Source: Pararhodobacter sp. (GTDB taxonomy: Bacteria; Pseudomonadota; Alphaproteobacteria; Rhodobacterales; Rhodobacteraceae). From it: a stretch of DNA of 64,000 nt. The position numbers and the translations under genes were made by a program. The notes under the pieces were generated by a model. The model made no database searches, was not told the DNA's origin, and was given only the letters and a program-made list of their open reading frames with translations. The first letter of the stretch is position 1. Each line of letters opens with the position of its first letter. The stretch spans positions 124,001 through 188,000 of the forward strand of contig JAFIEK010000003.1 in NCBI GenBank assembly GCA_020832545.1, read 5' to 3'. This document shows, in pieces, positions 1-64,000 of this stretch.

Positions 1-69
1 GGTCGCGGCACACACCCCGCCAGAGCCGTTCTTCGCACGAGCGGTCCATTCTGATCACCGGAGGCTGCT

Positions 70-1122
70 ATGCAGGCCACCAGCGCAACCAAGCATGTGA
101 GCATCATGGCCGTTCCGGGCATGTCCACTGGCACTCCGATCAACGGCCTTTACGAGACACTGGCCTTGGGTCAGGCCCTCTTGAATGGCGAGCGGCCCGA
201 TGCTCCTGCGCTTTTCGAGGTCGAGATCGTGGGAGCGCAGGCCGGTGGTTTCGTCGGTGCCTGCGGGCTGCCGTTGCAGGTGCATCGTAGTGTGGCGGAT
301 GTCGCGCAGACCGATATCGTTCTTATCCCTTCAATGTTTCTGGCCGAGGAGGGCTGGGTGAAGGGCAGGCAACCCGAGGTCGTCGACTGGCTGCGTCGCC
401 AGCATGAAGGCGGCGCTGATCTGTGCACGGCCTGCGCCGGGGCGCTGTTGCTGGCCGAGACAGGACTTCTGGACGGTCGCGAAACCACCACACACTGGGC
501 CTTCGCTGATACGTTCCGGCGCAATTTTCCACAGGTTCGGCTGCGGCTGGAGGAATTGCTGGTGGTTGGTGGCCCGCGCGGCGAATTTGTCATGAGCGGC
601 GCGGCCAGTTCGTGGCAGGACCTGATCCTTTATGTGATTGCCCGCCATGTCAGCCCGCGTGCGGCGCAATCGGTGGGCAAGTTTCTGCTTTTCCAGTGGA
701 ATACGCCAAGTCAGGTGCCGTTCATGCCCTTTACACCGCAGACCGATCACGGCGACGGGGCCATCCGGGCGGTGCAGGACTATCTCAGAGGCGATGCACG
801 GCTCGATCATTCGATTGATGACCTTGCCGAGAAGGCCGGGCTGCCACGGGCCACTTTCAACCGGCGGTTCGCGCGCGCCACGGGTCACGCGCCGATCGCG
901 TATTTGCAGCGACTGCGGGTGGAAAAAGCCAAGGCGCTGCTGGAAGAGACCGGACAGGCGATCGAGGAGATCGGTTGGCAGGTCGGCTACGAAGAGGCCG
1001 CCGCGTTTCGCCGCATCTTTCGCAAGGTCACGCGGCTGACGCCCGGCGAGTACCGTCGCAAGTTCCAGCTCATCCGCGCCGACCGTTCCCTGCCTGCGGG
1101 CGAAGCCGCCGCCACCGCCTGA
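70..1122 (+). CDS. GlxA-type AraC family transcriptional regulator
   Basis: 350-residue two-domain regulator. The N-terminal half (about 1-200) is a DJ-1/PfpI-like class I amidotransferase fold with the usual nucleophile-elbow region around Cys119/Cys122 and the 'LLDGR..TTHW' signature just after it. The C-terminal ~100 residues are an AraC double helix-turn-helix ending in a typical 'GYEEAAAFRRIFRK..TRLTPGEYR' motif. Family members such as GlxA, ArgR and GbdR control amine, betaine or amino-acid catabolism; the effector here cannot be read from sequence. The ATG has GGAGG seven bases upstream. It stands alone: the next feature is a tRNA on the other strand, so its target may lie left of the window. 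Confidence 0.9.
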   Translation: MQATSATKHVSIMAVPGMSTGTPINGLYETLALGQALLNGERPDAPALFEVEIVGAQAGGFVGACGLPLQVHRSVADVAQTDIVLIPSMFLAEEGWVKGRQPEVVDWLRRQHEGGADLCTACAGALLLAETGLLDGRETTTHWAFADTFRRNFPQVRLRLEELLVVGGPRGEFVMSGAASSWQDLILYVIARHVSPRAAQSVGKFLLFQWNTPSQVPFMPFTPQTDHGDGAIRAVQDYLRGDARLDHSIDDLAEKAGLPRATFNRRFARATGHAPIAYLQRLRVEKAKALLEETGQAIEEIGWQVGYEEAAAFRRIFRKVTRLTPGEYRRKFQLIRADRSLPAGEAAATA

Positions 1123-1276
1123 TCACCATACTGGCCCTGCGGTCTGTTTCTCAGCCTGACCGCGTTTGGACTGATTCATCGCAAAGAAGTGGTCCGGTTG
1201 ATCTGAACTGTTTCCAGGCCTTGTCCAAGTGGTTTTCCGCCTCGTTTGCGCCGCCTCAGCACAAGTAATGGAACAC

Positions 1277-1353
1277 TGGCGACCCCGGAAGGAATCGAAC
1301 CCTCAACCTGCCGATTAGAAGTCGGCTGCTCTATCCAGTTGAGCTACGGGGCC
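1277..1353 (-). tRNA. tRNA-Arg (anticodon TCT)
   Basis: On the minus strand the segment folds as a cloverleaf. The acceptor arm pairs GGCCCCG with CGGGGTC (one G-T pair), the anticodon stem is GCCGA/TCGGC around loop CTTCTAA giving anticodon TCT (Arg, AGA codons), the T-loop reads GTTCGATTC, the discriminator base is G, and the 3' CCA is encoded. It lies 92 bases past the end of dnaE2. No integrase or duplicated 3' end is visible beside it. Confidence 0.95.
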
Positions 1354-1445
1354 ACGTTTGCCGGTGATAGCGGTGGTGGGAGGCAAGATAAAGTCTGTTT
1401 TTGGACATCGTGCGCCCTGTGTTGCCGGGAAATCCAACGGCCCGC

Positions 1446-4400
1446 TCAGTGGAAATCACGGCTGGGGAACAGCACTTTTGCCTGATCTCGGGGGTGGCGG
1501 GCGCTTTGGCGGGGCGTGCGCAGCGGATGATGGGCAGGCAATTCGCGCAAGGGGACGGGGCGGCGGGCCTCGTCGCCGCGGCCCTCGGTCGGGTCAATGG
1601 CGCGTGGTCCCGGATCGCCCAGCATCGACAGGCGGTGCGACAGATCCTTGACCTCTTCGGCGATCAGATGGATCACGCCCTGATCGCGCTGCAACCGCCC
1701 GGTGACGCGCAGCAGCCGCCCGCCGATCACCACGCGGCGAAAGCGCTCGTATACCTTGGGCCAGACGATCACGTTGCACACGCCGGTTTCATCCTCCAGC
1801 GTGATGAAAATCACGCCTGAGGCCGTGCCGGGCCGTTGCCGGGTGATCACCAGCCCGCAGACCGATACGCGCGGTGGCGCGGCGGGCAGCGCGCCATGCG
1901 CGGTCAGGCCCGGCAGATGGGGGCGCAGCAGTTCCATCGGATGCGCGCGCAAGCTGAGGCGCAGCGACAGGTAATCGTCGATCACCTGCTCACCCAGCGT
2001 CATGCGTGGCAGCGCGGCGGGGGCCTCATGAATGCCCTCACCCTCATTGCCGAACAGCGGCAGGGGCGCTGGCGCGCGGATCGCGCGCACGGCCCAGAGG
2101 GCATCGCGCCGGTTTATCTGCAGGCTGGCGAACGCATCGGCCTCGGCCAGCCGTTCCAGCCCGGCAGGCGGCACACCGGCACGCCGCCACAGGCTTTCGA
2201 CATCCGGGTAGCCATTGCCGCGCGCCGCCATGATCCATTCGGCATCACCCTCACGCAGGCCCTTGATCTGGCGAAAACCCAGCCGCAGGGCCATCGCGCC
2301 ATCGGTGCGCCGCTCCAGCGTGTTGTCCCATTCTGAATGGTTCACGCAGACCGGCCGCACCTCGACCCCGTGTTCACGCGCATCGCGTACGATCTGGGCG
2401 GGCGCGTAAAACCCCATCGGCTGGGAATTCAGAAGCCCGCAGGCAAAAACCGCCGGGTGATGGCGCTTCAGCCAGCCCGAGGCATAGACCAGAAGCGCGA
2501 AGCTGGCAGCGTGGGATTCGGGGAAACCGTATTCGCCGAACCCTTCGATCTGGGCGAAACAGGCCTCGGCGAAGGCCGGATCATAATTGCGCTCCAGCAT
2601 GCCCTTGATGAAGCGGTCACGGAACGCGCCGATAGTGCCCATGCGCTTGAAGGTGGCCAGCGAGCGGCGCAGGCGGTCGGCCTCTTCGGGGGTGAAGCCC
2701 GCCGCGACCACAGCAATCTGCATCGCCTGTTCCTGAAACAGCGGCACGCCCAGCGTGCGCTCCAAGACGGGGCGCAGGTCGGTCGAGGGCAGGTTCACCG
2801 GCTCTTTGCCCTGACGGCGGTTGATATAGGGATGCACCATGCCGCCCTGAATGGGGCCGGGCCGGATGATCGCCACTTCGATCACCAGATCATAGAACAC
2901 ACGCGGTTTCATCCGGGGCAGGAAGTTCATCTGCGCCCGGCTTTCGACCTGAAACACCCCCACCGCATCGGCCACGCACAGCATGTCATAGACCTGCGGG
3001 CATTCGCGCGGCAGGTTTTCCAGCGACCATTCCTGCCCGCCGTGCTGCGCGATCAGGTCAAAGCATTTGCGGATGCAGGTCAGCATGCCAAGGCTCAGCA
3101 CATCTATCTTCAGGATGCCCAGCGCGTCGATATCGTCCTTGTCCCATTCGATGACCGTGCGCCCCTCCATCGCCGCGTTCTCGATCGGGCAGAGCGCGTC
3201 CAGCCGCCCCCGGGTGATAACAAACCCGCCGACATGCTGCGACAGATGGCGCGGGAAGCCGATGATCTGGGCGATCAGCTCCATCGCCTGTGACAGGCGG
3301 CGCTCGTCCGGGTCTAGGCCCAGCTCGGTCAGCGCATCGCGTCTGGGCGCGCGCGATGACCAGCCCCAGCTGCCGCCGGTCAGCGCTGACAACAGGTCGT
3401 CGGACAGGCCCATCACCTTGCCCACCTCGCGGATCGCGGCGCGCGAGCGGAAATGGATCACCGTGGCCGTCAGCCCGGCGCGGTGGCGGCCATAGCGTTC
3501 ATAGATATGCTGAATCACCTCTTCGCGGCGCTCGTGCTCGAAATCGACATCAATATCAGGCGGCTCGCCGCGCGCCTCAGACATGAAACGCTCAAACACC
3601 ATGGAAATCACATCGGGTGCCACCTCGGTAATACCCAGCGCGTAGCAGATCACCGAATTCGCGGCTGATCCGCGGCCCTGACACAGGATGCTGCGCGAAC
3701 GGGCAAAGGCCACGATGTCATGCACCGTCAGGAAATAGGCGGCGAAGCCCAGTTTGCCGATGATGCGCAACTCCTTTTCGACCTTGGTCAGCGTGTCAGG
3801 CGGCGTGCCGTCGGGGAAGCGGTGGCGCAGGCCATTGGTCGTCAGCCGTTCCAGCCTTGCCTGCGGGGCCTCGCCATCGGTGATCTCGTCAGGGTATTCA
3901 TAGCTCAGCTCGTCCAGCGAGAAGGTGCAGCGCGCGGCAATCTCCAATGTGCGGCGCAGCGCGGCGGGGTGGTTGCGAAAGATCCGCGCCATCTCGGCAG
4001 GGCCTTTCAGGCGGCGCTCAGCATTGGGCAGGGCGTGGTGGCCAATACTGTCGATCGTCAGGCCCTCGCGCATGCAGGTCAGCACATCGGCCAGCCGTCG
4101 CCGCTGGGCATGGTGCATCAGCACATTGCCCAGGGCGACCATCGGCAGGCCGCTTTGCTGCGCCAGACCGGCCAGCGCAGCCAGCCGCGCGCTGTCGCTG
4201 CCGTCATAGGCAGGTGCAGCGCCCAGAAAAACGTGACCGGGAAAGCGACAGGCCATGTCGTGCAGGGCGTTCAGGGGGGGCGGTTCGGACATCGGGGGGG
4301 GCATCGGGTCAGGCGGCTGGGCGATCAGGATCAGCCCCGCGCCCCATTCCGCCAGATCGGCGCGCGTCAGATGGCACTGGCCCTTCACCGCCCGCCGCTT

Positions 4401-4817
4401 GCCCAGCGACAAAAGCTGCGACAGGCGGGCATAGGCGGGGCGGTCGGTGGGCAGGGCCAGCCACTGGACCGGGCAATCGGCCAGCACCAGCCGCGCGCCG
4501 ATGATCAGCTTTGGCAAGGTGGCCGCGGCAACCAGCCCCGGCCCCCCGCCCATGCTCTGGCGGCTGGACGGGTCGATGCGGACCTGCCCGCGCACCGTCA
4601 CCGTGCCCCCCTCGGCCTGCGCGCGCTTCAACTCGCGCAGCGCGACATGCGCCCGCACCACACCGGCCAGCGAGTTGCGGTCGGTGATGGCGATGGCCGC
4701 CAGCCCCAGCTCGGCGGCGCGTGCCACCATCTCCTCAGGATGTGAGGCGCCGGTCAGGAAGGTGAAGTTCGAGGTCACGCAAAGCTCGGCGTAACCCTCG
4801 GTTTGCCAGCAGGACAT
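1446..4817 (-). CDS. dnaE2: error-prone DNA polymerase III alpha subunit DnaE2
   Basis: 1123 residues, the usual size of DnaE2 (ImuC), the translesion polymerase of the SOS mutasome. It opens with the PHP domain ('VTSNFTFLTGASHPEE', ~15-90), carries the polymerase signature 'GRGSAANS' near residue 380 and the catalytic PDIDVD near 420, and has an OB-fold near the C-terminus. It ends in the DnaE2-typical SRDFH tail, which separates it from replicative DnaE1. An alphaproteobacterial LexA box lies 9 bases before the ATG, so SOS induction is expected. The usual partners imuA and imuB are not in the window; upstream there is a repeat and an arsR gene instead. Confidence 0.96.
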   Translation of the reverse strand: MSCWQTEGYAELCVTSNFTFLTGASHPEEMVARAAELGLAAIAITDRNSLAGVVRAHVALRELKRAQAEGGTVTVRGQVRIDPSSRQSMGGGPGLVAAATLPKLIIGARLVLADCPVQWLALPTDRPAYARLSQLLSLGKRRAVKGQCHLTRADLAEWGAGLILIAQPPDPMPPPMSEPPPLNALHDMACRFPGHVFLGAAPAYDGSDSARLAALAGLAQQSGLPMVALGNVLMHHAQRRRLADVLTCMREGLTIDSIGHHALPNAERRLKGPAEMARIFRNHPAALRRTLEIAARCTFSLDELSYEYPDEITDGEAPQARLERLTTNGLRHRFPDGTPPDTLTKVEKELRIIGKLGFAAYFLTVHDIVAFARSRSILCQGRGSAANSVICYALGITEVAPDVISMVFERFMSEARGEPPDIDVDFEHERREEVIQHIYERYGRHRAGLTATVIHFRSRAAIREVGKVMGLSDDLLSALTGGSWGWSSRAPRRDALTELGLDPDERRLSQAMELIAQIIGFPRHLSQHVGGFVITRGRLDALCPIENAAMEGRTVIEWDKDDIDALGILKIDVLSLGMLTCIRKCFDLIAQHGGQEWSLENLPRECPQVYDMLCVADAVGVFQVESRAQMNFLPRMKPRVFYDLVIEVAIIRPGPIQGGMVHPYINRRQGKEPVNLPSTDLRPVLERTLGVPLFQEQAMQIAVVAAGFTPEEADRLRRSLATFKRMGTIGAFRDRFIKGMLERNYDPAFAEACFAQIEGFGEYGFPESHAASFALLVYASGWLKRHHPAVFACGLLNSQPMGFYAPAQIVRDAREHGVEVRPVCVNHSEWDNTLERRTDGAMALRLGFRQIKGLREGDAEWIMAARGNGYPDVESLWRRAGVPPAGLERLAEADAFASLQINRRDALWAVRAIRAPAPLPLFGNEGEGIHEAPAALPRMTLGEQVIDDYLSLRLSLRAHPMELLRPHLPGLTAHGALPAAPPRVSVCGLVITRQRPGTASGVIFITLEDETGVCNVIVWPKVYERFRRVVIGGRLLRVTGRLQRDQGVIHLIAEEVKDLSHRLSMLGDPGPRAIDPTEGRGDEARRPVPLRELPAHHPLRTPRQSARHPRDQAKVLFPSRDFH

Positions 4818-4825
4818 GGAGGCAT

Positions 4826-4840
4826 GTTCTCTTTATGTTC
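4826..4840 (-). promoter_or_regulatory. LexA (SOS) box of dnaE2
   Basis: GTTC-N7-GTTC (GAAC-N7-GAAC read on the minus strand), an exact match to the direct-repeat SOS box known for alphaproteobacterial LexA. It sits 9 bases upstream of the dnaE2 start codon, where bound LexA would block transcription or initiation of dnaE2 itself. Confidence 0.8.
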
Positions 4841-4862
4841 CGATTCGGACCATACCCCAGCC

Positions 4863-5000
4863 GCAGCCCCCGCGCCAATCACCAATGAAGCACAGAAGGC
4901 ACGATCTGACGCTTTCGTGCGCGCGTCCCGTCACGGGCTTTCCTATGGGAACTGGCTGGGACAAAGGTGCGCGAAGAGCCCCTTAGCGACCGGTCGGGGT
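4863..5000. repeat. copy R1 of a ~135-bp degenerate repeat
   Basis: Aligns over about 135 bases with 6252-6388, roughly three quarters identical by eye. Both copies share 'GAAGCACAGAAGGCACGA', a GCACGA...TCGTGC hairpin (4896-4917), a second imperfect stem, and the end 'GCGAAG..CCCTTA'. The left edge also resembles the end of the GTPase gene at 7150-7172. The final codons and stop of the arsR gene lie inside this copy. Function unknown: it could act as a bidirectional terminator or be a scar of past recombination. Confidence 0.65.
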
Positions 5001-5318
5001 CGCAGAAATTTCCAGGCCGAGCCAGTCCAGATAGCCACGGATCGCCGCTTCATCCCTCTTGCAGTAAGACCATTTCAGGTGCCGGTGCACCGTGATGAAC
5101 CCTGCCTGCCTGAGAATGTCCAGATGCCTGCTGGCTGTGGGTTGCGCGACATCCAGTGCCTCGGCGATCAGCGTCATGCATACGCCAAACTCCATCGGAT
5201 CAGCCGACCATTGCTTGCCAAAATGCTTGCCCGGCTCGGCAAGCAACTGAAGAATCCTCAGCCGTTGCTCGCTCGCCATTGCCTTGATTTGGGTTGATCT
5301 GTCCATGTCGCTCATCAT
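4983..5318 (-). CDS. ArsR-family winged-helix repressor
   Basis: 111 residues, a single winged-helix domain. The recognition helix reads 'ALDVAQPTASRHLDILRQAG' and the wing includes 'VHRHLKWSYCKRDE'. No ArsR-type metal-binding Cys pair (CVC) is seen, so the inducer is probably organic or redox rather than a metal. It is divergent from the hydrolase at 5335, and the short gap holds a near-perfect palindrome, arguing that it represses itself and the hydrolase. Two Met codons open the frame (5318, 5315); Met at 5306 is an alternative start. The last five codons fall in repeat R1. Confidence 0.85.
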   Translation of the reverse strand: MMSDMDRSTQIKAMASEQRLRILQLLAEPGKHFGKQWSADPMEFGVCMTLIAEALDVAQPTASRHLDILRQAGFITVHRHLKWSYCKRDEAAIRGYLDWLGLEISATPTGR

Positions 5319-5321
5319 ATC

Positions 5322-5339
5322 GTTATTTAGCTAAATGAC
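5322..5339. promoter_or_regulatory. palindromic operator between arsR-type gene and hydrolase
   Basis: ATTTAGCTAAAT is a perfect 12-bp palindrome (5325-5336), extended to 18 bp with one mismatched pair (GTT..GAC). It is AT-rich in a GC-rich setting and lies exactly between two divergent start codons, the classical place for an ArsR operator. It overlaps the first possible ATG of the hydrolase, favouring a downstream start for that gene. Confidence 0.7.
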
Positions 5340-6174
5340 AATGCGAGTCGCTTCCATGCTGGAACTTCCAAACACGACGTTAATCGAAGGAAATGCTGTC
5401 CGGTGGGGCAGAATCGGGGATGGGCCCCCGCTTGTCGCCATCCACGGCACTCCATTTTCCTCGCAGGTCTGGCGCCGGATAGTACCGCATTTCACTGACC
5501 GCAGAACGGTCTACTATTTTGATCTGGTTGGCTATGGCCTGTCCGAGATGCGCGAGGGTCAAGACGTCTCCCTCGCCGTTCAGAACAAGGTTCTGGCCGC
5601 CCTTTTCGCTGAATGGGGGATCGAACGCCCCGACGTTCTGGCCCATGACTTCGGCGGCGCGACCGCACTACGCGCCTACTATCTGAACGGGCTGCGCTAT
5701 GCCTCGGTGACGATTTTCGACGCCGTCGCCCTTGCCCCGTGGGGATCGCCGTTCGTACAACATGTGCGCAAGCATGAAGCGGCATTCGCCGGGATGCCGG
5801 ACTACATGCACCGGGCGCTGCTACGAGCCTATCTGCAGACGGCGGCACACAACCCACTGTCGGATGAGGCGTTGACTGTCTATAGCGTGCCGTGGCTTGG
5901 ACCGGTTGGTCAGTCGGCGTTCTACAGGCAGATCGCCCAGATGGACCAACGGTTCACGGATGAAATCGAAGCACTGTATGATCGGTTGGATTGTCCCGTG
6001 ACTGTCCTCTGGGGCCAGAAAGACGATTGGATTCCATTTGAGAAGGGCGAGTCACTTGCCAAGCTGATCTCTGACCGCCCGTTGATTCCGATCCCTGACG
6101 CTGGACATCTTGTTCAGGAGGACAACCCGGAGGTTTTGGTGTCAGCGGTTCTGAAAAACCTCGTCTGCAAATGA
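5335..6174 (+). CDS. alpha/beta hydrolase with Asp nucleophile (dehalogenase/epoxide-hydrolase type)
   Basis: 279 residues, alpha/beta-hydrolase fold. Oxyanion motif HGTPFSS follows the first strands; the nucleophile elbow is AHDFGG with Asp105 in place of Ser, as in haloalkane dehalogenases and epoxide hydrolases; the general-base His is in 'DAGHLVQED' (His258). The substrate cannot be assigned. The ATG at 5335 lies inside the palindromic operator, so translation more likely starts at 5341 or 5356. It is divergent from an ArsR repressor and followed by a repeat copy and a glutathione transferase, a context that suggests inducible detoxification of an electrophilic or halogenated compound; that role is inferred. 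Confidence 0.85.
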   Translation: MTMRVASMLELPNTTLIEGNAVRWGRIGDGPPLVAIHGTPFSSQVWRRIVPHFTDRRTVYYFDLVGYGLSEMREGQDVSLAVQNKVLAALFAEWGIERPDVLAHDFGGATALRAYYLNGLRYASVTIFDAVALAPWGSPFVQHVRKHEAAFAGMPDYMHRALLRAYLQTAAHNPLSDEALTVYSVPWLGPVGQSAFYRQIAQMDQRFTDEIEALYDRLDCPVTVLWGQKDDWIPFEKGESLAKLISDRPLIPIPDAGHLVQEDNPEVLVSAVLKNLVCK

Positions 6175-6196
6175 CCGTGCGCTTCATCCGCACACC

Positions 6197-6284
6197 TGAA
6201 ATTCAGCGCGTTTTGCGCAACAGGCTGCGGCGCGGGAACCGCGCGCTCTTGCCCAGCCCCGCGCCAACCGCCAAGGAAGCACAG
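6197..6284 (-). repeat. degenerate duplicate of the 3' end of the downstream GTPase gene
   Basis: 6201-6260 matches 7091-7150 at 53 of 60 positions by eye. On the minus strand it encodes GLGKSARFPRRSLLRKTR followed by a stop, against GLGKGAQFLRRSLLRKTR and stop in the intact GTPase. It is an orphan gene tail with no body: the sequence to its right changes into repeat R2. Most changes leave the peptide similar, which suggests the tail came from a homologous gene rather than from neutral decay of a local copy. Confidence 0.7.
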
Positions 6285-6388
6285 AAGGCACGAACGACGC
6301 TTTCGTGCGCGCGCCCGGTCAAGAGCTTTCTTGGGGGTATTGGCCGGGACTAAAGCTACGCGAAGTGCCCTTAACAGACAGTCGGGTT
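6252..6388. repeat. copy R2 of the ~135-bp degenerate repeat
   Basis: Second copy of the segment at 4863-5000, overlapping the duplicated GTPase tail at its left edge. It contains the hairpin GCACGAA/TTCGTGC (6288-6308), where loop bases differ from R1 while the stem is kept, and an inner CAAGA/TCTTG stem. It ends just beyond the stop codon of the glutathione transferase gene, as R1 ends at the arsR stop. Confidence 0.65.
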
Positions 6389-7028
6389 AAGCGCGCAATT
6401 CCTCATAAGACACCATAACATGCTCACGGAACGCGGATCGTGTGATCAGGCGGTCATAGTAGGCCTTCAGGTTCGGGAGGTCACTGCGATCAATCTGGAT
6501 GTCGTAGTAGCGGTACAGAACATGTCCGAACTGGATATCGGCAAGGGACAGCTGGTCTCCGGAAAGCAAAGGGTGTTTCCCAAGACGCACTTCTGCAATC
6601 AGAAGCATTTTCTCGAACGCTATTACGGCCGCTTTGATCGCTTGCGGATCGCGTTGCTCCACTGGGGTGCGCACGACGCGCCAGAAGATCGGAGTGGTAA
6701 ATCCCAAGGTGATGTTGATCTTGGACCATTCCGCCCAACGATCCACATTTGCACGAGCGAGGGGATCGACGGGCCAAAACTCCGTGCCGCTTGCATAGCG
6801 GTTCGCCAGATACCGAAGAATTGCTCCGGTTTCCCAAAGCGGTGGATCCTCTCTGTCTTGCAGAACTGGAACGGTCCTGTTCGGGTTCAGTGCGAAAAAT
6901 GCGTCAGTGTCCGTACCACCATACTTGTGTCCGACGTCATGACGGATATGGGGCAGCCCCAGCTCACCGATGAACCACATTAGGGCTTGCACATTGGAAG
7001 AAGTCTTTCGTCCCCATATAGTTAACAT
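6387..7028 (-). CDS. glutathione S-transferase family protein
   Basis: 213 residues from the ATG at 7028, which has GAGGAG about seven bases upstream; a longer reading is open but lacks a ribosome site. The N-terminal thioredoxin-fold domain starts 'LTIWGRKTSSNVQ', so the active-site residue is probably one of the two Ser, and contains the 'VPVLQD' cis-Pro and 'LWETGAILRYLA' glutathione-binding motif. The C-terminal helical domain has the 'LSLADIQFG' capping motif. The family conjugates glutathione to electrophiles in the cytoplasm. It sits between repeat R2 and the GTPase gene and may belong with the hydrolase/ArsR patch. Confidence 0.9.
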   Translation of the reverse strand: MLTIWGRKTSSNVQALMWFIGELGLPHIRHDVGHKYGGTDTDAFFALNPNRTVPVLQDREDPPLWETGAILRYLANRYASGTEFWPVDPLARANVDRWAEWSKINITLGFTTPIFWRVVRTPVEQRDPQAIKAAVIAFEKMLLIAEVRLGKHPLLSGDQLSLADIQFGHVLYRYYDIQIDRSDLPNLKAYYDRLITRSAFREHVMVSYEELRA

Positions 7029-7092
7029 GCTTGATGCTCCTCTTCCGCGCAGTCTTTGCATTCGTCAGCTTTGCACCCGCAATAGCTGACAT

Positions 7093-8628
7093 TCAGCGCG
7101 TCTTTCGCAACAGGCTGCGGCGCAGAAACTGCGCGCCCTTGCCAAGCCCCCGCCCGGCACGGCCAAGGTTTTCGCGCAGGTGCAGCCCGCCCTTGGTGCC
7201 GGTCACGCGGCGGCGGTTGCGCTGGGTCATCAGGGCCTCGGACATGGCCCCCGCCAGCGCCTCAAGCAACGTGTCGATGTTCCATTCCGGCGGTTCGGCG
7301 CAAGTCGGAATAACCGCCGTCGCGCCCATATCGGTGGCAATCGCGGCCATCGCCTGCCCCACCCGGTGCTGCGCATCCCTTGGCAGGCGGTTCTCGGTAT
7401 AGGGCCAGCCGGGCAGCAGGGTGTCGGCTGCGGTGCCAACGAACAAAACCGGCGGGCGGCGGCGGGCGGGATCTTCGGTAAAGAGCGCATTGAAGCGTTC
7501 CAGCAACGCCACATCCATCCCCCGCCCCGGACGGCTGGCGCGCAGCGCCCAGACGATCAGATCGGCCTCGGCCATCTCATCGGCCAGCTTGCGCAACACC
7601 TTGTCAGAACCGTCCAGCCCCATCGTATCGACAAGACGACAGGGGATATCGTCAATCTCGGTTTCATGCGCGGTCAGCCGGTCGGTGGTGGGGGCCATAT
7701 CGGTTTCCGCGCTGCCCTCCTCCAGCAGCGCATTGATGAGCGAGGACTTACCGGCACTGACCTGCCCCACCACCAGTATGCGCACCGGGTCATCTTCCTG
7801 CGCAAGCTGGGCACGGTCGCGCATCTCGGAGCCAAGCTGGATCTGCATCAACTCGGCCTCGGAAAACCGCAACCGGCCCGAATACAGATCAACCGCCGCC
7901 TGCGCCACCTCCTCCAGCAAGATCGCCTGCGCGTCACGCATGAACTGGTCGGTCAGCTTGTCCTGCATGCCCGAGGTTATGGCGCGCTCGGCCTCGCGCA
8001 GCAAACCCAGCGCGGGGTTAAGCACCAGACGCACGCCGCGATAGGCCAGAAACCCGGTCTCCCACGCCGCCAGTGCCTGATCCTGCCGCCGCCACAGCCA
8101 GTAGAGCGCACGCACCGACAGCTGATCGGAAAACGGAACATGGCGACGCAGGAATTCGCGGTAGCGCAGCGACACGCGGTCCACCAGCAACAACGCCTCG
8201 GGCACCGTGAAATCAAGCGCGGTGCGCTTGCCGCCCGACAGATCGGCGGCGACCAGCTCGACCACGGCCAACCCCTCGGTGGGCAGTTCCTCCCATGGCA
8301 GGGGGGCAGCGAGGCGGCTGTTGATCAGGCCCTGCGCGCGTTTATAGGCGGCGATCTCGGGCGCGCTCCATTCCGGGTCAATGGTGGGGGATTTCAACTC
8401 GCGCGGGGGCGATTCCAGCGGTTTGCGCAGCCGGACGACGTAGCGGGTCAGCCGCGCGGCTGCGAAAAGCGCGATCGAGGCAAGAACGAACCACAACAGC
8501 CAGCCGCGCTCAAACAGCCACACAAACCCCAACACGGTGGTGATGGTCAGCGGCAGCAGCAGCAACCCAGCCATGCCCAGCCTGCTCCAGCGCAGGAAAA
8601 ACCGTCTGAGTTGGTCAGCGACCTGCAT
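7093..8628 (-). CDS. membrane-anchored GTPase (YcjX/DUF697-associated type)
   Basis: About 511 residues from ATG 8628. Two adjacent hydrophobic segments near residues 20-65 anchor it to the membrane. The G domain is in the C-terminal half: P-loop GQVSAGKSS, switch threonines in 'MAPTTDR', G3 'DTMGLDG', and a G4-like region near 'VGTAAD'. It overlaps the end of the preceding GTPase gene, so the two are co-translated. ATG at 8652 is an alternative start; neither has a clear ribosome site, as expected for coupling. The function of this paired-GTPase type is unsettled. Its 3' end is duplicated at 6197. Confidence 0.75.
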   Translation of the reverse strand: MQVADQLRRFFLRWSRLGMAGLLLLPLTITTVLGFVWLFERGWLLWFVLASIALFAAARLTRYVVRLRKPLESPPRELKSPTIDPEWSAPEIAAYKRAQGLINSRLAAPLPWEELPTEGLAVVELVAADLSGGKRTALDFTVPEALLLVDRVSLRYREFLRRHVPFSDQLSVRALYWLWRRQDQALAAWETGFLAYRGVRLVLNPALGLLREAERAITSGMQDKLTDQFMRDAQAILLEEVAQAAVDLYSGRLRFSEAELMQIQLGSEMRDRAQLAQEDDPVRILVVGQVSAGKSSLINALLEEGSAETDMAPTTDRLTAHETEIDDIPCRLVDTMGLDGSDKVLRKLADEMAEADLIVWALRASRPGRGMDVALLERFNALFTEDPARRRPPVLFVGTAADTLLPGWPYTENRLPRDAQHRVGQAMAAIATDMGATAVIPTCAEPPEWNIDTLLEALAGAMSEALMTQRNRRRVTGTKGGLHLRENLGRAGRGLGKGAQFLRRSLLRKTR

Positions 8629-9697
8629 GGCGCGCCGTGGTGAAAGCCTCATCATAAAGGTGGCGCAGATCCTCGGCATCCAGCGTCTCGCCACGCCCGG
8701 TGCGGTAAAGCCAGGCCGAGGCCGCGCGGCCCAGCGCATAGGTGGCCGCAAAACTGGCTGCCGCTGCTGCTGCCGCGCCCAGCGTCTGACCATAGACCGG
8801 AACCAGCTTCACCCCCTGACGCAAGATATGGCTGGCGGCGAAATGCACGATAGCTCCGGTGCCCAGCGCCGAGGCAAAGAGCGCGATCCGCGCGGTCGTC
8901 CATTCCAGCCCGTGACGCCGCGCCAGCGCATGCAACATCGCGCCTTGCAGTGCGGGCACGCTGATGGTGCCCACCAGCGGTGCTGCGTCGCTTGCCCCGG
9001 CAGCCCCGGCATACCACAGAACGGTGGGACGCAGGGTGAGGAAGCGGGCTGCCTCTTCGTTCCAGGCGCGTTCGCGCATCAACAGCAACGTCAGTTCGGG
9101 CAGCATCTCGCCCAGCCGGGCGCGCAGGTCATCCATGCCTTCTGCCAACTGGTTGGTGGCCCCCTCATCGGGCAGTGCCAGCGTGACCGCAGGCAGGGGG
9201 CCACCCGCCGCCACCTCGATCAGCGCCTGCGCCTGCCCGCGCGCGCGGGCCTGCGTGCCAGGGTCGCGCACCAGATCCGCACCGGTATGGACCACCAGAA
9301 CCGGAATTTTGGGCCGGCGTTTACGCAGGGTGCGCAAAGCCTCGGCCACCATGCCCTGTGCCGGGTCATCCAGCCGCATCACGATCAGAACCGCATGGCT
9401 GCCCTTCTCGGCGGCGGCCAGATCCTCGGCGGGGTCATAGCCCGCTTCGCCCAGCCCCCGGGTGTCCAGAAAGCGCAACACCGGCAACCCGGCGGGAAAG
9501 TCAAAGGCGCGGGCCGTGCGCGTGCAGGGCGCAAAGCCCGACCCCACCTCGGCCTCGCCGGTCAACTCGCGCACGAGCGACGACTTTCCCGCACCGGTAT
9601 TGCCCAGCAGCCAAAGTGTGGGCAGCGGCAATTCAAACTGCGCCGGAGGGTCCAGCTCGGCCCCCAAACCCAGAATCTTCTTGATGTAACCCTTCAC
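8615..9697 (-). CDS. GTPase with C-terminal DUF697 membrane domain
   Basis: 360 residues with a GTG start. Compact G domain: P-loop GNTGAGKSS (32-40), G3 'DTRGLGE', G4-like 'VHTGADL'. The last ~110 residues are Ala/Gly-rich hydrophobic helices ('ALGTGAIVHFAASHIL', 'VPVYGQTLGAAAAAAAS') of the DUF697 type that follow many YcjF/Era-like GTPases. The stop overlaps the start of the second GTPase gene. A two-GTPase membrane module is inferred; its target is unknown. Confidence 0.8.
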   Translation of the reverse strand: MKGYIKKILGLGAELDPPAQFELPLPTLWLLGNTGAGKSSLVRELTGEAEVGSGFAPCTRTARAFDFPAGLPVLRFLDTRGLGEAGYDPAEDLAAAEKGSHAVLIVMRLDDPAQGMVAEALRTLRKRRPKIPVLVVHTGADLVRDPGTQARARGQAQALIEVAAGGPLPAVTLALPDEGATNQLAEGMDDLRARLGEMLPELTLLLMRERAWNEEAARFLTLRPTVLWYAGAAGASDAAPLVGTISVPALQGAMLHALARRHGLEWTTARIALFASALGTGAIVHFAASHILRQGVKLVPVYGQTLGAAAAAAASFAATYALGRAASAWLYRTGRGETLDAEDLRHLYDEAFTTARHAGR

Positions 9698-9796
9698 CAG
9701 ACGCCCAATCCTGCCGTTCGGTCTGCGCTCACTTTAGGCGACATGCGCTGCCGCTACAAATTAAACGCTCAGAACCGCAGGGCGTTCCGCAAATGA

Positions 9797-9826
9797 GGGG
9801 GCCGAGGCAAAACTGCCCCGGCCCCC
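9797..9826 (-). terminator. hairpin terminator after the coxM-type gene
   Basis: GGGGGCCG-a-GGCA-AAAC-TGCC-c-CGGCCCCC: twelve GC-rich base pairs with a single bulge pair and a four-base loop, 18 bases past the coxM stop on the minus strand. There is no good T-run, so it may end transcription weakly or shield the mRNA 3' end. Confidence 0.6.
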
Positions 9827-9843
9827 TTGGCGCAATCCTGCGC

Positions 9844-10632
9844 TTAACTTGCAGCGGCAACGGCGCGGCGGGTCATCACACCGGCCAGATGTGCCCGGTA
9901 TTCCGGCGTGCCGTGAAGATCGCCGATCATGCCTTTGGCGGGCACGCTCAGGCCGTTCAGCGCATCAGGGCTGAAGTTGCCCGAAAGCGCCGCCTCGGCC
10001 TCTGACCAACGGAACACCCCGCTTTCAGAGGCGCCGGTGATCGCCACATGCACGCCACCTGCGTACTGCGCCACAAACGCCCCGGTCAGCGCAAAGCGCG
10101 AAGCCGGTTGATGGAACTTGGCATATGCTGATCGTTCAGGGATCGGAAAGCGGATTGCGGTGATGATCTCGCCTTCTTCCAGCGCGGTGGCGAACATGCC
10201 CTGAAAGAAATCACCTGCCGATATCTCGCGCATGTTGGTAATGATCGTTGCGCCTGAGCCCAGCACAGCCGCCGGGTAGCAGGCCGACGGGTCATTGTTG
10301 GCGATCGACCCGCCCAGCGTGCCCCGGCTGCGCACGGCCGGATCGCCGATCTGGCCTGCCAGCGCCGCAAGCCCCGGATAATCCCCTGCGGCATCGCGCG
10401 CCACCTCAGCATGGGTGGTGGCAGCGCCGATCACCAGCGCATCGCCCTCACGGCGCACGCCCTTGAGATCGGTGATGCCGGTCAGGCTGACCAGCGTCTC
10501 GGGCGAGTTCAAACGCTGCTTCATGGTTGGCAGCAGCGTCTGCCCGCCTGAAAGAGGCATGGCACCGTCCTGCCCCAGCGCGGTAACCGCATCGGCAAGG
10601 GTGGCGGGTTTCACGAAGTCAAAAGCATACAT
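9844..10632 (-). CDS. coxM: molybdenum hydroxylase FAD-binding medium subunit (CoxM-like)
   Basis: 262 residues. Carries the two FAD-loop motifs of the CoxM/CutM family, 'LSGGQTLLPTMKQRL' near residue 33 and 'RSRGTLGGSIANNDPS' near residue 103, and the C-terminal CO-dehydrogenase flavoprotein domain. In CO dehydrogenase-type enzymes it passes electrons from the 2Fe-2S subunit to the acceptor. GGGAGG precedes the ATG. It is the last gene of a coxS-coxL-coxM operon and is followed by a hairpin terminator. The substrate of the enzyme is unproven. Confidence 0.92.
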   Translation of the reverse strand: MYAFDFVKPATLADAVTALGQDGAMPLSGGQTLLPTMKQRLNSPETLVSLTGITDLKGVRREGDALVIGAATTHAEVARDAAGDYPGLAALAGQIGDPAVRSRGTLGGSIANNDPSACYPAAVLGSGATIITNMREISAGDFFQGMFATALEEGEIITAIRFPIPERSAYAKFHQPASRFALTGAFVAQYAGGVHVAITGASESGVFRWSEAEAALSGNFSPDALNGLSVPAKGMIGDLHGTPEYRAHLAGVMTRRAVAAAS

Positions 10633-10643
10633 CTCTGCCTCCC

Positions 10644-13016
10644 TTACTTGCTGTTCATCGCCGCCCAGACGCGCGCCGGCGTCACGGGCATGTTGATGTG
10701 CTGGACATGGGTATGCCCGGCCCGGTGCAACGCGTCGATCACCGCATTGACTACCGCAGGCGGCGCGCCGATCGCCCCGGCCTCGCCGCAGCCTTTCGCA
10801 CCCAGCGGGTTGTGGGTACAGGGCGTGAAGCAGCTATGATCCACCTTGAACACCGGCAGATCATCGGCGCGCGGCATGGTGTAATCCATGAACGAGCCGG
10901 TCAGCAGTTGTCCGTTTTCGTCATAGACGCAGTTTTCCGTCAGCGCCTGTCCGATCCCCTGCGCCAACCCGCCGTGCACCTGCCCTTCCACAATCATGGG
11001 ATTGATCACCACGCCGAAATCATCAGCGGCGGTAAAGGCCATGATTTCGACCTTGCCGGTGTCCGGGTCCACCTCGATCTCGCAGCCATAGCAGCCCGAG
11101 GGGAAGGTGAAGTTGTTGGGGTCATAGAACGCGGTTTCCTCAAGCCCCGGCTCCAGGCTTTCCAGCGGGTAGTTGTGCGGCACATAGGCGGCCAGCGTCA
11201 CACCCGCCCAATCCACCGACTTGTCGGTGCCGGCGACTGAGAACTTGCCGTCCTTCAACTCGATATCGGCCTCGGATGCCTCCAGAAGATGGGCCGCGAT
11301 CTTCTTGGCTTTGTCGATGATCTTGTTGGTGGCTTTGACCAGCGCCGAGCCGCCAACCGCCATGGAGCGCGAGCCATAGGTGCCCATGCCCATCGGCGTG
11401 GTGGCGGTGTCCCCGTGCACGATGTCGATCTGACTGGCATCAATGCCGATCATGTCAGCGACAATCTGCGGAAACGAGGTTTCATGCCCCTGTCCGTGGC
11501 TGTGGCACCCGGTCAGCACCGAAATAGAGCCGGTAGCATTCACCCGCACAGTGGCGGTTTCATAAAGCCCGGCGCGCGCGCCCAGTTGCCCCACAAGGTG
11601 CGAGGGCGCAATGCCGCAAGCCTCGATATATTGCGAGATGCCAAAGCCGCGCAGCTTGCCCTTCTTGCGACTTTCCTCCACCCGCTTGTCCAGATTGGCG
11701 TAGTTAGACAACTCCAGCATCTTGTCCATGGTGGCGTGGAAATTGCCACTGTCATATTCCACCGCAACCGGGGTCTGATACGGGAACTGTTCAGGTTTGA
11801 TGAAGTTCTTGCGGCGCAGCTCCACCCCATCCACACCCAGTTCACGCGCGGCCTTGTCGATGATGCGCTCAAGCTGGAACGTGGCCTCGGGCCGCCCGGC
11901 ACCGCGATAGGCATCCACGGCCACGGTGTTGGTGAACACCGCCTTGACGTTAACGTAGACCAGCGGAGTCTTGTAGGGGCCGGCCATCAGCGTGCCATGC
12001 AGCCAGGTGGGGACTGAGGGCGCGAAGGTGGACAGATAAGCGCCCATATTGGCCAGAGTGGTAGAGCGGATCGCCAGAAAATTATGGTCCTTGTCCAGCG
12101 CCAGTTCGACTTTGGACACATGATCGCGCGCATGGGCGTCCGATATGAAGGCCTCGGAGCGGGTGGAAGTCCATTTCACCGGTTGCCGAAGGACCTTGGC
12201 AACATGGGTGCAGAACGCCTCTTCAGCATAGTGATAAATCTTTGACCCGAAACCGCCGCCCACATCCGGCGCGACAATGCGCAACTTGTGTTCAGGCAGG
12301 GATAGCACAAAAGCGCCCATTAGCAGCCGGATCACATGCGGGTTCTGGCTGGTGGTGTAAAGGGTGTGCTGCTCATTCCAGGGGTCATAATCGCCGATGG
12401 CCACGCGGGCTTCCATCGGGTTGGCGCAAAGCCGGTTGTTGGTCAGTTCCACGCTGACCACATGCGCAGCCTCGGCAAAGGCGGCGTTCACGGCCTCTTT
12501 GTTTTCCTCGACGAAGCCCCAGTCATAGCACAGGTTCGAGGTCAGATCGTCATGCACCTTGACCGAGTTGTCCTCCAGCGCCTTGCGCATGTCGACGACC
12601 GCGGGCAGTTCCTCAATATCCAGCTCAATTGCCTCGGCGGCATCGCGCGCCTGCTCCAGCGTTTCGGCGACGATCCCGCAGATCGGATCACCGACATGGC
12701 GCACCTTGCCTTCGGCCAGAATCGGATGCTTGGGTTCCTGCATCGGCTCGCCGAACCGGTCGGTCACCAGCCAGCCACACGGCAGGCCGCCTGCATGGCC
12801 AAAATCCTCTGCGGTGAAAATGCGGATGACACCGGGCATGGCCGAAGCCGCGCTGGTGTCTATAGAGCGGATGCGGCCATGGGCCACTTCCGAGCGCAGG
12901 AAGTGCACATAAGCCTGCCCGCGCAGGTTGATATCGTCAGTATAACGTCCGTTTCCGGTGAGAAAGCGGATATCCTCGCGCCGCTTGGTGCTGGCGCCGA
13001 TGCCGTCCTTGGGCAT
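10644..13016 (-). CDS. molybdenum hydroxylase large subunit, form II CoxL type
   Basis: 790 residues, the molybdopterin-cytosine-dinucleotide catalytic subunit of the xanthine oxidase family. The active-site loop reads AYRGAGR (~residue 367), the form II signature, not the AYXCSFR of proven form I CO dehydrogenases, so it should not be assumed to oxidise CO at a physiological rate. The catalytic Glu is present in '[12 protein letters not shown]' (~743). GGAGG precedes the ATG. It lies between coxS and coxM genes, with dedicated maturation genes at 16.7-21 kb. Likely substrates are small heterocycles, aldehydes or CO; sequence alone does not decide. Confidence 0.93.
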
Positions 13017-13082
13017 GGTTTCCTCCCTATAATCTCGTGGCCGGGCAGATGCTTCCGCCCGAATTGAGCGCGACGCGCCAGC

Positions 13083-13577
13083 CTATTCCGCAGCGATGGT
13101 GCCCATGTCCGACACATCCTGACCACTCGCGGCCATCACTGCCTTGATGATGTTGTGATAGCCCGTGCAGCGGCAGATATTGCCTTCAAGGTAATGCCGG
13201 ATTTCAGCCTCGCTCGGCTTAGGGTTTTCCTCCAGAAGGGCGGCGGCAGACATGATCATGCCCGGCGTGCAGAAGCCGCATTGCAGCCCGTGATGGTCCT
13301 GAAATGCCTGCTGAAGCGTGCTGAGCGTACCATCGGGGGCGGCGACCCCTTCGATCGTACGGATATCGGCTCCCGCCACATCCATTGCCAGCACCGAGCA
13401 GCTTTTCACCACCTGGCCATCAACATGGACAACACAGGCCCCGCATTGGGACGTATCGCAGCCGACATGCGTCCCGGTCAGCCCCAGCCCATCGCGCAGG
13501 TATGTCGACAGCAAAGTGCGGCCTTCAGCGTCGGCGGAAACGGACTTTCCGTTCACCGTCATGGAAATCTTGTTCAT
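13083..13577 (-). CDS. coxS: molybdenum hydroxylase 2Fe-2S small subunit (CoxS-like)
   Basis: 164 residues with both iron-sulfur sites of the family: a plant-type cluster bound by Cys40, Cys45, Cys48 and Cys60, and a second all-helical cluster domain with Cys100, Cys103, Cys135 and Cys137 ('CGFCTPG', 'CRCTGY'). It relays electrons from the molybdenum centre to FAD. First gene of the SLM operon; GGGGAGG precedes the ATG. Confidence 0.95.
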
Positions 13578-13643
13578 GCAGTCCTCCCCGTAACTCTGCG
13601 CGTCAGTAAATCACGAGAGTTCCGGGCAGGAAATGCCACCTTT

Positions 13644-13665
13644 GGCCAATGTCTGCACTGGCCGG
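13644..13665. promoter_or_regulatory. possible operator upstream of coxS
   Basis: Inverted repeat TGGCCA-N10-TGGCC in the ~110 bp between the coxS start and the response-regulator gene. It is placed where an activator or repressor of the cox operon would bind. Only symmetry and position support it. Confidence 0.3.
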
Positions 13666-13686
13666 ATCGCGCCGGACGTCACACGC

Positions 13687-14394
13687 CTAGCCGCGGCCGA
13701 TGGTGTATCCGGTACCGTGGACGGTCTTGATGAAATGCGTCAGCCCCGGCGCTACAGGAAGCTTGCGCCGCAATCTGCTGATCAGCCCGTCAACCGAACG
13801 TTCATAGCAGCGCCAGTCGCGGCCTTTTGACAGGCCGATGATTTCATCGCGGGTCAACACCTCACCCTGGCGATGGGCGAGAACGCACAGGATATTGTAT
13901 TCTGCGGTGGTCAGCGCGATCTCTTCACCGTTTGCATTCACCACGCAACGGCTTTCCGCAAAAAGCCGGTAATCGCCCAGCGCAATCCCGTCCGTCGCGG
14001 GTGCCACAAGTTCAGTGCTTCGCGGGGCTGCGACACGCCGGCAGACAGCCTTGACGCGGGCCGCCAGTTCGCGCGGACGAAAGGGTTTCAAGATGAAATC
14101 ATCTGCTCCCAGCTCAAGGCTCGCCACCCGGTAGCATTCGCTGTCTTCAGCGCTGAGGATGATAATCCCGCCGGTAGAATTGTCGCGAATTCCACGGACC
14201 AGCTCCAGGCCGTCGGCATCCGGGCGGGCAATATCGAGGATAAAAATATCTATGTCAGAGACTAATTTTTGCTCTTTAAGCTCTTTTTCTGAACTTGCTG
14301 AGGAAACCGAAAACCCCTCCGGTTCAAGCAAGTCGTGAATAGCAGATCCGATATCAGTGTCATTGTTCAACACCATGATTCGGTTCATGTTCAT
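13687..14394 (-). CDS. OmpR/PhoB-type response regulator
   Basis: 235 residues from ATG 14394 (another ATG at 14388). Receiver domain first, with phosphoacceptor Asp in 'FILDIARPDADG' and Lys in 'FILKPF'; the first acidic-pocket residues read NND rather than the usual D/E pair. The C-terminal winged helix has 'LTTAEYNILCVLAHRQGEVLTRDEI' and ends in the 'KTVHGTGYTIGR' wing. It lies directly upstream of and parallel to coxSLM and divergent from the receiver-kinase at 14802, so control of the molybdenum hydroxylase genes is a reasonable inference. Confidence 0.9.
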   Translation of the reverse strand: MNMNRIMVLNNDTDIGSAIHDLLEPEGFSVSSASSEKELKEQKLVSDIDIFILDIARPDADGLELVRGIRDNSTGGIIILSAEDSECYRVASLELGADDFILKPFRPRELAARVKAVCRRVAAPRSTELVAPATDGIALGDYRLFAESRCVVNANGEEIALTTAEYNILCVLAHRQGEVLTRDEIIGLSKGRDWRCYERSVDGLISRLRRKLPVAPGLTHFIKTVHGTGYTIGRG

Positions 14395-14801
14395 GTTCAC
14401 AGCGTTCTCACTTGTACCGTTGATTCGTCTTCTCTTTTTGTAGACAAATTGTGCAAACTTCAAGAGTAAATGTGGAATATTTTTACCCATGCTACGTTAC
14501 GTAGTCGGGCATCGATGTTAAAGTCAACATGCTAGGAGGTGTAGGCAGTTTACCGGGCCAAGCCATAACCCGGCAGGAAGCAGGATTGACTAAGATCAAC
14601 TGCAGACACATTATTTCATTTTTCCTTAACCAAATATCGGCTACATTTTTTTGAAAGTCGATTACGGAGGTGGGTGAGACACTCTCCTGATATGTTCGCA
14701 ATTTCGTTCTGCAATGATTGCCGGGGTTCCTGCGCTCTGCACGAACGATCAGAGCTGCCTGATAGCCGTCAAAGCGTTTCCCTGAAGGAAGCATTCTGCG
14801 C
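14395..14801. other. 407-bp divergent regulatory region
   Basis: No gene seen. AT-rich compared with its surroundings, as expected for the control region between the divergent response regulator and kinase genes. It contains CTACG-TTA-CGTAG (near 14493-14505), the promoter-like element at 14586, and an AGGAGG-like stretch near 14534 that is not followed by a convincing reading frame. Confidence 0.6.
14586..14614 (+). promoter_or_regulatory. possible sigma-70 promoter for the receiver-kinase gene
   Basis: TTGACT, 17-base spacer, CATTAT, pointing toward the gene at 14802. The -35 overlaps a small inverted repeat TTGA-N6-TCAA. Match is moderate. Confidence 0.35.
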
Positions 14802-16076
14802 ATGACATCGGAGTATGAAGTGGAAGGGTCGGCGCCGGTTTTTGTCGGCGGACGGCCCACAGGAACTTCTGAAAAACGTATCAAATCCATTCTTCTGGTG
14901 GATGATGATCCGCTCATGCTCAAACTGCTGCGCACATCGCTCGACAAGGCAGGCTGGGCGGTATTCGCAAGTGAATCGGTCGGAAACGCCAGAAGAATTC
15001 TGCATGCGCACCCGGAAATCACCGTTGTCGTCTCGGACATTCATATGCCATCTGAAACCGGTTTTGATCTGGTCAACTGGCTTAATGAAACGTGCCGTGA
15101 TGATCGCCACACCGAAGCCATCCTGATCACGGGCGACAGCAATGACGAAGCGCTCATTGCAGCCCTGCGCTGCCGTGTTTTCGACTTTTTGCAAAAGCCT
15201 TGCGACCTGCGCAACCTGATCACTGCTGCGGATCGCGCCTATCGGACGGCCTATGCCCGGCGCGATCGTTTCCGCCGCCTGTCAATGCTTGGTTCCGCAC
15301 TGGATCAGGTCAGGCAGGAGCAGCTACACTTTCAGACTCAACTCCGCGAGGCCGAGGCCCGGTTCGAGGATACACGGGCACGGTTGACATATGTCGGACA
15401 GACCATGGCCGGTGTTGTCAGCCACGAGTTGCGCACGCCACTCATTCCGATCATCGGTCTGGCCGAAGTGTTGGAAACATCGCACGATCTGTCACCTGAC
15501 GAAATCCGCGAATTCGCAGGCGAAATCCGGCGGGCGGGAGAAAGCCTGGCCAGTATTGTCGACAACGCGCTGAGTTTCATCGACATTGATCGACAGGTGC
15601 GCACCCAGCCGCATGAGAGCATTGACCTGGCCGAACTTATACAGGAGCTGATCGCGGACCTGGCACCGCAGGCGGGCGAGAAGGCGGTCACTATCACCCT
15701 TGCCTGCGCCCCAAAACAGAAGGTCCGAGGCCCGCACTTTCTGCTTCGGGGCGCGGTGCGCGCGGTGATGGACAATGCTGTCAAGGCCAGCCCGCACGCA
15801 GGAGCCGTAGCGGTCTCGGTACGGCTTGGCGACCGGGCCGTTGTCGACATCGGCGACAATGGGCCGGGACTGTCTAAGCATGTGCGCAAGAACTTCGGCG
15901 CGCCGTTCATGAATGGCGACAATTCCGACACGCGCACTTGGCCCGGCATCGGGCTTGGCATCGCCAGTGCCTTGCGGGTGATCGAGGCCTGCGGCGGCAC
16001 GCTTGCGGTGCTGACCTCAGAGCCCGGAAGCGGCACCGTGATACGGATCACGCTACCTGCAATCGGCAATGAGTGA
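14802..16076 (+). CDS. receiver-histidine kinase (REC-HisKA-HATPase)
   Basis: 424 residues, no membrane segment. The receiver comes first (~25-145: acidic pocket 'VDDDP', phosphoacceptor Asp in 'VVSDIHMP' near residue 80, Lys in 'FLQKPCD'). A coiled linker follows, then HisKA with His208 in 'VSHELRTPL', then an HATPase with 'MDNAVKAS', 'DIGDNGPGL' and 'GIGLGIASAL'. An N-terminal receiver on a soluble kinase suggests it is a relay component fed by another kinase. It is divergent from the OmpR-type regulator and followed by an HPt gene, so the three probably form one phosphorelay. Confidence 0.9.
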   Translation: MTSEYEVEGSAPVFVGGRPTGTSEKRIKSILLVDDDPLMLKLLRTSLDKAGWAVFASESVGNARRILHAHPEITVVVSDIHMPSETGFDLVNWLNETCRDDRHTEAILITGDSNDEALIAALRCRVFDFLQKPCDLRNLITAADRAYRTAYARRDRFRRLSMLGSALDQVRQEQLHFQTQLREAEARFEDTRARLTYVGQTMAGVVSHELRTPLIPIIGLAEVLETSHDLSPDEIREFAGEIRRAGESLASIVDNALSFIDIDRQVRTQPHESIDLAELIQELIADLAPQAGEKAVTITLACAPKQKVRGPHFLLRGAVRAVMDNAVKASPHAGAVAVSVRLGDRAVVDIGDNGPGLSKHVRKNFGAPFMNGDNSDTRTWPGIGLGIASALRVIEACGGTLAVLTSEPGSGTVIRITLPAIGNE

Positions 16077-16332
16077 CGTGCCGGCCATGCGCGCTCTGGA
16101 GCGGTGCGCCGCCATCAATGGGCAGAGCCCCTGACAAGGAGATTGCACGTGCGTGTTTGAAGCGAAACCGGGCAAGCCACGGTTTCAGATGCGTTCGCCT
16201 GTGCAGCGTTGCCTGTCGCAGTCTTTAAGGTATCGACTGGTGGCCGCCTGATCGGGGCCAACCCGGCCTGCTGCTCCCTGCTTGGCCAGGCCGCGGCCGG
16301 AGTACTGCCGCGTGATCTGAACCCGGTCAGCC
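16068..16332 (+). pseudogene. decayed PAS-like stretch upstream of the HPt gene
   Basis: No intact frame. A short frame opens at the ATG overlapping the kinase stop and ends near 16133. A second frame from 16161 (after a TGA) reads a PAS-like segment around 'PVAVFKVSTGGRLIGANPA' and 'CSLLGQ', then runs out of frame against the HPt coding sequence. The pattern fits a former PAS-HPt gene broken by small indels, or a natural frameshift. The homology is judged by eye only. Confidence 0.35.
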
Positions 16333-16692
16333 TTGGGACAGGCACAAGTGTCATCAACCGCTCTGTTCCAACGCGACCTTTACGGCAACGATCCAGAGAC
16401 GGTCCAGAGCTTTCAGACCGCATTTCGTGACGCCTCGCCGGAACTGGCTATCCAACTGGCCGGGGAGGTGTCGGCGAGCGACGCAGCCGAGGCTCCGAGG
16501 ATTGCGCATCTGTTGAAATTATCCACGCGCTGGATCGGCGCGCGCACCCTCGGCGATCTGTGCAAAGAAATCGAAAACCTGGTCAAGGCCGGGGATGGTG
16601 CGCAGCTTTTCGCGCGGCTTGCCGGGCTCATAGCACTGCAAGCTGCGGTTCTGGCCGAGATCGCACAGTTCTGTGCCGAGGATGGCGGCTAG
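16333..16692 (+). CDS. HPt-domain phosphotransfer protein
   Basis: About 119 residues from TTG 16333; GTG at 16348 with GGACAGG before it is an alternative. Helical, with the HPt core 'AHLLKLSTRWIGARTLGDLCKEIE', where the His is the expected phosphoacceptor (His59 from TTG). The usual Gly after Lys is replaced by Leu. It follows the receiver-kinase on the same strand and converges on the molybdopterin-binding gene. It could link the receiver-kinase, the OmpR regulator, or the hybrid kinase at 21 kb; which of these is not decidable here. Confidence 0.65.
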   Translation: MGQAQVSSTALFQRDLYGNDPETVQSFQTAFRDASPELAIQLAGEVSASDAAEAPRIAHLLKLSTRWIGARTLGDLCKEIENLVKAGDGAQLFARLAGLIALQAAVLAEIAQFCAEDGG

Positions 16693-17729
16693 TTCCCCGG
16701 CCCGTCTCGTCCCGTGTCGCTCTCGGCCTCGCGGGTGAGCGTGCGCGGGCGCGGGCGGCTGGGGATTTCCTTGAGCAGGCCGCCCACGCCCATGCCCACA
16801 ATATCGGCCCCGCGCACCTGCACACCGCAGATCAGCCGCTCCATCACCCAGTCAGCCCCGTTCAATGCCGGGCTTCGTGCACAGCCCGGCAGGCCCACCA
16901 CGGGCCGTCCACCCAGATCGCCCACAAACAAGAGGTTCCCTGGATCAACCGGCATTCCGAAATGCTCCACCACCCCGCCCGCCCGGCGCAAGGCGTTCGG
17001 CGCAACATCGCGGCTGTCCGAGGTGGCCGAGCCGGTTAGGATTAACACTAATTCGCCTTCGGCGGCCTCAAGCGCCTGTGCCAGCGTGGCCTCGTCATGG
17101 GCGACCACGGTTTGCGGCCCCAGCACTACCCCCAGCCGCTCCAGCCGTTCGCCGATCACCCGCTGTCCCTTTGCCCCGTCATCCTTGCCACCGACAGATG
17201 TCTGGATCAGCGCCGCTCGGCGCAGCGCCGGGGCGCACAGCGACAGCGCGCCCTGCCCCGCCGCACAGGCTTGGTTGAGGGCCGCGCCGGGCAGGGCATA
17301 GGTGATGATCTTGACGGTCGCCACCATGCCGCCCGGGTCCATCCGGGTCCATTCCGGCACTGTGGCCAGCGTGATCGAAGGGTCACAGGCATTCACCGCA
17401 TGGACCTGCCCGGCACCGACCCGTGCCACACCCGGCCCTTCAGCCAGAATGTTCACCCGCCCGGTGCCCACCACCTGCAACCGCAGCCCGGCCGCATCGG
17501 GGTCTGGCACCAGCGCCTGCGCAAGCTGCAAAGCGGCGGCGTCTTCGTCGATATCGCCGACCTCCAGTCGCGCAACCGTGACCCACGTCAGCCCTGCGCC
17601 TGCGAGCGCCTTGATATCCTCGCGCGCCAGAACCTTGCCTTTGCGCAACCGCTTGCCGCCGGGCAGCGGCACTGAATGGGCCAGCACCGTGCCCTCGGCC
17701 TGATCCAGCGGAACGGGACCAAACTGCAT
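16689..17729 (-). CDS. molybdopterin-binding protein (MoCF domain)
   Basis: 346 residues. The C-terminal half has the MoeA/MogA-type molybdopterin-binding fold with 'LILTGSATSDSRDVAPNAL' and 'VVGLPGCARSPALNGADW'. Homologues in cox/xdh clusters are often fused to a MobA-like nucleotidyltransferase; here only the molybdopterin part is present. It probably takes part in making or inserting the cytosine-dinucleotide cofactor for the CoxL-type subunit. The start overlaps the XdhC stop by one base (TGATG), and the end touches the convergent HPt gene. Confidence 0.82.
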   Translation of the reverse strand: MQFGPVPLDQAEGTVLAHSVPLPGGKRLRKGKVLAREDIKALAGAGLTWVTVARLEVGDIDEDAAALQLAQALVPDPDAAGLRLQVVGTGRVNILAEGPGVARVGAGQVHAVNACDPSITLATVPEWTRMDPGGMVATVKIITYALPGAALNQACAAGQGALSLCAPALRRAALIQTSVGGKDDGAKGQRVIGERLERLGVVLGPQTVVAHDEATLAQALEAAEGELVLILTGSATSDSRDVAPNALRRAGGVVEHFGMPVDPGNLLFVGDLGGRPVVGLPGCARSPALNGADWVMERLICGVQVRGADIVGMGVGGLLKEIPSRPRPRTLTREAESDTGRDGPGN

Positions 17730-18703
17730 CAGCCTTTCCTCAATGCCTGAGTGACCTGCGCCAGTACCGCCACCGCGATTTCCGCCGGGGTCTTGGCACC
17801 GATATCCAGCCCCACGGGTGCGTGGATGCGTGCCAAATCCGCCTCGGCGATCCCCGCCTCGCGTAGCCGGTCCAGCCGTTTGGCATGCGTGCGGGTGGAC
17901 CCGAGACAGCCCAGATAGAACACATCCGCCCCAAGTGCTGCAATGATCGCAGGGTCATCAAGCTTACTGTCATGGGTCAGCGTTACAACTGCGGTGCGCG
18001 TATCCAGCCCCTGTGCCTGCAATGCCTCGTCAGGCCAGTCATGTACAATTGTCTCGCCCGGAAACCGCTCGGATGAGCCAAACGCCTCGCGCGGGTCGAT
18101 CAGCACGGGGTCATAGCCCGCCAGCCGCGCCATGGGCAACAGCGCCTGCGCGATATGCACAGCCCCCACCACCAGCATCCGCAGCGGCGGGTTGAAAACG
18201 GCAACAAACTCGCCATCCTCCTCCATCCCCGAGCGGTCGGCGCGGAAGCGCCATTGCAGCGGCGGGAAACCGGGCAGGATGACCCGGCGCATCCCGTCAT
18301 CGGGCAGCACCCCATAGGCCACTGGCTGGCGGCGTGCGCGCATGCTGACGATCGTTTCCAACATGCTCAGCGGCATGCCGCCTTCGGTGCCAATGGGTTC
18401 CACCAGTACGCGGATCGTGCCGCCGCAGGCCAGCCCCACTGAAAATGCAGTTTCATCCGTCACGCCAAAGCTCAGCACCCGGGGCTTGCCGTCTGCCAAC
18501 GCCTCTTGCGCCTCGACAACCACTGCCCCCTCGACACAGCCGCCGGAGACCGAACCCATGATCTCGCCTGCGCCCGAGATCGCCAATTGCGAGCCCGCCT
18601 GTCGCGGGGCCGAGCCCCAGGTTTCGATCACTGTGGCCAGCGCGGCGCCCCGCCCGGCGCGGTGCCAATCCAGCGCGATCTCCGGTATCTGATCATGATC
18701 CAT
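17729..18703 (-). CDS. XdhC/CoxI family cofactor-insertion protein
   Basis: 324 residues. N-terminal XdhC_CoxI domain with 'SVSGGCVEGAVV' near residue 50; C-terminal Rossmann domain starting 'LVVGAVHIAQALL' and containing 'VTLTHDSKLDD' and 'YLGCLGSTRTHAKR'. XdhC proteins bind and protect the sulfurated molybdenum cofactor and deliver it to the apo-enzyme. GGGAGA precedes the ATG. It is translationally coupled to the molybdopterin-binding gene. Confidence 0.92.
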   Translation of the reverse strand: MDHDQIPEIALDWHRAGRGAALATVIETWGSAPRQAGSQLAISGAGEIMGSVSGGCVEGAVVVEAQEALADGKPRVLSFGVTDETAFSVGLACGGTIRVLVEPIGTEGGMPLSMLETIVSMRARRQPVAYGVLPDDGMRRVILPGFPPLQWRFRADRSGMEEDGEFVAVFNPPLRMLVVGAVHIAQALLPMARLAGYDPVLIDPREAFGSSERFPGETIVHDWPDEALQAQGLDTRTAVVTLTHDSKLDDPAIIAALGADVFYLGCLGSTRTHAKRLDRLREAGIAEADLARIHAPVGLDIGAKTPAEIAVAVLAQVTQALRKG

Positions 18704-18773
18704 GCGACACTCTCCCTATGCGCCGAATATGGCGATCGTCGTGCCTTGCGGCCAGTGCAAACACGCGCAGGGT

Positions 18774-20039
18774 CTATTCCTGACCCATCATCGCCATCAG
18801 CCGTGCCTTTTCGCCCCGGTCCCGTGGGTCTGAAATCGCTCCTGCCAGCGCCTCGATCGAGGCCACCGAATGGCCCGCGCGCAGCGTATCGACATGCGGC
18901 AGGATCGCCCGGATGCCCTGCGCGCGCGGAGCAAAACCGTCCCAGCGCAGCAGTGGATTGACCCAGACCACCCGGCGCGACGACAGGTGCAACCGCTCCA
19001 TCTCATGAGCCAGAAGCGCAGGGTCATCCCGATCCAGCCCGTCAGTGATCAAAAGCACCACCGCGCCCTGCCCCAGCACCCGTCGTGACCAATCATGGTT
19101 GAACGTGTGCAGGCACGCGCCGATCCGTGTGCCGCCCTGCCAGTCCTGCGCCTCGGCACCGGCGGCATTCAGCGCGGTATCGACATCGCGCTGGCGCAGG
19201 TGGCGGGTGATGTTGGTCAGCCGCGTGCCAAAGGTGAAAGCATGGACACGCGCCCAGCCCTGCCCCTGCCGGTTCGCCACGGCATGTATGAAATGCAGCA
19301 CCATGCGCGAATATTGCGACATGCTGCCCGAAATGTCGCACAGCACCACCAGCGCGGGCCAGCGCGTGGCAGGGCGGCGGCGGGCGATGGCCGAGACCTC
19401 GCCGCCTTGGCGCACCGCCATGCGCATCGTGCGCCGCCAGTCCGCACGCTGACCGGTGCTGTCAGGGGTCAGGCGACGGGTGCGGATGGGTTTGACCGGC
19501 AGCGCCAGTTTCACCAGCATGCGCCGGGCGGCGGCAGCTTCATCCGTCGACATCTGCTCGAAATCCAGACTGCGCAGCCGTTCTTCAGCGGATGCAGTTT
19601 GCGAGGCGTCGATGTCGATCTTTGTTTCGCCCTCGTCATCTTCGTCTTGTTCGGGGCGGTCCGGGGCCTCTGCCCCGTCAAGAAGCGCCTCGGCGGCGCG
19701 CTTTGCACCGGCATCGGCGGCGTGTTCCTCCTGTGCGCCGCGCATCGCGGGCAGAAGCAACGACATCATGTGCTCCATGTAGCGCGGATCACGCCAGAAC
19801 AGCCGAAACACTTGGTTGAAGACCTGCCGTTCCTCGGGGCGGCTGACGAAGCAGGCGTGCAGCACCCAGTAGAAATCAATCTTGTGCGAAAAACCCGCCG
19901 CCGCCACGGCCTCGATTGCCGTCAGCACCCGGCCCGGCCCCACCGGCAACCCCGCACGCCGCAGTGCGCGTGCAAAATGCGTCAGGTTTTCCACCAGCCG
20001 GGGGTCGTCAGGCAGCGAGAGGGGTGGCGCTTCGGTCAT
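18774..20039 (-). CDS. coxE: CoxE-type VWA domain protein
   Basis: 421 residues. N-terminal helical region, a highly acidic middle part ('DEDDEGETKIDIDASQ'), and a C-terminal von Willebrand A domain with MIDAS motif DISGSMS near residue 233. CoxE works with the MoxR-type ATPase CoxD in assembling the CuSMo or related centre of CO dehydrogenase-like enzymes. It starts 5 bases after the moxR stop. As the CoxL here is form II, the pair probably matures a different metal site or another client. Confidence 0.9.
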   Translation of the reverse strand: MTEAPPLSLPDDPRLVENLTHFARALRRAGLPVGPGRVLTAIEAVAAAGFSHKIDFYWVLHACFVSRPEERQVFNQVFRLFWRDPRYMEHMMSLLLPAMRGAQEEHAADAGAKRAAEALLDGAEAPDRPEQDEDDEGETKIDIDASQTASAEERLRSLDFEQMSTDEAAAARRMLVKLALPVKPIRTRRLTPDSTGQRADWRRTMRMAVRQGGEVSAIARRRPATRWPALVVLCDISGSMSQYSRMVLHFIHAVANRQGQGWARVHAFTFGTRLTNITRHLRQRDVDTALNAAGAEAQDWQGGTRIGACLHTFNHDWSRRVLGQGAVVLLITDGLDRDDPALLAHEMERLHLSSRRVVWVNPLLRWDGFAPRAQGIRAILPHVDTLRAGHSVASIEALAGAISDPRDRGEKARLMAMMGQE

Positions 20040-20044
20040 GCCGC

Positions 20045-20950
20045 TCAGGCGTCAACCAGTGACTTGCGCGCCTCATCCAGCAGGCGCTTGGCCTCCATCC
20101 CCTGAAGGCGGGCGATGTCATCTTGATACTTCAGGATCGCGCCCACCGTATCGGCGATCACCTCGGGCGAGAGGGTCAGCACATCAAGCGCCAACAGGCA
20201 TTTGGCCCAATCAATGGTTTCCGCGACGCCGGGCTTCTTGAACAGATCCTCGGTGCGCAGGCGCTGCACAAAGGCCACCACCTCGCGCGAAAGCTGGTCC
20301 GAGGCTTCGGGCGCGCGGGCTTTCAGTATTTCCAGCTCACGGTTGAAATCAGGGTAGTCGACCCAGTGATAAAGGCAACGACGCTTGAGCGCGTCATGCA
20401 CCTCACGCGTGCGGTTTGAGGTCAGGATGACGATGGGTGGCTCAGGCGCTTTTATCGTACCCAGTTCGGGGATGGTGACTTGAAAATCGCTCAGCGCTTC
20501 CAGCAAAAACGCCTCGAAAGGTTCATCCGTGCGATCAACCTCATCGATCAGCAGCACAGGCGCGCCACCGGGCTGGGGACGCATGGCTTGCAGGAGCGGG
20601 CGCTCGATCAGATAATCGGTGGTGAAGAGCGTGTCGCGCAAATGCCCGGCATCGGCCCCGCCTGCCGCTTCCGCCGCACGTATGGCGATCATCTGGGCGG
20701 GGAAGTTCCATTCATAGACCGCAGAGGAGGCATCCAGCCCCTCATAGCATTGCAGCCGGATCAGGCGGCGGCCCAGCGCTGTGGCCAGCGCCTTGGCGAT
20801 CTCGGTCTTGCCGGTCCCGGCCTCGCCCTCCAGAAACAGCGGGCGTCCCAGCTTGAGCGCCAGAAAGCTGACCGTTCCCAAGGCCCGGCCGCACACATAG
20901 TCCTGCCCGGCCAGAAGCGCCTGGATGTCGTCGATCGTGCTGAATGCCAC
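20045..20950 (-). CDS. coxD: MoxR/CoxD-type AAA+ ATPase
   Basis: 301 residues with GTG start behind GGGAGGAGG. Walker A GEAGTGKT near residue 42, Walker B 'VLLIDEVDR', sensor-1 'ILTSNRTR', and the MoxR C-terminal lid. MoxR ATPases remodel metalloenzymes together with a VWA partner, here the next gene. It is the first gene of the maturation operon moxR-coxE-xdhC-molybdopterin-binding protein. Confidence 0.92.
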   Translation of the reverse strand: MAFSTIDDIQALLAGQDYVCGRALGTVSFLALKLGRPLFLEGEAGTGKTEIAKALATALGRRLIRLQCYEGLDASSAVYEWNFPAQMIAIRAAEAAGGADAGHLRDTLFTTDYLIERPLLQAMRPQPGGAPVLLIDEVDRTDEPFEAFLLEALSDFQVTIPELGTIKAPEPPIVILTSNRTREVHDALKRRCLYHWVDYPDFNRELEILKARAPEASDQLSREVVAFVQRLRTEDLFKKPGVAETIDWAKCLLALDVLTLSPEVIADTVGAILKYQDDIARLQGMEAKRLLDEARKSLVDA

Positions 20951-21049
20951 GAAGGCCTCCTCCCTGATTTGGGGCCATGCTCAGGGCTGGACGTGCCGGG
21001 GTCAAGCGCGATGGCGCAGCTTGCGACCAATGGACAGGGTGCGGCCCGG

Positions 21050-23266
21050 TCAACCGACTGAGGCCACGAAGCGTTCCAGTATGCGGGTATCGATGGGTTT
21101 ATAGAGGATCGCCGCACCCAGAGCACCCGCCTGGGCGCGCAGCTCCTCGCCGCGTTCGGCGGTGATCAGCCGCGCCGGGATTGGCCCGTGGCGTGCGTGC
21201 AGCGCCGCGATCAGTTCCAGCCCCGAGGGCCGGGTACCCTGCTGGTTGTCGATCAGCATAAAATCAGGCTGAATGCCGATTTCATCCAGAAGCGCGGTGG
21301 CCTCGGTGGCGTTGGCAGTGTCCAGCATGCTGACGCCCCAACCTTCAAGCAGATGCACCAGGGCGCGGCGCAGAGATGCGTCGTTTTCCACCAGCAGGCC
21401 GATCAGGTCATGCCGGGGGCGGCGGCGCGGCGCGGTCTCGGTCACATCGCTGCGCACTGCCGGTTTTGCAGTCGCAAGATCACTGCGCAGGGTGAAACGG
21501 GTGCCGCGCCCCAGCCGCGACACCAGCCCGATGTCATGCCCCAGAAGGGCGGCGGCACGCTCGACAATCGCCAGCCCCAGCCCCAGCCCCTCCGAGGCCG
21601 AGGCGCGGGCGTTCAGCCTGTGAAACTCGCGGAAAATGTTCTCATGTTCCTGTTCGGGGATACCTGGCCCGGTATCCACCACCTCCACCCGGACGGCCCG
21701 TGGCCCAGCCGGGCGCAAACCCACCACCACCCCGCCCGCGTCGGTGTAGCGCAGCGCATTGGCGATCAGGTTTTGCAGGATTCGCCGCAAATAGGTGGCA
21801 TCCGACATCACCACCCTGTCAGTCGGCCTGATCCGCAGGCACAGCCCCTTGGCGGCGGCCACCGGCGCAAACTCGCTGGCCAGCCGCTCCAGCATAGGCC
21901 CCAGCGCGACCGGTCCGATATTGACCGACAAGCGCCCGCTTTCCAGCCTTGAGATATCCAGAAGGGCATCGAGGATCGTCTCTACCGACTCCAGCGCAGA
22001 CCGCGCCTTGTTGAGCGCATCGCAGCCGCGCGGGCCAAGAGGTTCGTCCTCCATCGAGGCCAGAAACAGCTTGGCCGCCGACAGGGGTTGCAGCAGATCA
22101 TGGCTGGCGGCGGCCACAAACCGCGATCGCGTTGCGTTGGCGCGTTCGGCATTGGCCAGCGCATCTTCCAGCTCCAGCGTGCGGGCAGCCACGCGGGCCT
22201 CCAGCGTCTCGTTGGCGCGGCTGAGCGCGGCAATGGCGCGGCGCTCGGTGCTGACATCGGTCAGCGAAAAGACGAAGCCGCGATCCGGCATTTCCTGCGC
22301 AAAGGCATCCAGCACCATGCCCCCGCCATCAACCCCGCCGTCGCGGCCCATCTCAAAGCGTAGCGGCGGGCGCGGGCCCTGCTGATATGCCCAGTCGCGC
22401 AACATGTCGGGGCTGACCCCTTCGCCCAGATCGATCCGGTCGCGCAGCCGGTCCAGCAGGTCGGCAAAAGCCAGGCCGGCGCGAAAACGAGTGCGCGGCA
22501 CGGCCAGCAACTCACCTGCGCGGGCATTCCAGCCGATCATCCGCGCCCGCGCATCAAAGATGCATACGCCCTGGCTGATGTGGTCCAGCGTGGCGCGCAC
22601 CACGCGCGCCTGATCGTCCAGCAGCTTGCCACGCTCTTCGCGTTCGGCGCGGATGATGTCGGTCACATCGGTCTGCAAGATCACCGTGCCGCCATCAAGG
22701 GTGCGATGCTCAGACACCTGCACCCAGCAATCGCCGCGAAACTGGACATTGAAGATGACATGCGCATCGCGGTGGCGCGCCATGCGCGCAATGGCCCAAT
22801 CCTGCGGGCTTTCGCCCTCGGGCAGGCACAGATCATGCGAGCGACTGACCAGATCGACATAGTCGGCAAACAGCAACCCCGGTTTCAGCCGCGCGGCAAT
22901 GTCGCGCATCTGCATGCCAAAACGCGAATTGCACATCACCAGAACATCATCCGGGCCAAAGAGTGCAAACCCCTCCTGCACAGTCTCAATTGCACTGGCC
23001 AAATTCTGGCGCGCGCCCTCGGTGGCGCGGTTGGCCTCAGCCAGCCGGGCATTGGACTGGTTCAGAAGGTCCAGTGCGCGCTCCAGGTCACGGGTGCGGG
23101 CGCGCACCTGATCTTCCAGTTGTGCCGCGCGCTCGAACTGGGCATAGGCCGCGCCCGACTGATCGGTCCCCTGCTCGACACGCTTCATCAGTACCTCGGC
23201 GATAACCAGCAGCTTTTCGCGCTGGCGCTCAAAAGTGTCGGCGGGGTCAATCAGCGGATGGGTCAT
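21050..23266 (-). CDS. hybrid histidine kinase (coil-PAS-PAS-HisKA-HATPase-REC), NahK-like
   Basis: 738 residues, no membrane segment. A long N-terminal coiled coil (~10-85), two PAS regions (~90-200, ~235-345), a second coil, HisKA with His389 in 'AAASHDLLQPLSA', an HATPase domain ('LIANALRYTDAGG', 'DTGPGIP', 'GLGLGLAIVERAA') and a C-terminal receiver with Asp673 in 'FMLIDNQQG' and Lys in 'LYKPID'. The start codon overlaps the stop of the FIST gene (ATGA). This matches NosP-associated kinases, here with an added receiver. An HPt protein would be needed downstream; one lies at 16.3 kb. Confidence 0.88.
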   Translation of the reverse strand: MTHPLIDPADTFERQREKLLVIAEVLMKRVEQGTDQSGAAYAQFERAAQLEDQVRARTRDLERALDLLNQSNARLAEANRATEGARQNLASAIETVQEGFALFGPDDVLVMCNSRFGMQMRDIAARLKPGLLFADYVDLVSRSHDLCLPEGESPQDWAIARMARHRDAHVIFNVQFRGDCWVQVSEHRTLDGGTVILQTDVTDIIRAEREERGKLLDDQARVVRATLDHISQGVCIFDARARMIGWNARAGELLAVPRTRFRAGLAFADLLDRLRDRIDLGEGVSPDMLRDWAYQQGPRPPLRFEMGRDGGVDGGGMVLDAFAQEMPDRGFVFSLTDVSTERRAIAALSRANETLEARVAARTLELEDALANAERANATRSRFVAAASHDLLQPLSAAKLFLASMEDEPLGPRGCDALNKARSALESVETILDALLDISRLESGRLSVNIGPVALGPMLERLASEFAPVAAAKGLCLRIRPTDRVVMSDATYLRRILQNLIANALRYTDAGGVVVGLRPAGPRAVRVEVVDTGPGIPEQEHENIFREFHRLNARASASEGLGLGLAIVERAAALLGHDIGLVSRLGRGTRFTLRSDLATAKPAVRSDVTETAPRRRPRHDLIGLLVENDASLRRALVHLLEGWGVSMLDTANATEATALLDEIGIQPDFMLIDNQQGTRPSGLELIAALHARHGPIPARLITAERGEELRAQAGALGAAILYKPIDTRILERFVASVG

Positions 23267-24402
23267 GGCGCGGTAGCCGGGGGCGCGTAAAGGGCCACGC
23301 CCGTCAGCGTCTGGTTCACATGCATGGCGTTGAACTGTTCGCCATAGGTAGAAAACCCGGCAACGCGGTTCTGGCGCAGGATTTCAGACACCTGCACCGA
23401 AAGCTGCTTCTCCTGCGCCTCCATGCGGCGCAACACGCAGTCACAGGCCAGAATGGCAAGGGGAGCTTCAGCCTCGCCCAACCCTTCGAATTCACGCGCC
23501 AGATGCTGAACCATATCCAGCGGCTCGGCCAGCGTCAGCACCAGCCCATCGTCGATCGCCGAATAGAACACCAGATCGCCATTCTCCTCCACTTGCCGGA
23601 TCGAACGTACATGATGACGCCCGCCAATACGCACCACCACCGGATGCGCGGCAAAGGTAAAGGGGTTCAGTTGTGCCGGGTCCTTGCCCAGAAGCCGCGC
23701 ATATTCCTGCGCGGCAGGCTCGGCGTTGATACTGTGCACGATGCGCCGGGCCGGGTCGGCGCTGGTGACCACCATGCGCGTCTGCGTGGGGCGGAAATGG
23801 TCGAACTTGAACACCCGGACCGGGCAACGCGTGCGCACCACGGCAAGGACAGCGGCGTTGCGCAGCATCCGCCCGCCATGCAGTACGAACGTTTCCAGAA
23901 ACCGTGTGCCATCAGCCGCCGAGCCACCAAACAGCGGCATCGCCCCCAGACCTGACGCCATGGCCGAGGTCAGCGCATCTTCCTTGGTCGACAACCCGTC
24001 GACCATCAGAAAGGCGAATTCGTGCTCCCAGTCCGGGCGCTCGCGCGCCAAAGCCCCGCGCGCCCGGATCAGATCACTGATCACGGCTTGCGCATCAAAG
24101 CGCGACAGATCCGCGATCAGCAGGGGGGCGGCGCGAAAATGCAGCGCAGGCAGCGCGGCGGCCACGATCATGCCCTCGTCATACCCTGCCGAGGTGATTT
24201 CGCCCGCCGTGGTGCAACCGATCACCGGCGTCGCGGGAAAGCTGTGCTGAAGCGCAGGGCCCAGCGTCTGAAGATCAGCCTGAGGCGAGACAAAGACGAG
24301 AACCAGCGCGAAAGGCCCCTCACCCAGCTCTGCGCGCAAGGTGGCGGCCGGGTTCTTATCCTGCGCCGAGACCTGCGCAACACTCAGCACCAATTGATCC
24401 AT
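23263..24402 (-). CDS. FIST-domain sensory protein (NosP-like)
   Basis: 379 residues from ATG 24402, which has GGGAGG nine bases upstream; a longer frame lacks support. FIST N-terminal domain ('PVIGCTTAGEI', 'GLGAMPLFGGSAADG') followed by a FIST C domain ('YARLLGKDPAQLNPFTFAAHPVV'). In Pseudomonas, Vibrio and Legionella the FIST protein NosP is a haem protein that senses nitric oxide and controls a co-transcribed kinase. The four-base overlap with the kinase gene supports that pairing here; haem binding is not shown by the sequence. Confidence 0.82.
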   Translation of the reverse strand: MDQLVLSVAQVSAQDKNPAATLRAELGEGPFALVLVFVSPQADLQTLGPALQHSFPATPVIGCTTAGEITSAGYDEGMIVAAALPALHFRAAPLLIADLSRFDAQAVISDLIRARGALARERPDWEHEFAFLMVDGLSTKEDALTSAMASGLGAMPLFGGSAADGTRFLETFVLHGGRMLRNAAVLAVVRTRCPVRVFKFDHFRPTQTRMVVTSADPARRIVHSINAEPAAQEYARLLGKDPAQLNPFTFAAHPVVVRIGGRHHVRSIRQVEENGDLVFYSAIDDGLVLTLAEPLDMVQHLAREFEGLGEAEAPLAILACDCVLRRMEAQEKQLSVQVSEILRQNRVAGFSTYGEQFNAMHVNQTLTGVALYAPPATAP

Positions 24403-24471
24403 GCCCGCGCGCCCTCCCATCCCTGTACTGAGGCTAGGCAGCGCGGCGCGGCTTGGCAAGCGCCCAGCGTG

Positions 24472-25317
24472 TCAGCCCAGTTCGGCCGACCCGTCCATCG
24501 CCAGTGCCCCGTCCCCGCGCCGCACCCACAACCGAACAGTGCCCCCGTCGCGCTTGCCATGGACAGAGAAGGGGCCTGTATCAACCACCGGCGCGACCGC
24601 ACGGAACCTGAAGCTGCGCAGCGCAGCGTCCGGCAGGTTGCGGCGCAGCACGTCCAGCATCAGCGTTGCCAGAAGCGGGCCGTGCACCACCAACCCCTCA
24701 TAGCCTTCTTCCGCGCAGAAGGGACGATCATAATGGATGCGATGGCCATTGAAAGTGAGTGCCGAATAGCGAAACAGCAGCACCGGACCGGGGGTGATCA
24801 CACGCGCAAAGTCATCCTCTCCGGGGGCTTGCGGGGGAACCTGGGCAGGTGCGTCGCGGTCCGGCAGCGCGCGATAGACGATGTCATGCTCATCCTCGAT
24901 CAACGCCTGCCCACCTTCGCTGACCACATGGCGCACCGAGACAAAGACCAGATCACCCGAGCGACCGGCCTTGTGATCCACTGACAATACCGTCGCTGTC
25001 TTGACCAGTTCGGCGCTAATCCGGGCTGGTGCCAGAAACCGCAACCGGCTGCCTGCCCACATACGTCGCGGCAACGGTACCGGGGGCAAAAATCCGCCCA
25101 GCGCCTGATGGCCGTCATACCCGGCATCTGTCAGCGCAAAGAGCGGCAGGAAATGCAGCCAGTGCCACAAGGACGGCAGCGGATCGCCCGGGGCATAGGG
25201 CGGATCATCGCGATCAAGGGTCGCGGCCAGCGCGTTGGACGGAAACGCGGTGATAACCTCGCTGCGCGTCTCGGTCCGACCAATCCATCCGCGCAGATGC
25301 GCCAGGTCAATGCTCAT
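24472..25317 (-). CDS. HTD2/MaoC-like acyl-CoA hydratase
   Basis: 281 residues. Two hot-dog halves: the N-terminal FAS1-type dehydratase domain ('[23 protein letters not shown]') and a C-terminal half with the MaoC-like active-site stretch '[10 protein letters not shown]' and '[13 protein letters not shown]'. The family includes mesaconyl-C4-CoA and itaconyl-CoA hydratases and mitochondrial HTD2. It is coupled to aroC by a four-base overlap (ATGA), though no pathway link is evident; the fit is as well to short-chain acyl-CoA metabolism. Confidence 0.75.
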
Positions 25318-26420
25318 GGCCCGATGCTGCCGCGCAACCCCTCGCCCATCTGAGCGCGGTGCAGCAATATCTGATCGAGAAGCACGCAGGCCATCATCGC
25401 CTCGCCTACCGGCACCGCGCGAATACCGACGCAGGGATCATGGCGGCCCTTGGTGACAACATCCACCGGTTCGCCCTCACGGGTGATTGAGCGGCGCGGC
25501 GTCAGGATCGACGAGGTCGGCTTCACCGCAAAACGCACCACCACATCCTGACCGGTGGATATCCCGCCCAGAACGCCGCCCGCATGGTTCGAACCATACT
25601 CCGGCCCGTCCGGCCCCATGGTAATCTCGTCGGCATTTTCCACACCGGTCAGCGCAGCTGCAGAAAAACCATCACCGATCTCCACCCCCTTCACGGCATT
25701 GATCGTCATCATGGCCGCCGCCAGTTCACTGTCGAGCTTGGCATAGATCGGCGCACCAATTCCGGCAGGCACGCCGCGCGCCACAACCTCGATCACTGCG
25801 CCCACCGAATTGCCATCCTTGCGCAAGCGGTCCAGATCCTCGGCCCAGAGGGCTGCAGTCACGGCGTCCGGGCACCAGAAAGGGTTGCTTTCAATCGCAG
25901 CCGGATCAGACCGCGCCCGGTCGATGGCGCGCGCGCCCATCTGCACCATGTAGCCGCTCACATTCAGCGCCGGCACAAGCGCGGCCAGAACCGCGCGGGC
26001 CACGCCCCCGGCTGCCACCCGCGCCGCCGTTTCGCGCGCCGAGGACCGCCCGCCACCGCGCGGATCACGGATACCGTATTTCTGCCAATAGGTGATATCG
26101 GCATGCCCGGGCCGGAATCGCTCGGCGATCGCACTGTAATCCTTCGAGCGCTGGTCCATATTGCGGATCATCAACTGAATCGGCGTGCCGGTCGTCCTGC
26201 CCTCATAAACGCCGGACAGGATCTCCACCTCATCGGGCTCGCGCCGCTGAGTGGTGAACCGGTTCTGGCCGGGTCTGCGCCGGTCCAGCCAGTGCTGGAT
26301 CGTCGCCACCTCCAGCGCAATCCCCGGCGGGCAGCCATCCACCGTGGCCCCCAGGGCGGGGCCGTGGCTTTCGCCCCATGTCGTGACCCGAAACAATCGG
26401 CCGAAGGTGTTGAAGCTCAT
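25314..26420 (-). CDS. aroC: chorismate synthase
   Basis: 368 residues from ATG 26420 behind GGAG, close to the 361 of E. coli AroC. Begins [20 protein letters not shown], the strongly conserved family start with the first catalytic His, and contains '[15 protein letters not shown]' and '[14 protein letters not shown]'. It converts EPSP to chorismate, the last step of the shikimate pathway, using reduced FMN. Confidence 0.98.
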
Positions 26421-26580
26421 GCGCGCCGCTCCTTTCACTCACCTCTAGCCGCGCGTCCCGACAGGCTCAAGCGCAAACCCGCGCCTCATTACCCCGCCCT
26501 ACCCCTTAATCTACTCGGAAATATCCTCCGGGGGGTGAATGGCCGCAGGCCAGATGGGGGTGGACCCCCCTTACCCGGTC

Positions 26581-27447
26581 TCAGAGATTGCTTGGCGGGA
26601 AGGGGGCGTTGCCGGTCCAGTCAAAGCGCCCGCTGTCGCGCTCCTCCACCGCCTGTTTCCAGCCCATCGTTTCGGCACGCTGCTTGAAATTCAGCCCCTC
26701 GGGCGAATGGCGGGTGATGCCGTCGAAGATCGTGGCCAGCCGCTGGGTGTTCATCAGGCCCATCGCCTCGACGGCCTGATTGATCACCATCTTCTGCATC
26801 GCCAGTTGATTGACCGGCACCGTGGCCATGCGCCCGGCCAGTTCCTCCACCGCATCGTCCAGCTCTGACGGCGGCACGGCTTTCAGGATCAACCCCATCT
26901 CGGCGGCCTCGCGCCCGGTGATCTTGTCGCCGGTGAACAGCATCCGCTTGGCGCGCTCTGCACCCATTCGGTAGACCCACATCGCCGTTGTCGGGCAGCC
27001 CCAGACCCGGGTCGGCATGTAGCCGATCTGTGCATCTTCGGCCATGATCACCATGTCCGAGCACAGCGCAATATCTGACCCGCCGGCCACGGCAAAGCCA
27101 TGGACCTTGCACACCACCGGCTTCATCGCGCGCCACAGCGCCATGAAATGCTGCGTATTGCGCCACATGAAGCGGTAGTCCTTGATCGGGTCCCAGGGCA
27201 TTTCCTGGGTGATGGCGTTGCCCTCGCCTGCCGCAGCTTCGGCGTAATAGGTCAGATCATAGCCCGCGCAGAACGCCCGCCCGGCGCCTGAGAGCACCAT
27301 CACATGCACGTCGGGGTCGGCATCAGCGCGTTCCACTGCGCTGGCCAGCAGCACCGGCACATCGTCGTCGATCGCATTCAGCACATCGGGCCGGTTCAGC
27401 GTGATCCGCGCGATTCGCCCGTCTTTTTCGTAAATTACCTTGTCCAT
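26581..27447 (-). CDS. crotonase-family enoyl-CoA hydratase/isomerase
   Basis: 288 residues. Crotonase fold with oxyanion-hole motifs 'LSGAGRAFCAGYDL' (~60-73) and 'VHGFAVAGGSDIALCSD'. The position of the first catalytic Glu carries 'GYMPTRVWG', so specificity may not be that of a simple enoyl-CoA hydratase. GGGAGG precedes the ATG. It is apart from the fad operon at 57 kb, and its substrate is not clear. Confidence 0.82.
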   Translation of the reverse strand: MDKVIYEKDGRIARITLNRPDVLNAIDDDVPVLLASAVERADADPDVHVMVLSGAGRAFCAGYDLTYYAEAAAGEGNAITQEMPWDPIKDYRFMWRNTQHFMALWRAMKPVVCKVHGFAVAGGSDIALCSDMVIMAEDAQIGYMPTRVWGCPTTAMWVYRMGAERAKRMLFTGDKITGREAAEMGLILKAVPPSELDDAVEELAGRMATVPVNQLAMQKMVINQAVEAMGLMNTQRLATIFDGITRHSPEGLNFKQRAETMGWKQAVEERDSGRFDWTGNAPFPPSNL

Positions 27448-27548
27448 GTCGCGTCCTCCCGCCCGTCAGCTTAGGGGCAGGGCGACGGGCGGGCAACCGA
27501 ACTCTGATGCTCAGACTCCGGGGCAGCGCGCGCCCATTATCTGCCGGC

Positions 27549-27866
27549 TCAGTAGGTCGAGGTCACTTCATACATCACCGGCTCAAAGCGCGCGCACATT
27601 GCGGCAATCGCGCGGTTGCGTTCGCGCATCTCGGGCGTGCGCAGCATCGCCTGAAAATCGCGGCGTTCGTTCCAGCGTGAATAGGTGCAGATGCGGGTCT
27701 GGGCGTCGTTGACATGGATCGCCCCACCGATAAAGCCGGGCTGGTGGCGGATGACCTTGTCATAGGCATCGCTCAGTGCTTCCAGCACATCGGCACAGGT
27801 TCCCGGCGTCATCTCGAAAGTGGTGATGACGGTCTGGCCGTCAAAGTCGGGCGTAATGCTCAGCAT
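27549..27866 (-). CDS. ABM-family (antibiotic biosynthesis monooxygenase-like) small protein
   Basis: 105 residues from ATG 27866, which has AAGGA upstream; the frame is open further but without a ribosome site. Ferredoxin-like ABM fold: 'DGQTVITTFEMTPGTCADVLEAL', 'QPGFIGGAIHVNDAQTRICTYSRW'. These dimeric proteins include quinol monooxygenases and haem-degrading enzymes, but many are unassigned, as this one is. Confidence 0.75.
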   Translation of the reverse strand: MLSITPDFDGQTVITTFEMTPGTCADVLEALSDAYDKVIRHQPGFIGGAIHVNDAQTRICTYSRWNERRDFQAMLRTPEMRERNRAIAAMCARFEPVMYEVTSTY

Positions 27867-27968
27867 GGCGTGGTTCCTTTCATTTCGTTCAGTCTGCCAC
27901 AGATCGCCCGGCAAATCACCGCCCGGAATGCCCCCTTGATCTTGCAGGCGCAGCAGTTATGTTCCTGC

Positions 27969-28053
27969 TCACCTCGGGGTGCCCGTCTGGGCTGAGATGC
28001 GACACGCGAACCCGTTGAACCTGACCCGGTTAAGACCGGCGGAGGGAAGGTGA
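27969..28053 (+). promoter_or_regulatory. TPP riboswitch (THI element)
   Basis: Classical thi-box: P1 stem TCACCT/AGGTGA, 'GGGCTGAGATG' of the pyrimidine sensor arm, 'ACCCGTTGAACCTGA' and the closing 'CGGCGGAGGGAAGG'. It lies 50 bases before thiB on the same strand. When thiamine pyrophosphate is plentiful it should shut off expression of the thiamine transporter genes, in proteobacteria usually by hiding the ribosome site. Confidence 0.95.
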
Positions 28054-28103
28054 CAGGATGCTCCTCCACCCATACCCCGCCCGTCGCATATGGAGGATAA
28101 GAC

Positions 28104-29117
28104 ATGCGAAATCCGACACTTGCCGCGGGACTGTTTGCGGCATCCATGACCGCAACAGCCTTTGGCACCTCTGCCGCCCAGGCGGACGATACCCCTGTTC
28201 TGACGGTTTACACCTATGACAGCTTTGTCAGCAGCTGGGGCCCCGGCCCGGGGATCACGGAAGCGTTCGAAGCCATCTGCGACTGCGAGCTGAACCTTGT
28301 GGGCGCGGGCGACGGCGCGGCGCTGCTGGCCCGCCTGCAACTTGAAGGCACCCGCACCGAGGCCGATGTCGTGCTGGGGCTGGACACCAATCTGACAGCC
28401 CGCGCGCTTGAAACCGGGCTCTTTGCCCCGCATGGAATCGAGGCTGATCTGGACCTGCCGATCGCCTGGGATGATCCGAATTTTCTGCCTTTCGACTGGG
28501 GCTGGTTTGCCTTTGTCCATGACCGCACCCGCACACCCGCGCCGCCTGCAAATTTCCGTGAACTGATTGATTCTGATCTCAGTGTCGTCATTCAGGACCC
28601 GCGCTCATCCACGCCGGGGCTGGGCCTTCTGATGTGGGTCAAGGCAGCGTACGGCGATGAGGCCGCAGAGATCTGGGAAGGGCTTGCCCCGCGCATCCTG
28701 ACAGTGACCGCAGGCTGGTCCGAGGCTTACGGCCTGTTTCTGGACGGTGAGGCCGATCTGGTGCTCAGCTACACCACCTCGCCTGCCTATCACCTGATCG
28801 CCGAAGATGATGACAGCAAGGCCGCCGCCCCGTTTGAGGAAGGGCATTACATGCAGATCGAGGTGGCGGGTATCGTCGCCGAGACCGATCAGCCTGAACT
28901 GGCACGCCAGTTCATGGCCTTCATGCTGACCGAGGATTTCCAGTCAGTCATCCCCACCACGAACTGGATGTATCCGGCTGTGACCCCGCAAGACGGGCTG
29001 CCCGAGGGGTTCGAAACCCTCCACCGCCCTGAAACCTCGCTTCTGTTCAGCGCCGACGAGGCCGCCGCCCTGCGCGACACCGCGCTTGACGAATGGCGGG
29101 ATGCGCTCGCGCGTTGA
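28104..29117 (+). CDS. thiB: thiamine ABC transporter substrate-binding protein
   Basis: 337 residues with a Sec signal peptide (~1-30, cleavage after AAQA). The mature part is a periplasmic binding fold; it begins 'LTVYTYDSFVSSWGPGPGI', the family's typical start, and has 'YTTSPAYH' and 'QVEVAG'-like ('QIEVAG') motifs of ThiB. GGAGG precedes the ATG. First gene of thiBPQ under a TPP riboswitch. Confidence 0.95.
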   Translation: MRNPTLAAGLFAASMTATAFGTSAAQADDTPVLTVYTYDSFVSSWGPGPGITEAFEAICDCELNLVGAGDGAALLARLQLEGTRTEADVVLGLDTNLTARALETGLFAPHGIEADLDLPIAWDDPNFLPFDWGWFAFVHDRTRTPAPPANFRELIDSDLSVVIQDPRSSTPGLGLLMWVKAAYGDEAAEIWEGLAPRILTVTAGWSEAYGLFLDGEADLVLSYTTSPAYHLIAEDDDSKAAAPFEEGHYMQIEVAGIVAETDQPELARQFMAFMLTEDFQSVIPTTNWMYPAVTPQDGLPEGFETLHRPETSLLFSADEAAALRDTALDEWRDALAR

Positions 29118-30693
29118 GCTGCCTTGGCGCCGCCGCCTGCCTGCGCCCGCATGGGCGCTGGCGGCGGCGGTCGTTCTGCTGCTTCTGGCGCTGAACTTCG
29201 GCGCGCTGGGTGCGGTTTTTTGGCGTGCGGAACCGGGCGCGGCAGTGTTTCGCCCCGCAGACTGGGCGGCGCTGCGCTTCACGCTGGTGCAGGCCGCGCT
29301 CTCGGCGCTCATTTCGGTCGTGCTGGCCATTCCGGTGGCCCGCGCGCTGGCGCGGCGTCGTTTTGCCGGACGGCGTGCGCTGGTTGTTTTGCTGGGTGCG
29401 CCGTTCATCTTGCCGACGCTGGTGGCGGTGGCCGGTATTCTGGCCGTGTTCGGGCGCAATGGGCTGGTCAATCAGGCGCTGGCCTGGGCAGAGTTGCCCG
29501 GCTTCTCCATCTACGGCCTGCAAGGCGTGCTGCTCGCGCATGTCTTTTTTAACCTGCCGCTGGCCACTCGGTTGATCCTGCAAGGCTGGTCGCGTGTCCC
29601 GGCCGAGCATCTGCGCCTTGCCGCGTCGCTGGGCTTTGGCCCCGCTGCGATGTGGCGGCATATCGAAGGGCCTATGCTGCGGCAGGTGGTGCCTGGCGCG
29701 TTGGCCGTGGTGTTTCTGATCTGCCTGACCTCATTTGCCGTGGCGCTGACCCTGGGTGGCGGACCGCGCGCCACCACGCTGGAACTGGCGATTTATCAGG
29801 CCTTTCGCTTTGATTTTGACCTTGGCCGCGCAGCCCTTCTGGCCTTGGTGCAGGCGGCGCTGGGGATTGCCGCACTGCTGGCACTGGCAAGTTTCACGCT
29901 GCCCGCCATGGCAATGACCGGGCTGGACCGCACCGCGCCCCCACCGCCCGGTGGGCTGGCGCGGTGGGTGGATGTGGCGTCAATCACGCTGGTGGCGCTG
30001 TTCCTGCTGGTGCCGCTGGGCATGGTGGTGCTGCGCGGCGCACCGCATCTGGCTTCGCTGCCAGCGCCGGTCTGGGCCGCCACGTTGCAATCGCTGAAAG
30101 TGGCAGGGCTGTCGGTGGTGCTTCTGGCGCTGTTCACGGGCGCTTTGGCGATGGCGGCGCTGTGGTCGCGCTGGGGCCAAATGCTGGAGGGGGTGGGAAT
30201 GAGCGCGCTTCTGGCCTCGCCCATGGTGATCGGCACAGGGCTGTTCATCATCGCCTTTCCCCTGATCAACCCCGCGCGTCTGGCACTGCCGGTAACGGCG
30301 CTGGTCAATGCTGCCATGGCGCTGCCCTTTGCCCTGCGCGCCATCCTGCCCGCCCTGCGCCGGGCCGAGGCGGATCATGCGCGCCTGTCAACCTCGCTCG
30401 GGCTGGGGCTGGGGGCGCATCTGCGTCTGGTCTTGTGGCCCCGGCTGCGGCGACCCGCCGGGTTTGCGCTGGGGCTGGGGGCGGCGTTGTCGATGGGCGA
30501 TCTGGGGGTGATCGTGCTCTTTGCCCAGACCGGGGGCGAAACCCTGCCCATGCAGCTGCACCGCCTGATGGGTGCCTATCGCACGCAGGATGCTGCCGGG
30601 GCGGCGCTGCTGCTGCTGGCGCTGTCGCTGGCCGCGTTTGTCGTGCTGGAACGCCTGATCGGCGGAAAGGAGCCGCATCATGCTGGAACTTGA
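29101..30693 (+). CDS. thiP: thiamine ABC transporter permease
   Basis: 530 residues; two fused permease halves of the ThiP type with about twelve membrane segments, each half with an EAA-like loop ('HLRLAASLGFGPAAMWRHI', 'HARLSTSLGLGLGAHLRLV'). Start chosen at ATG 29101, overlapping thiB by 17 bases; an in-frame ATG at 29086 is also possible. It forms the inner-membrane channel for thiamine. Confidence 0.94.
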   Translation: MRSRVELPWRRRLPAPAWALAAAVVLLLLALNFGALGAVFWRAEPGAAVFRPADWAALRFTLVQAALSALISVVLAIPVARALARRRFAGRRALVVLLGAPFILPTLVAVAGILAVFGRNGLVNQALAWAELPGFSIYGLQGVLLAHVFFNLPLATRLILQGWSRVPAEHLRLAASLGFGPAAMWRHIEGPMLRQVVPGALAVVFLICLTSFAVALTLGGGPRATTLELAIYQAFRFDFDLGRAALLALVQAALGIAALLALASFTLPAMAMTGLDRTAPPPPGGLARWVDVASITLVALFLLVPLGMVVLRGAPHLASLPAPVWAATLQSLKVAGLSVVLLALFTGALAMAALWSRWGQMLEGVGMSALLASPMVIGTGLFIIAFPLINPARLALPVTALVNAAMALPFALRAILPALRRAEADHARLSTSLGLGLGAHLRLVLWPRLRRPAGFALGLGAALSMGDLGVIVLFAQTGGETLPMQLHRLMGAYRTQDAAGAALLLLALSLAAFVVLERLIGGKEPHHAGT

Positions 30694-31378
30694 TGGCCTG
30701 CGTATCGAGCAGGGCGATTTCCGTCTGAGCGCCACGCTGGCGGTGAATACGGGCGCGCGCGTGGCCGTGATCGGGCCGTCAGGGGCAGGAAAATCCACGC
30801 TGCTGGGGGCGATTGCAGGTTTTGTGCCGCTGGTGCACGGCGCCATCCGCTGGCAAGGCGCGCCAATAGACAGGCTGGCCCCGTCACAGCGGCCTCTGAG
30901 CATTTTGTTTCAGGACAACAATCTGCTGCCGCATCTGAATATCTTCGACAATGTCGCGCTGGGTATCAACCCTGCACTACGGCTGAGTGCCGATCAGCGC
31001 GCCCGGGTGGATCAGGCTTTGGCCCGCACGGGGCTGAGCGAACTGGCCGCCCGCCGCCCGGCCGAATTGTCGGGCGGTCAGATCAGCCGGGCGGGTCTGG
31101 CCCGCGTCTTGCTGCGCGCCCGCCCGGTAATCTTGCTGGACGAACCCTTTGCCGCACTTGGGCCCGCGCTGAAACGCGACATGCTCGATCTTGTGCAGAG
31201 CATCGCCACTGAGCAAGGTGCCACCCTTCTGATGATCACCCATGACCCCGGTGACGCCTTGCGGATCTGCCCACAAACGGTGGTGGTGGCTGACGGTCAC
31301 GCCGCGCCAGCCGCCGATACAAAAGCCCTGATGGCTGCCCCTCCCCCCAGCCTGGCTGAGTACCTCGGTCCCGGCTGA
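30680..31378 (+). CDS. thiQ: thiamine ABC transporter ATP-binding protein
   Basis: 232 residues. Walker A GPSGAGKST, signature 'LSGGQISRAGLARVL', Walker B 'VILLDEP', and H-loop His in 'MITHDPGD'. The start overlaps the thiP stop by 14 bases. Energises ThiBP uptake. Confidence 0.95.
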   Translation: MLELDGLRIEQGDFRLSATLAVNTGARVAVIGPSGAGKSTLLGAIAGFVPLVHGAIRWQGAPIDRLAPSQRPLSILFQDNNLLPHLNIFDNVALGINPALRLSADQRARVDQALARTGLSELAARRPAELSGGQISRAGLARVLLRARPVILLDEPFAALGPALKRDMLDLVQSIATEQGATLLMITHDPGDALRICPQTVVVADGHAAPAADTKALMAAPPPSLAEYLGPG

Positions 31379-31431
31379 TCACGGTTTCGGCCCGCAAAGC
31401 GCCCCGGCCAGAATGTTGAGCGAACCGTGAT
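31378..31431. repeat. long-arm inverted repeat just after thiQ
   Basis: ATCACGGTTTCG and CGAACCGTGAT, about eleven base pairs with one bulge, separated by 31 bases of GC-rich sequence. It begins at the thiQ stop codon. It could end or stabilise the thi transcript, though it lacks a T-run. Confidence 0.4.
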
Positions 31432-31473
31432 GAAAGTTGCGATGTGGCGACGCAACCTGAAAGGCAGACCATC

Positions 31474-31500
31474 TGTTGATTGAGGAAAGGACAATCAACA
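31474..31500 (+). repeat. perfect hairpin before the ribosome site of the exported protein
   Basis: TGTTGATTG-AGGAAAGGA-CAATCAACA: nine perfect base pairs with a purine loop that itself looks like a Shine-Dalgarno sequence. The true ribosome site (AAGGG, 31500-31504) follows at once, and the ATG is at 31511. It could be an operator or an RNA element controlling translation. Confidence 0.5.
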
Positions 31501-31510
31501 AGGGTTTACG

Positions 31511-32008
31511 ATGAAACACTTCCTATCCACCTGCGCGGCGCTTCTGGTCGCGCTTCCAGCCTCTACCGCGCTACAGGCGAGCGAGGCTGGGTTTCTGCAA
31601 CAGTTCTCCGGCGATTGGACGGGCGGCGGCCAGGTGCGCATGTCTCCGGATTCCTCTCCGGTCAATGTGTCGTGCGAGTTCGACGGCCAGTCGGGCGAAA
31701 GTTCTGCCGTGCTCGATGGCTCCTGCACCGGCATGATCTTCTTCACCCGTCAGCTCGGCGCTCAGATTGCGGTGGAAAACGGTACCTATGTCGGTTCATA
31801 CGTCGGATCTCCTCGCGGGACCGCCGCGCTTGAAGGTGAGCGCGAGGGCAACGCGCTCGACCTCGCGATGCAATGGCCGGGCCATCCACCTGCCAGCATG
31901 ACGCTGGCAAACCCGGCGGAAGGCCACATGGTGCTGACCACTGTCGAGACACACCCCGAGACCGGCGAGGCAGTTGTTACCGCCGAACTGGAGCTGCAGC
32001 GCCAGTAG
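31511..32008 (+). CDS. exported protein of unknown function
   Basis: 165 residues with a clear signal peptide (~1-23, 'CAALLVALPASTALQA'). The mature domain looks beta-rich and begins 'FSGDWTGGGQVRM', resembling small lipocalin-like or DUF1579-like barrels, but I cannot assign a family. Two mature cysteines (in 'VSCEFDG' and 'GSCTG') could form a disulfide. It stands between thiBPQ and the toxin-antitoxin pair with its own hairpin leader. Confidence 0.75.
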   Translation: MKHFLSTCAALLVALPASTALQASEAGFLQQFSGDWTGGGQVRMSPDSSPVNVSCEFDGQSGESSAVLDGSCTGMIFFTRQLGAQIAVENGTYVGSYVGSPRGTAALEGEREGNALDLAMQWPGHPPASMTLANPAEGHMVLTTVETHPETGEAVVTAELELQRQ

Positions 32009-32083
32009 GAATTGCGGGCATGGCGGAATTTCCCTGCAATGTCGGCGCTTGCGACATACAAGTGAGAGCCACAGCGATCGATC

Positions 32084-32115
32084 TTGACATTTTGCAGTAA
32101 TATACGTAATACTGC
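32084..32115 (+). promoter_or_regulatory. promoter and overlapping operator of the Xre-RES operon
   Basis: TTGACA, 17 bases, TAATAC: a near-consensus sigma-70 promoter (32084-32112). An inverted repeat GCAGTA-N10-TACTGC (32094-32115; 16 of 22 positions symmetrical) covers the spacer and -10, fitting autorepression by the antitoxin. Confidence 0.75.
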
Positions 32116-32138
32116 CATTTGCCGAAAGAGGAAGTCCC

Positions 32139-32552
32139 GTGCCACAGTTACACCTGATCGACCAGCCACCGGTGCCGTCCGCGTCGCAGTTCACCCCCGC
32201 TGAGGTGCAGGCCATGCAGCGCGCCTTTGTCAATCTGGCCGGGCGGTGGGAGATTACCGACGAACAGGCGGCCGTGCTGATGGGAGATATTTCGGTTCGC
32301 ACCTTCCGCCGCTGGAAGGCGGGTGAACTGGGTCGCGCGGGTGTGGACACGGCTGCGCGGCTGTCAAACCTGATGGGCATCCACAAGGCCCTGCGCCTTT
32401 TGTTCAAAGAGCCCGCGCGCGGTTATGGCTGGATCAAGCGGCCCAACGATGCCTTTGGCGGTGTATCCGTGCTTGACGTGATGCTGCAGGGCCAGTTGAC
32501 CGACATCATGCGCGTGCGCCGCTATCTCGATGCGATGCGCGGCCCGTGGTAA
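32139..32552 (+). CDS. Xre/MbcA/ParS-type antitoxin
   Basis: 137 residues, GTG start behind AGAGGAAG. N-terminal helix-turn-helix ('TDEQAAVLMGDISVRTFRRWKAG') and C-terminal toxin-binding domain ('LLFKEPARGYGWIKRPNDAFGGVSVLDVML'), the arrangement of antitoxins paired with RES toxins. It should neutralise the next gene product and repress the operon through the inverted repeat in the promoter. Confidence 0.9.
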   Translation: MPQLHLIDQPPVPSASQFTPAEVQAMQRAFVNLAGRWEITDEQAAVLMGDISVRTFRRWKAGELGRAGVDTAARLSNLMGIHKALRLLFKEPARGYGWIKRPNDAFGGVSVLDVMLQGQLTDIMRVRRYLDAMRGPW

Positions 32553-33256
32553 CAGCGCTGCCCGACGCCCCTGCGACCCGGCTGACATGGGACCGTTATC
32601 ACCGGCTCATCAACTCGGCTCATCCGCCGATCGATTTGTTCGAGGATATCTCTGCCCCCGCTGACTGGCTGCTGATCGCGGCGGGTGAGGGAAAAACCAA
32701 CCCAAGGATTGCCCAAACCATCGGCAACCTTGATCTGATCCCGCCCGGGCGGCGGGTCGGCGGGCCAGGGGCGTCCTATGTCATGGCGCCGTTCACCCAT
32801 TTCAGCCCTGATCACCCGGGGCGGTTCCACGATGGCAGCTTTGGTGCGTTCTACGGGGCCGACAGCTTTGAGACCGCGCTGTTCGAGACTGTGCATCACA
32901 CGCAGATCTTTTGCGCCATGACGCGCGAAGTGCCAGGCTGGATTGCGGACAAGCGCGAACTGGTAGGGCGTATCGATGCCACGCTCACCGATATTCGTAC
33001 AGGTTTTCCTGCATTGCTGGACCCCGACGACTATGCCGCGTCACAAGCGTTCGCGCGCGGTGTCAAAGCTGCCGGGTCAGACGGGATCGTCTACCCTTCG
33101 GTTCGCAATCCCGGCGGCACTTGCTTCGCAGCCTTCTACCCTGACGTCATGTCCCCTCCCGTTCAGGGGCGGCACATCAGCTATCACTGGGACGGCGCGC
33201 GGATCGACATGATCAAGGACCTCGATCGCGCCGCAGTTTACTCAATCACACCCTGA
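32546..33256 (+). CDS. RES-domain toxin
   Basis: 236 residues, GTG start overlapping the antitoxin end by seven bases. The RES fold shows the conserved Arg, Glu and Ser: 'GRFHDGSFGAFYGADSFETALFE' and 'SDGIVYPSVRNPGGTC'. RES toxins are ADP-ribosyltransferase-like enzymes that deplete NAD+ (MbcT, Res) or modify a metabolic enzyme (ParT). It looks intact. Confidence 0.9.
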   Translation: MVTALPDAPATRLTWDRYHRLINSAHPPIDLFEDISAPADWLLIAAGEGKTNPRIAQTIGNLDLIPPGRRVGGPGASYVMAPFTHFSPDHPGRFHDGSFGAFYGADSFETALFETVHHTQIFCAMTREVPGWIADKRELVGRIDATLTDIRTGFPALLDPDDYAASQAFARGVKAAGSDGIVYPSVRNPGGTCFAAFYPDVMSPPVQGRHISYHWDGARIDMIKDLDRAAVYSITP

Positions 33257-33386
33257 AGCAGCCGCCGCAATGGGTTACCCGGACGCCCACACATATCGCC
33301 GGAAACATTCGGACCTGCACGTTGTCAGGTAGAACGAAAGATGCTTTCAACGTCTTGGAAGCTAATGTTTACCTTTGAGGCCCGAC

Positions 33387-34214
33387 ATGACTACTCCCGC
33401 CCCCCAGGACCTGCCCGACACCCTCCTCGACCGGATCGGCAAATGGCTGGCGCGGTCACTCAATCGGCCCAGCAGCGGCTACCAGCCCTATACGATGTCG
33501 GATTTTCCGACCCTGTGCCGTGTCCTGCGCCCCGGTGATATTCTGCTGATCGAAGGGCGTGAGCGCATTTCCAATGCCATCAAGTATCTGACGCAATCTA
33601 CCTGGTCGCATGCCGCGATGTATGTGGGCGAGGCGCTGCCGGGCACCGGGGCGGGGGCGGCCCGGCACCGGCTGGTGGAGGTCAATCTGGGCGAGGGTTG
33701 CGTTTCAGTCCCGCTGGGAAAATACGCCAGCTACAACACCCGCATCTGCCGACCTGTCGGCTTGAAGCCAGAAGAATGCCGCGCGGTAATAGGTTTCATG
33801 ATCGACCGGATCGGCCTGAAATACGACCATCGCAACATCTTCGATCTGCTGCGCTACTTTTTCCCGACGCCGCCGGTGCCGGTGCGCTGGCGACGGCGCA
33901 TGCTGTCCGTCGGCTCGGGTGATCCGACGCGGGCGATCTGTTCGTCACTGATCGCGCAGGCGTTTCAGTCTGTGCGCTACCCGATCCTGCCCGATGTCAC
34001 GGTGCTTGAGGACGAGGGCGCGCGCCGCGAGATCCTGCATATCCGGCATCATGCCTTGTACGCCCCGCGTGATTTTGATCTGTCGCCCTACTTCCAGATC
34101 GTGAAACCCCATCTGGCCGACGATTTCGATCACCGTGAACTGATCTGGGCCAGCGAGGGCGCGCAGCATCAGACCCCGCGCGATCAAGGCGATCATGACG
34201 CCTCGGACCGGTAG
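33387..34214 (+). CDS. YiiX/YebB-like permuted NlpC/P60 cysteine hydrolase
   Basis: 275 residues from ATG 33387 behind GAGG. The circularly permuted papain-like order is visible: His in 'WSHAAMYVG', acidic residue in 'LVEVNLGEG', then Cys in 'AICSSLIAQAFQ'. It begins with 'LRPGDILLIEG', typical of this group. No signal peptide. Permuted members act on lipids or amides rather than peptidoglycan; the substrate here is unknown. Confidence 0.8.
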   Translation: MTTPAPQDLPDTLLDRIGKWLARSLNRPSSGYQPYTMSDFPTLCRVLRPGDILLIEGRERISNAIKYLTQSTWSHAAMYVGEALPGTGAGAARHRLVEVNLGEGCVSVPLGKYASYNTRICRPVGLKPEECRAVIGFMIDRIGLKYDHRNIFDLLRYFFPTPPVPVRWRRRMLSVGSGDPTRAICSSLIAQAFQSVRYPILPDVTVLEDEGARREILHIRHHALYAPRDFDLSPYFQIVKPHLADDFDHRELIWASEGAQHQTPRDQGDHDASDR

Positions 34215-34474
34215 CGCGCTGGCAATTCTCCTGAATTGCGCCACGCATCAATTTATGAAACGGTTGCTCTGCAAGTCGGCAAGATAGAAGCCGGGTGCCC
34301 TGAACCATCGCCTGAGATTGGGCTGAAGACCATCGGCACCGCCTGTCTGACCCCACCGGGACACCGAGAAGCGCCAGGCGAGACGCAATTGTATCGCCAC
34401 GATGGCCCAAGACTGATCACATTTCCCTTCTCTCGGCACCATGATCGAGAGCAGATGTAAAGGAGGCCCCCTAC

Positions 34475-35161
34475 ATGCCCATTCGTCTGTGCGTCTTTGA
34501 TGCCTATGGCACGCTCTTTGACGTCGCCGCCGCCGCGCGGTCAGCGGCGGCTGAACCGGGTGCCGAGGGCTGGGCGGCGCGCTGGCCCACCCTGTCGGCG
34601 AACTGGCGGCGCAAGCAACTGGAATACACTTGGTTGCGCGCCGTGGCCGGGGCGCATGTGGATTTCTGGCAGGTCACGCAAGATGCCCTTGACTGGGCGC
34701 TTGAGGTTGAAAGGCTGGCTGACCCCGTGTTGCGCCAGCGGCTGCTGGACCTCTACCATGAACTCGCCGCTTTTCCTGAGGTTCCCGGCGTTCTGGCCGC
34801 GCTGAAGGCACGGGGGATGCAGGTGGCAATCCTGTCAAACGGCGCGCCGCCCATGCTGGAGGCCGCGGCCCGGTCTGCCGGGATTGCACCGCTTCTGAAT
34901 GCGATCCTATCAGTTGAGGATGTCGGCGTCTACAAACCCCACCCGTCAGTCTATGGCTTGGTCGGCACCCGGTTTGGCACAGAGCCCGGCGAAGTCGCCT
35001 TTGTCTCATCCAACGGCTGGGACGCCTGCGCGGCAGCAGCGTTCGGGTTTCATGCGATCTGGGCAAACCGCGATGGCGCACCGCTGGACCGCCTGCCCGG
35101 TAGCCCCGCGCATGTGTTGCCCGATCTGGGCGCGCTGCCCGCACTTCTTGCGAAGGGTTGA
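34475..35161 (+). CDS. haloacid dehalogenase, type II
   Basis: 228 residues. HAD motifs of the L-2-haloacid dehalogenase group: nucleophile Asp9 in 'FDAYGTLFD', motif II 'LSNGAP', Lys in 'YKPHPSVY' and 'SSNGWDACAA'. AAGGAGG precedes the ATG. It hydrolyses 2-halo acids with inversion, or a related substrate. It ends three bases from the convergent DUF3179 gene. The 260 bp before it hold no gene. Confidence 0.9.
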   Translation: MPIRLCVFDAYGTLFDVAAAARSAAAEPGAEGWAARWPTLSANWRRKQLEYTWLRAVAGAHVDFWQVTQDALDWALEVERLADPVLRQRLLDLYHELAAFPEVPGVLAALKARGMQVAILSNGAPPMLEAAARSAGIAPLLNAILSVEDVGVYKPHPSVYGLVGTRFGTEPGEVAFVSSNGWDACAAAAFGFHAIWANRDGAPLDRLPGSPAHVLPDLGALPALLAKG

Positions 35162-35164
35162 GCG

Positions 35165-36148
35165 TCACTCGCCCAACATCCATTCGCCCTCCGGGTGAAA
35201 GGCATGGAACGCAAAGGCAAAGGGAATGTCATGGGGCAGATCGCGCCCTTGCCCGTCGCGCACTCGCACGGTTCCCACATCGCGCCCCTCGGCAATGATG
35301 CGGTGGTCGAGCGCCGAGGCCTGCCCCGATGTCCAACTCAGAACCACCCCGGCCTCGCGGATCTCGCCTGCCGCGCGTAGCCGCTCAAAGGTCCAGGCGC
35401 GGTCCTCTACGCGAACCACGCGGGCAAGCGGGTTGATACCATGCGGCGGGTCCTCGCCCTGATACAGGAACGGCCGGGCCGAGGTGTCATAGCCGACATA
35501 CGGGTTCGAGCCATAGGCACGCCGCCATTCGGGCTCATCCATCACCAGCCCGTCGGGGTTGCGATCGCGGAACTCGGCCCAGCTTTCCATCCAACCCGGC
35601 AACTGGGTCAGTCGCGCCCCGGCATGTACGCCCACCACCCCTTCGCCCACGGCTTGCTGCCACCAGCTTAACGTCTCGCGGTCATACATGATCATGTCGG
35701 AATGGCGCAGCTTGCCCGAGACACCAAAGGTATGCGCCACGCCATCCACCCGCGCGTCAAACACCATGGCCGAGTTGCACAGCGGGCAATAGGTGACGGC
35801 AATTGGTAACCCACCCACCACATCGTTCACGATCTCATGCCACATCAGATACCGCACCGGATAGGCGCGCGCGGCCTCGCCCTCGTGCTCATAGGTCAGC
35901 ACCGGCTCGCGGTCATCGAGGCGGGCTTCCTGCGCGGCGGGGATATGCACGGGCGCCCAGATCGCTGGGATACCGTCCTTTGGTGGCCCGCCCGAGATGA
36001 CCTCGGCAAAATCGATGGTCGTGCGTGTGAAATCCGTCTGCGACCATTCGCGCACCCATTGCGCCGGGTCGGCAGCGGCTGAGGCGGCCACAAGAGCGAG
36101 AACCGGCAGGGCGAGCCACGGGGCGGCGAGATGTTTCAGCAGCTTCAT
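35165..36148 (-). CDS. exported DUF3179 protein
   Basis: 327 residues from ATG 36148 (AAGGAGAG upstream) with a signal peptide ('LAAPWLALPVLALVAASAAA'). The body matches DUF3179: 'TYCPLCNSAMVFDARV' with a CPxC motif, 'GVSGKLRHSDMIMYDRETLSWWQ', and 'GYDTSARPFLYQG'. Function unknown; the CPLC pair and periplasmic location suggest metal or thiol chemistry. Last gene of the three-gene operon led by the Cys-repeat P460 protein. Confidence 0.85.
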   Translation of the reverse strand: MKLLKHLAAPWLALPVLALVAASAAADPAQWVREWSQTDFTRTTIDFAEVISGGPPKDGIPAIWAPVHIPAAQEARLDDREPVLTYEHEGEAARAYPVRYLMWHEIVNDVVGGLPIAVTYCPLCNSAMVFDARVDGVAHTFGVSGKLRHSDMIMYDRETLSWWQQAVGEGVVGVHAGARLTQLPGWMESWAEFRDRNPDGLVMDEPEWRRAYGSNPYVGYDTSARPFLYQGEDPPHGINPLARVVRVEDRAWTFERLRAAGEIREAGVVLSWTSGQASALDHRIIAEGRDVGTVRVRDGQGRDLPHDIPFAFAFHAFHPEGEWMLGE

Positions 36149-36159
36149 CAAACTCTCCT

Positions 36160-36654
36160 TCAGTCGCGCATAAGTGCGGTATCGAACTGCCCGTGAGCAG
36201 GCAGGCAACGGGACAGATCAGGCATATGAACGGGCGTGCGCGTAAAGCACAGCGGCACAGAAAACTGCCCGGAGATTCGCGGTGACGGGCCGGACAGATC
36301 CAGAAGCTCGACTATCACTGCGCCTTCGGGGACATCAGACGGCGATACCCAATAATCGCGAAACCCGTCCGGGCGATAGCTGATCCGTGCATCATGGGGC
36401 GCATCGCCCGTGCGCGCGCCGGGCGGCAGGGCCAGTTCCAGCACCAGCCGCGCCTGACCCTGCACCCCCTCGATGCTGACCGCATCGACCGAAGCAAAGC
36501 GCGTGAATCCGGTGCGCGCGCCCTCCAACTGCGCCACAAATTCAATGCTGGCGCCGTCGAACGTGAAGCTGAGCGCACCCTCGGCCACGGCAGGCAGTGG
36601 AGCGGCACAAAGGGCGCTTGCCGCAACCATCGCGCGAAGGGTGGTACGCTCCAT
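36160..36654 (-). CDS. exported protein of unknown function in the P460 operon
   Basis: 164 residues from Met at 36654 with a signal peptide ('AMVAASALCAAPLPAVAEG'). The mature part is beta-rich ('LSFTFDGASIEFVAQLEG', 'EGVQGQARLVLELAL'), with two Cys in 'PLCFTRTPV' and 'LSRCLPA'. No family recognised. It sits 11 bases upstream of the DUF3179 start and 93 bases after the P460 gene, so it probably shares their transcript. Confidence 0.75.
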   Translation of the reverse strand: MERTTLRAMVAASALCAAPLPAVAEGALSFTFDGASIEFVAQLEGARTGFTRFASVDAVSIEGVQGQARLVLELALPPGARTGDAPHDARISYRPDGFRDYWVSPSDVPEGAVIVELLDLSGPSPRISGQFSVPLCFTRTPVHMPDLSRCLPAHGQFDTALMRD

Positions 36655-36747
36655 GTCGTCACCTTGTCCTGCGGGTTCGTCGCGCAAGGCGCGGGGGCCC
36701 GATACGGGCTGCTCGCCCTGCGCTTCGCAGTTGCCGGGGTCCTCAGA

Positions 36748-37854
36748 TCAGTTGCCCATGCGGTATTGCGGCTCCATGAACAGCAGATCATCGGTGTCCG
36801 CACCCGCGCCCATATGACAGGCCGCGCAGAAATACATCCCGTCCGGGTTGGCCCCAAGTGTCCGACCCAACAGCGATCTATCGGGCATGATAGCCGAATA
36901 GATCCAGTCATTGGTGTCAGGGGACAGCCCTGCTTCGGCCTTCTCCATCAGGAACAGCGTTTCCCAAAGGGCCTCACCACTGGCGTTGATACTGAAGGTG
37001 GGCTTGGCGACGATCCCACCAGCCGGCATTTCGCCGATGTCTTCGTAGAGGCCGTAGTGCTCGGCGGCGATTGCGTTTGCGTGGTTGGTCGCGAACCGCT
37101 CGCCATGGGTGAACGAGATATAGGGGGTGGCTGCGAAGTTCGTCCAGTCGGCGAACTCGCGGCCCTCAGACTGGTCAGATTGCGACCATGACGCCAGCAT
37201 CAGGCTGCTTTCGCCACCGGCGGCAGCCTGTTGCTCCATTGCTTCCATGAGGCAGGCATAGAGCGCCTGAAGCTCCTCGTCGCTGACTTCGGGCGGCGCT
37301 GCGGTGGCGGCACAAGGATTGGCAGCGCAGGGGTTCACGGCACAGGGATTGGCCGCGCATGGGTTGGCAGCACACGGGTTAGCCGCGCAGGCCGCTGCGC
37401 AAGGGTTAGCGGCGCAGGCTGCTGCGCAGGGATCGGCTGCACCCGGGTCGGCAGCGCAGGGGGCGCAGGCCGCGCAGGGGTTCGCTGCGGCTTCCTGCAA
37501 TCGCGGAATGTAACATCCGGTTGACGCTCCGCCCCCGGCTGCGCACGGATTGGCCGCGCACGGATCTGCCGCACATGGATTGGCTGCGCAGGGATTGGCC
37601 GCACATGGGTCCGCCGCACAAGGATTGGCAGCACAGGGATTTGCGGCGCACGGGTCCGCCGCACAGGGATTTGCGGCGCAGGGATTTGCGGCGCAGGAGT
37701 TGGCAAAGGCCGCGCCGACAGAAGTAAAGATGATCACTCCCGCCCCACCCAGGGCACCCGCGCCCAAAATCAGCGCCACCGTCAAGACGGTGCTCGAACG
37801 CAGGCCCGCACGCATCGTCGGCTTTCGGCTTTCTTCTCTTGTGAACTGTGGCAT
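36748..37854 (-). CDS. Cys-repeat cytochrome P460-like protein
   Basis: 368 residues; GGGAGG precedes the ATG. A membrane anchor or signal segment (~22-51) is followed by two blocks of a CAA(N/D)P pentapeptide repeat (54-104 and 122-184) holding most of 24 cysteines spaced mainly five apart. The rest (~235-368) resembles cytochrome P460: 'TPYISFTHGERFATNHAN', 'MPAGGIVAKPTFSI', and a c-type haem site CAACH at 343-347. Such a domain would sit in the periplasm and bind haem; the Cys array could bind metal or take oxidative damage. It is divergent from an ECF sigma/NrsF pair, with a matching promoter between. I know no characterised protein of this build. Confidence 0.85.
   Translation of the reverse strand: MPQFTREESRKPTMRAGLRSSTVLTVALILGAGALGGAGVIIFTSVGAAFANSCAANPCAANPCAADPCAANPCAANPCAADPCAANPCAANPCAADPCAANPCAAGGGASTGCYIPRLQEAAANPCAACAPCAADPGAADPCAAACAANPCAAACAANPCAANPCAANPCAVNPCAANPCAATAAPPEVSDEELQALYACLMEAMEQQAAAGGESSLMLASWSQSDQSEGREFADWTNFAATPYISFTHGERFATNHANAIAAEHYGLYEDIGEMPAGGIVAKPTFSINASGEALWETLFLMEKAEAGLSPDTNDWIYSAIMPDRSLLGRTLGANPDGMYFCAACHMGAGADTDDLLFMEPQYRMGN
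37303..37491 (-). repeat. second CAANP-repeat block inside the P460 gene
   Basis: Codes residues 122-184: a less regular array including CAAC, CAADP and two CAAACAANP nine-residue units, then CAANP units (one CAVNP). Unit length is 15 bp where regular. Coding repeat, in frame throughout. Confidence 0.85.
37543..37695 (-). repeat. first CAANP-repeat block inside the P460 gene
   Basis: Codes residues 54-104: ten complete 15-bp units CAA(N/D)P and a partial one. The fourth residue follows N,N,D,N,N,D,N,N,D,N, so a 45-bp (15-residue) higher-order unit is repeated three times. The DNA units are similar but not identical, so the array is old enough to have diverged while its peptide is kept. Confidence 0.9.
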
Positions 37855-37920
37855 TGCAACCTCCCGCTGGTGTTTGACACATTCTCATCGCCGCCTTGAA
37901 TGCGACGTGGTGAAGAGGGG

Positions 37921-37947
37921 TTCGTGCCAGCCCCCGCAAGGGTTACA
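37921..37947 (-). promoter_or_regulatory. ECF-type promoter of the P460 operon
   Basis: On the minus strand: TGTAACC, exactly 16 bases, CGAA. This agrees with the GTAACC-N16-CGAA form I recall for Caulobacter SigF promoters. It lies ~67 bases before the P460 start codon. Confidence 0.75.
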
Positions 37948-37966
37948 AAGAAAGTTGCCGGTGCCG

Positions 37967-37993
37967 TGTAACCTTTCAGGCTATGGCGGTGAA
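37967..37993 (+). promoter_or_regulatory. ECF-type promoter for the sigma factor gene
   Basis: On the plus strand: TGTAACC, 16 bases, TGAA, one change from the divergent copy. With the other copy it makes a perfect GGTTACA/TGTAACC inverted repeat. Its -10 would lie just inside the first possible start of the sigma gene, favouring a later start at 38025. Confidence 0.55.
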
Positions 37994-38606
37994 TATCTAT
38001 CCAACCGACAAGCGGAAGCGATGGATGGCTGCGACGCGCGATGAGGATGATGAAAGACGGGCGGACTCGCTGGAAGCCCTGATGCGGTCTGTGCAACAGG
38101 GCGATGCGGTTGCTTACCGGGCATTGCTCAACGACGTGGCAGGCCGCATGCGGCGACTGGTGAGGCGGCGCGCGCCGTGGCTGAAGCCCGAGGATATCGA
38201 GGATCTGGTGCAGGATATCCTGCTGTCGCTGCACCAGGCGCGCGGCAGTTGGGACCCGGCGCGGCCCTTCCTGCCCTGGATCGTTGCTATAGCCCGTGCG
38301 CGGCTGGCTGATAACGCCCGCCGCTATGCACGCCGCGCCGCAATTGATCTGGCAACGATGGACCTGGCTGAAACCTTTTGCGACATTCCAACGAATACAG
38401 GAGCAGAAAATGTTGTGAACCTGCTGTCGGTGCGCAAAGTCATGGAAGGGCTAACGCCCAAGGAGCAACGGGCCGTCGAACTGCTGCGCTTGCGTGAGAT
38501 GACGTTGTCAGAGGCCGCCGAGGCCAGCGGATCGACCATTGCCGCGCTGAAGGTGGCGATCCATCGTGCCATGCGCAAGATGAAGGCCACACTCTACAAG
38601 GATTGA
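37983..38606 (+). CDS. ECF RNA polymerase sigma factor (SigF/NrsF-associated type)
   Basis: 207 residues from ATG 37983; ATG 38025 (15th codon) fits better with the promoter that overlaps the start. Region 2 includes 'EDIEDLVQDILLSLHQ' and 'PFLPWIVAIARARLAD'; region 4 has 'LTPKEQRAVELLRLREMTLSEAAEASGSTIAALKVAIHRAMRKM'. No extra C-terminal domain. The next gene is an NrsF-type membrane protein. It probably recognises the TGTAACC-N16-CGAA promoters on either side, switching on itself and the P460 operon. Confidence 0.93.
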   Translation: MAVNIYPTDKRKRWMAATRDEDDERRADSLEALMRSVQQGDAVAYRALLNDVAGRMRRLVRRRAPWLKPEDIEDLVQDILLSLHQARGSWDPARPFLPWIVAIARARLADNARRYARRAAIDLATMDLAETFCDIPTNTGAENVVNLLSVRKVMEGLTPKEQRAVELLRLREMTLSEAAEASGSTIAALKVAIHRAMRKMKATLYKD

Positions 38607-38612
38607 ACTGCC

Positions 38613-39293
38613 GTGACCCAAGGTCAGAAACATACTGAGGCAACCGACACGCTGATCGCCCGGCTTGCGCAAGACGCGCAGCCGCTGCGGCCGCTGGCAC
38701 ATCCGGCGTGGCGTGCGCTGGTCTGGGCTGTGGTCGCGCTGGCCTTCGGGGCGGCGATGGTCTGGGCGATCGGCCCGCGCCCGGATCTGGCTGATCGGCT
38801 GGTGGACGCGCGCTTCATGCTGGAGCAGGGGGCCGCGCTCGCCACCGGGCTGGCCGCCGCCGCTGCGGCGCTGGCGCTGACAGTACCGGGGGCGTCGCCC
38901 CTGTTGCGGCTGTTGCCGGTGGTGCCGGGGGTGCTGTGGATATCAACGCTGTCTATCGGTTGTCTGCGCGACTGGTGGCAGTTTGGCGCTGACGGGCTCC
39001 GCCTCACCCCTGACCCGGCCTGCTTCGCCTATATCGCGCTCATCGGCTCACTGCCCGCGCTGGTGTTGTTTCTGATGCTGCGCCGTGGCGCGCCGCTGGC
39101 CCCGCGCTGGACCATTGCATTGGCAGCCCTCGCGGCAGCAGGGCTGGGCAACGTCGCGCTGCGGTTTTTCCACATGCAGGATGCGGCGCTGATGGTGCTG
39201 GTCTGGCAGGTGGGGTCAGTCGCGATTCTGGCTGTTCTCGCGGGTCTTGGCGGCCGGAAGTTGCTGCCCTGGCCCGCGCGGCCCGCATTCTGA
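38613..39293 (+). CDS. nrsF: NrsF-type (DUF1109) membrane anti-sigma factor
   Basis: 226 residues, GTG start six bases after the sigma stop. About six membrane segments, a short charged N-terminus for sigma binding, and two periplasm-side or membrane-edge cysteines, Cys117 ('SIGCLRDW') and Cys137 ('DPACFAY'). In Caulobacter, NrsF holds SigF inactive and releases it under chromate, cadmium or oxidative stress by way of two cysteines. The same role is inferred here. Confidence 0.85.
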   Translation: MTQGQKHTEATDTLIARLAQDAQPLRPLAHPAWRALVWAVVALAFGAAMVWAIGPRPDLADRLVDARFMLEQGAALATGLAAAAAALALTVPGASPLLRLLPVVPGVLWISTLSIGCLRDWWQFGADGLRLTPDPACFAYIALIGSLPALVLFLMLRRGAPLAPRWTIALAALAAAGLGNVALRFFHMQDAALMVLVWQVGSVAILAVLAGLGGRKLLPWPARPAF

Positions 39294-39308
39294 AAACCAG
39301 GAGCAAAC

Positions 39309-40022
39309 ATGCCGTCATCCGTTCCACCCATCGACCTGTCCGCTCTGTCAGAGGATGACCTGCGCACCTTGCAGTCCGCCGGGTATGAAGTGGCCGAGTG
39401 CGTCCGTGTGCTGCGCAAGGCCAATCTGAATGTGGTCGGCGAGGTGCTGAAAGGTCAGGGCAAGTTCGTACGCCTGACGCATTTCCCGCAGGGCGATGTC
39501 TATGACCGCGAGACCCATGCGCAGTACTACTACCACGCACATCGTAACGGTGAGCACGGTCATTTTCACCTGTTCCTGCGCGCCAGCGGCATGCCCCCGG
39601 GATGCGCCCCGGTGCCAGAAGCTTCCGGGCGCGGCTGGCCGAAGGGAGATCAGGCGCTCTCACATCTGGTGGCCATCTCGATGGACAGGTTCGGCAAACC
39701 CACCGGCATGTTCACCACCAACCGCTGGGTCACCGCCGAGACCTGGTATCCCGGCAAGGATGTCGTCCGCATGCTGCCGCATTTCGCCATCGATCACGCC
39801 TTTCCAAGCTGGCCCACCAACCGCTGGCTCACGGCGATGGTGTGCCTGTTCCGCCCGCAGATCGAGGGTCTGGTGAAGGCGCGCGATGCAGCCCTTGCCG
39901 CCCGGCGCAAGGCGTTTTCTGACCGCGATGTGTTCGAGGATCGTGAATTCGAGGTGCTCAGCGAGATCGATATTGATGTCGAGGCACAGATGACAGCGAT
40001 CGAGCAGGCGCTGGCCCGTTAA
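39309..40022 (+). CDS. conserved hypothetical protein with His-rich core (DUF6969-like)
   Basis: 237 residues, no signal peptide or membrane segment. The core has a dense His/Tyr patch ('THAQYYYHAHRNGEHGHFHLFL', cited here as residues ~74-95) that could bind a metal, followed by conserved Trp-rich stretches 'TNRWVTAETWYPG' and 'PTNRWLTAM'. The C-terminus is a charged helix. AGGAG precedes the ATG, 15 bases after nrsF, so it probably belongs to the sigma-nrsF operon. I believe the family is known only as a DUF. Confidence 0.75.
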   Translation: MPSSVPPIDLSALSEDDLRTLQSAGYEVAECVRVLRKANLNVVGEVLKGQGKFVRLTHFPQGDVYDRETHAQYYYHAHRNGEHGHFHLFLRASGMPPGCAPVPEASGRGWPKGDQALSHLVAISMDRFGKPTGMFTTNRWVTAETWYPGKDVVRMLPHFAIDHAFPSWPTNRWLTAMVCLFRPQIEGLVKARDAALAARRKAFSDRDVFEDREFEVLSEIDIDVEAQMTAIEQALAR

Positions 40023-40034
40023 GCGGCGTCTGGA

Positions 40035-40925
40035 TCACGGGGCAGGACTGGTGGGCCCACCGTCAGACATAGCGTGCCACATCTGATGTAGAAACCACGC
40101 AGCGCCAAGCCCGAGGATGGCAAAGCCGCCGATAGGGCCAAGCATCTCAGGCAGAGTAAAATCAACGCCAGCGCGGATCTGGAAGATCGTGGCCAGCACG
40201 ATCCATGGGAACAACCCCAAAAGACAGCCCAGAAGCGGCAGCGCAATCGCATACCCCACCGCCTGCGCGCGCCAGACCTTCAGCGCCGCAATGCCGCACA
40301 AGGGCACGATCAGCGCAAGATCAAGCGCATGGGTGACTTTGGTTGTCTGCGTCCCCAGCCTCGGAGGCGTATGCCCGGCGGCAAGGTCCATGACGATGGA
40401 CGGTGCCCAGATGGCCAAGGTGGCCAGACCGGCAATCGCAAGAAACACCGCCAGCCCCCGGCGCGGCATCATTGCCGGGGCGATCCTGCTCGCGCCCTCA
40501 CGTCCCGCCAGCCAGAGCGCGAAGGTCGATGCCGAGAACAGCGCCACATAGGCCGGAAACAGCCAGTCCAGCGCCGCGCCCAGCGCCATGGAGGCGTAGA
40601 CGTACCACAGGTATCCCAGCGTCCCCGAAAGGATGATCAACGCCCGGTCCCGCCAACGCAGCCACAGCCATGCCCCCCACCCCAGCAGCATCAGCGCGAC
40701 GATCAGGACCGCATCTTGCGGCCCAAACCCCGCGCCCGGCATCAACGCATTGTAGCGATAGACCCCCTGACCATAGAGGGTGACCACCTCACCCCGGACA
40801 GATGTTACCTCAAGCGCGAGTGGCGGCGCACCGGTCCAGAAAAGTCCCGCTAGCGCGGCCAAAAGGCCCAGTGGCAGGATCAGAATTATGAGCAGGAGCA
40901 ATGAGGGTGAACGAGGCATGATCAT
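40035..40925 (-). CDS. polytopic membrane protein of unknown function
   Basis: 296 residues with about seven or eight hydrophobic segments, the first at 8-28. No transporter motif recognised. One extracytoplasmic stretch (~30-60, 'LEVTSVRGEVVTLYGQGVYRYN') between the first two helices resembles small ligand-facing loops. It converges on the His-rich gene with a 12-base gap and is divergent from tctB. The 260 bp upstream carry no gene. Confidence 0.7.
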   Translation of the reverse strand: MIMPRSPSLLLLIILILPLGLLAALAGLFWTGAPPLALEVTSVRGEVVTLYGQGVYRYNALMPGAGFGPQDAVLIVALMLLGWGAWLWLRWRDRALIILSGTLGYLWYVYASMALGAALDWLFPAYVALFSASTFALWLAGREGASRIAPAMMPRRGLAVFLAIAGLATLAIWAPSIVMDLAAGHTPPRLGTQTTKVTHALDLALIVPLCGIAALKVWRAQAVGYAIALPLLGCLLGLFPWIVLATIFQIRAGVDFTLPEMLGPIGGFAILGLGAAWFLHQMWHAMSDGGPTSPAP

Positions 40926-41187
40926 CCAGATATTCGGGGAAATAATAGCACCGTAGCCAAAGATACGGCAAACCCGACATGACCAAAGTCAAAGTGCGGC
41001 ACCGCAGAAACCCGCACCGCAACCCTGCATTACCGTCGCTGCCAGGTTGTGCCGCCCTGCTGATCCACCTCCGGGGCGCGAAATGCTGACTGTCGTTTAG
41101 GGTTGTCAGGCCTTGTCGGTCCATGCCAACCTGCAACCAGAAGTAAAAAAGCGACACCTCATAGGTCGTAAACAACAGGGACGAAAC

Positions 41188-41640
41188 ATGCCGCGATCAG
41201 ATCTCTGGTCCGGGCTTGCTGTTGCCGGGTTTGGCCTGGTGGCACTGCTCTGGATGATACCCAACTACGCGGGCTCCAACCCGTTCGCGCAAATGCCGCC
41301 GGGCCTTGTCCCCAGCATTGCCGCCTGGATCATGATTATCTGCGGCGCGATCGTGGCTGCGGGCGGGATGATCCGCCTGCTGCGCGATGGGATGCTGCCG
41401 GTCACCCGTGAAATCAGCTGGATCGCCATTGGCTGGGCCGCCTGGCCGTTTTTATATGTCAGCGTGGCCATCTGGTTCATGACCTTCTTCAAGATCACCT
41501 GGCTGGGCGCGTTCGTGATTGCGGGCATGCTGGTGCTGCTGGGCGAACGGCGTTGGTACATGATCGTCGGTTGTTCGGTAGTGCCCCCGGCGCTTTTGTA
41601 CTTTCTGTCGGTCTACATGATGCGCGTAGGGGTGGTCTGA
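41188..41640 (+). CDS. tctB: tripartite tricarboxylate transporter small membrane subunit
   Basis: 150 residues from ATG 41188; four membrane segments of the TctB type ('LWSGLAVAGFGLVALLW', 'VPSIAAWIMIICGAIVAAGG'). The longer open frame to 41113 has no ribosome site. Works with TctA as the membrane part of a sodium-driven, binding-protein-dependent carboxylate importer. First gene of the tct operon. Confidence 0.9.
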   Translation: MPRSDLWSGLAVAGFGLVALLWMIPNYAGSNPFAQMPPGLVPSIAAWIMIICGAIVAAGGMIRLLRDGMLPVTREISWIAIGWAAWPFLYVSVAIWFMTFFKITWLGAFVIAGMLVLLGERRWYMIVGCSVVPPALLYFLSVYMMRVGVV

Positions 41641-41643
41641 GCC

Positions 41644-43158
41644 ATGGATTTTTCCGCAATCGGAGCCGCCGCCTCTGAGGCCCTGACACTCGCCTCGTTC
41701 ATCGGGATCGGGGGCGGGGTGCTTCTGGGCTATATCATCGGGGTCATTCCGGGGTTGTCACGCTCAGTGGCGATTTCCATCGCCATTCCGATGACCTTCT
41801 ACATGTCGCCCTATATTGCGATCTCATTTCTGATCGGCCTGTCCAAGGGCACGGCGGCCGGCAGCGCGGTGTCTGCCATCCTGCTGAACGCCCCGGGCGA
41901 GGCCTCGTCCGCTGCCACGGCGCTCGATGGCTACCCGATGGCCAAGAAGGGCAAGCCCAAGACCGCGTTGCAGGTGGGGCTGATTGCCTCGGTTCTGGGC
42001 GATATCATGGCCACAATCATCCTGATCTTCGTGGCCATCCCCTTTGCCCGCGTGGCGCTGCTGTTCGGCCCGTATGAGATGGCGGCCATTCTGGCCTTTG
42101 CGCTGGTGTTCATTGCCGGGCTGTCGAGCGGGTCACTGTTCAAGGGACTGGCCGCCGGGGGTCTGGGGATATTTCTGGGCACCGTGGGGCTGGACAACCA
42201 GACCGGGCTGCCACGCCTGACATTCGGCTATACTGAGCTGATGGACGGCATGCCGCTGATTGCCGTCGCCATCGGCACGTTGGCGCTGTCAGAGATGTTC
42301 ATCCAGTCCGAAAAGCTGCGCCTTGAGCGGACCACCATGAGCGTGAAGCTGGAACACCGCCCCGATGATCACATCACCTTTCCGATCTTCAAACGCATCC
42401 TGCCCACAATTCTGCGGGGCACAGGCGTTGGCACCTTTGTCGGGGCCCTGCCCGGTCTGGGGCCATCGGTGGGGTCTTTCATGTCTTACGGGATGGCGCA
42501 AAAGGCCTCGAAAACGCCCGAGAATTTTGGCAAGGGCGAGCCGATCGGCATCGCCGCGTCAGAATCGGCCGATAACGCGGTGATCCCGGCGGCACTGATC
42601 CCGCTCTTTGGGCTGGGTATCCCCGGCAATGTCTCGGCCGCACTTCTGATCGGCGCGTTTGCGATCCATGGCATCACCGTCGGCCCGCTGTTGCTGCGCG
42701 ACAGTCCTGAGCTGCTGTATTCGATTTTTGCGGGCATGATCCTGGCGTCCATCATCATGTTTATTCTGGGCTGGTTCGGCCTGATGGTCTTTGCCCAGAT
42801 CACCCGCGTACCGCCGCATGTGGTGATCCCCATCGTGATCTTCTTCTGTCTGGCAGGGATGATGCTGCAAGGCTACGGCACCTTTGGCCTTGTGATCCTG
42901 ATGGCCTTTGCCCTGCTGGGCTACCTGATGAAGAAATACGATTATTCCTTCGTCACCTTCCTGGTCGCGTTCATCATCACACCCATGCTGGAACTGAACC
43001 TGCGCCAGAGCATCATCCTGTCGCGCGGGAACTGGGAGATCTTGCTGGGCCGACCCATCGCATTGTTCTTCATCGTCTGCACTCTGCTGGCGCTGATCAT
43101 GCTGACCTTGCGCACGGTGCGGACCGGAAAGCCTGCGGCAGGCGCCGCAACAGACTGA
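41644..43158 (+). CDS. tctA: tripartite tricarboxylate transporter large permease
   Basis: 504 residues with about twelve membrane segments. Family motifs 'IGVIPGLSRSVAISIAIP' near the N-terminus and 'GALPGLGPSVGSFMSYG' in the middle, each lining the transport site, and 'ESADNAVIPAALIPLFGLGIPG'. It starts three bases after tctB. Substrate unknown. Confidence 0.95.
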   Translation: MDFSAIGAAASEALTLASFIGIGGGVLLGYIIGVIPGLSRSVAISIAIPMTFYMSPYIAISFLIGLSKGTAAGSAVSAILLNAPGEASSAATALDGYPMAKKGKPKTALQVGLIASVLGDIMATIILIFVAIPFARVALLFGPYEMAAILAFALVFIAGLSSGSLFKGLAAGGLGIFLGTVGLDNQTGLPRLTFGYTELMDGMPLIAVAIGTLALSEMFIQSEKLRLERTTMSVKLEHRPDDHITFPIFKRILPTILRGTGVGTFVGALPGLGPSVGSFMSYGMAQKASKTPENFGKGEPIGIAASESADNAVIPAALIPLFGLGIPGNVSAALLIGAFAIHGITVGPLLLRDSPELLYSIFAGMILASIIMFILGWFGLMVFAQITRVPPHVVIPIVIFFCLAGMMLQGYGTFGLVILMAFALLGYLMKKYDYSFVTFLVAFIITPMLELNLRQSIILSRGNWEILLGRPIALFFIVCTLLALIMLTLRTVRTGKPAAGAATD

Positions 43159-43180
43159 AATTCAAAGAGGAGAGAGAAAG

Positions 43181-44119
43181 ATGAAAAGGAGAACACTGCT
43201 CGCAGCGTCAGCAGCACTTGGTGCCATGCTGAGCGCACCGATGGCACTGGCCGATGGCTGGCAGCCTGAGCGTCCGATGACCATGGTCATCGGTTTTGCA
43301 CCGGGCGGATCTACCGACATTCAGGGCCGCGTACTTGCGCGTGCGCTGGAAGAGCATTTCGGCCAGCCGGTGAACGTGGTCAACCAGCCCGGTGGTGGCG
43401 GGGCCGTGGCGCTGACGCGGTTTCTGAACACAGAGCCGGACGGGCATACCTTCATGTTCGGGGTGCAGCTTGGCCTGACGTTCTCGCCCATCGTCACCGA
43501 GACCGAATATGACATCGACGATTTCCGCTATGCCGGCACGCTCGTCGCCGGGCAGTTCGGCATTGTCACGCGCGGCGATGCGCCATTTCAAAGCTTTGAG
43601 GAGCTTGTCGAATACGGGCGCGAAAACCCCATGACCTATGCCCAGCAGTTGCCGATGGATCAGGCGATCATGCAGATCATCGCCGATCAGGAAGGGATAG
43701 ACCTTGCCATCGTTCCCACCGGCGGCGGCGGTGGCATGGCCCCGCTGGTGTTGGGCGGTGAGGTCGATTTCGCCTTTTCAGGCGGCACACACGCCCAGTA
43801 CACACCCACCGGCGAAATGAATGTGCTGGCTTTCCTGACCCGCGAGCGTTCGCCGTTCTACCCCGATGTGCCCACGCTGGCCGAGCTGGGTTACCCCTAT
43901 GCCATGGATGACTATCGCTCATTCTTCCTGCCGGGCGGCACCCCGGATGAGATCGTCGCTGCGTTTGAGGATGCCGCCCGCTTCGCGGTTGAACATCCGC
44001 AGTTTGTCGAGACGACGGTCGAAAACACTCTGCACCCCATCGTCTTCATGGATGCCGAGGAAACCGAGGCCACAATCCGCGAGATTCGCACGGCGAACGA
44101 AGCGCTGATGGCCGACTGA
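43181..44119 (+). CDS. tctC: TctC/Bug-family solute-binding protein 1
   Basis: 312 residues with signal peptide ('LLAASAALGAMLSAPMALA'). Bug-type binding fold with 'VIGFAPGGSTDIQGR' and 'VNVVNQPGGGGAVA'. It shares long near-identical stretches with the next gene product, so the two are recent paralogues. GGAGAG precedes the ATG. Confidence 0.92.
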   Translation: MKRRTLLAASAALGAMLSAPMALADGWQPERPMTMVIGFAPGGSTDIQGRVLARALEEHFGQPVNVVNQPGGGGAVALTRFLNTEPDGHTFMFGVQLGLTFSPIVTETEYDIDDFRYAGTLVAGQFGIVTRGDAPFQSFEELVEYGRENPMTYAQQLPMDQAIMQIIADQEGIDLAIVPTGGGGGMAPLVLGGEVDFAFSGGTHAQYTPTGEMNVLAFLTRERSPFYPDVPTLAELGYPYAMDDYRSFFLPGGTPDEIVAAFEDAARFAVEHPQFVETTVENTLHPIVFMDAEETEATIREIRTANEALMAD

Positions 44120-44145
44120 AGGCAAACTCAACTGGAGAGACTGCT

Positions 44146-45072
44146 ATGAAAAAGACAATTGTCGCCATCCTCGGCGCCACCTTGCTGACTGCACCGGCAG
44201 CCATGGCCGACGACTGGCCGACGCGCCCGCTTACCATGGTGATCGGCTTTGCCCCCGGCGGGTCCACCGACATTCAGGGCCGTGTACTTGCCAATGTGAT
44301 GGAGCAGTATCTTGGCCAGCCGGTGAACGTGGTCAACCAGCCGGGCGGCGGCTCGGCCGTGGCCTTTACCCGGCTCGCCAATACCGCCGCCGATGGCTAC
44401 ACCTTCCTGTTCGGCGGCACGACAGCGCTGACCTTCACGCCAATCATCACGCCGGTGGAATACGAGATCGATGATTTCGAATACCTCGCCGCCGTGGCAC
44501 TGGGCCAGAACGCTATCGTGACAGCGGCGGATCAGCCCTTTTCAACCTTTGATGAAATCATCGAGCACGGGCGCGAGAACCAGATGACCTATGCCCAGCA
44601 GACCCCGCTGGACGAGGCCATCATCCGCCGCATAGCCGAGGCTGAGGGGCTGGATCTGGCCATCGTGCCCACGGGCGGCGGCGGCGGCATGGCACCGCTG
44701 GTGCTGGGGCGTGAGGTTGATTTCGCCTATTCCGGCGGCACGCATGCGCAATACACACCCACCGGCGAAATGGTGGTCGCGGCCTTCATGTCAGCCGAGC
44801 GCAGCCCCTTCTACCCGGAAACGCCGACCCTGATGGAACTGGGCTATGATTACTCCATCGAGGATTATCGCACCGTTATCGTTCCGCAGGGCGTGCCGGA
44901 CGAAGTAAAGGACCGGCTGATCGCTGCGGCGGAGCATGCCTCAACGGCGCAGGCGTTCATCGACATCACCGAGGGCAACACCTTCTTCCCGGTGGTCTTC
45001 ATCGGCCAGGATGAGATGGAGGACAATGTCCGCCGCATCCGTGCCGCGACAGAAGAAGTCATGGCAGACTGA
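44146..45072 (+). CDS. TctC/Bug-family solute-binding protein 2
   Basis: 308 residues with signal peptide ('AILGATLLTAPAAMA'). Same motifs as the preceding gene ('VIGFAPGGSTDIQGRVLA', 'IVPTGGGGGMAPLVLG', 'SGGTHAQYTPTGEM'). A tandem duplicate: one transporter core (TctAB) probably serves two binding proteins with different ligands. It ends 129 bases before the terminator hairpin shared with the convergent cold-shock gene. Confidence 0.92.
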   Translation: MKKTIVAILGATLLTAPAAMADDWPTRPLTMVIGFAPGGSTDIQGRVLANVMEQYLGQPVNVVNQPGGGSAVAFTRLANTAADGYTFLFGGTTALTFTPIITPVEYEIDDFEYLAAVALGQNAIVTAADQPFSTFDEIIEHGRENQMTYAQQTPLDEAIIRRIAEAEGLDLAIVPTGGGGGMAPLVLGREVDFAYSGGTHAQYTPTGEMVVAAFMSAERSPFYPETPTLMELGYDYSIEDYRTVIVPQGVPDEVKDRLIAAAEHASTAQAFIDITEGNTFFPVVFIGQDEMEDNVRRIRAATEEVMAD

Positions 45073-45200
45073 CACAAAGACGGTATCGGTTGCTGCGTGC
45101 GCAGCCGGTACCGAAACCCGGCACGGACCTCCCCCGGACCGGAAATCAAGGTGCAGAAGACCTTCGGCCAGGCCGCGCCGGCAAGTTTGTGTCAGGCATG

Positions 45201-45234
45201 AAAAAAAGCGGGGGTGACATATGTCACCCCCGCT
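45201..45234 (-). terminator. rho-independent terminator of the cold-shock gene
   Basis: AGCGGGGGTGACAT/ATGTCACCCCCGCT forms a perfect 14-bp palindromic stem, followed on the minus strand by seven T residues. It lies 29 bases past the csp stop. Read on the plus strand it may also stop tct transcription, though with a poorer T-tract. Confidence 0.9.
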
Positions 45235-45262
45235 TAATTCGTCACGTCTGCCGAACTTGCGT

Positions 45263-45469
45263 TCAGGCCAGTGCGAGGTTCGTCGCGGATTCACGACCAT
45301 TGCGGTCGCTTTCCAGATCGAACGTCACGGCCTGGCCGTCATCGAGCTGGCGGATCCCGGCGCGTTCCAGCGCGGTCACATGAACGAAAACGTCCTTGGA
45401 CCCATGCGCAGGTGCGATGAAGCCGAAACCTTTGGTGGCGTTGAACCATTTCACGGTGCCATTGGCCAT
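45263..45469 (-). CDS. cold-shock protein (CspA family)
   Basis: 68 residues from ATG 45469, which has AGGAG eight bases upstream. Begins [18 protein letters not shown], with RNP-1 (KGFGFI) and RNP-2 (DVFVHV) motifs. Single-stranded nucleic-acid chaperone. The monocistronic unit ends in a strong terminator. Confidence 0.96.
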
Positions 45470-45807
45470 CGTGTAGTCTCCTGTCTTAAATGCCATCCAC
45501 TTGAATGCGATGGCCCGGCTCAGTGTCGTCAGAGTCGCAACTGAAGCCGAAAGGAGACAGAAGATCGAATGAAGAAGCTTTGCCTAATCCAGATAGCCGT
45601 TGCCCCGGACGATTGCAAGGTGTCTGCAAGAATAAACTTGCGCAGGGTATCAGGTCCGGAATGCCAGTCCGGCGCGCGCGCGTAGCCTCAGTGTGTCGCT
45701 GACGGGTCAGACCCCTTGAAACCTGTCCGGTTTTGGAAAGACTGACCATCGAAGGCCCGACTTTCGGGAAAGCCTGATCAAGGTTCGCTGCGAGCGCGGA
45801 GACATCT
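45470..45807. other. 338-bp region between csp and the MFS gene
   Basis: Control region and probable long leader of the csp mRNA on the minus strand. A 38-codon plus-strand frame (45569-45685) with AAGGAG 12 bases before its ATG is open but resembles nothing I know. Small hairpins occur near 45655 (TCCGGA..TCCGG) and 45762 (CCCGA-CTT-TCGGG). Confidence 0.5.
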
Positions 45808-46986
45808 ATGCCCACCACTTCGCGCCCTGCCCCCAATCCCTGGCTGGTGCTGGCCGGCTTGGCGCTTGGGGTGCTGGTGACCAACGGCTTCGGACGGTTC
45901 GCTTATGGGCTGATCCTGCCTGCCATGCGCGATGATCTGGGCTGGAGCTATGCGCAGGCGGGATGGCTGAACACAGCCAATGCGCTGGGGTATATCCTGG
46001 GGGCAGTGGCAACGATGGTGGCGTTGCGTCGGATGGCGGCGGGGCGGTTGTTTGCCTGGGGGCTGATTGCAACCGCAGTGGCGCTGGTGGCGACGGGGCT
46101 GGTGCCAGATCTGTGGTGGCAAAGCCTGTGGCGGTTTCTGACCGGCCTCACCGGTGCGCTGTCATTCTCGACCGCGGGAGCGCTTGCCGCACGGCTTTTT
46201 GCTGACAACCCGCGCCACAACGCGCTTGGCATCGCCATCCTGTTCGGTTCGGGCGGCGGCATGGCGATTGTGCTGTCAGGCGCGACACTACCGGCGATGC
46301 TGGCGATCCATGGCGACGCAGCCTGGCCCTGGGCCTGGATCCTCGTTGGCGGGCTTAGCCTTGCCTTCCTGCCGCTGGGCCTGTGGGCCGCGCGGATGGC
46401 CGAGCCGGCGGCGCAGCCCGATGGCCTTGCGGCGCACCTGCCGCTGCGGCAGATGCTGCCGGAACTGACGGCCTATGCCAGCTTCGGGCTGGGTTACATC
46501 GTGTATCTGACCTTTCTGTCAGCCTGGATGGCCGAGCAGGCGGCGGGTGTGGTGCAGGTCGCGCTGGTCTGGGTGTTATTGGGCAGTTGCATCACGCTGT
46601 CGCCCCTGCTCTGGCGCGGTATATTTGCACGCCACGATGGCGGCGTGCCGCTGGCAATGGTGCTAAGCGGCATCGCGCTTGGTTCGGCCTTGCCAGTGTT
46701 GTGGCCGGGGCTGCCGGGGCTGGTCCTGTCGGCCATGGTGTTCGGCGGCTCGGTCTTCATGGCGCCGGGCGCGGTGACCAATTTCACCCGCCGCAACCTG
46801 CCGCCTCAGGCGTGGGGCCGCGCGATCGGCCTCTTTACCGTGGTTTTTGCCTGTGCCCAGACCATCGGACCCTGGGCGGCAGGCCTTTTGGGCGATCTGA
46901 CGGGTAGTATCGGCGCCAGCCTGCTGGTTGCGGCGGCTGTGCTGGGCGCGGGCGCGCTGGTGGCGCTGCGGCAAAAGCCGCTCTGA
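45808..46986 (+). CDS. MFS transporter, YbfB/YjiJ family
   Basis: 392 residues, about twelve membrane helices. The start 'LVLAGLALGVLVTNGFGRFAYGLILPAMRDDLGWSYAQAGWLNTANALGYILG' region (positions ~13-65) is typical of the YbfB/YjiJ subgroup. GGAGA precedes the ATG. Substrate unknown. Confidence 0.88.
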   Translation: MPTTSRPAPNPWLVLAGLALGVLVTNGFGRFAYGLILPAMRDDLGWSYAQAGWLNTANALGYILGAVATMVALRRMAAGRLFAWGLIATAVALVATGLVPDLWWQSLWRFLTGLTGALSFSTAGALAARLFADNPRHNALGIAILFGSGGGMAIVLSGATLPAMLAIHGDAAWPWAWILVGGLSLAFLPLGLWAARMAEPAAQPDGLAAHLPLRQMLPELTAYASFGLGYIVYLTFLSAWMAEQAAGVVQVALVWVLLGSCITLSPLLWRGIFARHDGGVPLAMVLSGIALGSALPVLWPGLPGLVLSAMVFGGSVFMAPGAVTNFTRRNLPPQAWGRAIGLFTVVFACAQTIGPWAAGLLGDLTGSIGASLLVAAAVLGAGALVALRQKPL

Positions 46987-47397
46987 CAGGGTGTTGATGT
47001 GATTGTTGCTTCATTCAGCCGCCCCTCAACTGCCTAAAGTGACGCCAGGCACTCATGAACGAACGCAGGCGCGCTGTTGGTCACCGCTGCCCTGCGGTTC
47101 AGGTTTCTTATGGACGCAAGGCAGATCAACATCGCGCAGCTTGAGCCGCGATGGGTGACTAGGAATGACATCCGATGGACCGGGAATTTCATTCACCCGG
47201 GTCCCCGCGCAGGATTTCAACACCACGATCGCGCGAAACTTAGATGAGCTGCAGGCTGTTTGCCCACCTTGAGTCCAAACGCGGCACTCGCGCAAGAAAC
47301 GAGAATGTCGGCTCGAACAGGCATGCGCCTTGCGCTACACCGATCACCACCCAGCAAGCACAAAGCTGACATGCCCGGCAGACATCGACAGCCCTCC
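46987..47397. other. 411-bp region without a recognised gene
   Basis: Lies between two converging genes (MFS plus, P450 minus). Short open frames occur on both strands, but none has a ribosome site or a recognisable family. Codon-position GC is less marked than in neighbouring genes. Could be decayed coding sequence. Confidence 0.4.
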
Positions 47398-48558
47398 TCA
47401 GTCCCAGGCAACCGGCACGCTCAGCGGGCCGCGGAAGGCCCAGCCCTCAAACGGTGCATCGCCGTCAAGGCGTAACCCGGGCAGGCGCGTGAACAGGCGC
47501 GGCAAGGCCACCTCGGCGATCAGTGACCGGCTCGCCCAGGCCCCGGCGCAGAAATGCGGCCCAGCCCCGAAAGCAACCGACGGGCCGACATCGCGGAAGA
47601 TGTCAAAACGCTCCGGCACCCGCCAGACTCGTTCGTCGCGATTGGCCGATCCGAACATCAAAAACGCCCGGTCCTCTGGATTGAAGGTGACGCCCGCTTC
47701 CTGATGGGGCGCGGCGATCCGGCGTGGGGACATTCCGATGGGCGAGATCCAGCGGGCGTATTCCTCGAACACCTGCATCCAGCTTGCGCGTCCCTGCATG
47801 ACCGCAGCGCGGGCATCCGGGTGGGTCAGCAACGCCCAGGCGGCACCGGCAATGGCATCGCGGGGCTCGTTCTGGCCACCCGAGATCGCAAGTTTGACGT
47901 TGGCGCGCATCTGCGCATCCGACAGCCCGGCCCGCAGTTGCACTGAGATCAGCGAGGTATCGGGCGCTTCGGCCAGAACGGGCAGACGCTCGTCGATATG
48001 CCGGTCGATCGAGGCGGTGCAATCATGGCAATGCGCCTCGACTTGTGGGTCGCCGCCGTAATTCGCAATGCCGTCGATCATCCCCTGACTGACCCTGTCC
48101 ATCTCGGCGAAATGCATGTTGGTCAGCCCAGTCATGGCCTTGAGCGCCTCGGCCGATAGCGGCATCGCGTAATCGCTGACCAGATCGGCCCGGCCCTTGG
48201 GGGCAAGCTGGTCCAGGATCGCGTCAGCGGCCTGCTCGAATGCGGCCCGCCAGACGTCACGGACAGTGCGCGGCGAGACCGAGGGAAAGATCGCCCGCCG
48301 CTCGGCCATATGCGCCGCACCGTCCTTGCGCATCATATTCTCACCCATCAGCACGCTCATCAGCCCGCCGGGCTGGTGCGAGGAAAAGACATCGATGCGC
48401 TTTTCCAGGCGAAACACCTCTTCGCGCCGGACAATAAGCGTCGCCCCCAGTTGCGGGACAAGGACGAAGGGGCCGATGGCGCGCATCCGGGCAAGGTCAG
48501 GGTATGGGTCGGCGCGAAAGATGACCGGATCGATCTCATATACCGGGGCATTCGACAT
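47398..48558 (-). CDS. cytochrome P450
   Basis: 386 residues from ATG 48558. Haem-binding loop 'FGAGPHFCAGAW' with axial Cys337, ExxR-region upstream, and a soluble class I bacterial layout. The I-helix reads 'ISGGQNEPRDAI', so the usual acid-Thr pair for oxygen activation is Glu-Pro, a variant seen in some proteobacterial P450s. No ferredoxin or reductase gene is adjacent. A TGACATGTCA palindrome lies 29 bases upstream of the start. Confidence 0.92.
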   Translation of the reverse strand: MSNAPVYEIDPVIFRADPYPDLARMRAIGPFVLVPQLGATLIVRREEVFRLEKRIDVFSSHQPGGLMSVLMGENMMRKDGAAHMAERRAIFPSVSPRTVRDVWRAAFEQAADAILDQLAPKGRADLVSDYAMPLSAEALKAMTGLTNMHFAEMDRVSQGMIDGIANYGGDPQVEAHCHDCTASIDRHIDERLPVLAEAPDTSLISVQLRAGLSDAQMRANVKLAISGGQNEPRDAIAGAAWALLTHPDARAAVMQGRASWMQVFEEYARWISPIGMSPRRIAAPHQEAGVTFNPEDRAFLMFGSANRDERVWRVPERFDIFRDVGPSVAFGAGPHFCAGAWASRSLIAEVALPRLFTRLPGLRLDGDAPFEGWAFRGPLSVPVAWD

Positions 48559-48895
48559 GGCAGTTACGTTCCCTGGGTAGGACCAATGACATGTCACGGC
48601 AACGTCGAAGCCGCGCTTGATCCTGATACCGCGCAGCATGGTTTACCGGTGCCGATTCTGCCAGCACTCACCGTCACACTTGGGCCGATCATCCCTGAAG
48701 CTGCGTGATCCGGGCCGCGCCCCGGCAAGCGCGAACCCCAAGGACAGCGCGTTGCCAGACCGAACCCCTTTGAACGAACGGGTCGGAGGCACCGGGGCAA
48801 ATGCTAGCATTGCATCCTGGCTGGTCGGGGTCTGCGGTTAAACATACCGGGTCCGGCGGGCTGTTGAAAAACACCTGTAGAAAGGAGCGAAGGAA
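48559..48895. other. 337-bp divergent region between P450 and small exported protein
   Basis: No gene seen. Contains the perfect palindrome TGACATGTCA (48587-48596) near the P450 start and an AAAGGAG ribosome site for the gene at 48896. Should hold both promoters; none is clear enough to place. Confidence 0.5.
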
Positions 48896-49264
48896 ATGCC
48901 CGGACAATTTAGAAAAGTGTGTCTCGTGGCGCTGGCCCTTGGCCTTGGAGCACCCGCCAGCTCAGCGTTGGCTCAGACATCGCCCGGTATCGACACCTTG
49001 ACCGCCGATACGCATCTTGGGCGCCCCCCGGGAAATGTGATGATCCCGGGTGACCTATTTATCCCGGGGGACCTGTTCTTCCCAAGGGGACTTGATGGAC
49101 CCATGTCGCCGACGCTGACCCGTAGTTTCGCGAGCCAGGGAATCACGACTGTCGGAGACCTGATCGCCGCAGATCCGCAACTGGTTGGCCGACTTATGGA
49201 GATCGATGAACGTGAGGCACAGATGATGCAGCGACATCTGCGCGAAACAATTTCTCAGCGTTGA
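48896..49264 (+). CDS. small exported protein with helix-hairpin-helix-like tail
   Basis: 122 residues, ATG behind AAAGGAG. Signal peptide (~1-26, ending SALAQ). A short Pro/Gly stretch repeats 'IPGDLFIPGDLFFPRGL'. The C-terminal 45 residues ('FASQGITTVGDLIAADPQLVGRL' and following helix) look like a helix-hairpin-helix or DUF4332-like fold, normally found in cytoplasmic nucleic-acid or scaffold proteins. Function unknown. Confidence 0.65.
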   Translation: MPGQFRKVCLVALALGLGAPASSALAQTSPGIDTLTADTHLGRPPGNVMIPGDLFIPGDLFFPRGLDGPMSPTLTRSFASQGITTVGDLIAADPQLVGRLMEIDEREAQMMQRHLRETISQR

Positions 49265-49291
49265 TCACAACTGGATCTTGCGACGGGCGAA

Positions 49292-51376
49292 TCAAAATCC
49301 CATCAGGTTGGCTTGCGTGATCGCCCGTTCGACAAAGCGCGCGCGGTCGGCTTCGGGCTGCCAGCCCAGCACCGCCTTGGGCCGGGCATTGTCAAACGGT
49401 GAAAAATGCGCCCGGCTTTTCCAGTCCTTGAAGGACGCGCGGTTCAGCCCCTTGCGGCGCAGAACGCGGCTTTTGAGAAAGTACTTCACCGCCTCGGTGG
49501 CAAAAAACACCCACAACGGGCCGGGTGAGACGCGGATACCTGCGCCCAGCGCCTGATGAATCATGTCGAAATAGCCTCGCGCCGAGAGCATCGGCTCGCC
49601 GACGAGGTTGAAGCTCTGGCCTGCGGCCTCGTCGACCTCGATCATCCGCACGAGCGCCTCGGCGCAGTCGTCGATCAGTACGAAGGGGAGGATGTTGCGC
49701 CCGTGACCCCAGATCCTGACCGCGCCTGCCCCGTGCCAGCGCCCGATCCCCCAGTGCTGAAGCGGGCCGCCATGACCGACAACAATTCCGGGCCGGGCGA
49801 TCACGATCTCAATGCCCTGGCCGTGCATTTGCGTCAACCGCCGTTCGCATTCAGCCTTTGAACGGGCGTAGATGTTGCGGGCCTCCAGCGGGCCGAAGCC
49901 GGTGTCTTCGGTGATGGTCTGGCGCGGGTCGGACATGTCATAAGATGCGATCGTGCCGGTATAGACCAGCCGCCTGACGCCCGCATCGCGCGCCGCGCTG
50001 GCGATGCGCAGGCTGACGCCTACGTCGTTTTCAAGCGCAGCCTGCCATGTGGTGTCGACCGACTTGGCGAGGTTGTAGACATAGGTGATGCCCCGCATCG
50101 CCTCGCGCAGCGCATCCTCATCATGAAGTGAGGCGCTGACCGTCTCGACATGGTCGGCAATATCGTCAAACGGGCCAGATGCGCCGCGTGAGAGCACCCG
50201 CACGTCATGGCCGCGCGCCACCAGCGCACGGGTCAGCGCGCGACCGATAAAGCCGGTGCCGCCGATGACCATAACATCGGGTTTGGGTTGGCCAGTGGGG
50301 CGGGGCTGGTTGTGGTCAGGGCGCAGCCGGGCCAGCGTTGCATCGAGCGCCGCCATCACATGCCCGGCGCTTGCCCCCGAGAACCGCGCATCCGGCGCGC
50401 GGCCTTCGCGAATTGCGTCATAGGTTTCAGTGCAGAGGCCGCGAAACGACAGCCCATAGGGCGATTTCTGGTTAAGCGAGGCAAGCTGGCGCGCGGCGTT
50501 GCGGCTGCCTTCGCGCAGATGCGCCCAGGACTGTGCCAGTTCGGCGCGCAAAGGATTGAGCACCAGATCGGAGCTGTTGGCGCGGGCGATCGCCAGCGTG
50601 TCATTGGCATAGTCAAGCCGCGCCATGCCCGACGATCCGCGCAGCACAACCGAGCGGTCGTCATGGGTTTCCACTAGGCTGAGGGTGAGGGTTACATCCA
50701 CCCCGCCCGCCTTTGCGGTAATGCGCCAGGATTGCGGCCGTGTGCCGCCGCCGGGAAGCGCGATCTCCTTGCCAGTCTCAAGATGCAGGATCTCGGCAGG
50801 GCCAAAAAGATCGGTCATGAAGGCATAGAGATGCGGCCCCAGTTCGAGCAGCAGATTGCGGCTCTGGCGCAGGGGCCAGATGCTGAACGGGCCTGCGCGC
50901 AAGGCTGCGAAGGGAAACGCCCAAGTGATCTCTGCCGTCGAGACCCGGCCCAGCCGCCCCTCGGCCAGCGCCGATTTCAGCCGCTGATACGAGGGCAGGC
51001 CAAGGAAATTATGCCCGGCGGTGAACTGCACGCCGCGCGCCGCAGCGGCCTCGGACATCTCGCGCGTTTCAGCGGCGTTGAGCGCCACCGGCTTTTCCAC
51101 CAGTACATGCAGCCCGGCATTGATGCATTTCAGGGCAAGCGGGTGGTGGAGCTGCGGCGGCGTGAGAATATGCACCGCATCGACCACGCCAGCTGCCAGC
51201 ATGTCATCAAGATCGGTGAAGGCTTGCACCCCATAGGCATCGGCGAGCCCCTGCGCAGCACTGGCTGAGGGGTCGCAGACGGCGCTGAACTGCACGCCCT
51301 GTGTGGCGCGCAGCGCGTCGGCATGCCAGCTTGCTATATATCCCGCCCCGATAAGGCCAACCCGTGTCTTTGCCAT
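49292..51376 (-). CDS. fusion of Gfo/Idh/MocA oxidoreductase and NAD-dependent epimerase
   Basis: 694 residues. Residues 1-~350 form a Gfo/Idh/MocA oxidoreductase: Rossmann 'VGLIGAGYIASWHADAL', 'VLVEKPVALNAAETREM' with the catalytic EKP. After a linker rich in Pro (~357-367), residues ~368-694 form an extended SDR/epimerase: 'VMVIGGTGFIGRALTRAL', and 'YARSKAECERRL' holding the YxxxK pair. Both normally act on nucleotide-linked or free sugars, so the fusion suggests two successive steps on one sugar. Last gene of the glycan operon, 17 bases after the GT2 gene. Confidence 0.9.
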   Translation of the reverse strand: MAKTRVGLIGAGYIASWHADALRATQGVQFSAVCDPSASAAQGLADAYGVQAFTDLDDMLAAGVVDAVHILTPPQLHHPLALKCINAGLHVLVEKPVALNAAETREMSEAAAARGVQFTAGHNFLGLPSYQRLKSALAEGRLGRVSTAEITWAFPFAALRAGPFSIWPLRQSRNLLLELGPHLYAFMTDLFGPAEILHLETGKEIALPGGGTRPQSWRITAKAGGVDVTLTLSLVETHDDRSVVLRGSSGMARLDYANDTLAIARANSSDLVLNPLRAELAQSWAHLREGSRNAARQLASLNQKSPYGLSFRGLCTETYDAIREGRAPDARFSGASAGHVMAALDATLARLRPDHNQPRPTGQPKPDVMVIGGTGFIGRALTRALVARGHDVRVLSRGASGPFDDIADHVETVSASLHDEDALREAMRGITYVYNLAKSVDTTWQAALENDVGVSLRIASAARDAGVRRLVYTGTIASYDMSDPRQTITEDTGFGPLEARNIYARSKAECERRLTQMHGQGIEIVIARPGIVVGHGGPLQHWGIGRWHGAGAVRIWGHGRNILPFVLIDDCAEALVRMIEVDEAAGQSFNLVGEPMLSARGYFDMIHQALGAGIRVSPGPLWVFFATEAVKYFLKSRVLRRKGLNRASFKDWKSRAHFSPFDNARPKAVLGWQPEADRARFVERAITQANLMGF

Positions 51377-51393
51377 GCCGAAACGTCAACCTC

Positions 51394-52386
51394 TTACTTG
51401 TATTCGATGATTTCCATGTCCCTGCCACGCCATTTGCGCCTGTGATAGCGCATCGCGCCGATCAAGTTGGGAAATTTCGACAGGAAAAGCAGCACGGAAT
51501 GGCGCATCGCCTTCGAAAGCGGCAGGCCGAATGCGCGCTGTCCCTGAACCGTGCGCCCATAAGACAGCGCATATATCGCCAGCACCGCCAGTAAAAGCGG
51601 CCATGACAGAATGACCCCCACAACCGCAAGAAACGGCAGCGCCGCGCCGAATAGCCAGACCCGGCGCCGTTCCTTGACAAAATGGCCGGAATGCAGATCA
51701 CCCACCTGAGCAAAGCCGTGGCCCGCCCGGATGGCGCGTTGCCACCATTGGGCAAAGCTGTGCATCGCGGCGTCGTGACGGGTCATCGTCAGAGGCAGGC
51801 GGTGAACACGAAAACCCGCTGCGCGTACGCGCAGGCATAACTCATCATCTTCAGCGGCGATGACCTGCGGGTTGAACCCGCCCAGCCGGGTGAAAAGATC
51901 CCGTCGCACCATCATATCGCCACCGCAGGCGTCGATATCGCCCGGCGGGCGGTGCCATTCATAATCACACATCTCGTTGTAAATGCTGGCGCCGGGGGCA
52001 GTCTCGGCACGCCAGCCGGTGATGATGCCGATATCGGGTGATGCGTCCAACGCCTGTGCCGCATGGGTCAGCCAGCCAGGTTCCAGCGTGCAATCGCCAT
52101 CGACGAACTGCACGTAATCTGGTGGCGGCAGATCGGCGGTCAGCATGGCAAAACCGGCATTGCGGGCGCGGGCGGCGGTGAAAGGCGCGCTCGTATCAAG
52201 CTGCACGACCTGCGCCCCGGCCCTGTGTGCCGCTTCGACTGATCCATCCGTCGAGCCGGAATCGACATAGACCAGCCGTTCAACAGCGCCCTGTATCGAT
52301 GCAAGGCAGTTGATCAGCCGCTGCCCCTCGTTGCGTCCGATCACCACGGCACCGATGACAGGTCCGGTGATGGATGGCTTTGTCAT
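51394..52386 (-). CDS. glycosyltransferase family 2
   Basis: 330 residues. GT-A fold: 'GAVVIGRNEGQRLINCL', 'VYVDSGSTDGS', DxD-like 'FVDGDCTLEPGW', 'GGDMMVRRDLF' and 'EDDELCLRVRAAG'. Two C-terminal membrane helices (~245-285) place it at the inner membrane. Substrate unknown. Part of the minus-strand glycan operon, 82 bases after the WavE-like gene. Confidence 0.92.
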   Translation of the reverse strand: MTKPSITGPVIGAVVIGRNEGQRLINCLASIQGAVERLVYVDSGSTDGSVEAAHRAGAQVVQLDTSAPFTAARARNAGFAMLTADLPPPDYVQFVDGDCTLEPGWLTHAAQALDASPDIGIITGWRAETAPGASIYNEMCDYEWHRPPGDIDACGGDMMVRRDLFTRLGGFNPQVIAAEDDELCLRVRAAGFRVHRLPLTMTRHDAAMHSFAQWWQRAIRAGHGFAQVGDLHSGHFVKERRRVWLFGAALPFLAVVGVILSWPLLLAVLAIYALSYGRTVQGQRAFGLPLSKAMRHSVLLFLSKFPNLIGAMRYHRRKWRGRDMEIIEYK

Positions 52387-52468
52387 CTTTGCGGTTCCGG
52401 ACGATCCGGCAGGCGAAGTGCGCCCAAGATGGCATCGGCGGCATTAGCGACGCAATCCCCCACCGGCA

Positions 52469-53566
52469 TCAAGGTTTCTCGACGGTCTGGTTGAAAACCT
52501 GCTGCTGCACAAACTCAAAAGGCGCTGCATCCTTGGGCTGCACCTGACCGGAATACAGAAGCATCCAGTCCAGAAACCCCATCTCGTGGCGGTTGGACAC
52601 AGCGTCATAGCTCAGCGTCGTCTCGCGCTGGGTGCCGAGTTGCGTCTTGACCCAGTAAAAATCGGTCGCGGCGTAATCGACAAACAGGAAATGGTCACGA
52701 AAGGCCGCCCAACTGTCCGCAAGCGTCCAGTCCTGTTCGCGCCCCATGCGCTTCAGAAACTGGCTGGCAATGTAGCATTCCGGCGAGGCAGTGCGGCACA
52801 GCTCGCCAATCGGTGTTTTGGCAAAGATCGAAAGAAGATCGGCGGGCCAATGCGCGGGTGCGTGGTCCGTGAACAAAGGTGGTGTCCAATAGGCCAGCAT
52901 GTCCTCGGCATGGCCAAAAACACTCTGGTCAGTCACATGATATGGGGCGTATTTCAACGAACCATGCCCCACACCAACAATGCGGTGATGTTGCGCGGTA
53001 TTGCCCCCGACCGGAAAACCCTGCGCCATCGCCACCAGAAACGGCAGCACATTCGGGGCGTGTAGTCGCTGATCAGTCCGGGTTTTCAACACCCATTCGG
53101 CCCCGTCCTGCACCGCGCGCTCTACCCCTGCCGCGGCTGAGACAAGTTGCATATTGATATTGAACGTGCCTGCAAACTCAGGTTTGCGGCTAAGCACCAA
53201 AGTGACCCCAAGATCGCGCACGGCGGTCAAGAAAGCCGGGTCCGTATCATCCCAAGTGGACAAGATAAGCTGACTGTCGTGCATGCTTCGGACGTAGAGC
53301 CGCAAAGTTTCCAGCGTGAAATCGTCGGCCATGAAGGGCGGTCCCTGCATGACCACTGCAGTGCGCGGGGTCGCAATGCTGGGGACTGGCCAAGTGCCTA
53401 TCTGCGCTGCTCGTTTAGGTCGGTGATTAAAGGTCGTGTATTCGTCGCCATGTACGTTCTCTTGTGCAACCACCCAGCGTAGCAAACGCCGCAACAGACG
53501 CACGCGCAGCGATCTCTTGCTGGGCGCCTCTGATCCAAGAGGTGGTTTCAGCCCGGCCTCAGTCAT
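52469..53566 (-). CDS. WavE-family lipopolysaccharide synthesis protein
   Basis: 365 residues. WavE motifs: 'TAVVMQGPPF', 'LILSTWDDTDPAFL', 'NINMQLVSAAAGVERA', 'WVLKTRTDQRL'. WavE-type proteins are GT-A-like transferases of outer-core or capsule synthesis, first named in Vibrio cholerae. Its start overlaps the end of the upstream nucleotidyltransferase gene by four bases (ATGA). Confidence 0.88.
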   Translation of the reverse strand: MTEAGLKPPLGSEAPSKRSLRVRLLRRLLRWVVAQENVHGDEYTTFNHRPKRAAQIGTWPVPSIATPRTAVVMQGPPFMADDFTLETLRLYVRSMHDSQLILSTWDDTDPAFLTAVRDLGVTLVLSRKPEFAGTFNINMQLVSAAAGVERAVQDGAEWVLKTRTDQRLHAPNVLPFLVAMAQGFPVGGNTAQHHRIVGVGHGSLKYAPYHVTDQSVFGHAEDMLAYWTPPLFTDHAPAHWPADLLSIFAKTPIGELCRTASPECYIASQFLKRMGREQDWTLADSWAAFRDHFLFVDYAATDFYWVKTQLGTQRETTLSYDAVSNRHEMGFLDWMLLYSGQVQPKDAAPFEFVQQQVFNQTVEKP

Positions 53567-54333
53567 GCATTGCTCCCTGCCTGCGACAAACCTGCGGTTG
53601 CCTGACGTGACAGCGGCAGGGCCAGAAACGCCTCCAGATCGGCGGGCGTGCCAATGCCATACATCCCCGATCCGACACCGCCAATGCTATGGCAGGCAAT
53701 CTCGGCACCCTCTGCGATCATACGGTCATAGACCGGGGCAACATAGAATTCTCCGTTGACGCGCAGATCGGCCGCAATCATTGCATCCGCGGCACGCACA
53801 AATTCGCGCCCACGCGCAAAATTATAGATGCCGACTGTTGCCTCATTGGATACCACTTCCTTTTCAACAACATCCGTAACGCGACCCTCGGCGTTTCGGC
53901 GCACAAAAGACCATTTTGCGTCATCTGCCCACATGGTCATGATCAGCCCGTCCGCGCCTTGTTGTGCCGCCAGATAGGTGTTGATGTCCGCATCGATATA
54001 CTGGTCGCAATTGGCGATCATCAGCGGGTTATCATTGTCGATCGCATCGCGTGCCAGAAGAACAGTGCAAGCCGCGCCTTCGGTCACGCCATCCACGAGG
54101 GTCAGGCTGCACCCCGGCGCCCATGTCCGCAATAACGCTTCCAGCCCGTAGCTGACTGCATGGTCGCGTTGCAAAAGAAAGTGGAACTTGTGCGGGCATG
54201 CGGGCGTCAGATTGGCAATGACAAGCCGGATCATGGGCACGCCATGCACATCGATCAGCGGCTTGGGCAGTGTGTAGCCCGCATCTGCGAAACGCTGCCC
54301 ACGCCCGGCCATGGGCACAACGATATTCAGCAT
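53563..54333 (-). CDS. sugar/polyol-phosphate nucleotidyltransferase A
   Basis: 256 residues. Glycine-rich NTP loop 'VPMAGRGQRFADAGY', sugar-loop Lys in 'LPKPLIDVHG', and metal-site 'MIANCDQYID'. RmlA/GlmU-like fold without an acyltransferase domain. The substrate is not readable. It overlaps both neighbours (seven bases with the cupin gene, four with the WavE gene). Confidence 0.88.
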   Translation of the reverse strand: MLNIVVPMAGRGQRFADAGYTLPKPLIDVHGVPMIRLVIANLTPACPHKFHFLLQRDHAVSYGLEALLRTWAPGCSLTLVDGVTEGAACTVLLARDAIDNDNPLMIANCDQYIDADINTYLAAQQGADGLIMTMWADDAKWSFVRRNAEGRVTDVVEKEVVSNEATVGIYNFARGREFVRAADAMIAADLRVNGEFYVAPVYDRMIAEGAEIACHSIGGVGSGMYGIGTPADLEAFLALPLSRQATAGLSQAGSNA

Positions 54334-54647
54334 TCGTATTTGTCCCCCGCAACACTGGGCAGCTTGACCACGACCGTGGTCACATCGGTGAGTGCTTCAA
54401 AATCCGTCGCCTCGCCCGGGTCGATCACGACGATATCGCCAGCACTATGAATCTGGTCATTCATTCGCGCGCGCCCTTCCAGAATCACAGTGACTTCAGG
54501 GGCAATCTTGTGAAGGTGACGTGGCTCTTTCGTGCCGGCCGAGTAGCGCTTGACAGCGACTTCTGCGTCCTTGGTACGCAAGGCCACGGGCGCAAAGTCG
54601 CCGACAAACCAGCCCTTGGTCATGTTGTCCAGCTTGAAAACCTGCAT
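54327..54647 (-). CDS. cupin-domain protein
   Basis: 106 residues, one cupin barrel. Motif 1 around 'PRHLHKIAPEVTVILEGRARM' (~43-62) has two metal-binding His and a Glu; motif 2 is 'AGDIVVIDPGEATDF', lacking the usual His. May isomerise or bind a sugar nucleotide or act as a sensor. Tightly packed between the two nucleotidyltransferase genes. Confidence 0.8.
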   Translation of the reverse strand: MQVFKLDNMTKGWFVGDFAPVALRTKDAEVAVKRYSAGTKEPRHLHKIAPEVTVILEGRARMNDQIHSAGDIVVIDPGEATDFEALTDVTTVVVKLPSVAGDKYEC

Positions 54648-54651
54648 AGGA

Positions 54652-55392
54652 TTAACCCCGCTTCAAGTTTCTGAGGGTCCGGTCGTAGTCGTCGACAGCT
54701 TGCGGCGTGGCAAGCGATACATAGTCATCACGTTCAATCGGCCATATGCCGATACGCTTCTGAGCAAGGATCATTTCATTGAAACAAGGGCAGACAAAAT
54801 AAAGCCCGTTTACGCTGGTGCCCTTGCGGATCATGGCTTGCGCGGCAGTAACAAAATCCTTGCTGTGGCGGAAGTAATAGACCCCTGCCGTTGCGTGGCG
54901 GCTGATGGGGCGTTTTTCTGCGGCTTCGATCACCAATCCGTTTTCATCGGTCTTCACGAACGACCAGCGCGGATGCACCGAGTCGAATGTGATCGTGCCC
55001 CCGTCAAGGTCGCGGGCACGGAAGTCGTCGATCACCGCAGCCAGGTCGGCCTTGATCACCTGATCCGCATTCGCAATCAACAACTCATCGTCGCCCTGTA
55101 GGTAATCGATACCCAAAAGCGCCGTACAGGCTGCGCCAGCTGTCTCGCCTTCAGCCCGAATGACCACGCAGCCCGGCACCATCAGTTCCAGCACATCGCG
55201 CAGATAGAAGCGCTGATCGTCCTCTTTGCGAATAACAAAGACAAAGCGCGCATCGGGGATTGTGCGCAGGCCATCGAACGAATGTTCCACCAGCGAACGA
55301 CCCGCGATTTCAACCATTGGCTTGGCGAAGGGATAACCCGCCTCGCGAAACAGCTTGTCACCTCCAGCCATTGGGACAAGGACATTGATCAT
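54652..55392 (-). CDS. sugar/polyol-phosphate nucleotidyltransferase B
   Basis: 246 residues, paralogue of the nucleotidyltransferase two genes downstream. The NTP loop reads 'VPMAGGDKLFREAGY', so the usual G-x-G-x-R has become G-G-D-K-L; the 'AKPMVEIAG' Lys and 'LIANADQVI' metal site are kept. The altered loop raises the question whether it is still a nucleotidyltransferase with unusual donor, or has another role. Coupled to the HAD gene (ATGA overlap). Confidence 0.85.
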   Translation of the reverse strand: MINVLVPMAGGDKLFREAGYPFAKPMVEIAGRSLVEHSFDGLRTIPDARFVFVIRKEDDQRFYLRDVLELMVPGCVVIRAEGETAGAACTALLGIDYLQGDDELLIANADQVIKADLAAVIDDFRARDLDGGTITFDSVHPRWSFVKTDENGLVIEAAEKRPISRHATAGVYYFRHSKDFVTAAQAMIRKGTSVNGLYFVCPCFNEMILAQKRIGIWPIERDDYVSLATPQAVDDYDRTLRNLKRG

Positions 55393-56021
55393 GGAGCCAC
55401 CTCCTCAGCGCGGGCGATTGCGCCCAGGATTCGGTCAAGCTGCACATCATGCACCGAGTTGACCACCAAAAGCTTGCAGCCCGCATCCTCGGCGGCTTTT
55501 ATGCCGTTGGGATTGTCTTCAACCACCAGACAGTTTTCGGGCGGCACGCCAAGCGCGTCGCAGGCTTTCAGGTAGATATCAGGTGCAGGCTTGGCGCGCG
55601 CGACGTCCTCGTTGCTGACGATAACGTCCAGATACGGCAAAAGCGCGCTTTTCTGCATCATCAGTTCACAGCTGGAACGGATGGAATTCGACCCGAGGCC
55701 CAGCTTGTAGCCCATTGCTTTAAGGTTCGAGAGCGCAAATTCATGCACGAAAAGCGGTCGACATTTCAGATGCACCTGATCGGTGGTGTATTGCTGTTTC
55801 ATGTCGTTCAAAAACCCATGCAACGCGCGCGGCAAGCCGCGTTCCTGGGTCAGCATTTCCAGCTTGCGCCGCGTCGGAAGTCCGTCAAATGTTGACAGAT
55901 GGTCGGCGCGCGAAATGGTAAAGCCAAACAACTCCAACGCACGGTTCAGTGCTTCATAATGCCAATCCTTGGCATCAATCAGCACCCCATCCATGTCGAA
56001 AACGACAGCTTTGATGGTCAT
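55389..56021 (-). CDS. HAD-superfamily phosphatase/phosphomutase-like
   Basis: 210 residues. Motif I 'FDMDGVLIDAKDWHYEALN' with nucleophile Asp and the C1 cap of the beta-phosphoglucomutase group; motif II 'GSNSIRSS', motif III Lys in 'AKPAPDIYLKA', motif IV 'VVEDNPNGIKAAEDAG'. May remove or move a phosphate on the sugar precursor used by the two nucleotidyltransferases. ATGA overlaps on both sides. Confidence 0.88.
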   Translation of the reverse strand: MTIKAVVFDMDGVLIDAKDWHYEALNRALELFGFTISRADHLSTFDGLPTRRKLEMLTQERGLPRALHGFLNDMKQQYTTDQVHLKCRPLFVHEFALSNLKAMGYKLGLGSNSIRSSCELMMQKSALLPYLDVIVSNEDVARAKPAPDIYLKACDALGVPPENCLVVEDNPNGIKAAEDAGCKLLVVNSVHDVQLDRILGAIARAEEVAP

Positions 56022-56647
56022 AGGCCAAAATACTCCTTCGCGTCAGCGGGAAAATCTGTGCATAGCATCAGTCCTTCGGCCTGTGACAAATCAGTGGCCG
56101 CCAATGCGTCCCATACTGGACGAAAGTCACGCTTGTGCAGTTCAGGCGAGACAACGCAGACCCGCTTTCGGGCGTCCAGATGTCGGCAGATCACATCGGC
56201 ACCCCACCAATCAGAATAAAATCCGTCCAGCCAGACGCCATCTGCTTCTGCCAGCAGAACGGGGTCAGGTTCAACATCGCTGTGGCGGGTGAAAACCGGC
56301 ACATCCGCGCGCATCCAGCCTAGCATATCGGGGATGGCCATGTCGAAGACAAAGGCGTCACGCGGCGCGAACTGTGCCAGCAGCGGGGCCAGTAGCGGCT
56401 GCAATCCGTCGCATTTTATGTTGAGCGCAAGCGGCAGGTCAGAGTTAAGATTGGCATGTAATGCAAACAGTGTCTCGGCTGTGATCGCACCGGCATCTGG
56501 CGGGTCGTGCGACACCACCAGTGTTCCGCTCAGGTCGCGCAAATCCGTTTCTGTCCCGAAACCCTGCTCGAAGGAATGCTGGAAAGCCTCCGATGTGTTC
56601 TTTTCGTCGGGGACGCGCCAGAAGCCTCGGTGGCTTAGAATGTTCAT
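56018..56647 (-). CDS. glycerophosphodiester phosphodiesterase-like protein
   Basis: 209 residues. TIM-barrel GDPD features: 'LSHRGFW' with the first catalytic His, 'EQGFGTETDLRDL' with metal Glu and Asp, and 'VVSHDP' with the second His. Shorter than typical GDPDs (~250) and without a signal peptide, so cytoplasmic. It leads an operon with two nucleotidyltransferases and a phosphatase, so it may release a polyol phosphate or act on a nucleotide-linked glycan precursor; inferred. Confidence 0.8.
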   Translation of the reverse strand: MNILSHRGFWRVPDEKNTSEAFQHSFEQGFGTETDLRDLSGTLVVSHDPPDAGAITAETLFALHANLNSDLPLALNIKCDGLQPLLAPLLAQFAPRDAFVFDMAIPDMLGWMRADVPVFTRHSDVEPDPVLLAEADGVWLDGFYSDWWGADVICRHLDARKRVCVVSPELHKRDFRPVWDALAATDLSQAEGLMLCTDFPADAKEYFGL

Positions 56648-57064
56648 TGTGCCTATACGTCTCTGAGAAGTCTTGCAAATTCAGGCATAGCTGATCCTTC
56701 ACGAAGCGGTCAACACTATCTGCGAAGCACTGCAAGGGTATCGCGTGAATATCAATCTGGGGCCGCGTAGTTGTTCCGCCCCAGTTTCACGATACCCGAG
56801 TTTAAATCCGAGAGCCGTTGATTTGTGAAGTATCGCTTTATTTCAATACATTGACCAGAATACCACTGTCCATGACATCCCGCACTGAGCATCACCTGTC
56901 TGGCTGTCATTTCAACGCCTCAGTTTGACTATGCAAGGCACCAAAGGCGGCTGACCCGCCAGCCCCCGCTCAGGCATCGATGGTGAATAGGCCCAACAAG
57001 TGCACCGCTCCCGCGTGGCGTGGAACAGTTTTCCCTGTCGCGCGTTGCAGAACTGGAGGTCGTC
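56648..57064. other. 417-bp divergent region between glycan and fad operons
   Basis: No gene seen. AT-richer than the flanks. It holds the two-tier hairpin at 56736-56797 and should hold both operon promoters. 'TTGACC' near 56850 and 'TTGATT' near 56819 are possible -35 elements, without convincing -10s. Confidence 0.55.
56736..56797. repeat. two-tier inverted repeat in the glycan/fad intergenic region
   Basis: Outer arms GGGTATCG..TGAA and TTCA-CGATACCC; inner arms CTGGGGC and GCCCCAG (perfect 7 bp) round a 14-base loop. As RNA it would fold into one long interrupted stem. It stands well away from either gene's end, so it is not an ordinary terminator of a known gene. Confidence 0.55.
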
Positions 57065-59323
57065 ATGACGTCATTTCGAAGGAACTGGATCAGCAAGCCG
57101 GTTTTCCGGTGGGCGAAAAACGCAATGCCCGGTCTGTCGCAAACTGAGCGCGAAGCGCTCAACGCCGGGGAAGTATGGTGGGACGCCGAGCTGTTTTCCG
57201 GCAATCCCGACTGGTCGAAACTGCTGGCGGTACGACCGCCGGTGCTGACCCCGGAAGAGCAACAGTTCCTCGACGGCCCCTGCTGCTCGCTATGCGAGAT
57301 GCTGGACGACTGGGCAATCAACCAGACTGATGGCGATCTGTCCGCAGACGTCTGGGACTACATGCGCGCGAACCGGTTCTTCGGGATGATCATCGCGAAG
57401 AAATATGGCGGCCTCGGGTTTTCGGCCTTCGCGCATTCCGAGGTGGTGCGGCGGCTGTCGATGGTCTCTATTCCGGCGGCAGTGACCGTGATGGTGCCCA
57501 ACTCGCTGGGACCAGGCGAACTGCTGCATCTGTTCGGAACCGATGCGCAGAAGGATTACTGGCTGCCAAGGCTGGCCGATGGCCGCGAGTTGCCCGCCTT
57601 CGGCCTGACCAGCGATGAGGCTGGCTCGGATGCCGCCTCGATGCTGGACCGAGGTGTTGTCTGCCGGGGCGACTGGCAGGGCAAGAAGGTGCTGGGCATC
57701 CGGCTGAACTGGTCAAAACGCTACATCACACTGGCCCCGGTATGCACGCTTCTGGGACTCGCTTTCAAGCTGGAGGACCCCGAGGGCCTGTTGGGGGACG
57801 ATCCGCATCCGGGGATCACCTGCGCACTGGTGCCCGCCGACCTGCCGGGCGTGGAAACTGGCCGCCGCCACATACCGGCGGATACGATGTTTCAGAACGG
57901 CCCGACAACGGGAAAGGATGTGTTCATCCCGGTCGAGAACATCATCGGTGGGCCGGAATATGCCGGGAAAGGCTGGATGATGCTGATGAGCGCGCTGGCC
58001 GCCGGTCGCGGGGTCTCGCTGCCATCGCTCGCTTGCGCTGCCACGACGATGGCCGCGCATACCAGCGGTGCCTATGCGCGGGTGCGCGAGCAGTTCGGCC
58101 TGCCGATCGCAAAGTTCGGCGGCATTCAGGAACTGCTCGCCCGACTGGCCGCGAATGCCTATGCAGTCGAATCCGCGCGCCATCTGACCTGCGCCGGTCT
58201 GGATGAGGGCCGCGCGCTGGCGGTGATTTCGGCCCTGATGAAATACACTGCAACCGAGCGGATGCGTGCGGCGATCAATGACGCGATGGACATTCACGCG
58301 GGCAAGGCGGTGATCGATGGGCCGATGAATTACCTCTCGCCAAACTACCGCGCCGCCCCTGTTGGTATCACTGTCGAGGGTGCGAATATCGTCACCCGGT
58401 CGCTGATGGTGTTCGGGCAGGGCGCGATCCGGGCGCATCCGCACCTTCTGGACGAGATCCTTGCCCTCGAAGAAGGCCAGCAGGATGAGGCACTGACTGC
58501 CTTTGACATCCATTTCTGGCGCCATGTCGGTCATTCCCTACGCACACTTGGCCGCAGTTTTGGCCGTGCAATCACCGGCGGGCACTTTGCCGTGGCACCG
58601 CGCGGATCGGGGCGGGCGGCGCCCTTCTATCGCGAACTGTCGCGCTGGTCGGCGGCCTTTGCGATCACGGCCGACATCGCCTTTCTGACCATCGGCGGCG
58701 GCCTGAAGCGCATGGAGATGCTGTCAGGGCGCATGGCCGATATCCTGAGCGAGCTTTACTTCACCTCGGCCGTGTTGAAACGCTGGCATGATCAGGGCCA
58801 GCCGGATGCCGATTTCGATCTGGTGGATTTCAACGCCCGGCAATCCTTTGCCCGCATCAGTGTGCTGCTGGATGAAGTCATTGCCAATTTTCCCTCGCGC
58901 ACAGCTGCGTTTCTGCTGCGCGCAGTCACCGCGCCGCGCTCAGCACGGCGCGGCCCCTCCGACGCCTTGACCGCGCGCTGTGCGGACCTGATCAGCACGC
59001 CCGGCCCGGTCCGTGACCGGCTGTCCGCCAATCTGACGGGGCCAGGGCAGCATCCGGGGATTGTGGCGCTGAACGAAGCTTTCGCGCAGGCGATAGCAAC
59101 CGACGGGCTGCGCAAGCGGCTGCGCGAGTTGGACATGACGCCGGACACAGCGCTGGCGGCCGGGTTGCTGACGCAGGATGAGAAGGCCCGGCTGGACAAG
59201 TATGCCGGCGCGCTCGGCAAGGTGATTTCCGTAGATGACTTCTCCACCGACGAGATCGCCGCGATGTACCCCCATGCATCGAAACCTGACCGAACGACCC
59301 CACCGCAGGAGGCTGCCGAATGA
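57065..59323 (+). CDS. fadE: acyl-CoA dehydrogenase FadE
   Basis: 752 residues from ATG 57065, with GGAGG five bases upstream. Begins 'FRRNWISKPVFRWAK', the hallmark of long-chain FadE proteins. N-terminal and middle ACAD domains ('FGLTSDEAGSDAASMLDRG', 'VFIPVENIIGG'), helical C-domain ('ALMKYTATERMRAAINDAMDIHAGKAV', ~395-421) and the extra FadE C-terminal DUF1974 part. First step of beta-oxidation with FAD. First gene of a coupled four-gene fad operon. Confidence 0.95.
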   Translation: MTSFRRNWISKPVFRWAKNAMPGLSQTEREALNAGEVWWDAELFSGNPDWSKLLAVRPPVLTPEEQQFLDGPCCSLCEMLDDWAINQTDGDLSADVWDYMRANRFFGMIIAKKYGGLGFSAFAHSEVVRRLSMVSIPAAVTVMVPNSLGPGELLHLFGTDAQKDYWLPRLADGRELPAFGLTSDEAGSDAASMLDRGVVCRGDWQGKKVLGIRLNWSKRYITLAPVCTLLGLAFKLEDPEGLLGDDPHPGITCALVPADLPGVETGRRHIPADTMFQNGPTTGKDVFIPVENIIGGPEYAGKGWMMLMSALAAGRGVSLPSLACAATTMAAHTSGAYARVREQFGLPIAKFGGIQELLARLAANAYAVESARHLTCAGLDEGRALAVISALMKYTATERMRAAINDAMDIHAGKAVIDGPMNYLSPNYRAAPVGITVEGANIVTRSLMVFGQGAIRAHPHLLDEILALEEGQQDEALTAFDIHFWRHVGHSLRTLGRSFGRAITGGHFAVAPRGSGRAAPFYRELSRWSAAFAITADIAFLTIGGGLKRMEMLSGRMADILSELYFTSAVLKRWHDQGQPDADFDLVDFNARQSFARISVLLDEVIANFPSRTAAFLLRAVTAPRSARRGPSDALTARCADLISTPGPVRDRLSANLTGPGQHPGIVALNEAFAQAIATDGLRKRLRELDMTPDTALAAGLLTQDEKARLDKYAGALGKVISVDDFSTDEIAAMYPHASKPDRTTPPQEAAE

Positions 59324-60606
59324 CCGACCGCGAAGTATTTCTGATCGACGGCGCGCGGACGCCATTCCTGAAGGTGCGTGGAAAACGCGGCCCTTTCACG
59401 CCGGTCGATCTGGCCGTGCAGTGTGGCCGCCCGTTGCTGGCCCGCCAACCCGTGGCTCCCAAAGACTACGACATGGTCATACTGGGCTGCGTGAATGTCA
59501 TCGCCGATGAGATGAACCCGGCCCGTGTCGCCGCTCTGCGGTTAGGTATGGGCGAGGCGATGGTCGCATTCACTGTGCAAATCAACTGCGGATCGGGGAT
59601 GCAATCGATCGACACCGCCTTTCGCTATATCCGTGAGGGCAAAGGCGATCTGATCCTTGCGGGCGGAACCGAGGCGCTGAGCCATGCACCGCTGGTCCTG
59701 CGTGACGAGGCTGTTGACTGGCTAGCGGGGATGCAGAAATCGTCCAATCCGCTGGCGACGGCGCAAAACGCGGTCCAGATCCGGCCAAAGCACCTCAAAC
59801 CCGTTGTGGGGTTGGAACGCGGCCTGACTGACCCGATTACCGACCTCAACATGGGTCAGACTGCCGAATTGCTGGCGCATCACTTCAAGATCACCCGACA
59901 GATGGCCGACGCCTACGCCGTCGAAAGCCACAAACGCCTTGCCGCCGCACAAGAAGCCGGCACGCTGAACGATGAGGTGCTGCCAGCCTTTGATCGGAAT
60001 GGTGAGGTCTACAAACGCGATGACGGTATCCGTGCCGACAGCACCATCGAGAAACTCGGCGCATTGAAGCCGGTTTTCGAAAAGCCGTATGGGCGGGTGA
60101 CTGCGGGCAATTCCTCGCAGGTGACTGACGGGGCGTCGTGGAGCATCCTCGCATCCGGCGAGGCGGTCGAGCGGTATGGCCTTCGCCCCCTCGCGCGGCT
60201 GGTGGACAGCGAATGGGCGGCGCTTGACCCGGCGGTGATGGGGTTGGGGCCGGTCATGTCGGTGACGCCGCTTTTGCAACGCCGGGGCCTCGGCGCCTCG
60301 GATATTGATCTGTGGGAGATCAACGAGGCCTTCGCGGCGCAGGTACTGGCCTGCCTCGCAGCCTGGCAGGATGCTGATTTCTGCGAACAGGTTCTGGGCC
60401 TTGATGCGCCGTTCGGGGCGATCGCGCGCGACCGGCTGAACATTCATGGCGGGGCGATCGCGCTCGGTCATCCGGTGGGTACCAGCGGCAACCGGATCGT
60501 CCTGCATCTGGCCAACGCCATGCAGACAACCGGCAAGAAGCGCGGTGTGGCAACCGAATGCATCGGCGGCGGGCAGGGCGGTGCAATGATTCTGGAGGCA
60601 CCATGA
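59320..60606 (+). CDS. fadI: acetyl-CoA C-acyltransferase (thiolase)
   Basis: 428 residues; start overlaps the fadE stop (ATGA). Nucleophile Cys in 'INCGSGMQS' (~88), His in 'NIHGGAIALGHPVG', second Cys in 'ECIGGGQGGA'. Cleaves 3-ketoacyl-CoA, the last step of each cycle. The N-terminal layout is of the FadI (anaerobic-type long thiolase) group rather than FadA; symbol given on that basis. Confidence 0.9.
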   Translation: MTDREVFLIDGARTPFLKVRGKRGPFTPVDLAVQCGRPLLARQPVAPKDYDMVILGCVNVIADEMNPARVAALRLGMGEAMVAFTVQINCGSGMQSIDTAFRYIREGKGDLILAGGTEALSHAPLVLRDEAVDWLAGMQKSSNPLATAQNAVQIRPKHLKPVVGLERGLTDPITDLNMGQTAELLAHHFKITRQMADAYAVESHKRLAAAQEAGTLNDEVLPAFDRNGEVYKRDDGIRADSTIEKLGALKPVFEKPYGRVTAGNSSQVTDGASWSILASGEAVERYGLRPLARLVDSEWAALDPAVMGLGPVMSVTPLLQRRGLGASDIDLWEINEAFAAQVLACLAAWQDADFCEQVLGLDAPFGAIARDRLNIHGGAIALGHPVGTSGNRIVLHLANAMQTTGKKRGVATECIGGGQGGAMILEAP

Positions 60607-62681
60607 TGGATGGGAAACTGGCAGACTACCTGAAACGAACCGAGCTTGAACTGGGCGGTCGCCCGGACGCATTGGGCGACGGGCACTGGCGCTACGCGCA
60701 AGATGATGACGGGATCGGCTGGCTGGTGCTTGATTGCGAGAACGCCTCAGTCAACACCATTTCCGGCGCGGTACTGCGTCAACTGGACAGCCATCTGCAA
60801 CAGGTGGAGACCGCGTTGCCGCGCGCGCTTGTCATCCGCTCTGGCAAGGCCGTGGGGTTTGCAGCGGGCGCAGATATAGACGGTCTCGCCGGTATGGAAC
60901 CCGAAGCAACCGAGGCGCTTTTATCCGAGGCGCATGGCGTACTTGACCGGTTACAAGGCTTGTCATGCCCGACGATCGCGATTGTCCACGGTGCCGCGCT
61001 CGGTGCCGGGTTCGAACTGGCGCTGGCCTGCGACTACCGCATCGCCGTTAACGGGGCCTCGTTCGGGTTGCCTGAGGTGCGGCTTGGCCTGCATCCGGGC
61101 CTCGGCGGGACGGTACGCCTGCCCGAACTGATCGATCCGACTGCGGCCATGGAGATGATGCTGACCGGCAGTTCAGCTCATACGAAGAAGGCAAAGAAAC
61201 TGGGCATTGCCGATCTGGTGGTCGAGGAACGTCATGTGGTCGCAGCAATCGCATCGCTCCTTGAAGGCGGGAACGGCAAACGAAGCCGCGGTCTGATGGC
61301 CAGGGCCTTCGGCCTCGCCTCCGCCCGGTCGCTGGCGGCTGAACGCATGCGGCGCAAGGCGCAGGGGAAGGCACCGAAAGAGCACTACCCGGCCCCCTAC
61401 GCACTGATCGACAACTGGGTTGAGCACGGCAATGACACGGCGGCGATGAAACAGGCCGAAATCGCCTCGTTCGCGCATTTGTTGCAAACCGATACCAGCA
61501 AGAACCTTATCCGTGCCTTCTTCCTGCGGCGCACGCTGAAAAATGTCTCGGGCGACGTGGACGACATCGCCCATGTGCATGTTGTCGGCGCCGGGATCAT
61601 GGGGGCCGAGATCGCCATCTGGATCGCGATGCAAGGCAAGCGCGTCACTGTCGCCGACCCCGATGAAGCCGCACTAGGCGCAATGATCCGGCAGGCCACC
61701 AAGATATGCGAGGACGCGCACAAGGATGCGCTGGAAACCCGCGACACGCTGGACCGGCTGATGCCCGACCCCACGGGCTACGGCGTTCAGCGCGCCGATC
61801 TGGTGATCGAGGCCGGGCCGGAGAAACCTGAAGCAAAGGCCGGGATTTTTGCGGATCTGGGCAAGCGCATGAAGACCGGTTCGATTCTGGCCACGAACAC
61901 ATCAAGCCTGCGGCTGGCGCAATTTCTGGATGACGTGCCGGCGAAAACCCGGTTCGCGGGACTGCATTTCTTCAACCCGGTCAGCAAGGTACCGTTGGTC
62001 GAGGTGGTCAGCCATGACAAGACCAGCAAGGACACCCGCACGCGCCTGCTTGCGTTCTGCACTGCCATTGACCGCCTGCCGGTCGCCGTTTCCGACACAC
62101 CCGGCTTTCTGGTCAACCGCGCGCTCATGCCCTATCTGCTTGAGGCGTTGCTGCTGATGGACGAGGGGGTCGCGAAGGAACAAATTGACCAGACCGCCCT
62201 GCAGTTCGGCATGCCGATGGGGCCGGTGACGCTGGCTGATCAGGTGGGCCTAGATATCTGCCTCGACGTTGCAGATAGCCTGAAGAAATCGCTGAGAACG
62301 CCGGTCGCCAATATCCCCGAAATGCTGCGCGAAAAGGTCGAAGCCGGGGATCTGGGGCGCAAGACCGGGCGCGGCTTTTACGACTGGTCGGACGGCACGC
62401 CCAAACCGGAATCGCGCGCCGATAGCAACCCTGACCTGAGCGACCGCCTGCTGCTGCCGATGCTGAACGCCTGCGCTGAATGCGTGCGCACGGGTGTCGT
62501 TGGCAGCGCGGATGAAGCGGATGCGGCGATGATCTTCGCCACCGGCTTCGCGCCCTTCCGGGGCGGTCCGCTGCACTACGCCCGTGCCCGTGGACATGAT
62601 GAGATCCACCAGCGCCTGCAACAGTTCTCCGAGGCCCACGGACCGCGCTTCAAGCCAGACACCTATTGGCGCAATGACTGA
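60603..62681 (+). CDS. fadJ: multifunctional beta-oxidation alpha subunit (FadJ/FadB-like)
   Basis: 692 residues from ATG 60603 (GGAGG upstream, ATGA overlap with thiolase). N-terminal crotonase domain with 'IVHGAALGAGFELALACDYRIA'; NAD-binding domain near residue 325 'VHVVGAGIMGAEIAIW'; 3-hydroxyacyl-CoA dehydrogenase domains with 'GLHFFNPVSKVPLVEVV' and 'DTPGFLVNRAL'. Hydrates enoyl-CoA and oxidises 3-hydroxyacyl-CoA. FadB versus FadJ cannot be separated by eye. Confidence 0.93.
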   Translation: MMDGKLADYLKRTELELGGRPDALGDGHWRYAQDDDGIGWLVLDCENASVNTISGAVLRQLDSHLQQVETALPRALVIRSGKAVGFAAGADIDGLAGMEPEATEALLSEAHGVLDRLQGLSCPTIAIVHGAALGAGFELALACDYRIAVNGASFGLPEVRLGLHPGLGGTVRLPELIDPTAAMEMMLTGSSAHTKKAKKLGIADLVVEERHVVAAIASLLEGGNGKRSRGLMARAFGLASARSLAAERMRRKAQGKAPKEHYPAPYALIDNWVEHGNDTAAMKQAEIASFAHLLQTDTSKNLIRAFFLRRTLKNVSGDVDDIAHVHVVGAGIMGAEIAIWIAMQGKRVTVADPDEAALGAMIRQATKICEDAHKDALETRDTLDRLMPDPTGYGVQRADLVIEAGPEKPEAKAGIFADLGKRMKTGSILATNTSSLRLAQFLDDVPAKTRFAGLHFFNPVSKVPLVEVVSHDKTSKDTRTRLLAFCTAIDRLPVAVSDTPGFLVNRALMPYLLEALLLMDEGVAKEQIDQTALQFGMPMGPVTLADQVGLDICLDVADSLKKSLRTPVANIPEMLREKVEAGDLGRKTGRGFYDWSDGTPKPESRADSNPDLSDRLLLPMLNACAECVRTGVVGSADEADAAMIFATGFAPFRGGPLHYARARGHDEIHQRLQQFSEAHGPRFKPDTYWRND

Positions 62682-64000
62682 GCGTATCAAGAAAGACGGC
62701 CCCGCTGTCGACTGGATACTGAAACATGTGGGCCACGACCTGCGCGTCGCCCTGCCACTGGGGCTGGGCAAGCCGGTCACGCTGATCAATGAACTGGTCC
62801 GCCGCGCGTGCCGCGACCCGTCAATCCGGCTGCATATCTTCACCGCGCTGACGCTGGAAAGGCCCAGCCCGTCCTCGGATTTGGAGCGGCGGTTTCTGGA
62901 GCCCGCGCTCGACCGGCTGTTCGGTGATTATCCGCAAATCGAATACGCGCAACTGATGCACAAGGGCGCGTTGCCGGACAACATTCAGGTGACCGAGTTC
63001 TTTTTGCAGGCGGGCAACTGGCGGAAAGTCCCGGCGGCGCAGCAGAGCTACGTCTCAGCGAATTACACCCATGCGCTGGATGTGCTGCTGGAGCGCAAGC
63101 CCAACCTTATCCTGCAGCTTCTGGCCAGCGAGGGCGAACGGCTCAGCCTGTCATGCAACACCGACATCACCAGCGACCTTTTGAAGCTGCGCCAGAAAGG
63201 CGATGCCGCGTTCACGCTGATCGGCCAGGTGCATCCCGATCTACCCTTTATGCCCGGCCCGGCGGCCGAGATCGGGCGTGAGGAATGTGCCGTCCTGATC
63301 GAACCCGAGGCCCCGGCACATGAGCTGTTTTCGGTCGTCAAGCGGCCGGTGGATCTGCAGGCCCACGCGATCGGGCTGCATGTGTCGCGCCTGATCCCTG
63401 ATGGCGGAACCCTTCAGGTCGGTATTGGTGAGATTGGCGACGCGGTCGCACACGCCCTCATCCTGCGCCAGCGCGAACGGATTGCCCCGATCTGGGATGG
63501 CTGCCCGTTCCCGAGCGGCGAAACCTTCACAGAGACCGGTCGGTTTGAAACCGGGCTCTACTGCGTGACCGAAATGTTGGTTGACGGAATTCTGGCGCTG
63601 TTCGAGCAGGGGATCATCCGACGCAAGGTGAATGGCGCATCGATCCATGCAGGCTTCTTTGTGGACAGCCGCGATTTTTACGCGCGCCTCAGGGCGCTGT
63701 CTGAGAGTGACCGGGCGCGGATTGCGATGGTGCCGGTGTCCTTTACCAACGCCCTTTACGGCAATGAGGTCGCCAAGCGCGCCGCCCGGCGCGATGCACG
63801 TTTCGTGAACTCGGCGATGATGGTCACCTTGCTGGGCGCGACGGTTTCCGATGCGACCGAAGATGGTCAGGTTGTCAGCGGCGTCGGCGGGCAGTTCAAC
63901 TTTGTCGAGCAGGCCTTCGCGCTGAAGGGCGCGCATGCCATCATCACACTGCCTGCAACCCGTCAGGGCAAACACGGCCTGACCTCGAACATTCGCTGGA
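62674..64000 (+). CDS. acetyl-CoA hydrolase/CoA-transferase family protein (3' end outside window)
   Basis: 442 codons present; the frame is open to the window edge. ATG overlaps the fadJ stop by eight bases. Motifs: 'PDGGTLQVGIGEIGDAVAHAL', the putative catalytic Glu in 'GLYCVTEMLVDGI', and the C-terminal 'VSGVGGQFNFVEQAF'. Class I CoA-transferase fold of the 4-hydroxybutyrate/acetyl-CoA hydrolase group. In this operon it may recycle CoA or activate the fatty or short-chain acid to be oxidised; inferred. Confidence 0.85.
   Translation, partial: MTERIKKDGPAVDWILKHVGHDLRVALPLGLGKPVTLINELVRRACRDPSIRLHIFTALTLERPSPSSDLERRFLEPALDRLFGDYPQIEYAQLMHKGALPDNIQVTEFFLQAGNWRKVPAAQQSYVSANYTHALDVLLERKPNLILQLLASEGERLSLSCNTDITSDLLKLRQKGDAAFTLIGQVHPDLPFMPGPAAEIGREECAVLIEPEAPAHELFSVVKRPVDLQAHAIGLHVSRLIPDGGTLQVGIGEIGDAVAHALILRQRERIAPIWDGCPFPSGETFTETGRFETGLYCVTEMLVDGILALFEQGIIRRKVNGASIHAGFFVDSRDFYARLRALSESDRARIAMVPVSFTNALYGNEVAKRAARRDARFVNSAMMVTLLGATVSDATEDGQVVSGVGGQFNFVEQAFALKGAHAIITLPATRQGKHGLTSNIRW

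Follow-up and report, generated by a model that had tools for sequence, protein, structure and literature searches.

The described systems closest to the locus presented here are bufferins, CefA peptides, the sigma-F/NrsF response of Caulobacter, and the cytochromes P460 and c'-beta. Bufferins combine an exported cysteine-rich precursor with MNIO, and their clusters are described as containing sigma factors, NrsF, and fusions to cytochrome c and FGE-sulfatase (PMC12452194). CefA is listed in NCBIfam (NF038108) as a 'Cys-every-fifth RiPP peptide', with CAANP-type units. For Caulobacter, the published study (PMC3511200) gives GTAACC-N16-CGAA as the sigma-F site and describes a regulon responding to chromium and cadmium as well as two cysteines of NrsF that matter; cells without sigma-F are stated there to be not more sensitive. 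Cytochromes P460 and c'-beta (PF16694) share one fold and a single CxxCH motif.

We analysed a stretch of 64,000 nucleotides of Pararhodobacter sp. (hereafter the window), in which a haem protein of the P460 fold, also with one CxxCH, carries a long cysteine arm ahead of this domain, an addition to what is known for cytochromes P460 and c'-beta. The features are collected in Table 1. With bufferins (PMC12452194) the system has in common a cysteine-rich precursor (export here being predicted), a sigma factor with NrsF, and cytochrome c and FGE-sulfatase partners; it differs by having DUF6969 in place of MNIO and by a precursor that is a long regular array. The sigma factor/NrsF feature of Buf1 clusters is present at the window in the form of genes and promoter site, and control of the array gene is predicted. 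MNIO (PF05114) was not found in the window genome and was rejected as array maturase on this ground. With CefA the protein shares a cysteine at every fifth residue and CAANP-type units, but it scores 13.2 on NF038108 (cut-off 30) and is fused to a P460 domain. In comparison to the Caulobacter heavy-metal response (PMC3511200), the NrsF family and the site are the same whereas the target here is the arrayed P460. The new point is the pairing of cysteine arrays with DUF6969, a telling neighbour that was overlooked in an earlier sequence-only reading of this DNA.

Table 1. Features of the array locus (positions within the window).
Feature	Position	Strand	Remarks
Cysteine-array cytochrome P460 gene	36748..37854	-	368 aa
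Signal-like segment, residues 1-51	37702..37854	-	Hydrophobic core 24-42; AFA before N52
Array block 1, residues 54-106	37537..37695	-	11 Cys, NND higher order
Linker motif CYIPRL, residues 114-119, holding C114	37498..37515	-	
Array block 2, residues 127-183	37306..37476	-	12 Cys
Cytochrome P460 domain, about residues 190-368	36751..37287	-	
Lys284 (K106 of the 50-row P460 alignment), invariant	37003..37005	-	Aligned with NeP460 Lys70
Haem motif CAACH, residues 343-347	36814..36828	-	
Sigma-F site GTAACC-N16-CGAA, perfect match	37921..37946	-	Ends 66 bases before array start codon
ECF sigma factor	37983..38606	+	Start may be further in
NrsF anti-sigma factor	38613..39293	+	PF06532, 2.5e-28; two Cys
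DUF6969 (PF22308)	39309..40022	+	E 6.7e-82; starts 15 bases past NrsF end; proposed array partner/maturase
175-aa protein, no Pfam family	36160..36687	-	Relatives in 8/80 loci
DUF3179 protein	35165..36208	-	Relatives in 12/80 loci; true start probably further in

The open reading frame has the layout claimed earlier: a signal-like start, an array in two blocks and a C-terminal haem domain with CAACH. The 24 cysteines that had been assigned to the two blocks are reproduced as 23 block cysteines (spanning residues 54-104 and 127-181) plus C114, which belongs to the linker; with C201 ahead of the P460 domain and two cysteines in CAACH the protein holds 27 in total. Exact CAA(N/D)P units number 16. 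In block 1 these follow the order NND NND NND N, as the sequence-only reading had seen, with ten successive cysteine gaps of 5 (the every-fifth spacing of CefA), and the 45-base higher-order unit is picked up by Tandem Repeats Finder with 3.5 copies and a score of 213. The spacing in block 2 is more uneven, with gaps of 3, 4, 5 and 10. The DNA of the units has diverged while the peptide is kept, again as proposed: over 120 unit pairs we counted 355 synonymous against 48 non-synonymous codon differences, the latter being the N/D alternation itself, where single changes to the consensus unit would give 11 synonymous and 34 that are not. A leader similar to the signal-like segment is retained by relatives, and by eye the segment looks as if it would be cleaved. 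In its own genome the array protein has one match (the whole protein), as has the P460 profile, and a plasmid search with the array protein gave no match. An Extensin match was rejected as a low-complexity artefact, and a multihaem cytochrome c was rejected given the single CxxCH.

The C-terminal haem domain is a cytochrome P460. Each of the 50 aligned relatives matches PF16694 (E values up to 1, the lowest 4.8e-11), but taken by itself the window protein stays below the Pfam gathering score (14.8 and 16.7 bits against 27). CxxCH and one Lys are invariant in all 50 rows. This Lys falls on Lys70 of the Nitrosomonas europaea protein NeP460 (hhalign E 2.3e-5, probability 76), which we take to be the haem cross-linking Lys there; the alignment speaks to the position only and not to the cross-link. 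The aligned Lys is thus common to NeP460, whereas the c'-beta protein 7s5o has Met at this position. In a profile search of PDB sequences 7s5o was found at 7e-5, the remaining matches, which include complement inhibitors at 0.03, being weak. The AlphaFold model of the domain (pLDDT 88.7) gives eight Foldseek matches in the PDB at E 0.001 or better, all of them P460 or c'-beta (2je2 8e-5, 7s5o 6e-5, 6hih 2e-4). The P460 likeness that had been read from the sequence therefore holds by family, by the invariant Lys and by predicted fold.

A scan of genome contigs yielded 241 relatives, of which 80 were kept (loci labelled with L-numbers, to which all locus counts out of 80 refer); the scan patterns included array peptides, so that arrayed relatives are favoured. 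Of the 80, 58 carry a P460 domain; 6 or more Cys in 60 aa are found in 56 of them, which is more than expected by chance. The exceptions are L058, with its N-terminus missing, and L019 (5455-6516), in which the array is replaced by an acidic, Cys-free EAEAEGEAE arm while linker and sigma-F site are kept. The linker, as C-x-x-(P/x)-R-(L/I) or similar, also occurs in several array-less P460 relatives. In L057, L081, L128 and L132 a cysteine array is found within a loop of the P460 domain besides the one at the N-terminus.

Arrays are found elsewhere too: on cytochrome c domains of the SoxA/TsdA kind, on a YHS domain, or stand-alone. CAANP arrays are fused to cytochrome c in L044, L063, L072 and L077 (SoxA/TsdA by Pfam for L044 and L072), flanking it on both sides in L063, L072 and L077, and in L044 and L072 a multihaem cytochrome adjoins the fusion gene. 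The deltaproteobacterial array-SoxA fusion of L044 reaches 42.4 bits on NF038108 and so passes its cut-off of 30. In L074 (5974-6849) a cyanobacterial CAAxDP array is fused to a YHS (seleno) domain. It had been stated that no such protein was described. Our literature search indeed found no description of an array-P460 protein, nor a publication under the 'Cys-every-fifth' name, and a search on P460, RiPP and cysteine gave only unrelated work among the matches listed; but the architecture is already widespread, recurring in dozens of relatives, and the kind of repeat is already named in NCBIfam (CefA).

DUF6969 tracks the cysteine array rather than the P460 domain. It lies within the fetched stretch of 36 of the 80 array-protein loci, and is present in L055, L071 and L073 though the array there is not on a P460. 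We further sampled 289 genomes of the window's class (Alphaproteobacteria; labelled with G-numbers). DUF6969 occurs in 62 of them, and the pattern PCAANPC in 18, of which 15 have DUF6969 (Fisher 1e-8). This P460 family was found in 38 genomes, 27 with an arrayed copy and 11 with array-less copies only, and DUF6969 is present in 25 of the 27 against 1 of the 11 (Fisher 1.4e-6; G097 and G206 were classed as arrayed and G034 as array-less on evidence separate from the per-protein judgement). Counted per protein, 25 of 27 arrayed P460 copies reside in DUF6969 genomes, compared with 12 of 23 copies lacking an array (p 0.003); the 12 are paralogues whose genomes contain an array too. In the one array-less exception (L294, in G034) the adjoining DUF6969 and P460 genes both look like remnants, since DUF6969 is without its middle and the P460 match covers 46 of 171 positions. 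The two arrayed-P460 genomes of the sample without DUF6969 (G007 and G124) are both 93% complete.

The neighbourhood of DUF6969 shows the same tendency. Sixty DUF6969 regions were taken, extending up to 8 kb to each side and excluding the window's own region as well as short partial hits. An ORF containing 5 or more PC in 80 aa is found in 29 of these 60 against none of 20 controls (Fisher 2.7e-5), which were hand-picked places in 20 of the same genomes and not random draws. A 4-PC rule gives 35 of 60 against 2 of 20, a second array detector 34 of 60 against 2 of 20, and counting by eye 32 of 60 (after removal of the false hit L115 and addition of four). By eye no array is seen near DUF6969 in the other 28 of the 60 regions, nor within 6 kb of it in Azospirillum lipoferum; given these array-free loci (about half), DUF6969 may work in trans or serve some different function. 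The repeats beside DUF6969 vary (NPCAAK, CGACGAK, SPCGLD, GGNPCAPSAR, CAPKCAPK). On a DUF6969 tree of 111 rows, in which some labels were set by hand, many forks are weak and the label 'none' wrongly takes in L118 and L126 (whose arrays contain no PC), array types are clustered in comparison to shuffled labels, except for Sox (4 rows). No type forms one clade: 17 changes are counted for P460, 18 for stand-alone and 4 for Sox arrays, of which at least 8, 12 and 4, respectively, are forced by starred branches.

Conversely, 45 genomes of array-protein loci were searched for DUF6969 (47 loci submitted; most loci already showing DUF6969 were left out, though L007, L055, L071 and L073 were included), and 31 of the 45 have it. 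The 14 genomes without it comprise the arrayed P460 MAGs L020, L022 and L041, the array-less L019, and ten others including Motiliproteus and Mariprofundaceae, which indicates that an array is not always in need of DUF6969. As some genomes are shared between the 289-genome and 45-genome sets (G016 and G299, which give identical hits, are one instance), the tests are not independent.

Within 80 DUF6969 rows eleven columns are invariant, five of them His (H76, H78, H85, H87 and H119, conserved in 80/80), and this set is probably a metal site, judging from conservation. The predicted structure is of high confidence (pLDDT 97.2), but a comparison with the PDB gave no match at E 0.001 (best 1.5). 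By sequence the PDB returned a single, unconvincing match (E 0.24), NCBIfam models returned none, and a literature search found no publication naming DUF6969. Inspection by eye revealed no signal segment in the members looked at, and the protein would be cytosolic. DUF6969 may be an enzyme or a helper that prepares cysteine-repeat proteins.

Outside the window's class, DUF6969 beside cysteine-repeat peptides is seen in Gammaproteobacteria and on one betaproteobacterial plasmid as well. The latter (L292, 4064-5155, Burkholderia glumae) shows a signal-bearing CAPKCAPK peptide followed directly by DUF6969, in an arsenosugar biosynthesis cluster. In the class of Marinobacterium profundum (Gammaproteobacteria) 22 of 229 genomes have DUF6969, with a Cys-repeat peptide within 1.5 kb in 18 of the 22 by eye (a count without matching controls that includes several short or weak peptides, those of L278, L282, L286 and L288) and in 10 of the 22 by the 5-PC rule. 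The peptide adjoining DUF6969 in L278 (2200-2403) terminates in HGCCGCCGCCGCCGCSGS. The operons of L280-L282 and L284-L288 hold a sulfur transporter, a short SPCGL/SPCSL peptide (with an IDHTRH-type leader), DUF6969 and a rhodanese; likewise, the laboratory strain Sinorhizobium meliloti 2011 (pSymB) and Ciceribacter have a sulfur transporter, a Cys peptide and DUF6969. An FGE-sulfatase relative is present in 17 of the 60 alphaproteobacterial DUF6969 regions but in none of the 20 controls; the one in L026 (4489-5358, minus strand) has a signal-like start. MNIO occurs in 28 of the 62 genomes with DUF6969, yet the two genes lie less than 8 kb apart in G004 only, where one cluster (L161, contig C8, 2980-8657) combines MNIO and DUF6969 with an NrsF relative and a Cys-repeat peptide. 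As both are held by this cluster, DUF6969 need not replace MNIO there.

Concerning regulation, a strict sigma-F site directed to the P460 gene is found in 8 of 16 loci (the window and L002-L016), and a loosely defined site towards either gene in 13 of the 16; the sigma/NrsF pair itself is present in only 14 of the 80 loci. The own genome holds six sigma-F sites against five for a reversed control, hence no excess, and a wider regulon was rejected because the other five sites lie inside or at the very edge of ORFs and look like chance. It is by its position between genes that the site of the array gene stands out. The 175-aa protein is kept beside arrayed P460s in Rhodobacteraceae.

Our main reading, to which we give a probability of about 0.5, is a stress unit of the sigma-F/NrsF type that would resemble bufferins but work without MNIO. 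Stress acting on NrsF would free the ECF sigma factor, which would induce the array gene. In the cytosol DUF6969 would recognise the precursor, which would bear a Sec-type signal, as a cysteine repeat, and would modify or otherwise prepare its cysteines ahead of export. Once beyond the inner membrane, the 23 block cysteines of the flexible array could bind either soft metals or chalcogens such as sulfane sulfur, beside a P460 haem (probably Lys-cross-linked) that would handle reactive nitrogen or similar species. The metal-binding role suggested earlier for the cysteine arm is plausible, with indirect backing from the promoter and the sigma/NrsF pair.

Other explanations share part of this evidence. 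The array might be a carrier of persulfide or thiosulfate, in which sulfane sulfur is loaded by sulfurtransferases and passed to transporters or haem proteins, with DUF6969 loading or unloading it inside the cell. This agrees with the gammaproteobacterial gene order of transporter, peptide, DUF6969 and rhodanese (in the 22 loci, a relative of the YeeE/YedE-type Sulf_transp family, PF04143, is present in 9 and a rhodanese-domain relative in 10, with 8 loci having the two together; Pfam confirmed these on examples), with arrays adjoining PF04143 transporters in Thalassospira, Sinorhizobium and Ciceribacter, and with the arrays fused to SoxA/TsdA cytochrome domains. Neither transporter nor rhodanese lies beside the window array, however, the transporter is found in only 5 of the 60 regions of the window's class, and the sigma/NrsF pair is of the kind that answers chromium and cadmium in Caulobacter; we consider such a carrier unlikely. 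(A literature search found no publication joining YedE, a sulfurtransferase and a cysteine-rich periplasmic partner.) Rather doubtful as well is an array of unmodified cysteines serving as a passive thiol sponge or metallothionein-like buffer, with DUF6969 as a cytosolic chaperone, metal supplier or regulator and not an enzyme. The absence of a recognised enzyme fold in DUF6969 would fit this, as would the 14 of 45 searched genomes without it, but the invariant HxH, HxH, His, Asn, Arg and Asp over 80 diverse members look catalytic or metal-binding. Finally, the Cys-free arm of L019, sitting in the same place, might be taken to indicate that the arm is mainly a flexible spacer keeping the haem domain off the membrane, its cysteines being incidental. 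We regard this as highly improbable, as the cysteines persist despite DNA divergence and in 56 of 58 P460 loci (in a scan favouring arrays); moreover, the search of the L019 genome found no DUF6969, so that in this single case loss of the cysteines goes together with absence of the partner.

Returning to the stress unit with DUF6969 as array partner, a more far-reaching proposal, which we offer tentatively and hold as somewhat doubtful, is that DUF6969 might found a class of peptide-modifying metalloenzymes with a new fold, acting on the cysteines of exported peptides with repeats of many different sequences, across Alpha-, Beta- and Gammaproteobacteria. Arrayed P460s would then be long substrates, that is, haem enzymes with a RiPP domain in cis. 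Overall, DUF6969, an unstudied family, gains a testable role as a partner of cysteine-repeat peptides, a second, MNIO-free route to bufferin-like binders of metal or sulfur is suggested, and such arrays are seen to occur attached to redox haem proteins.
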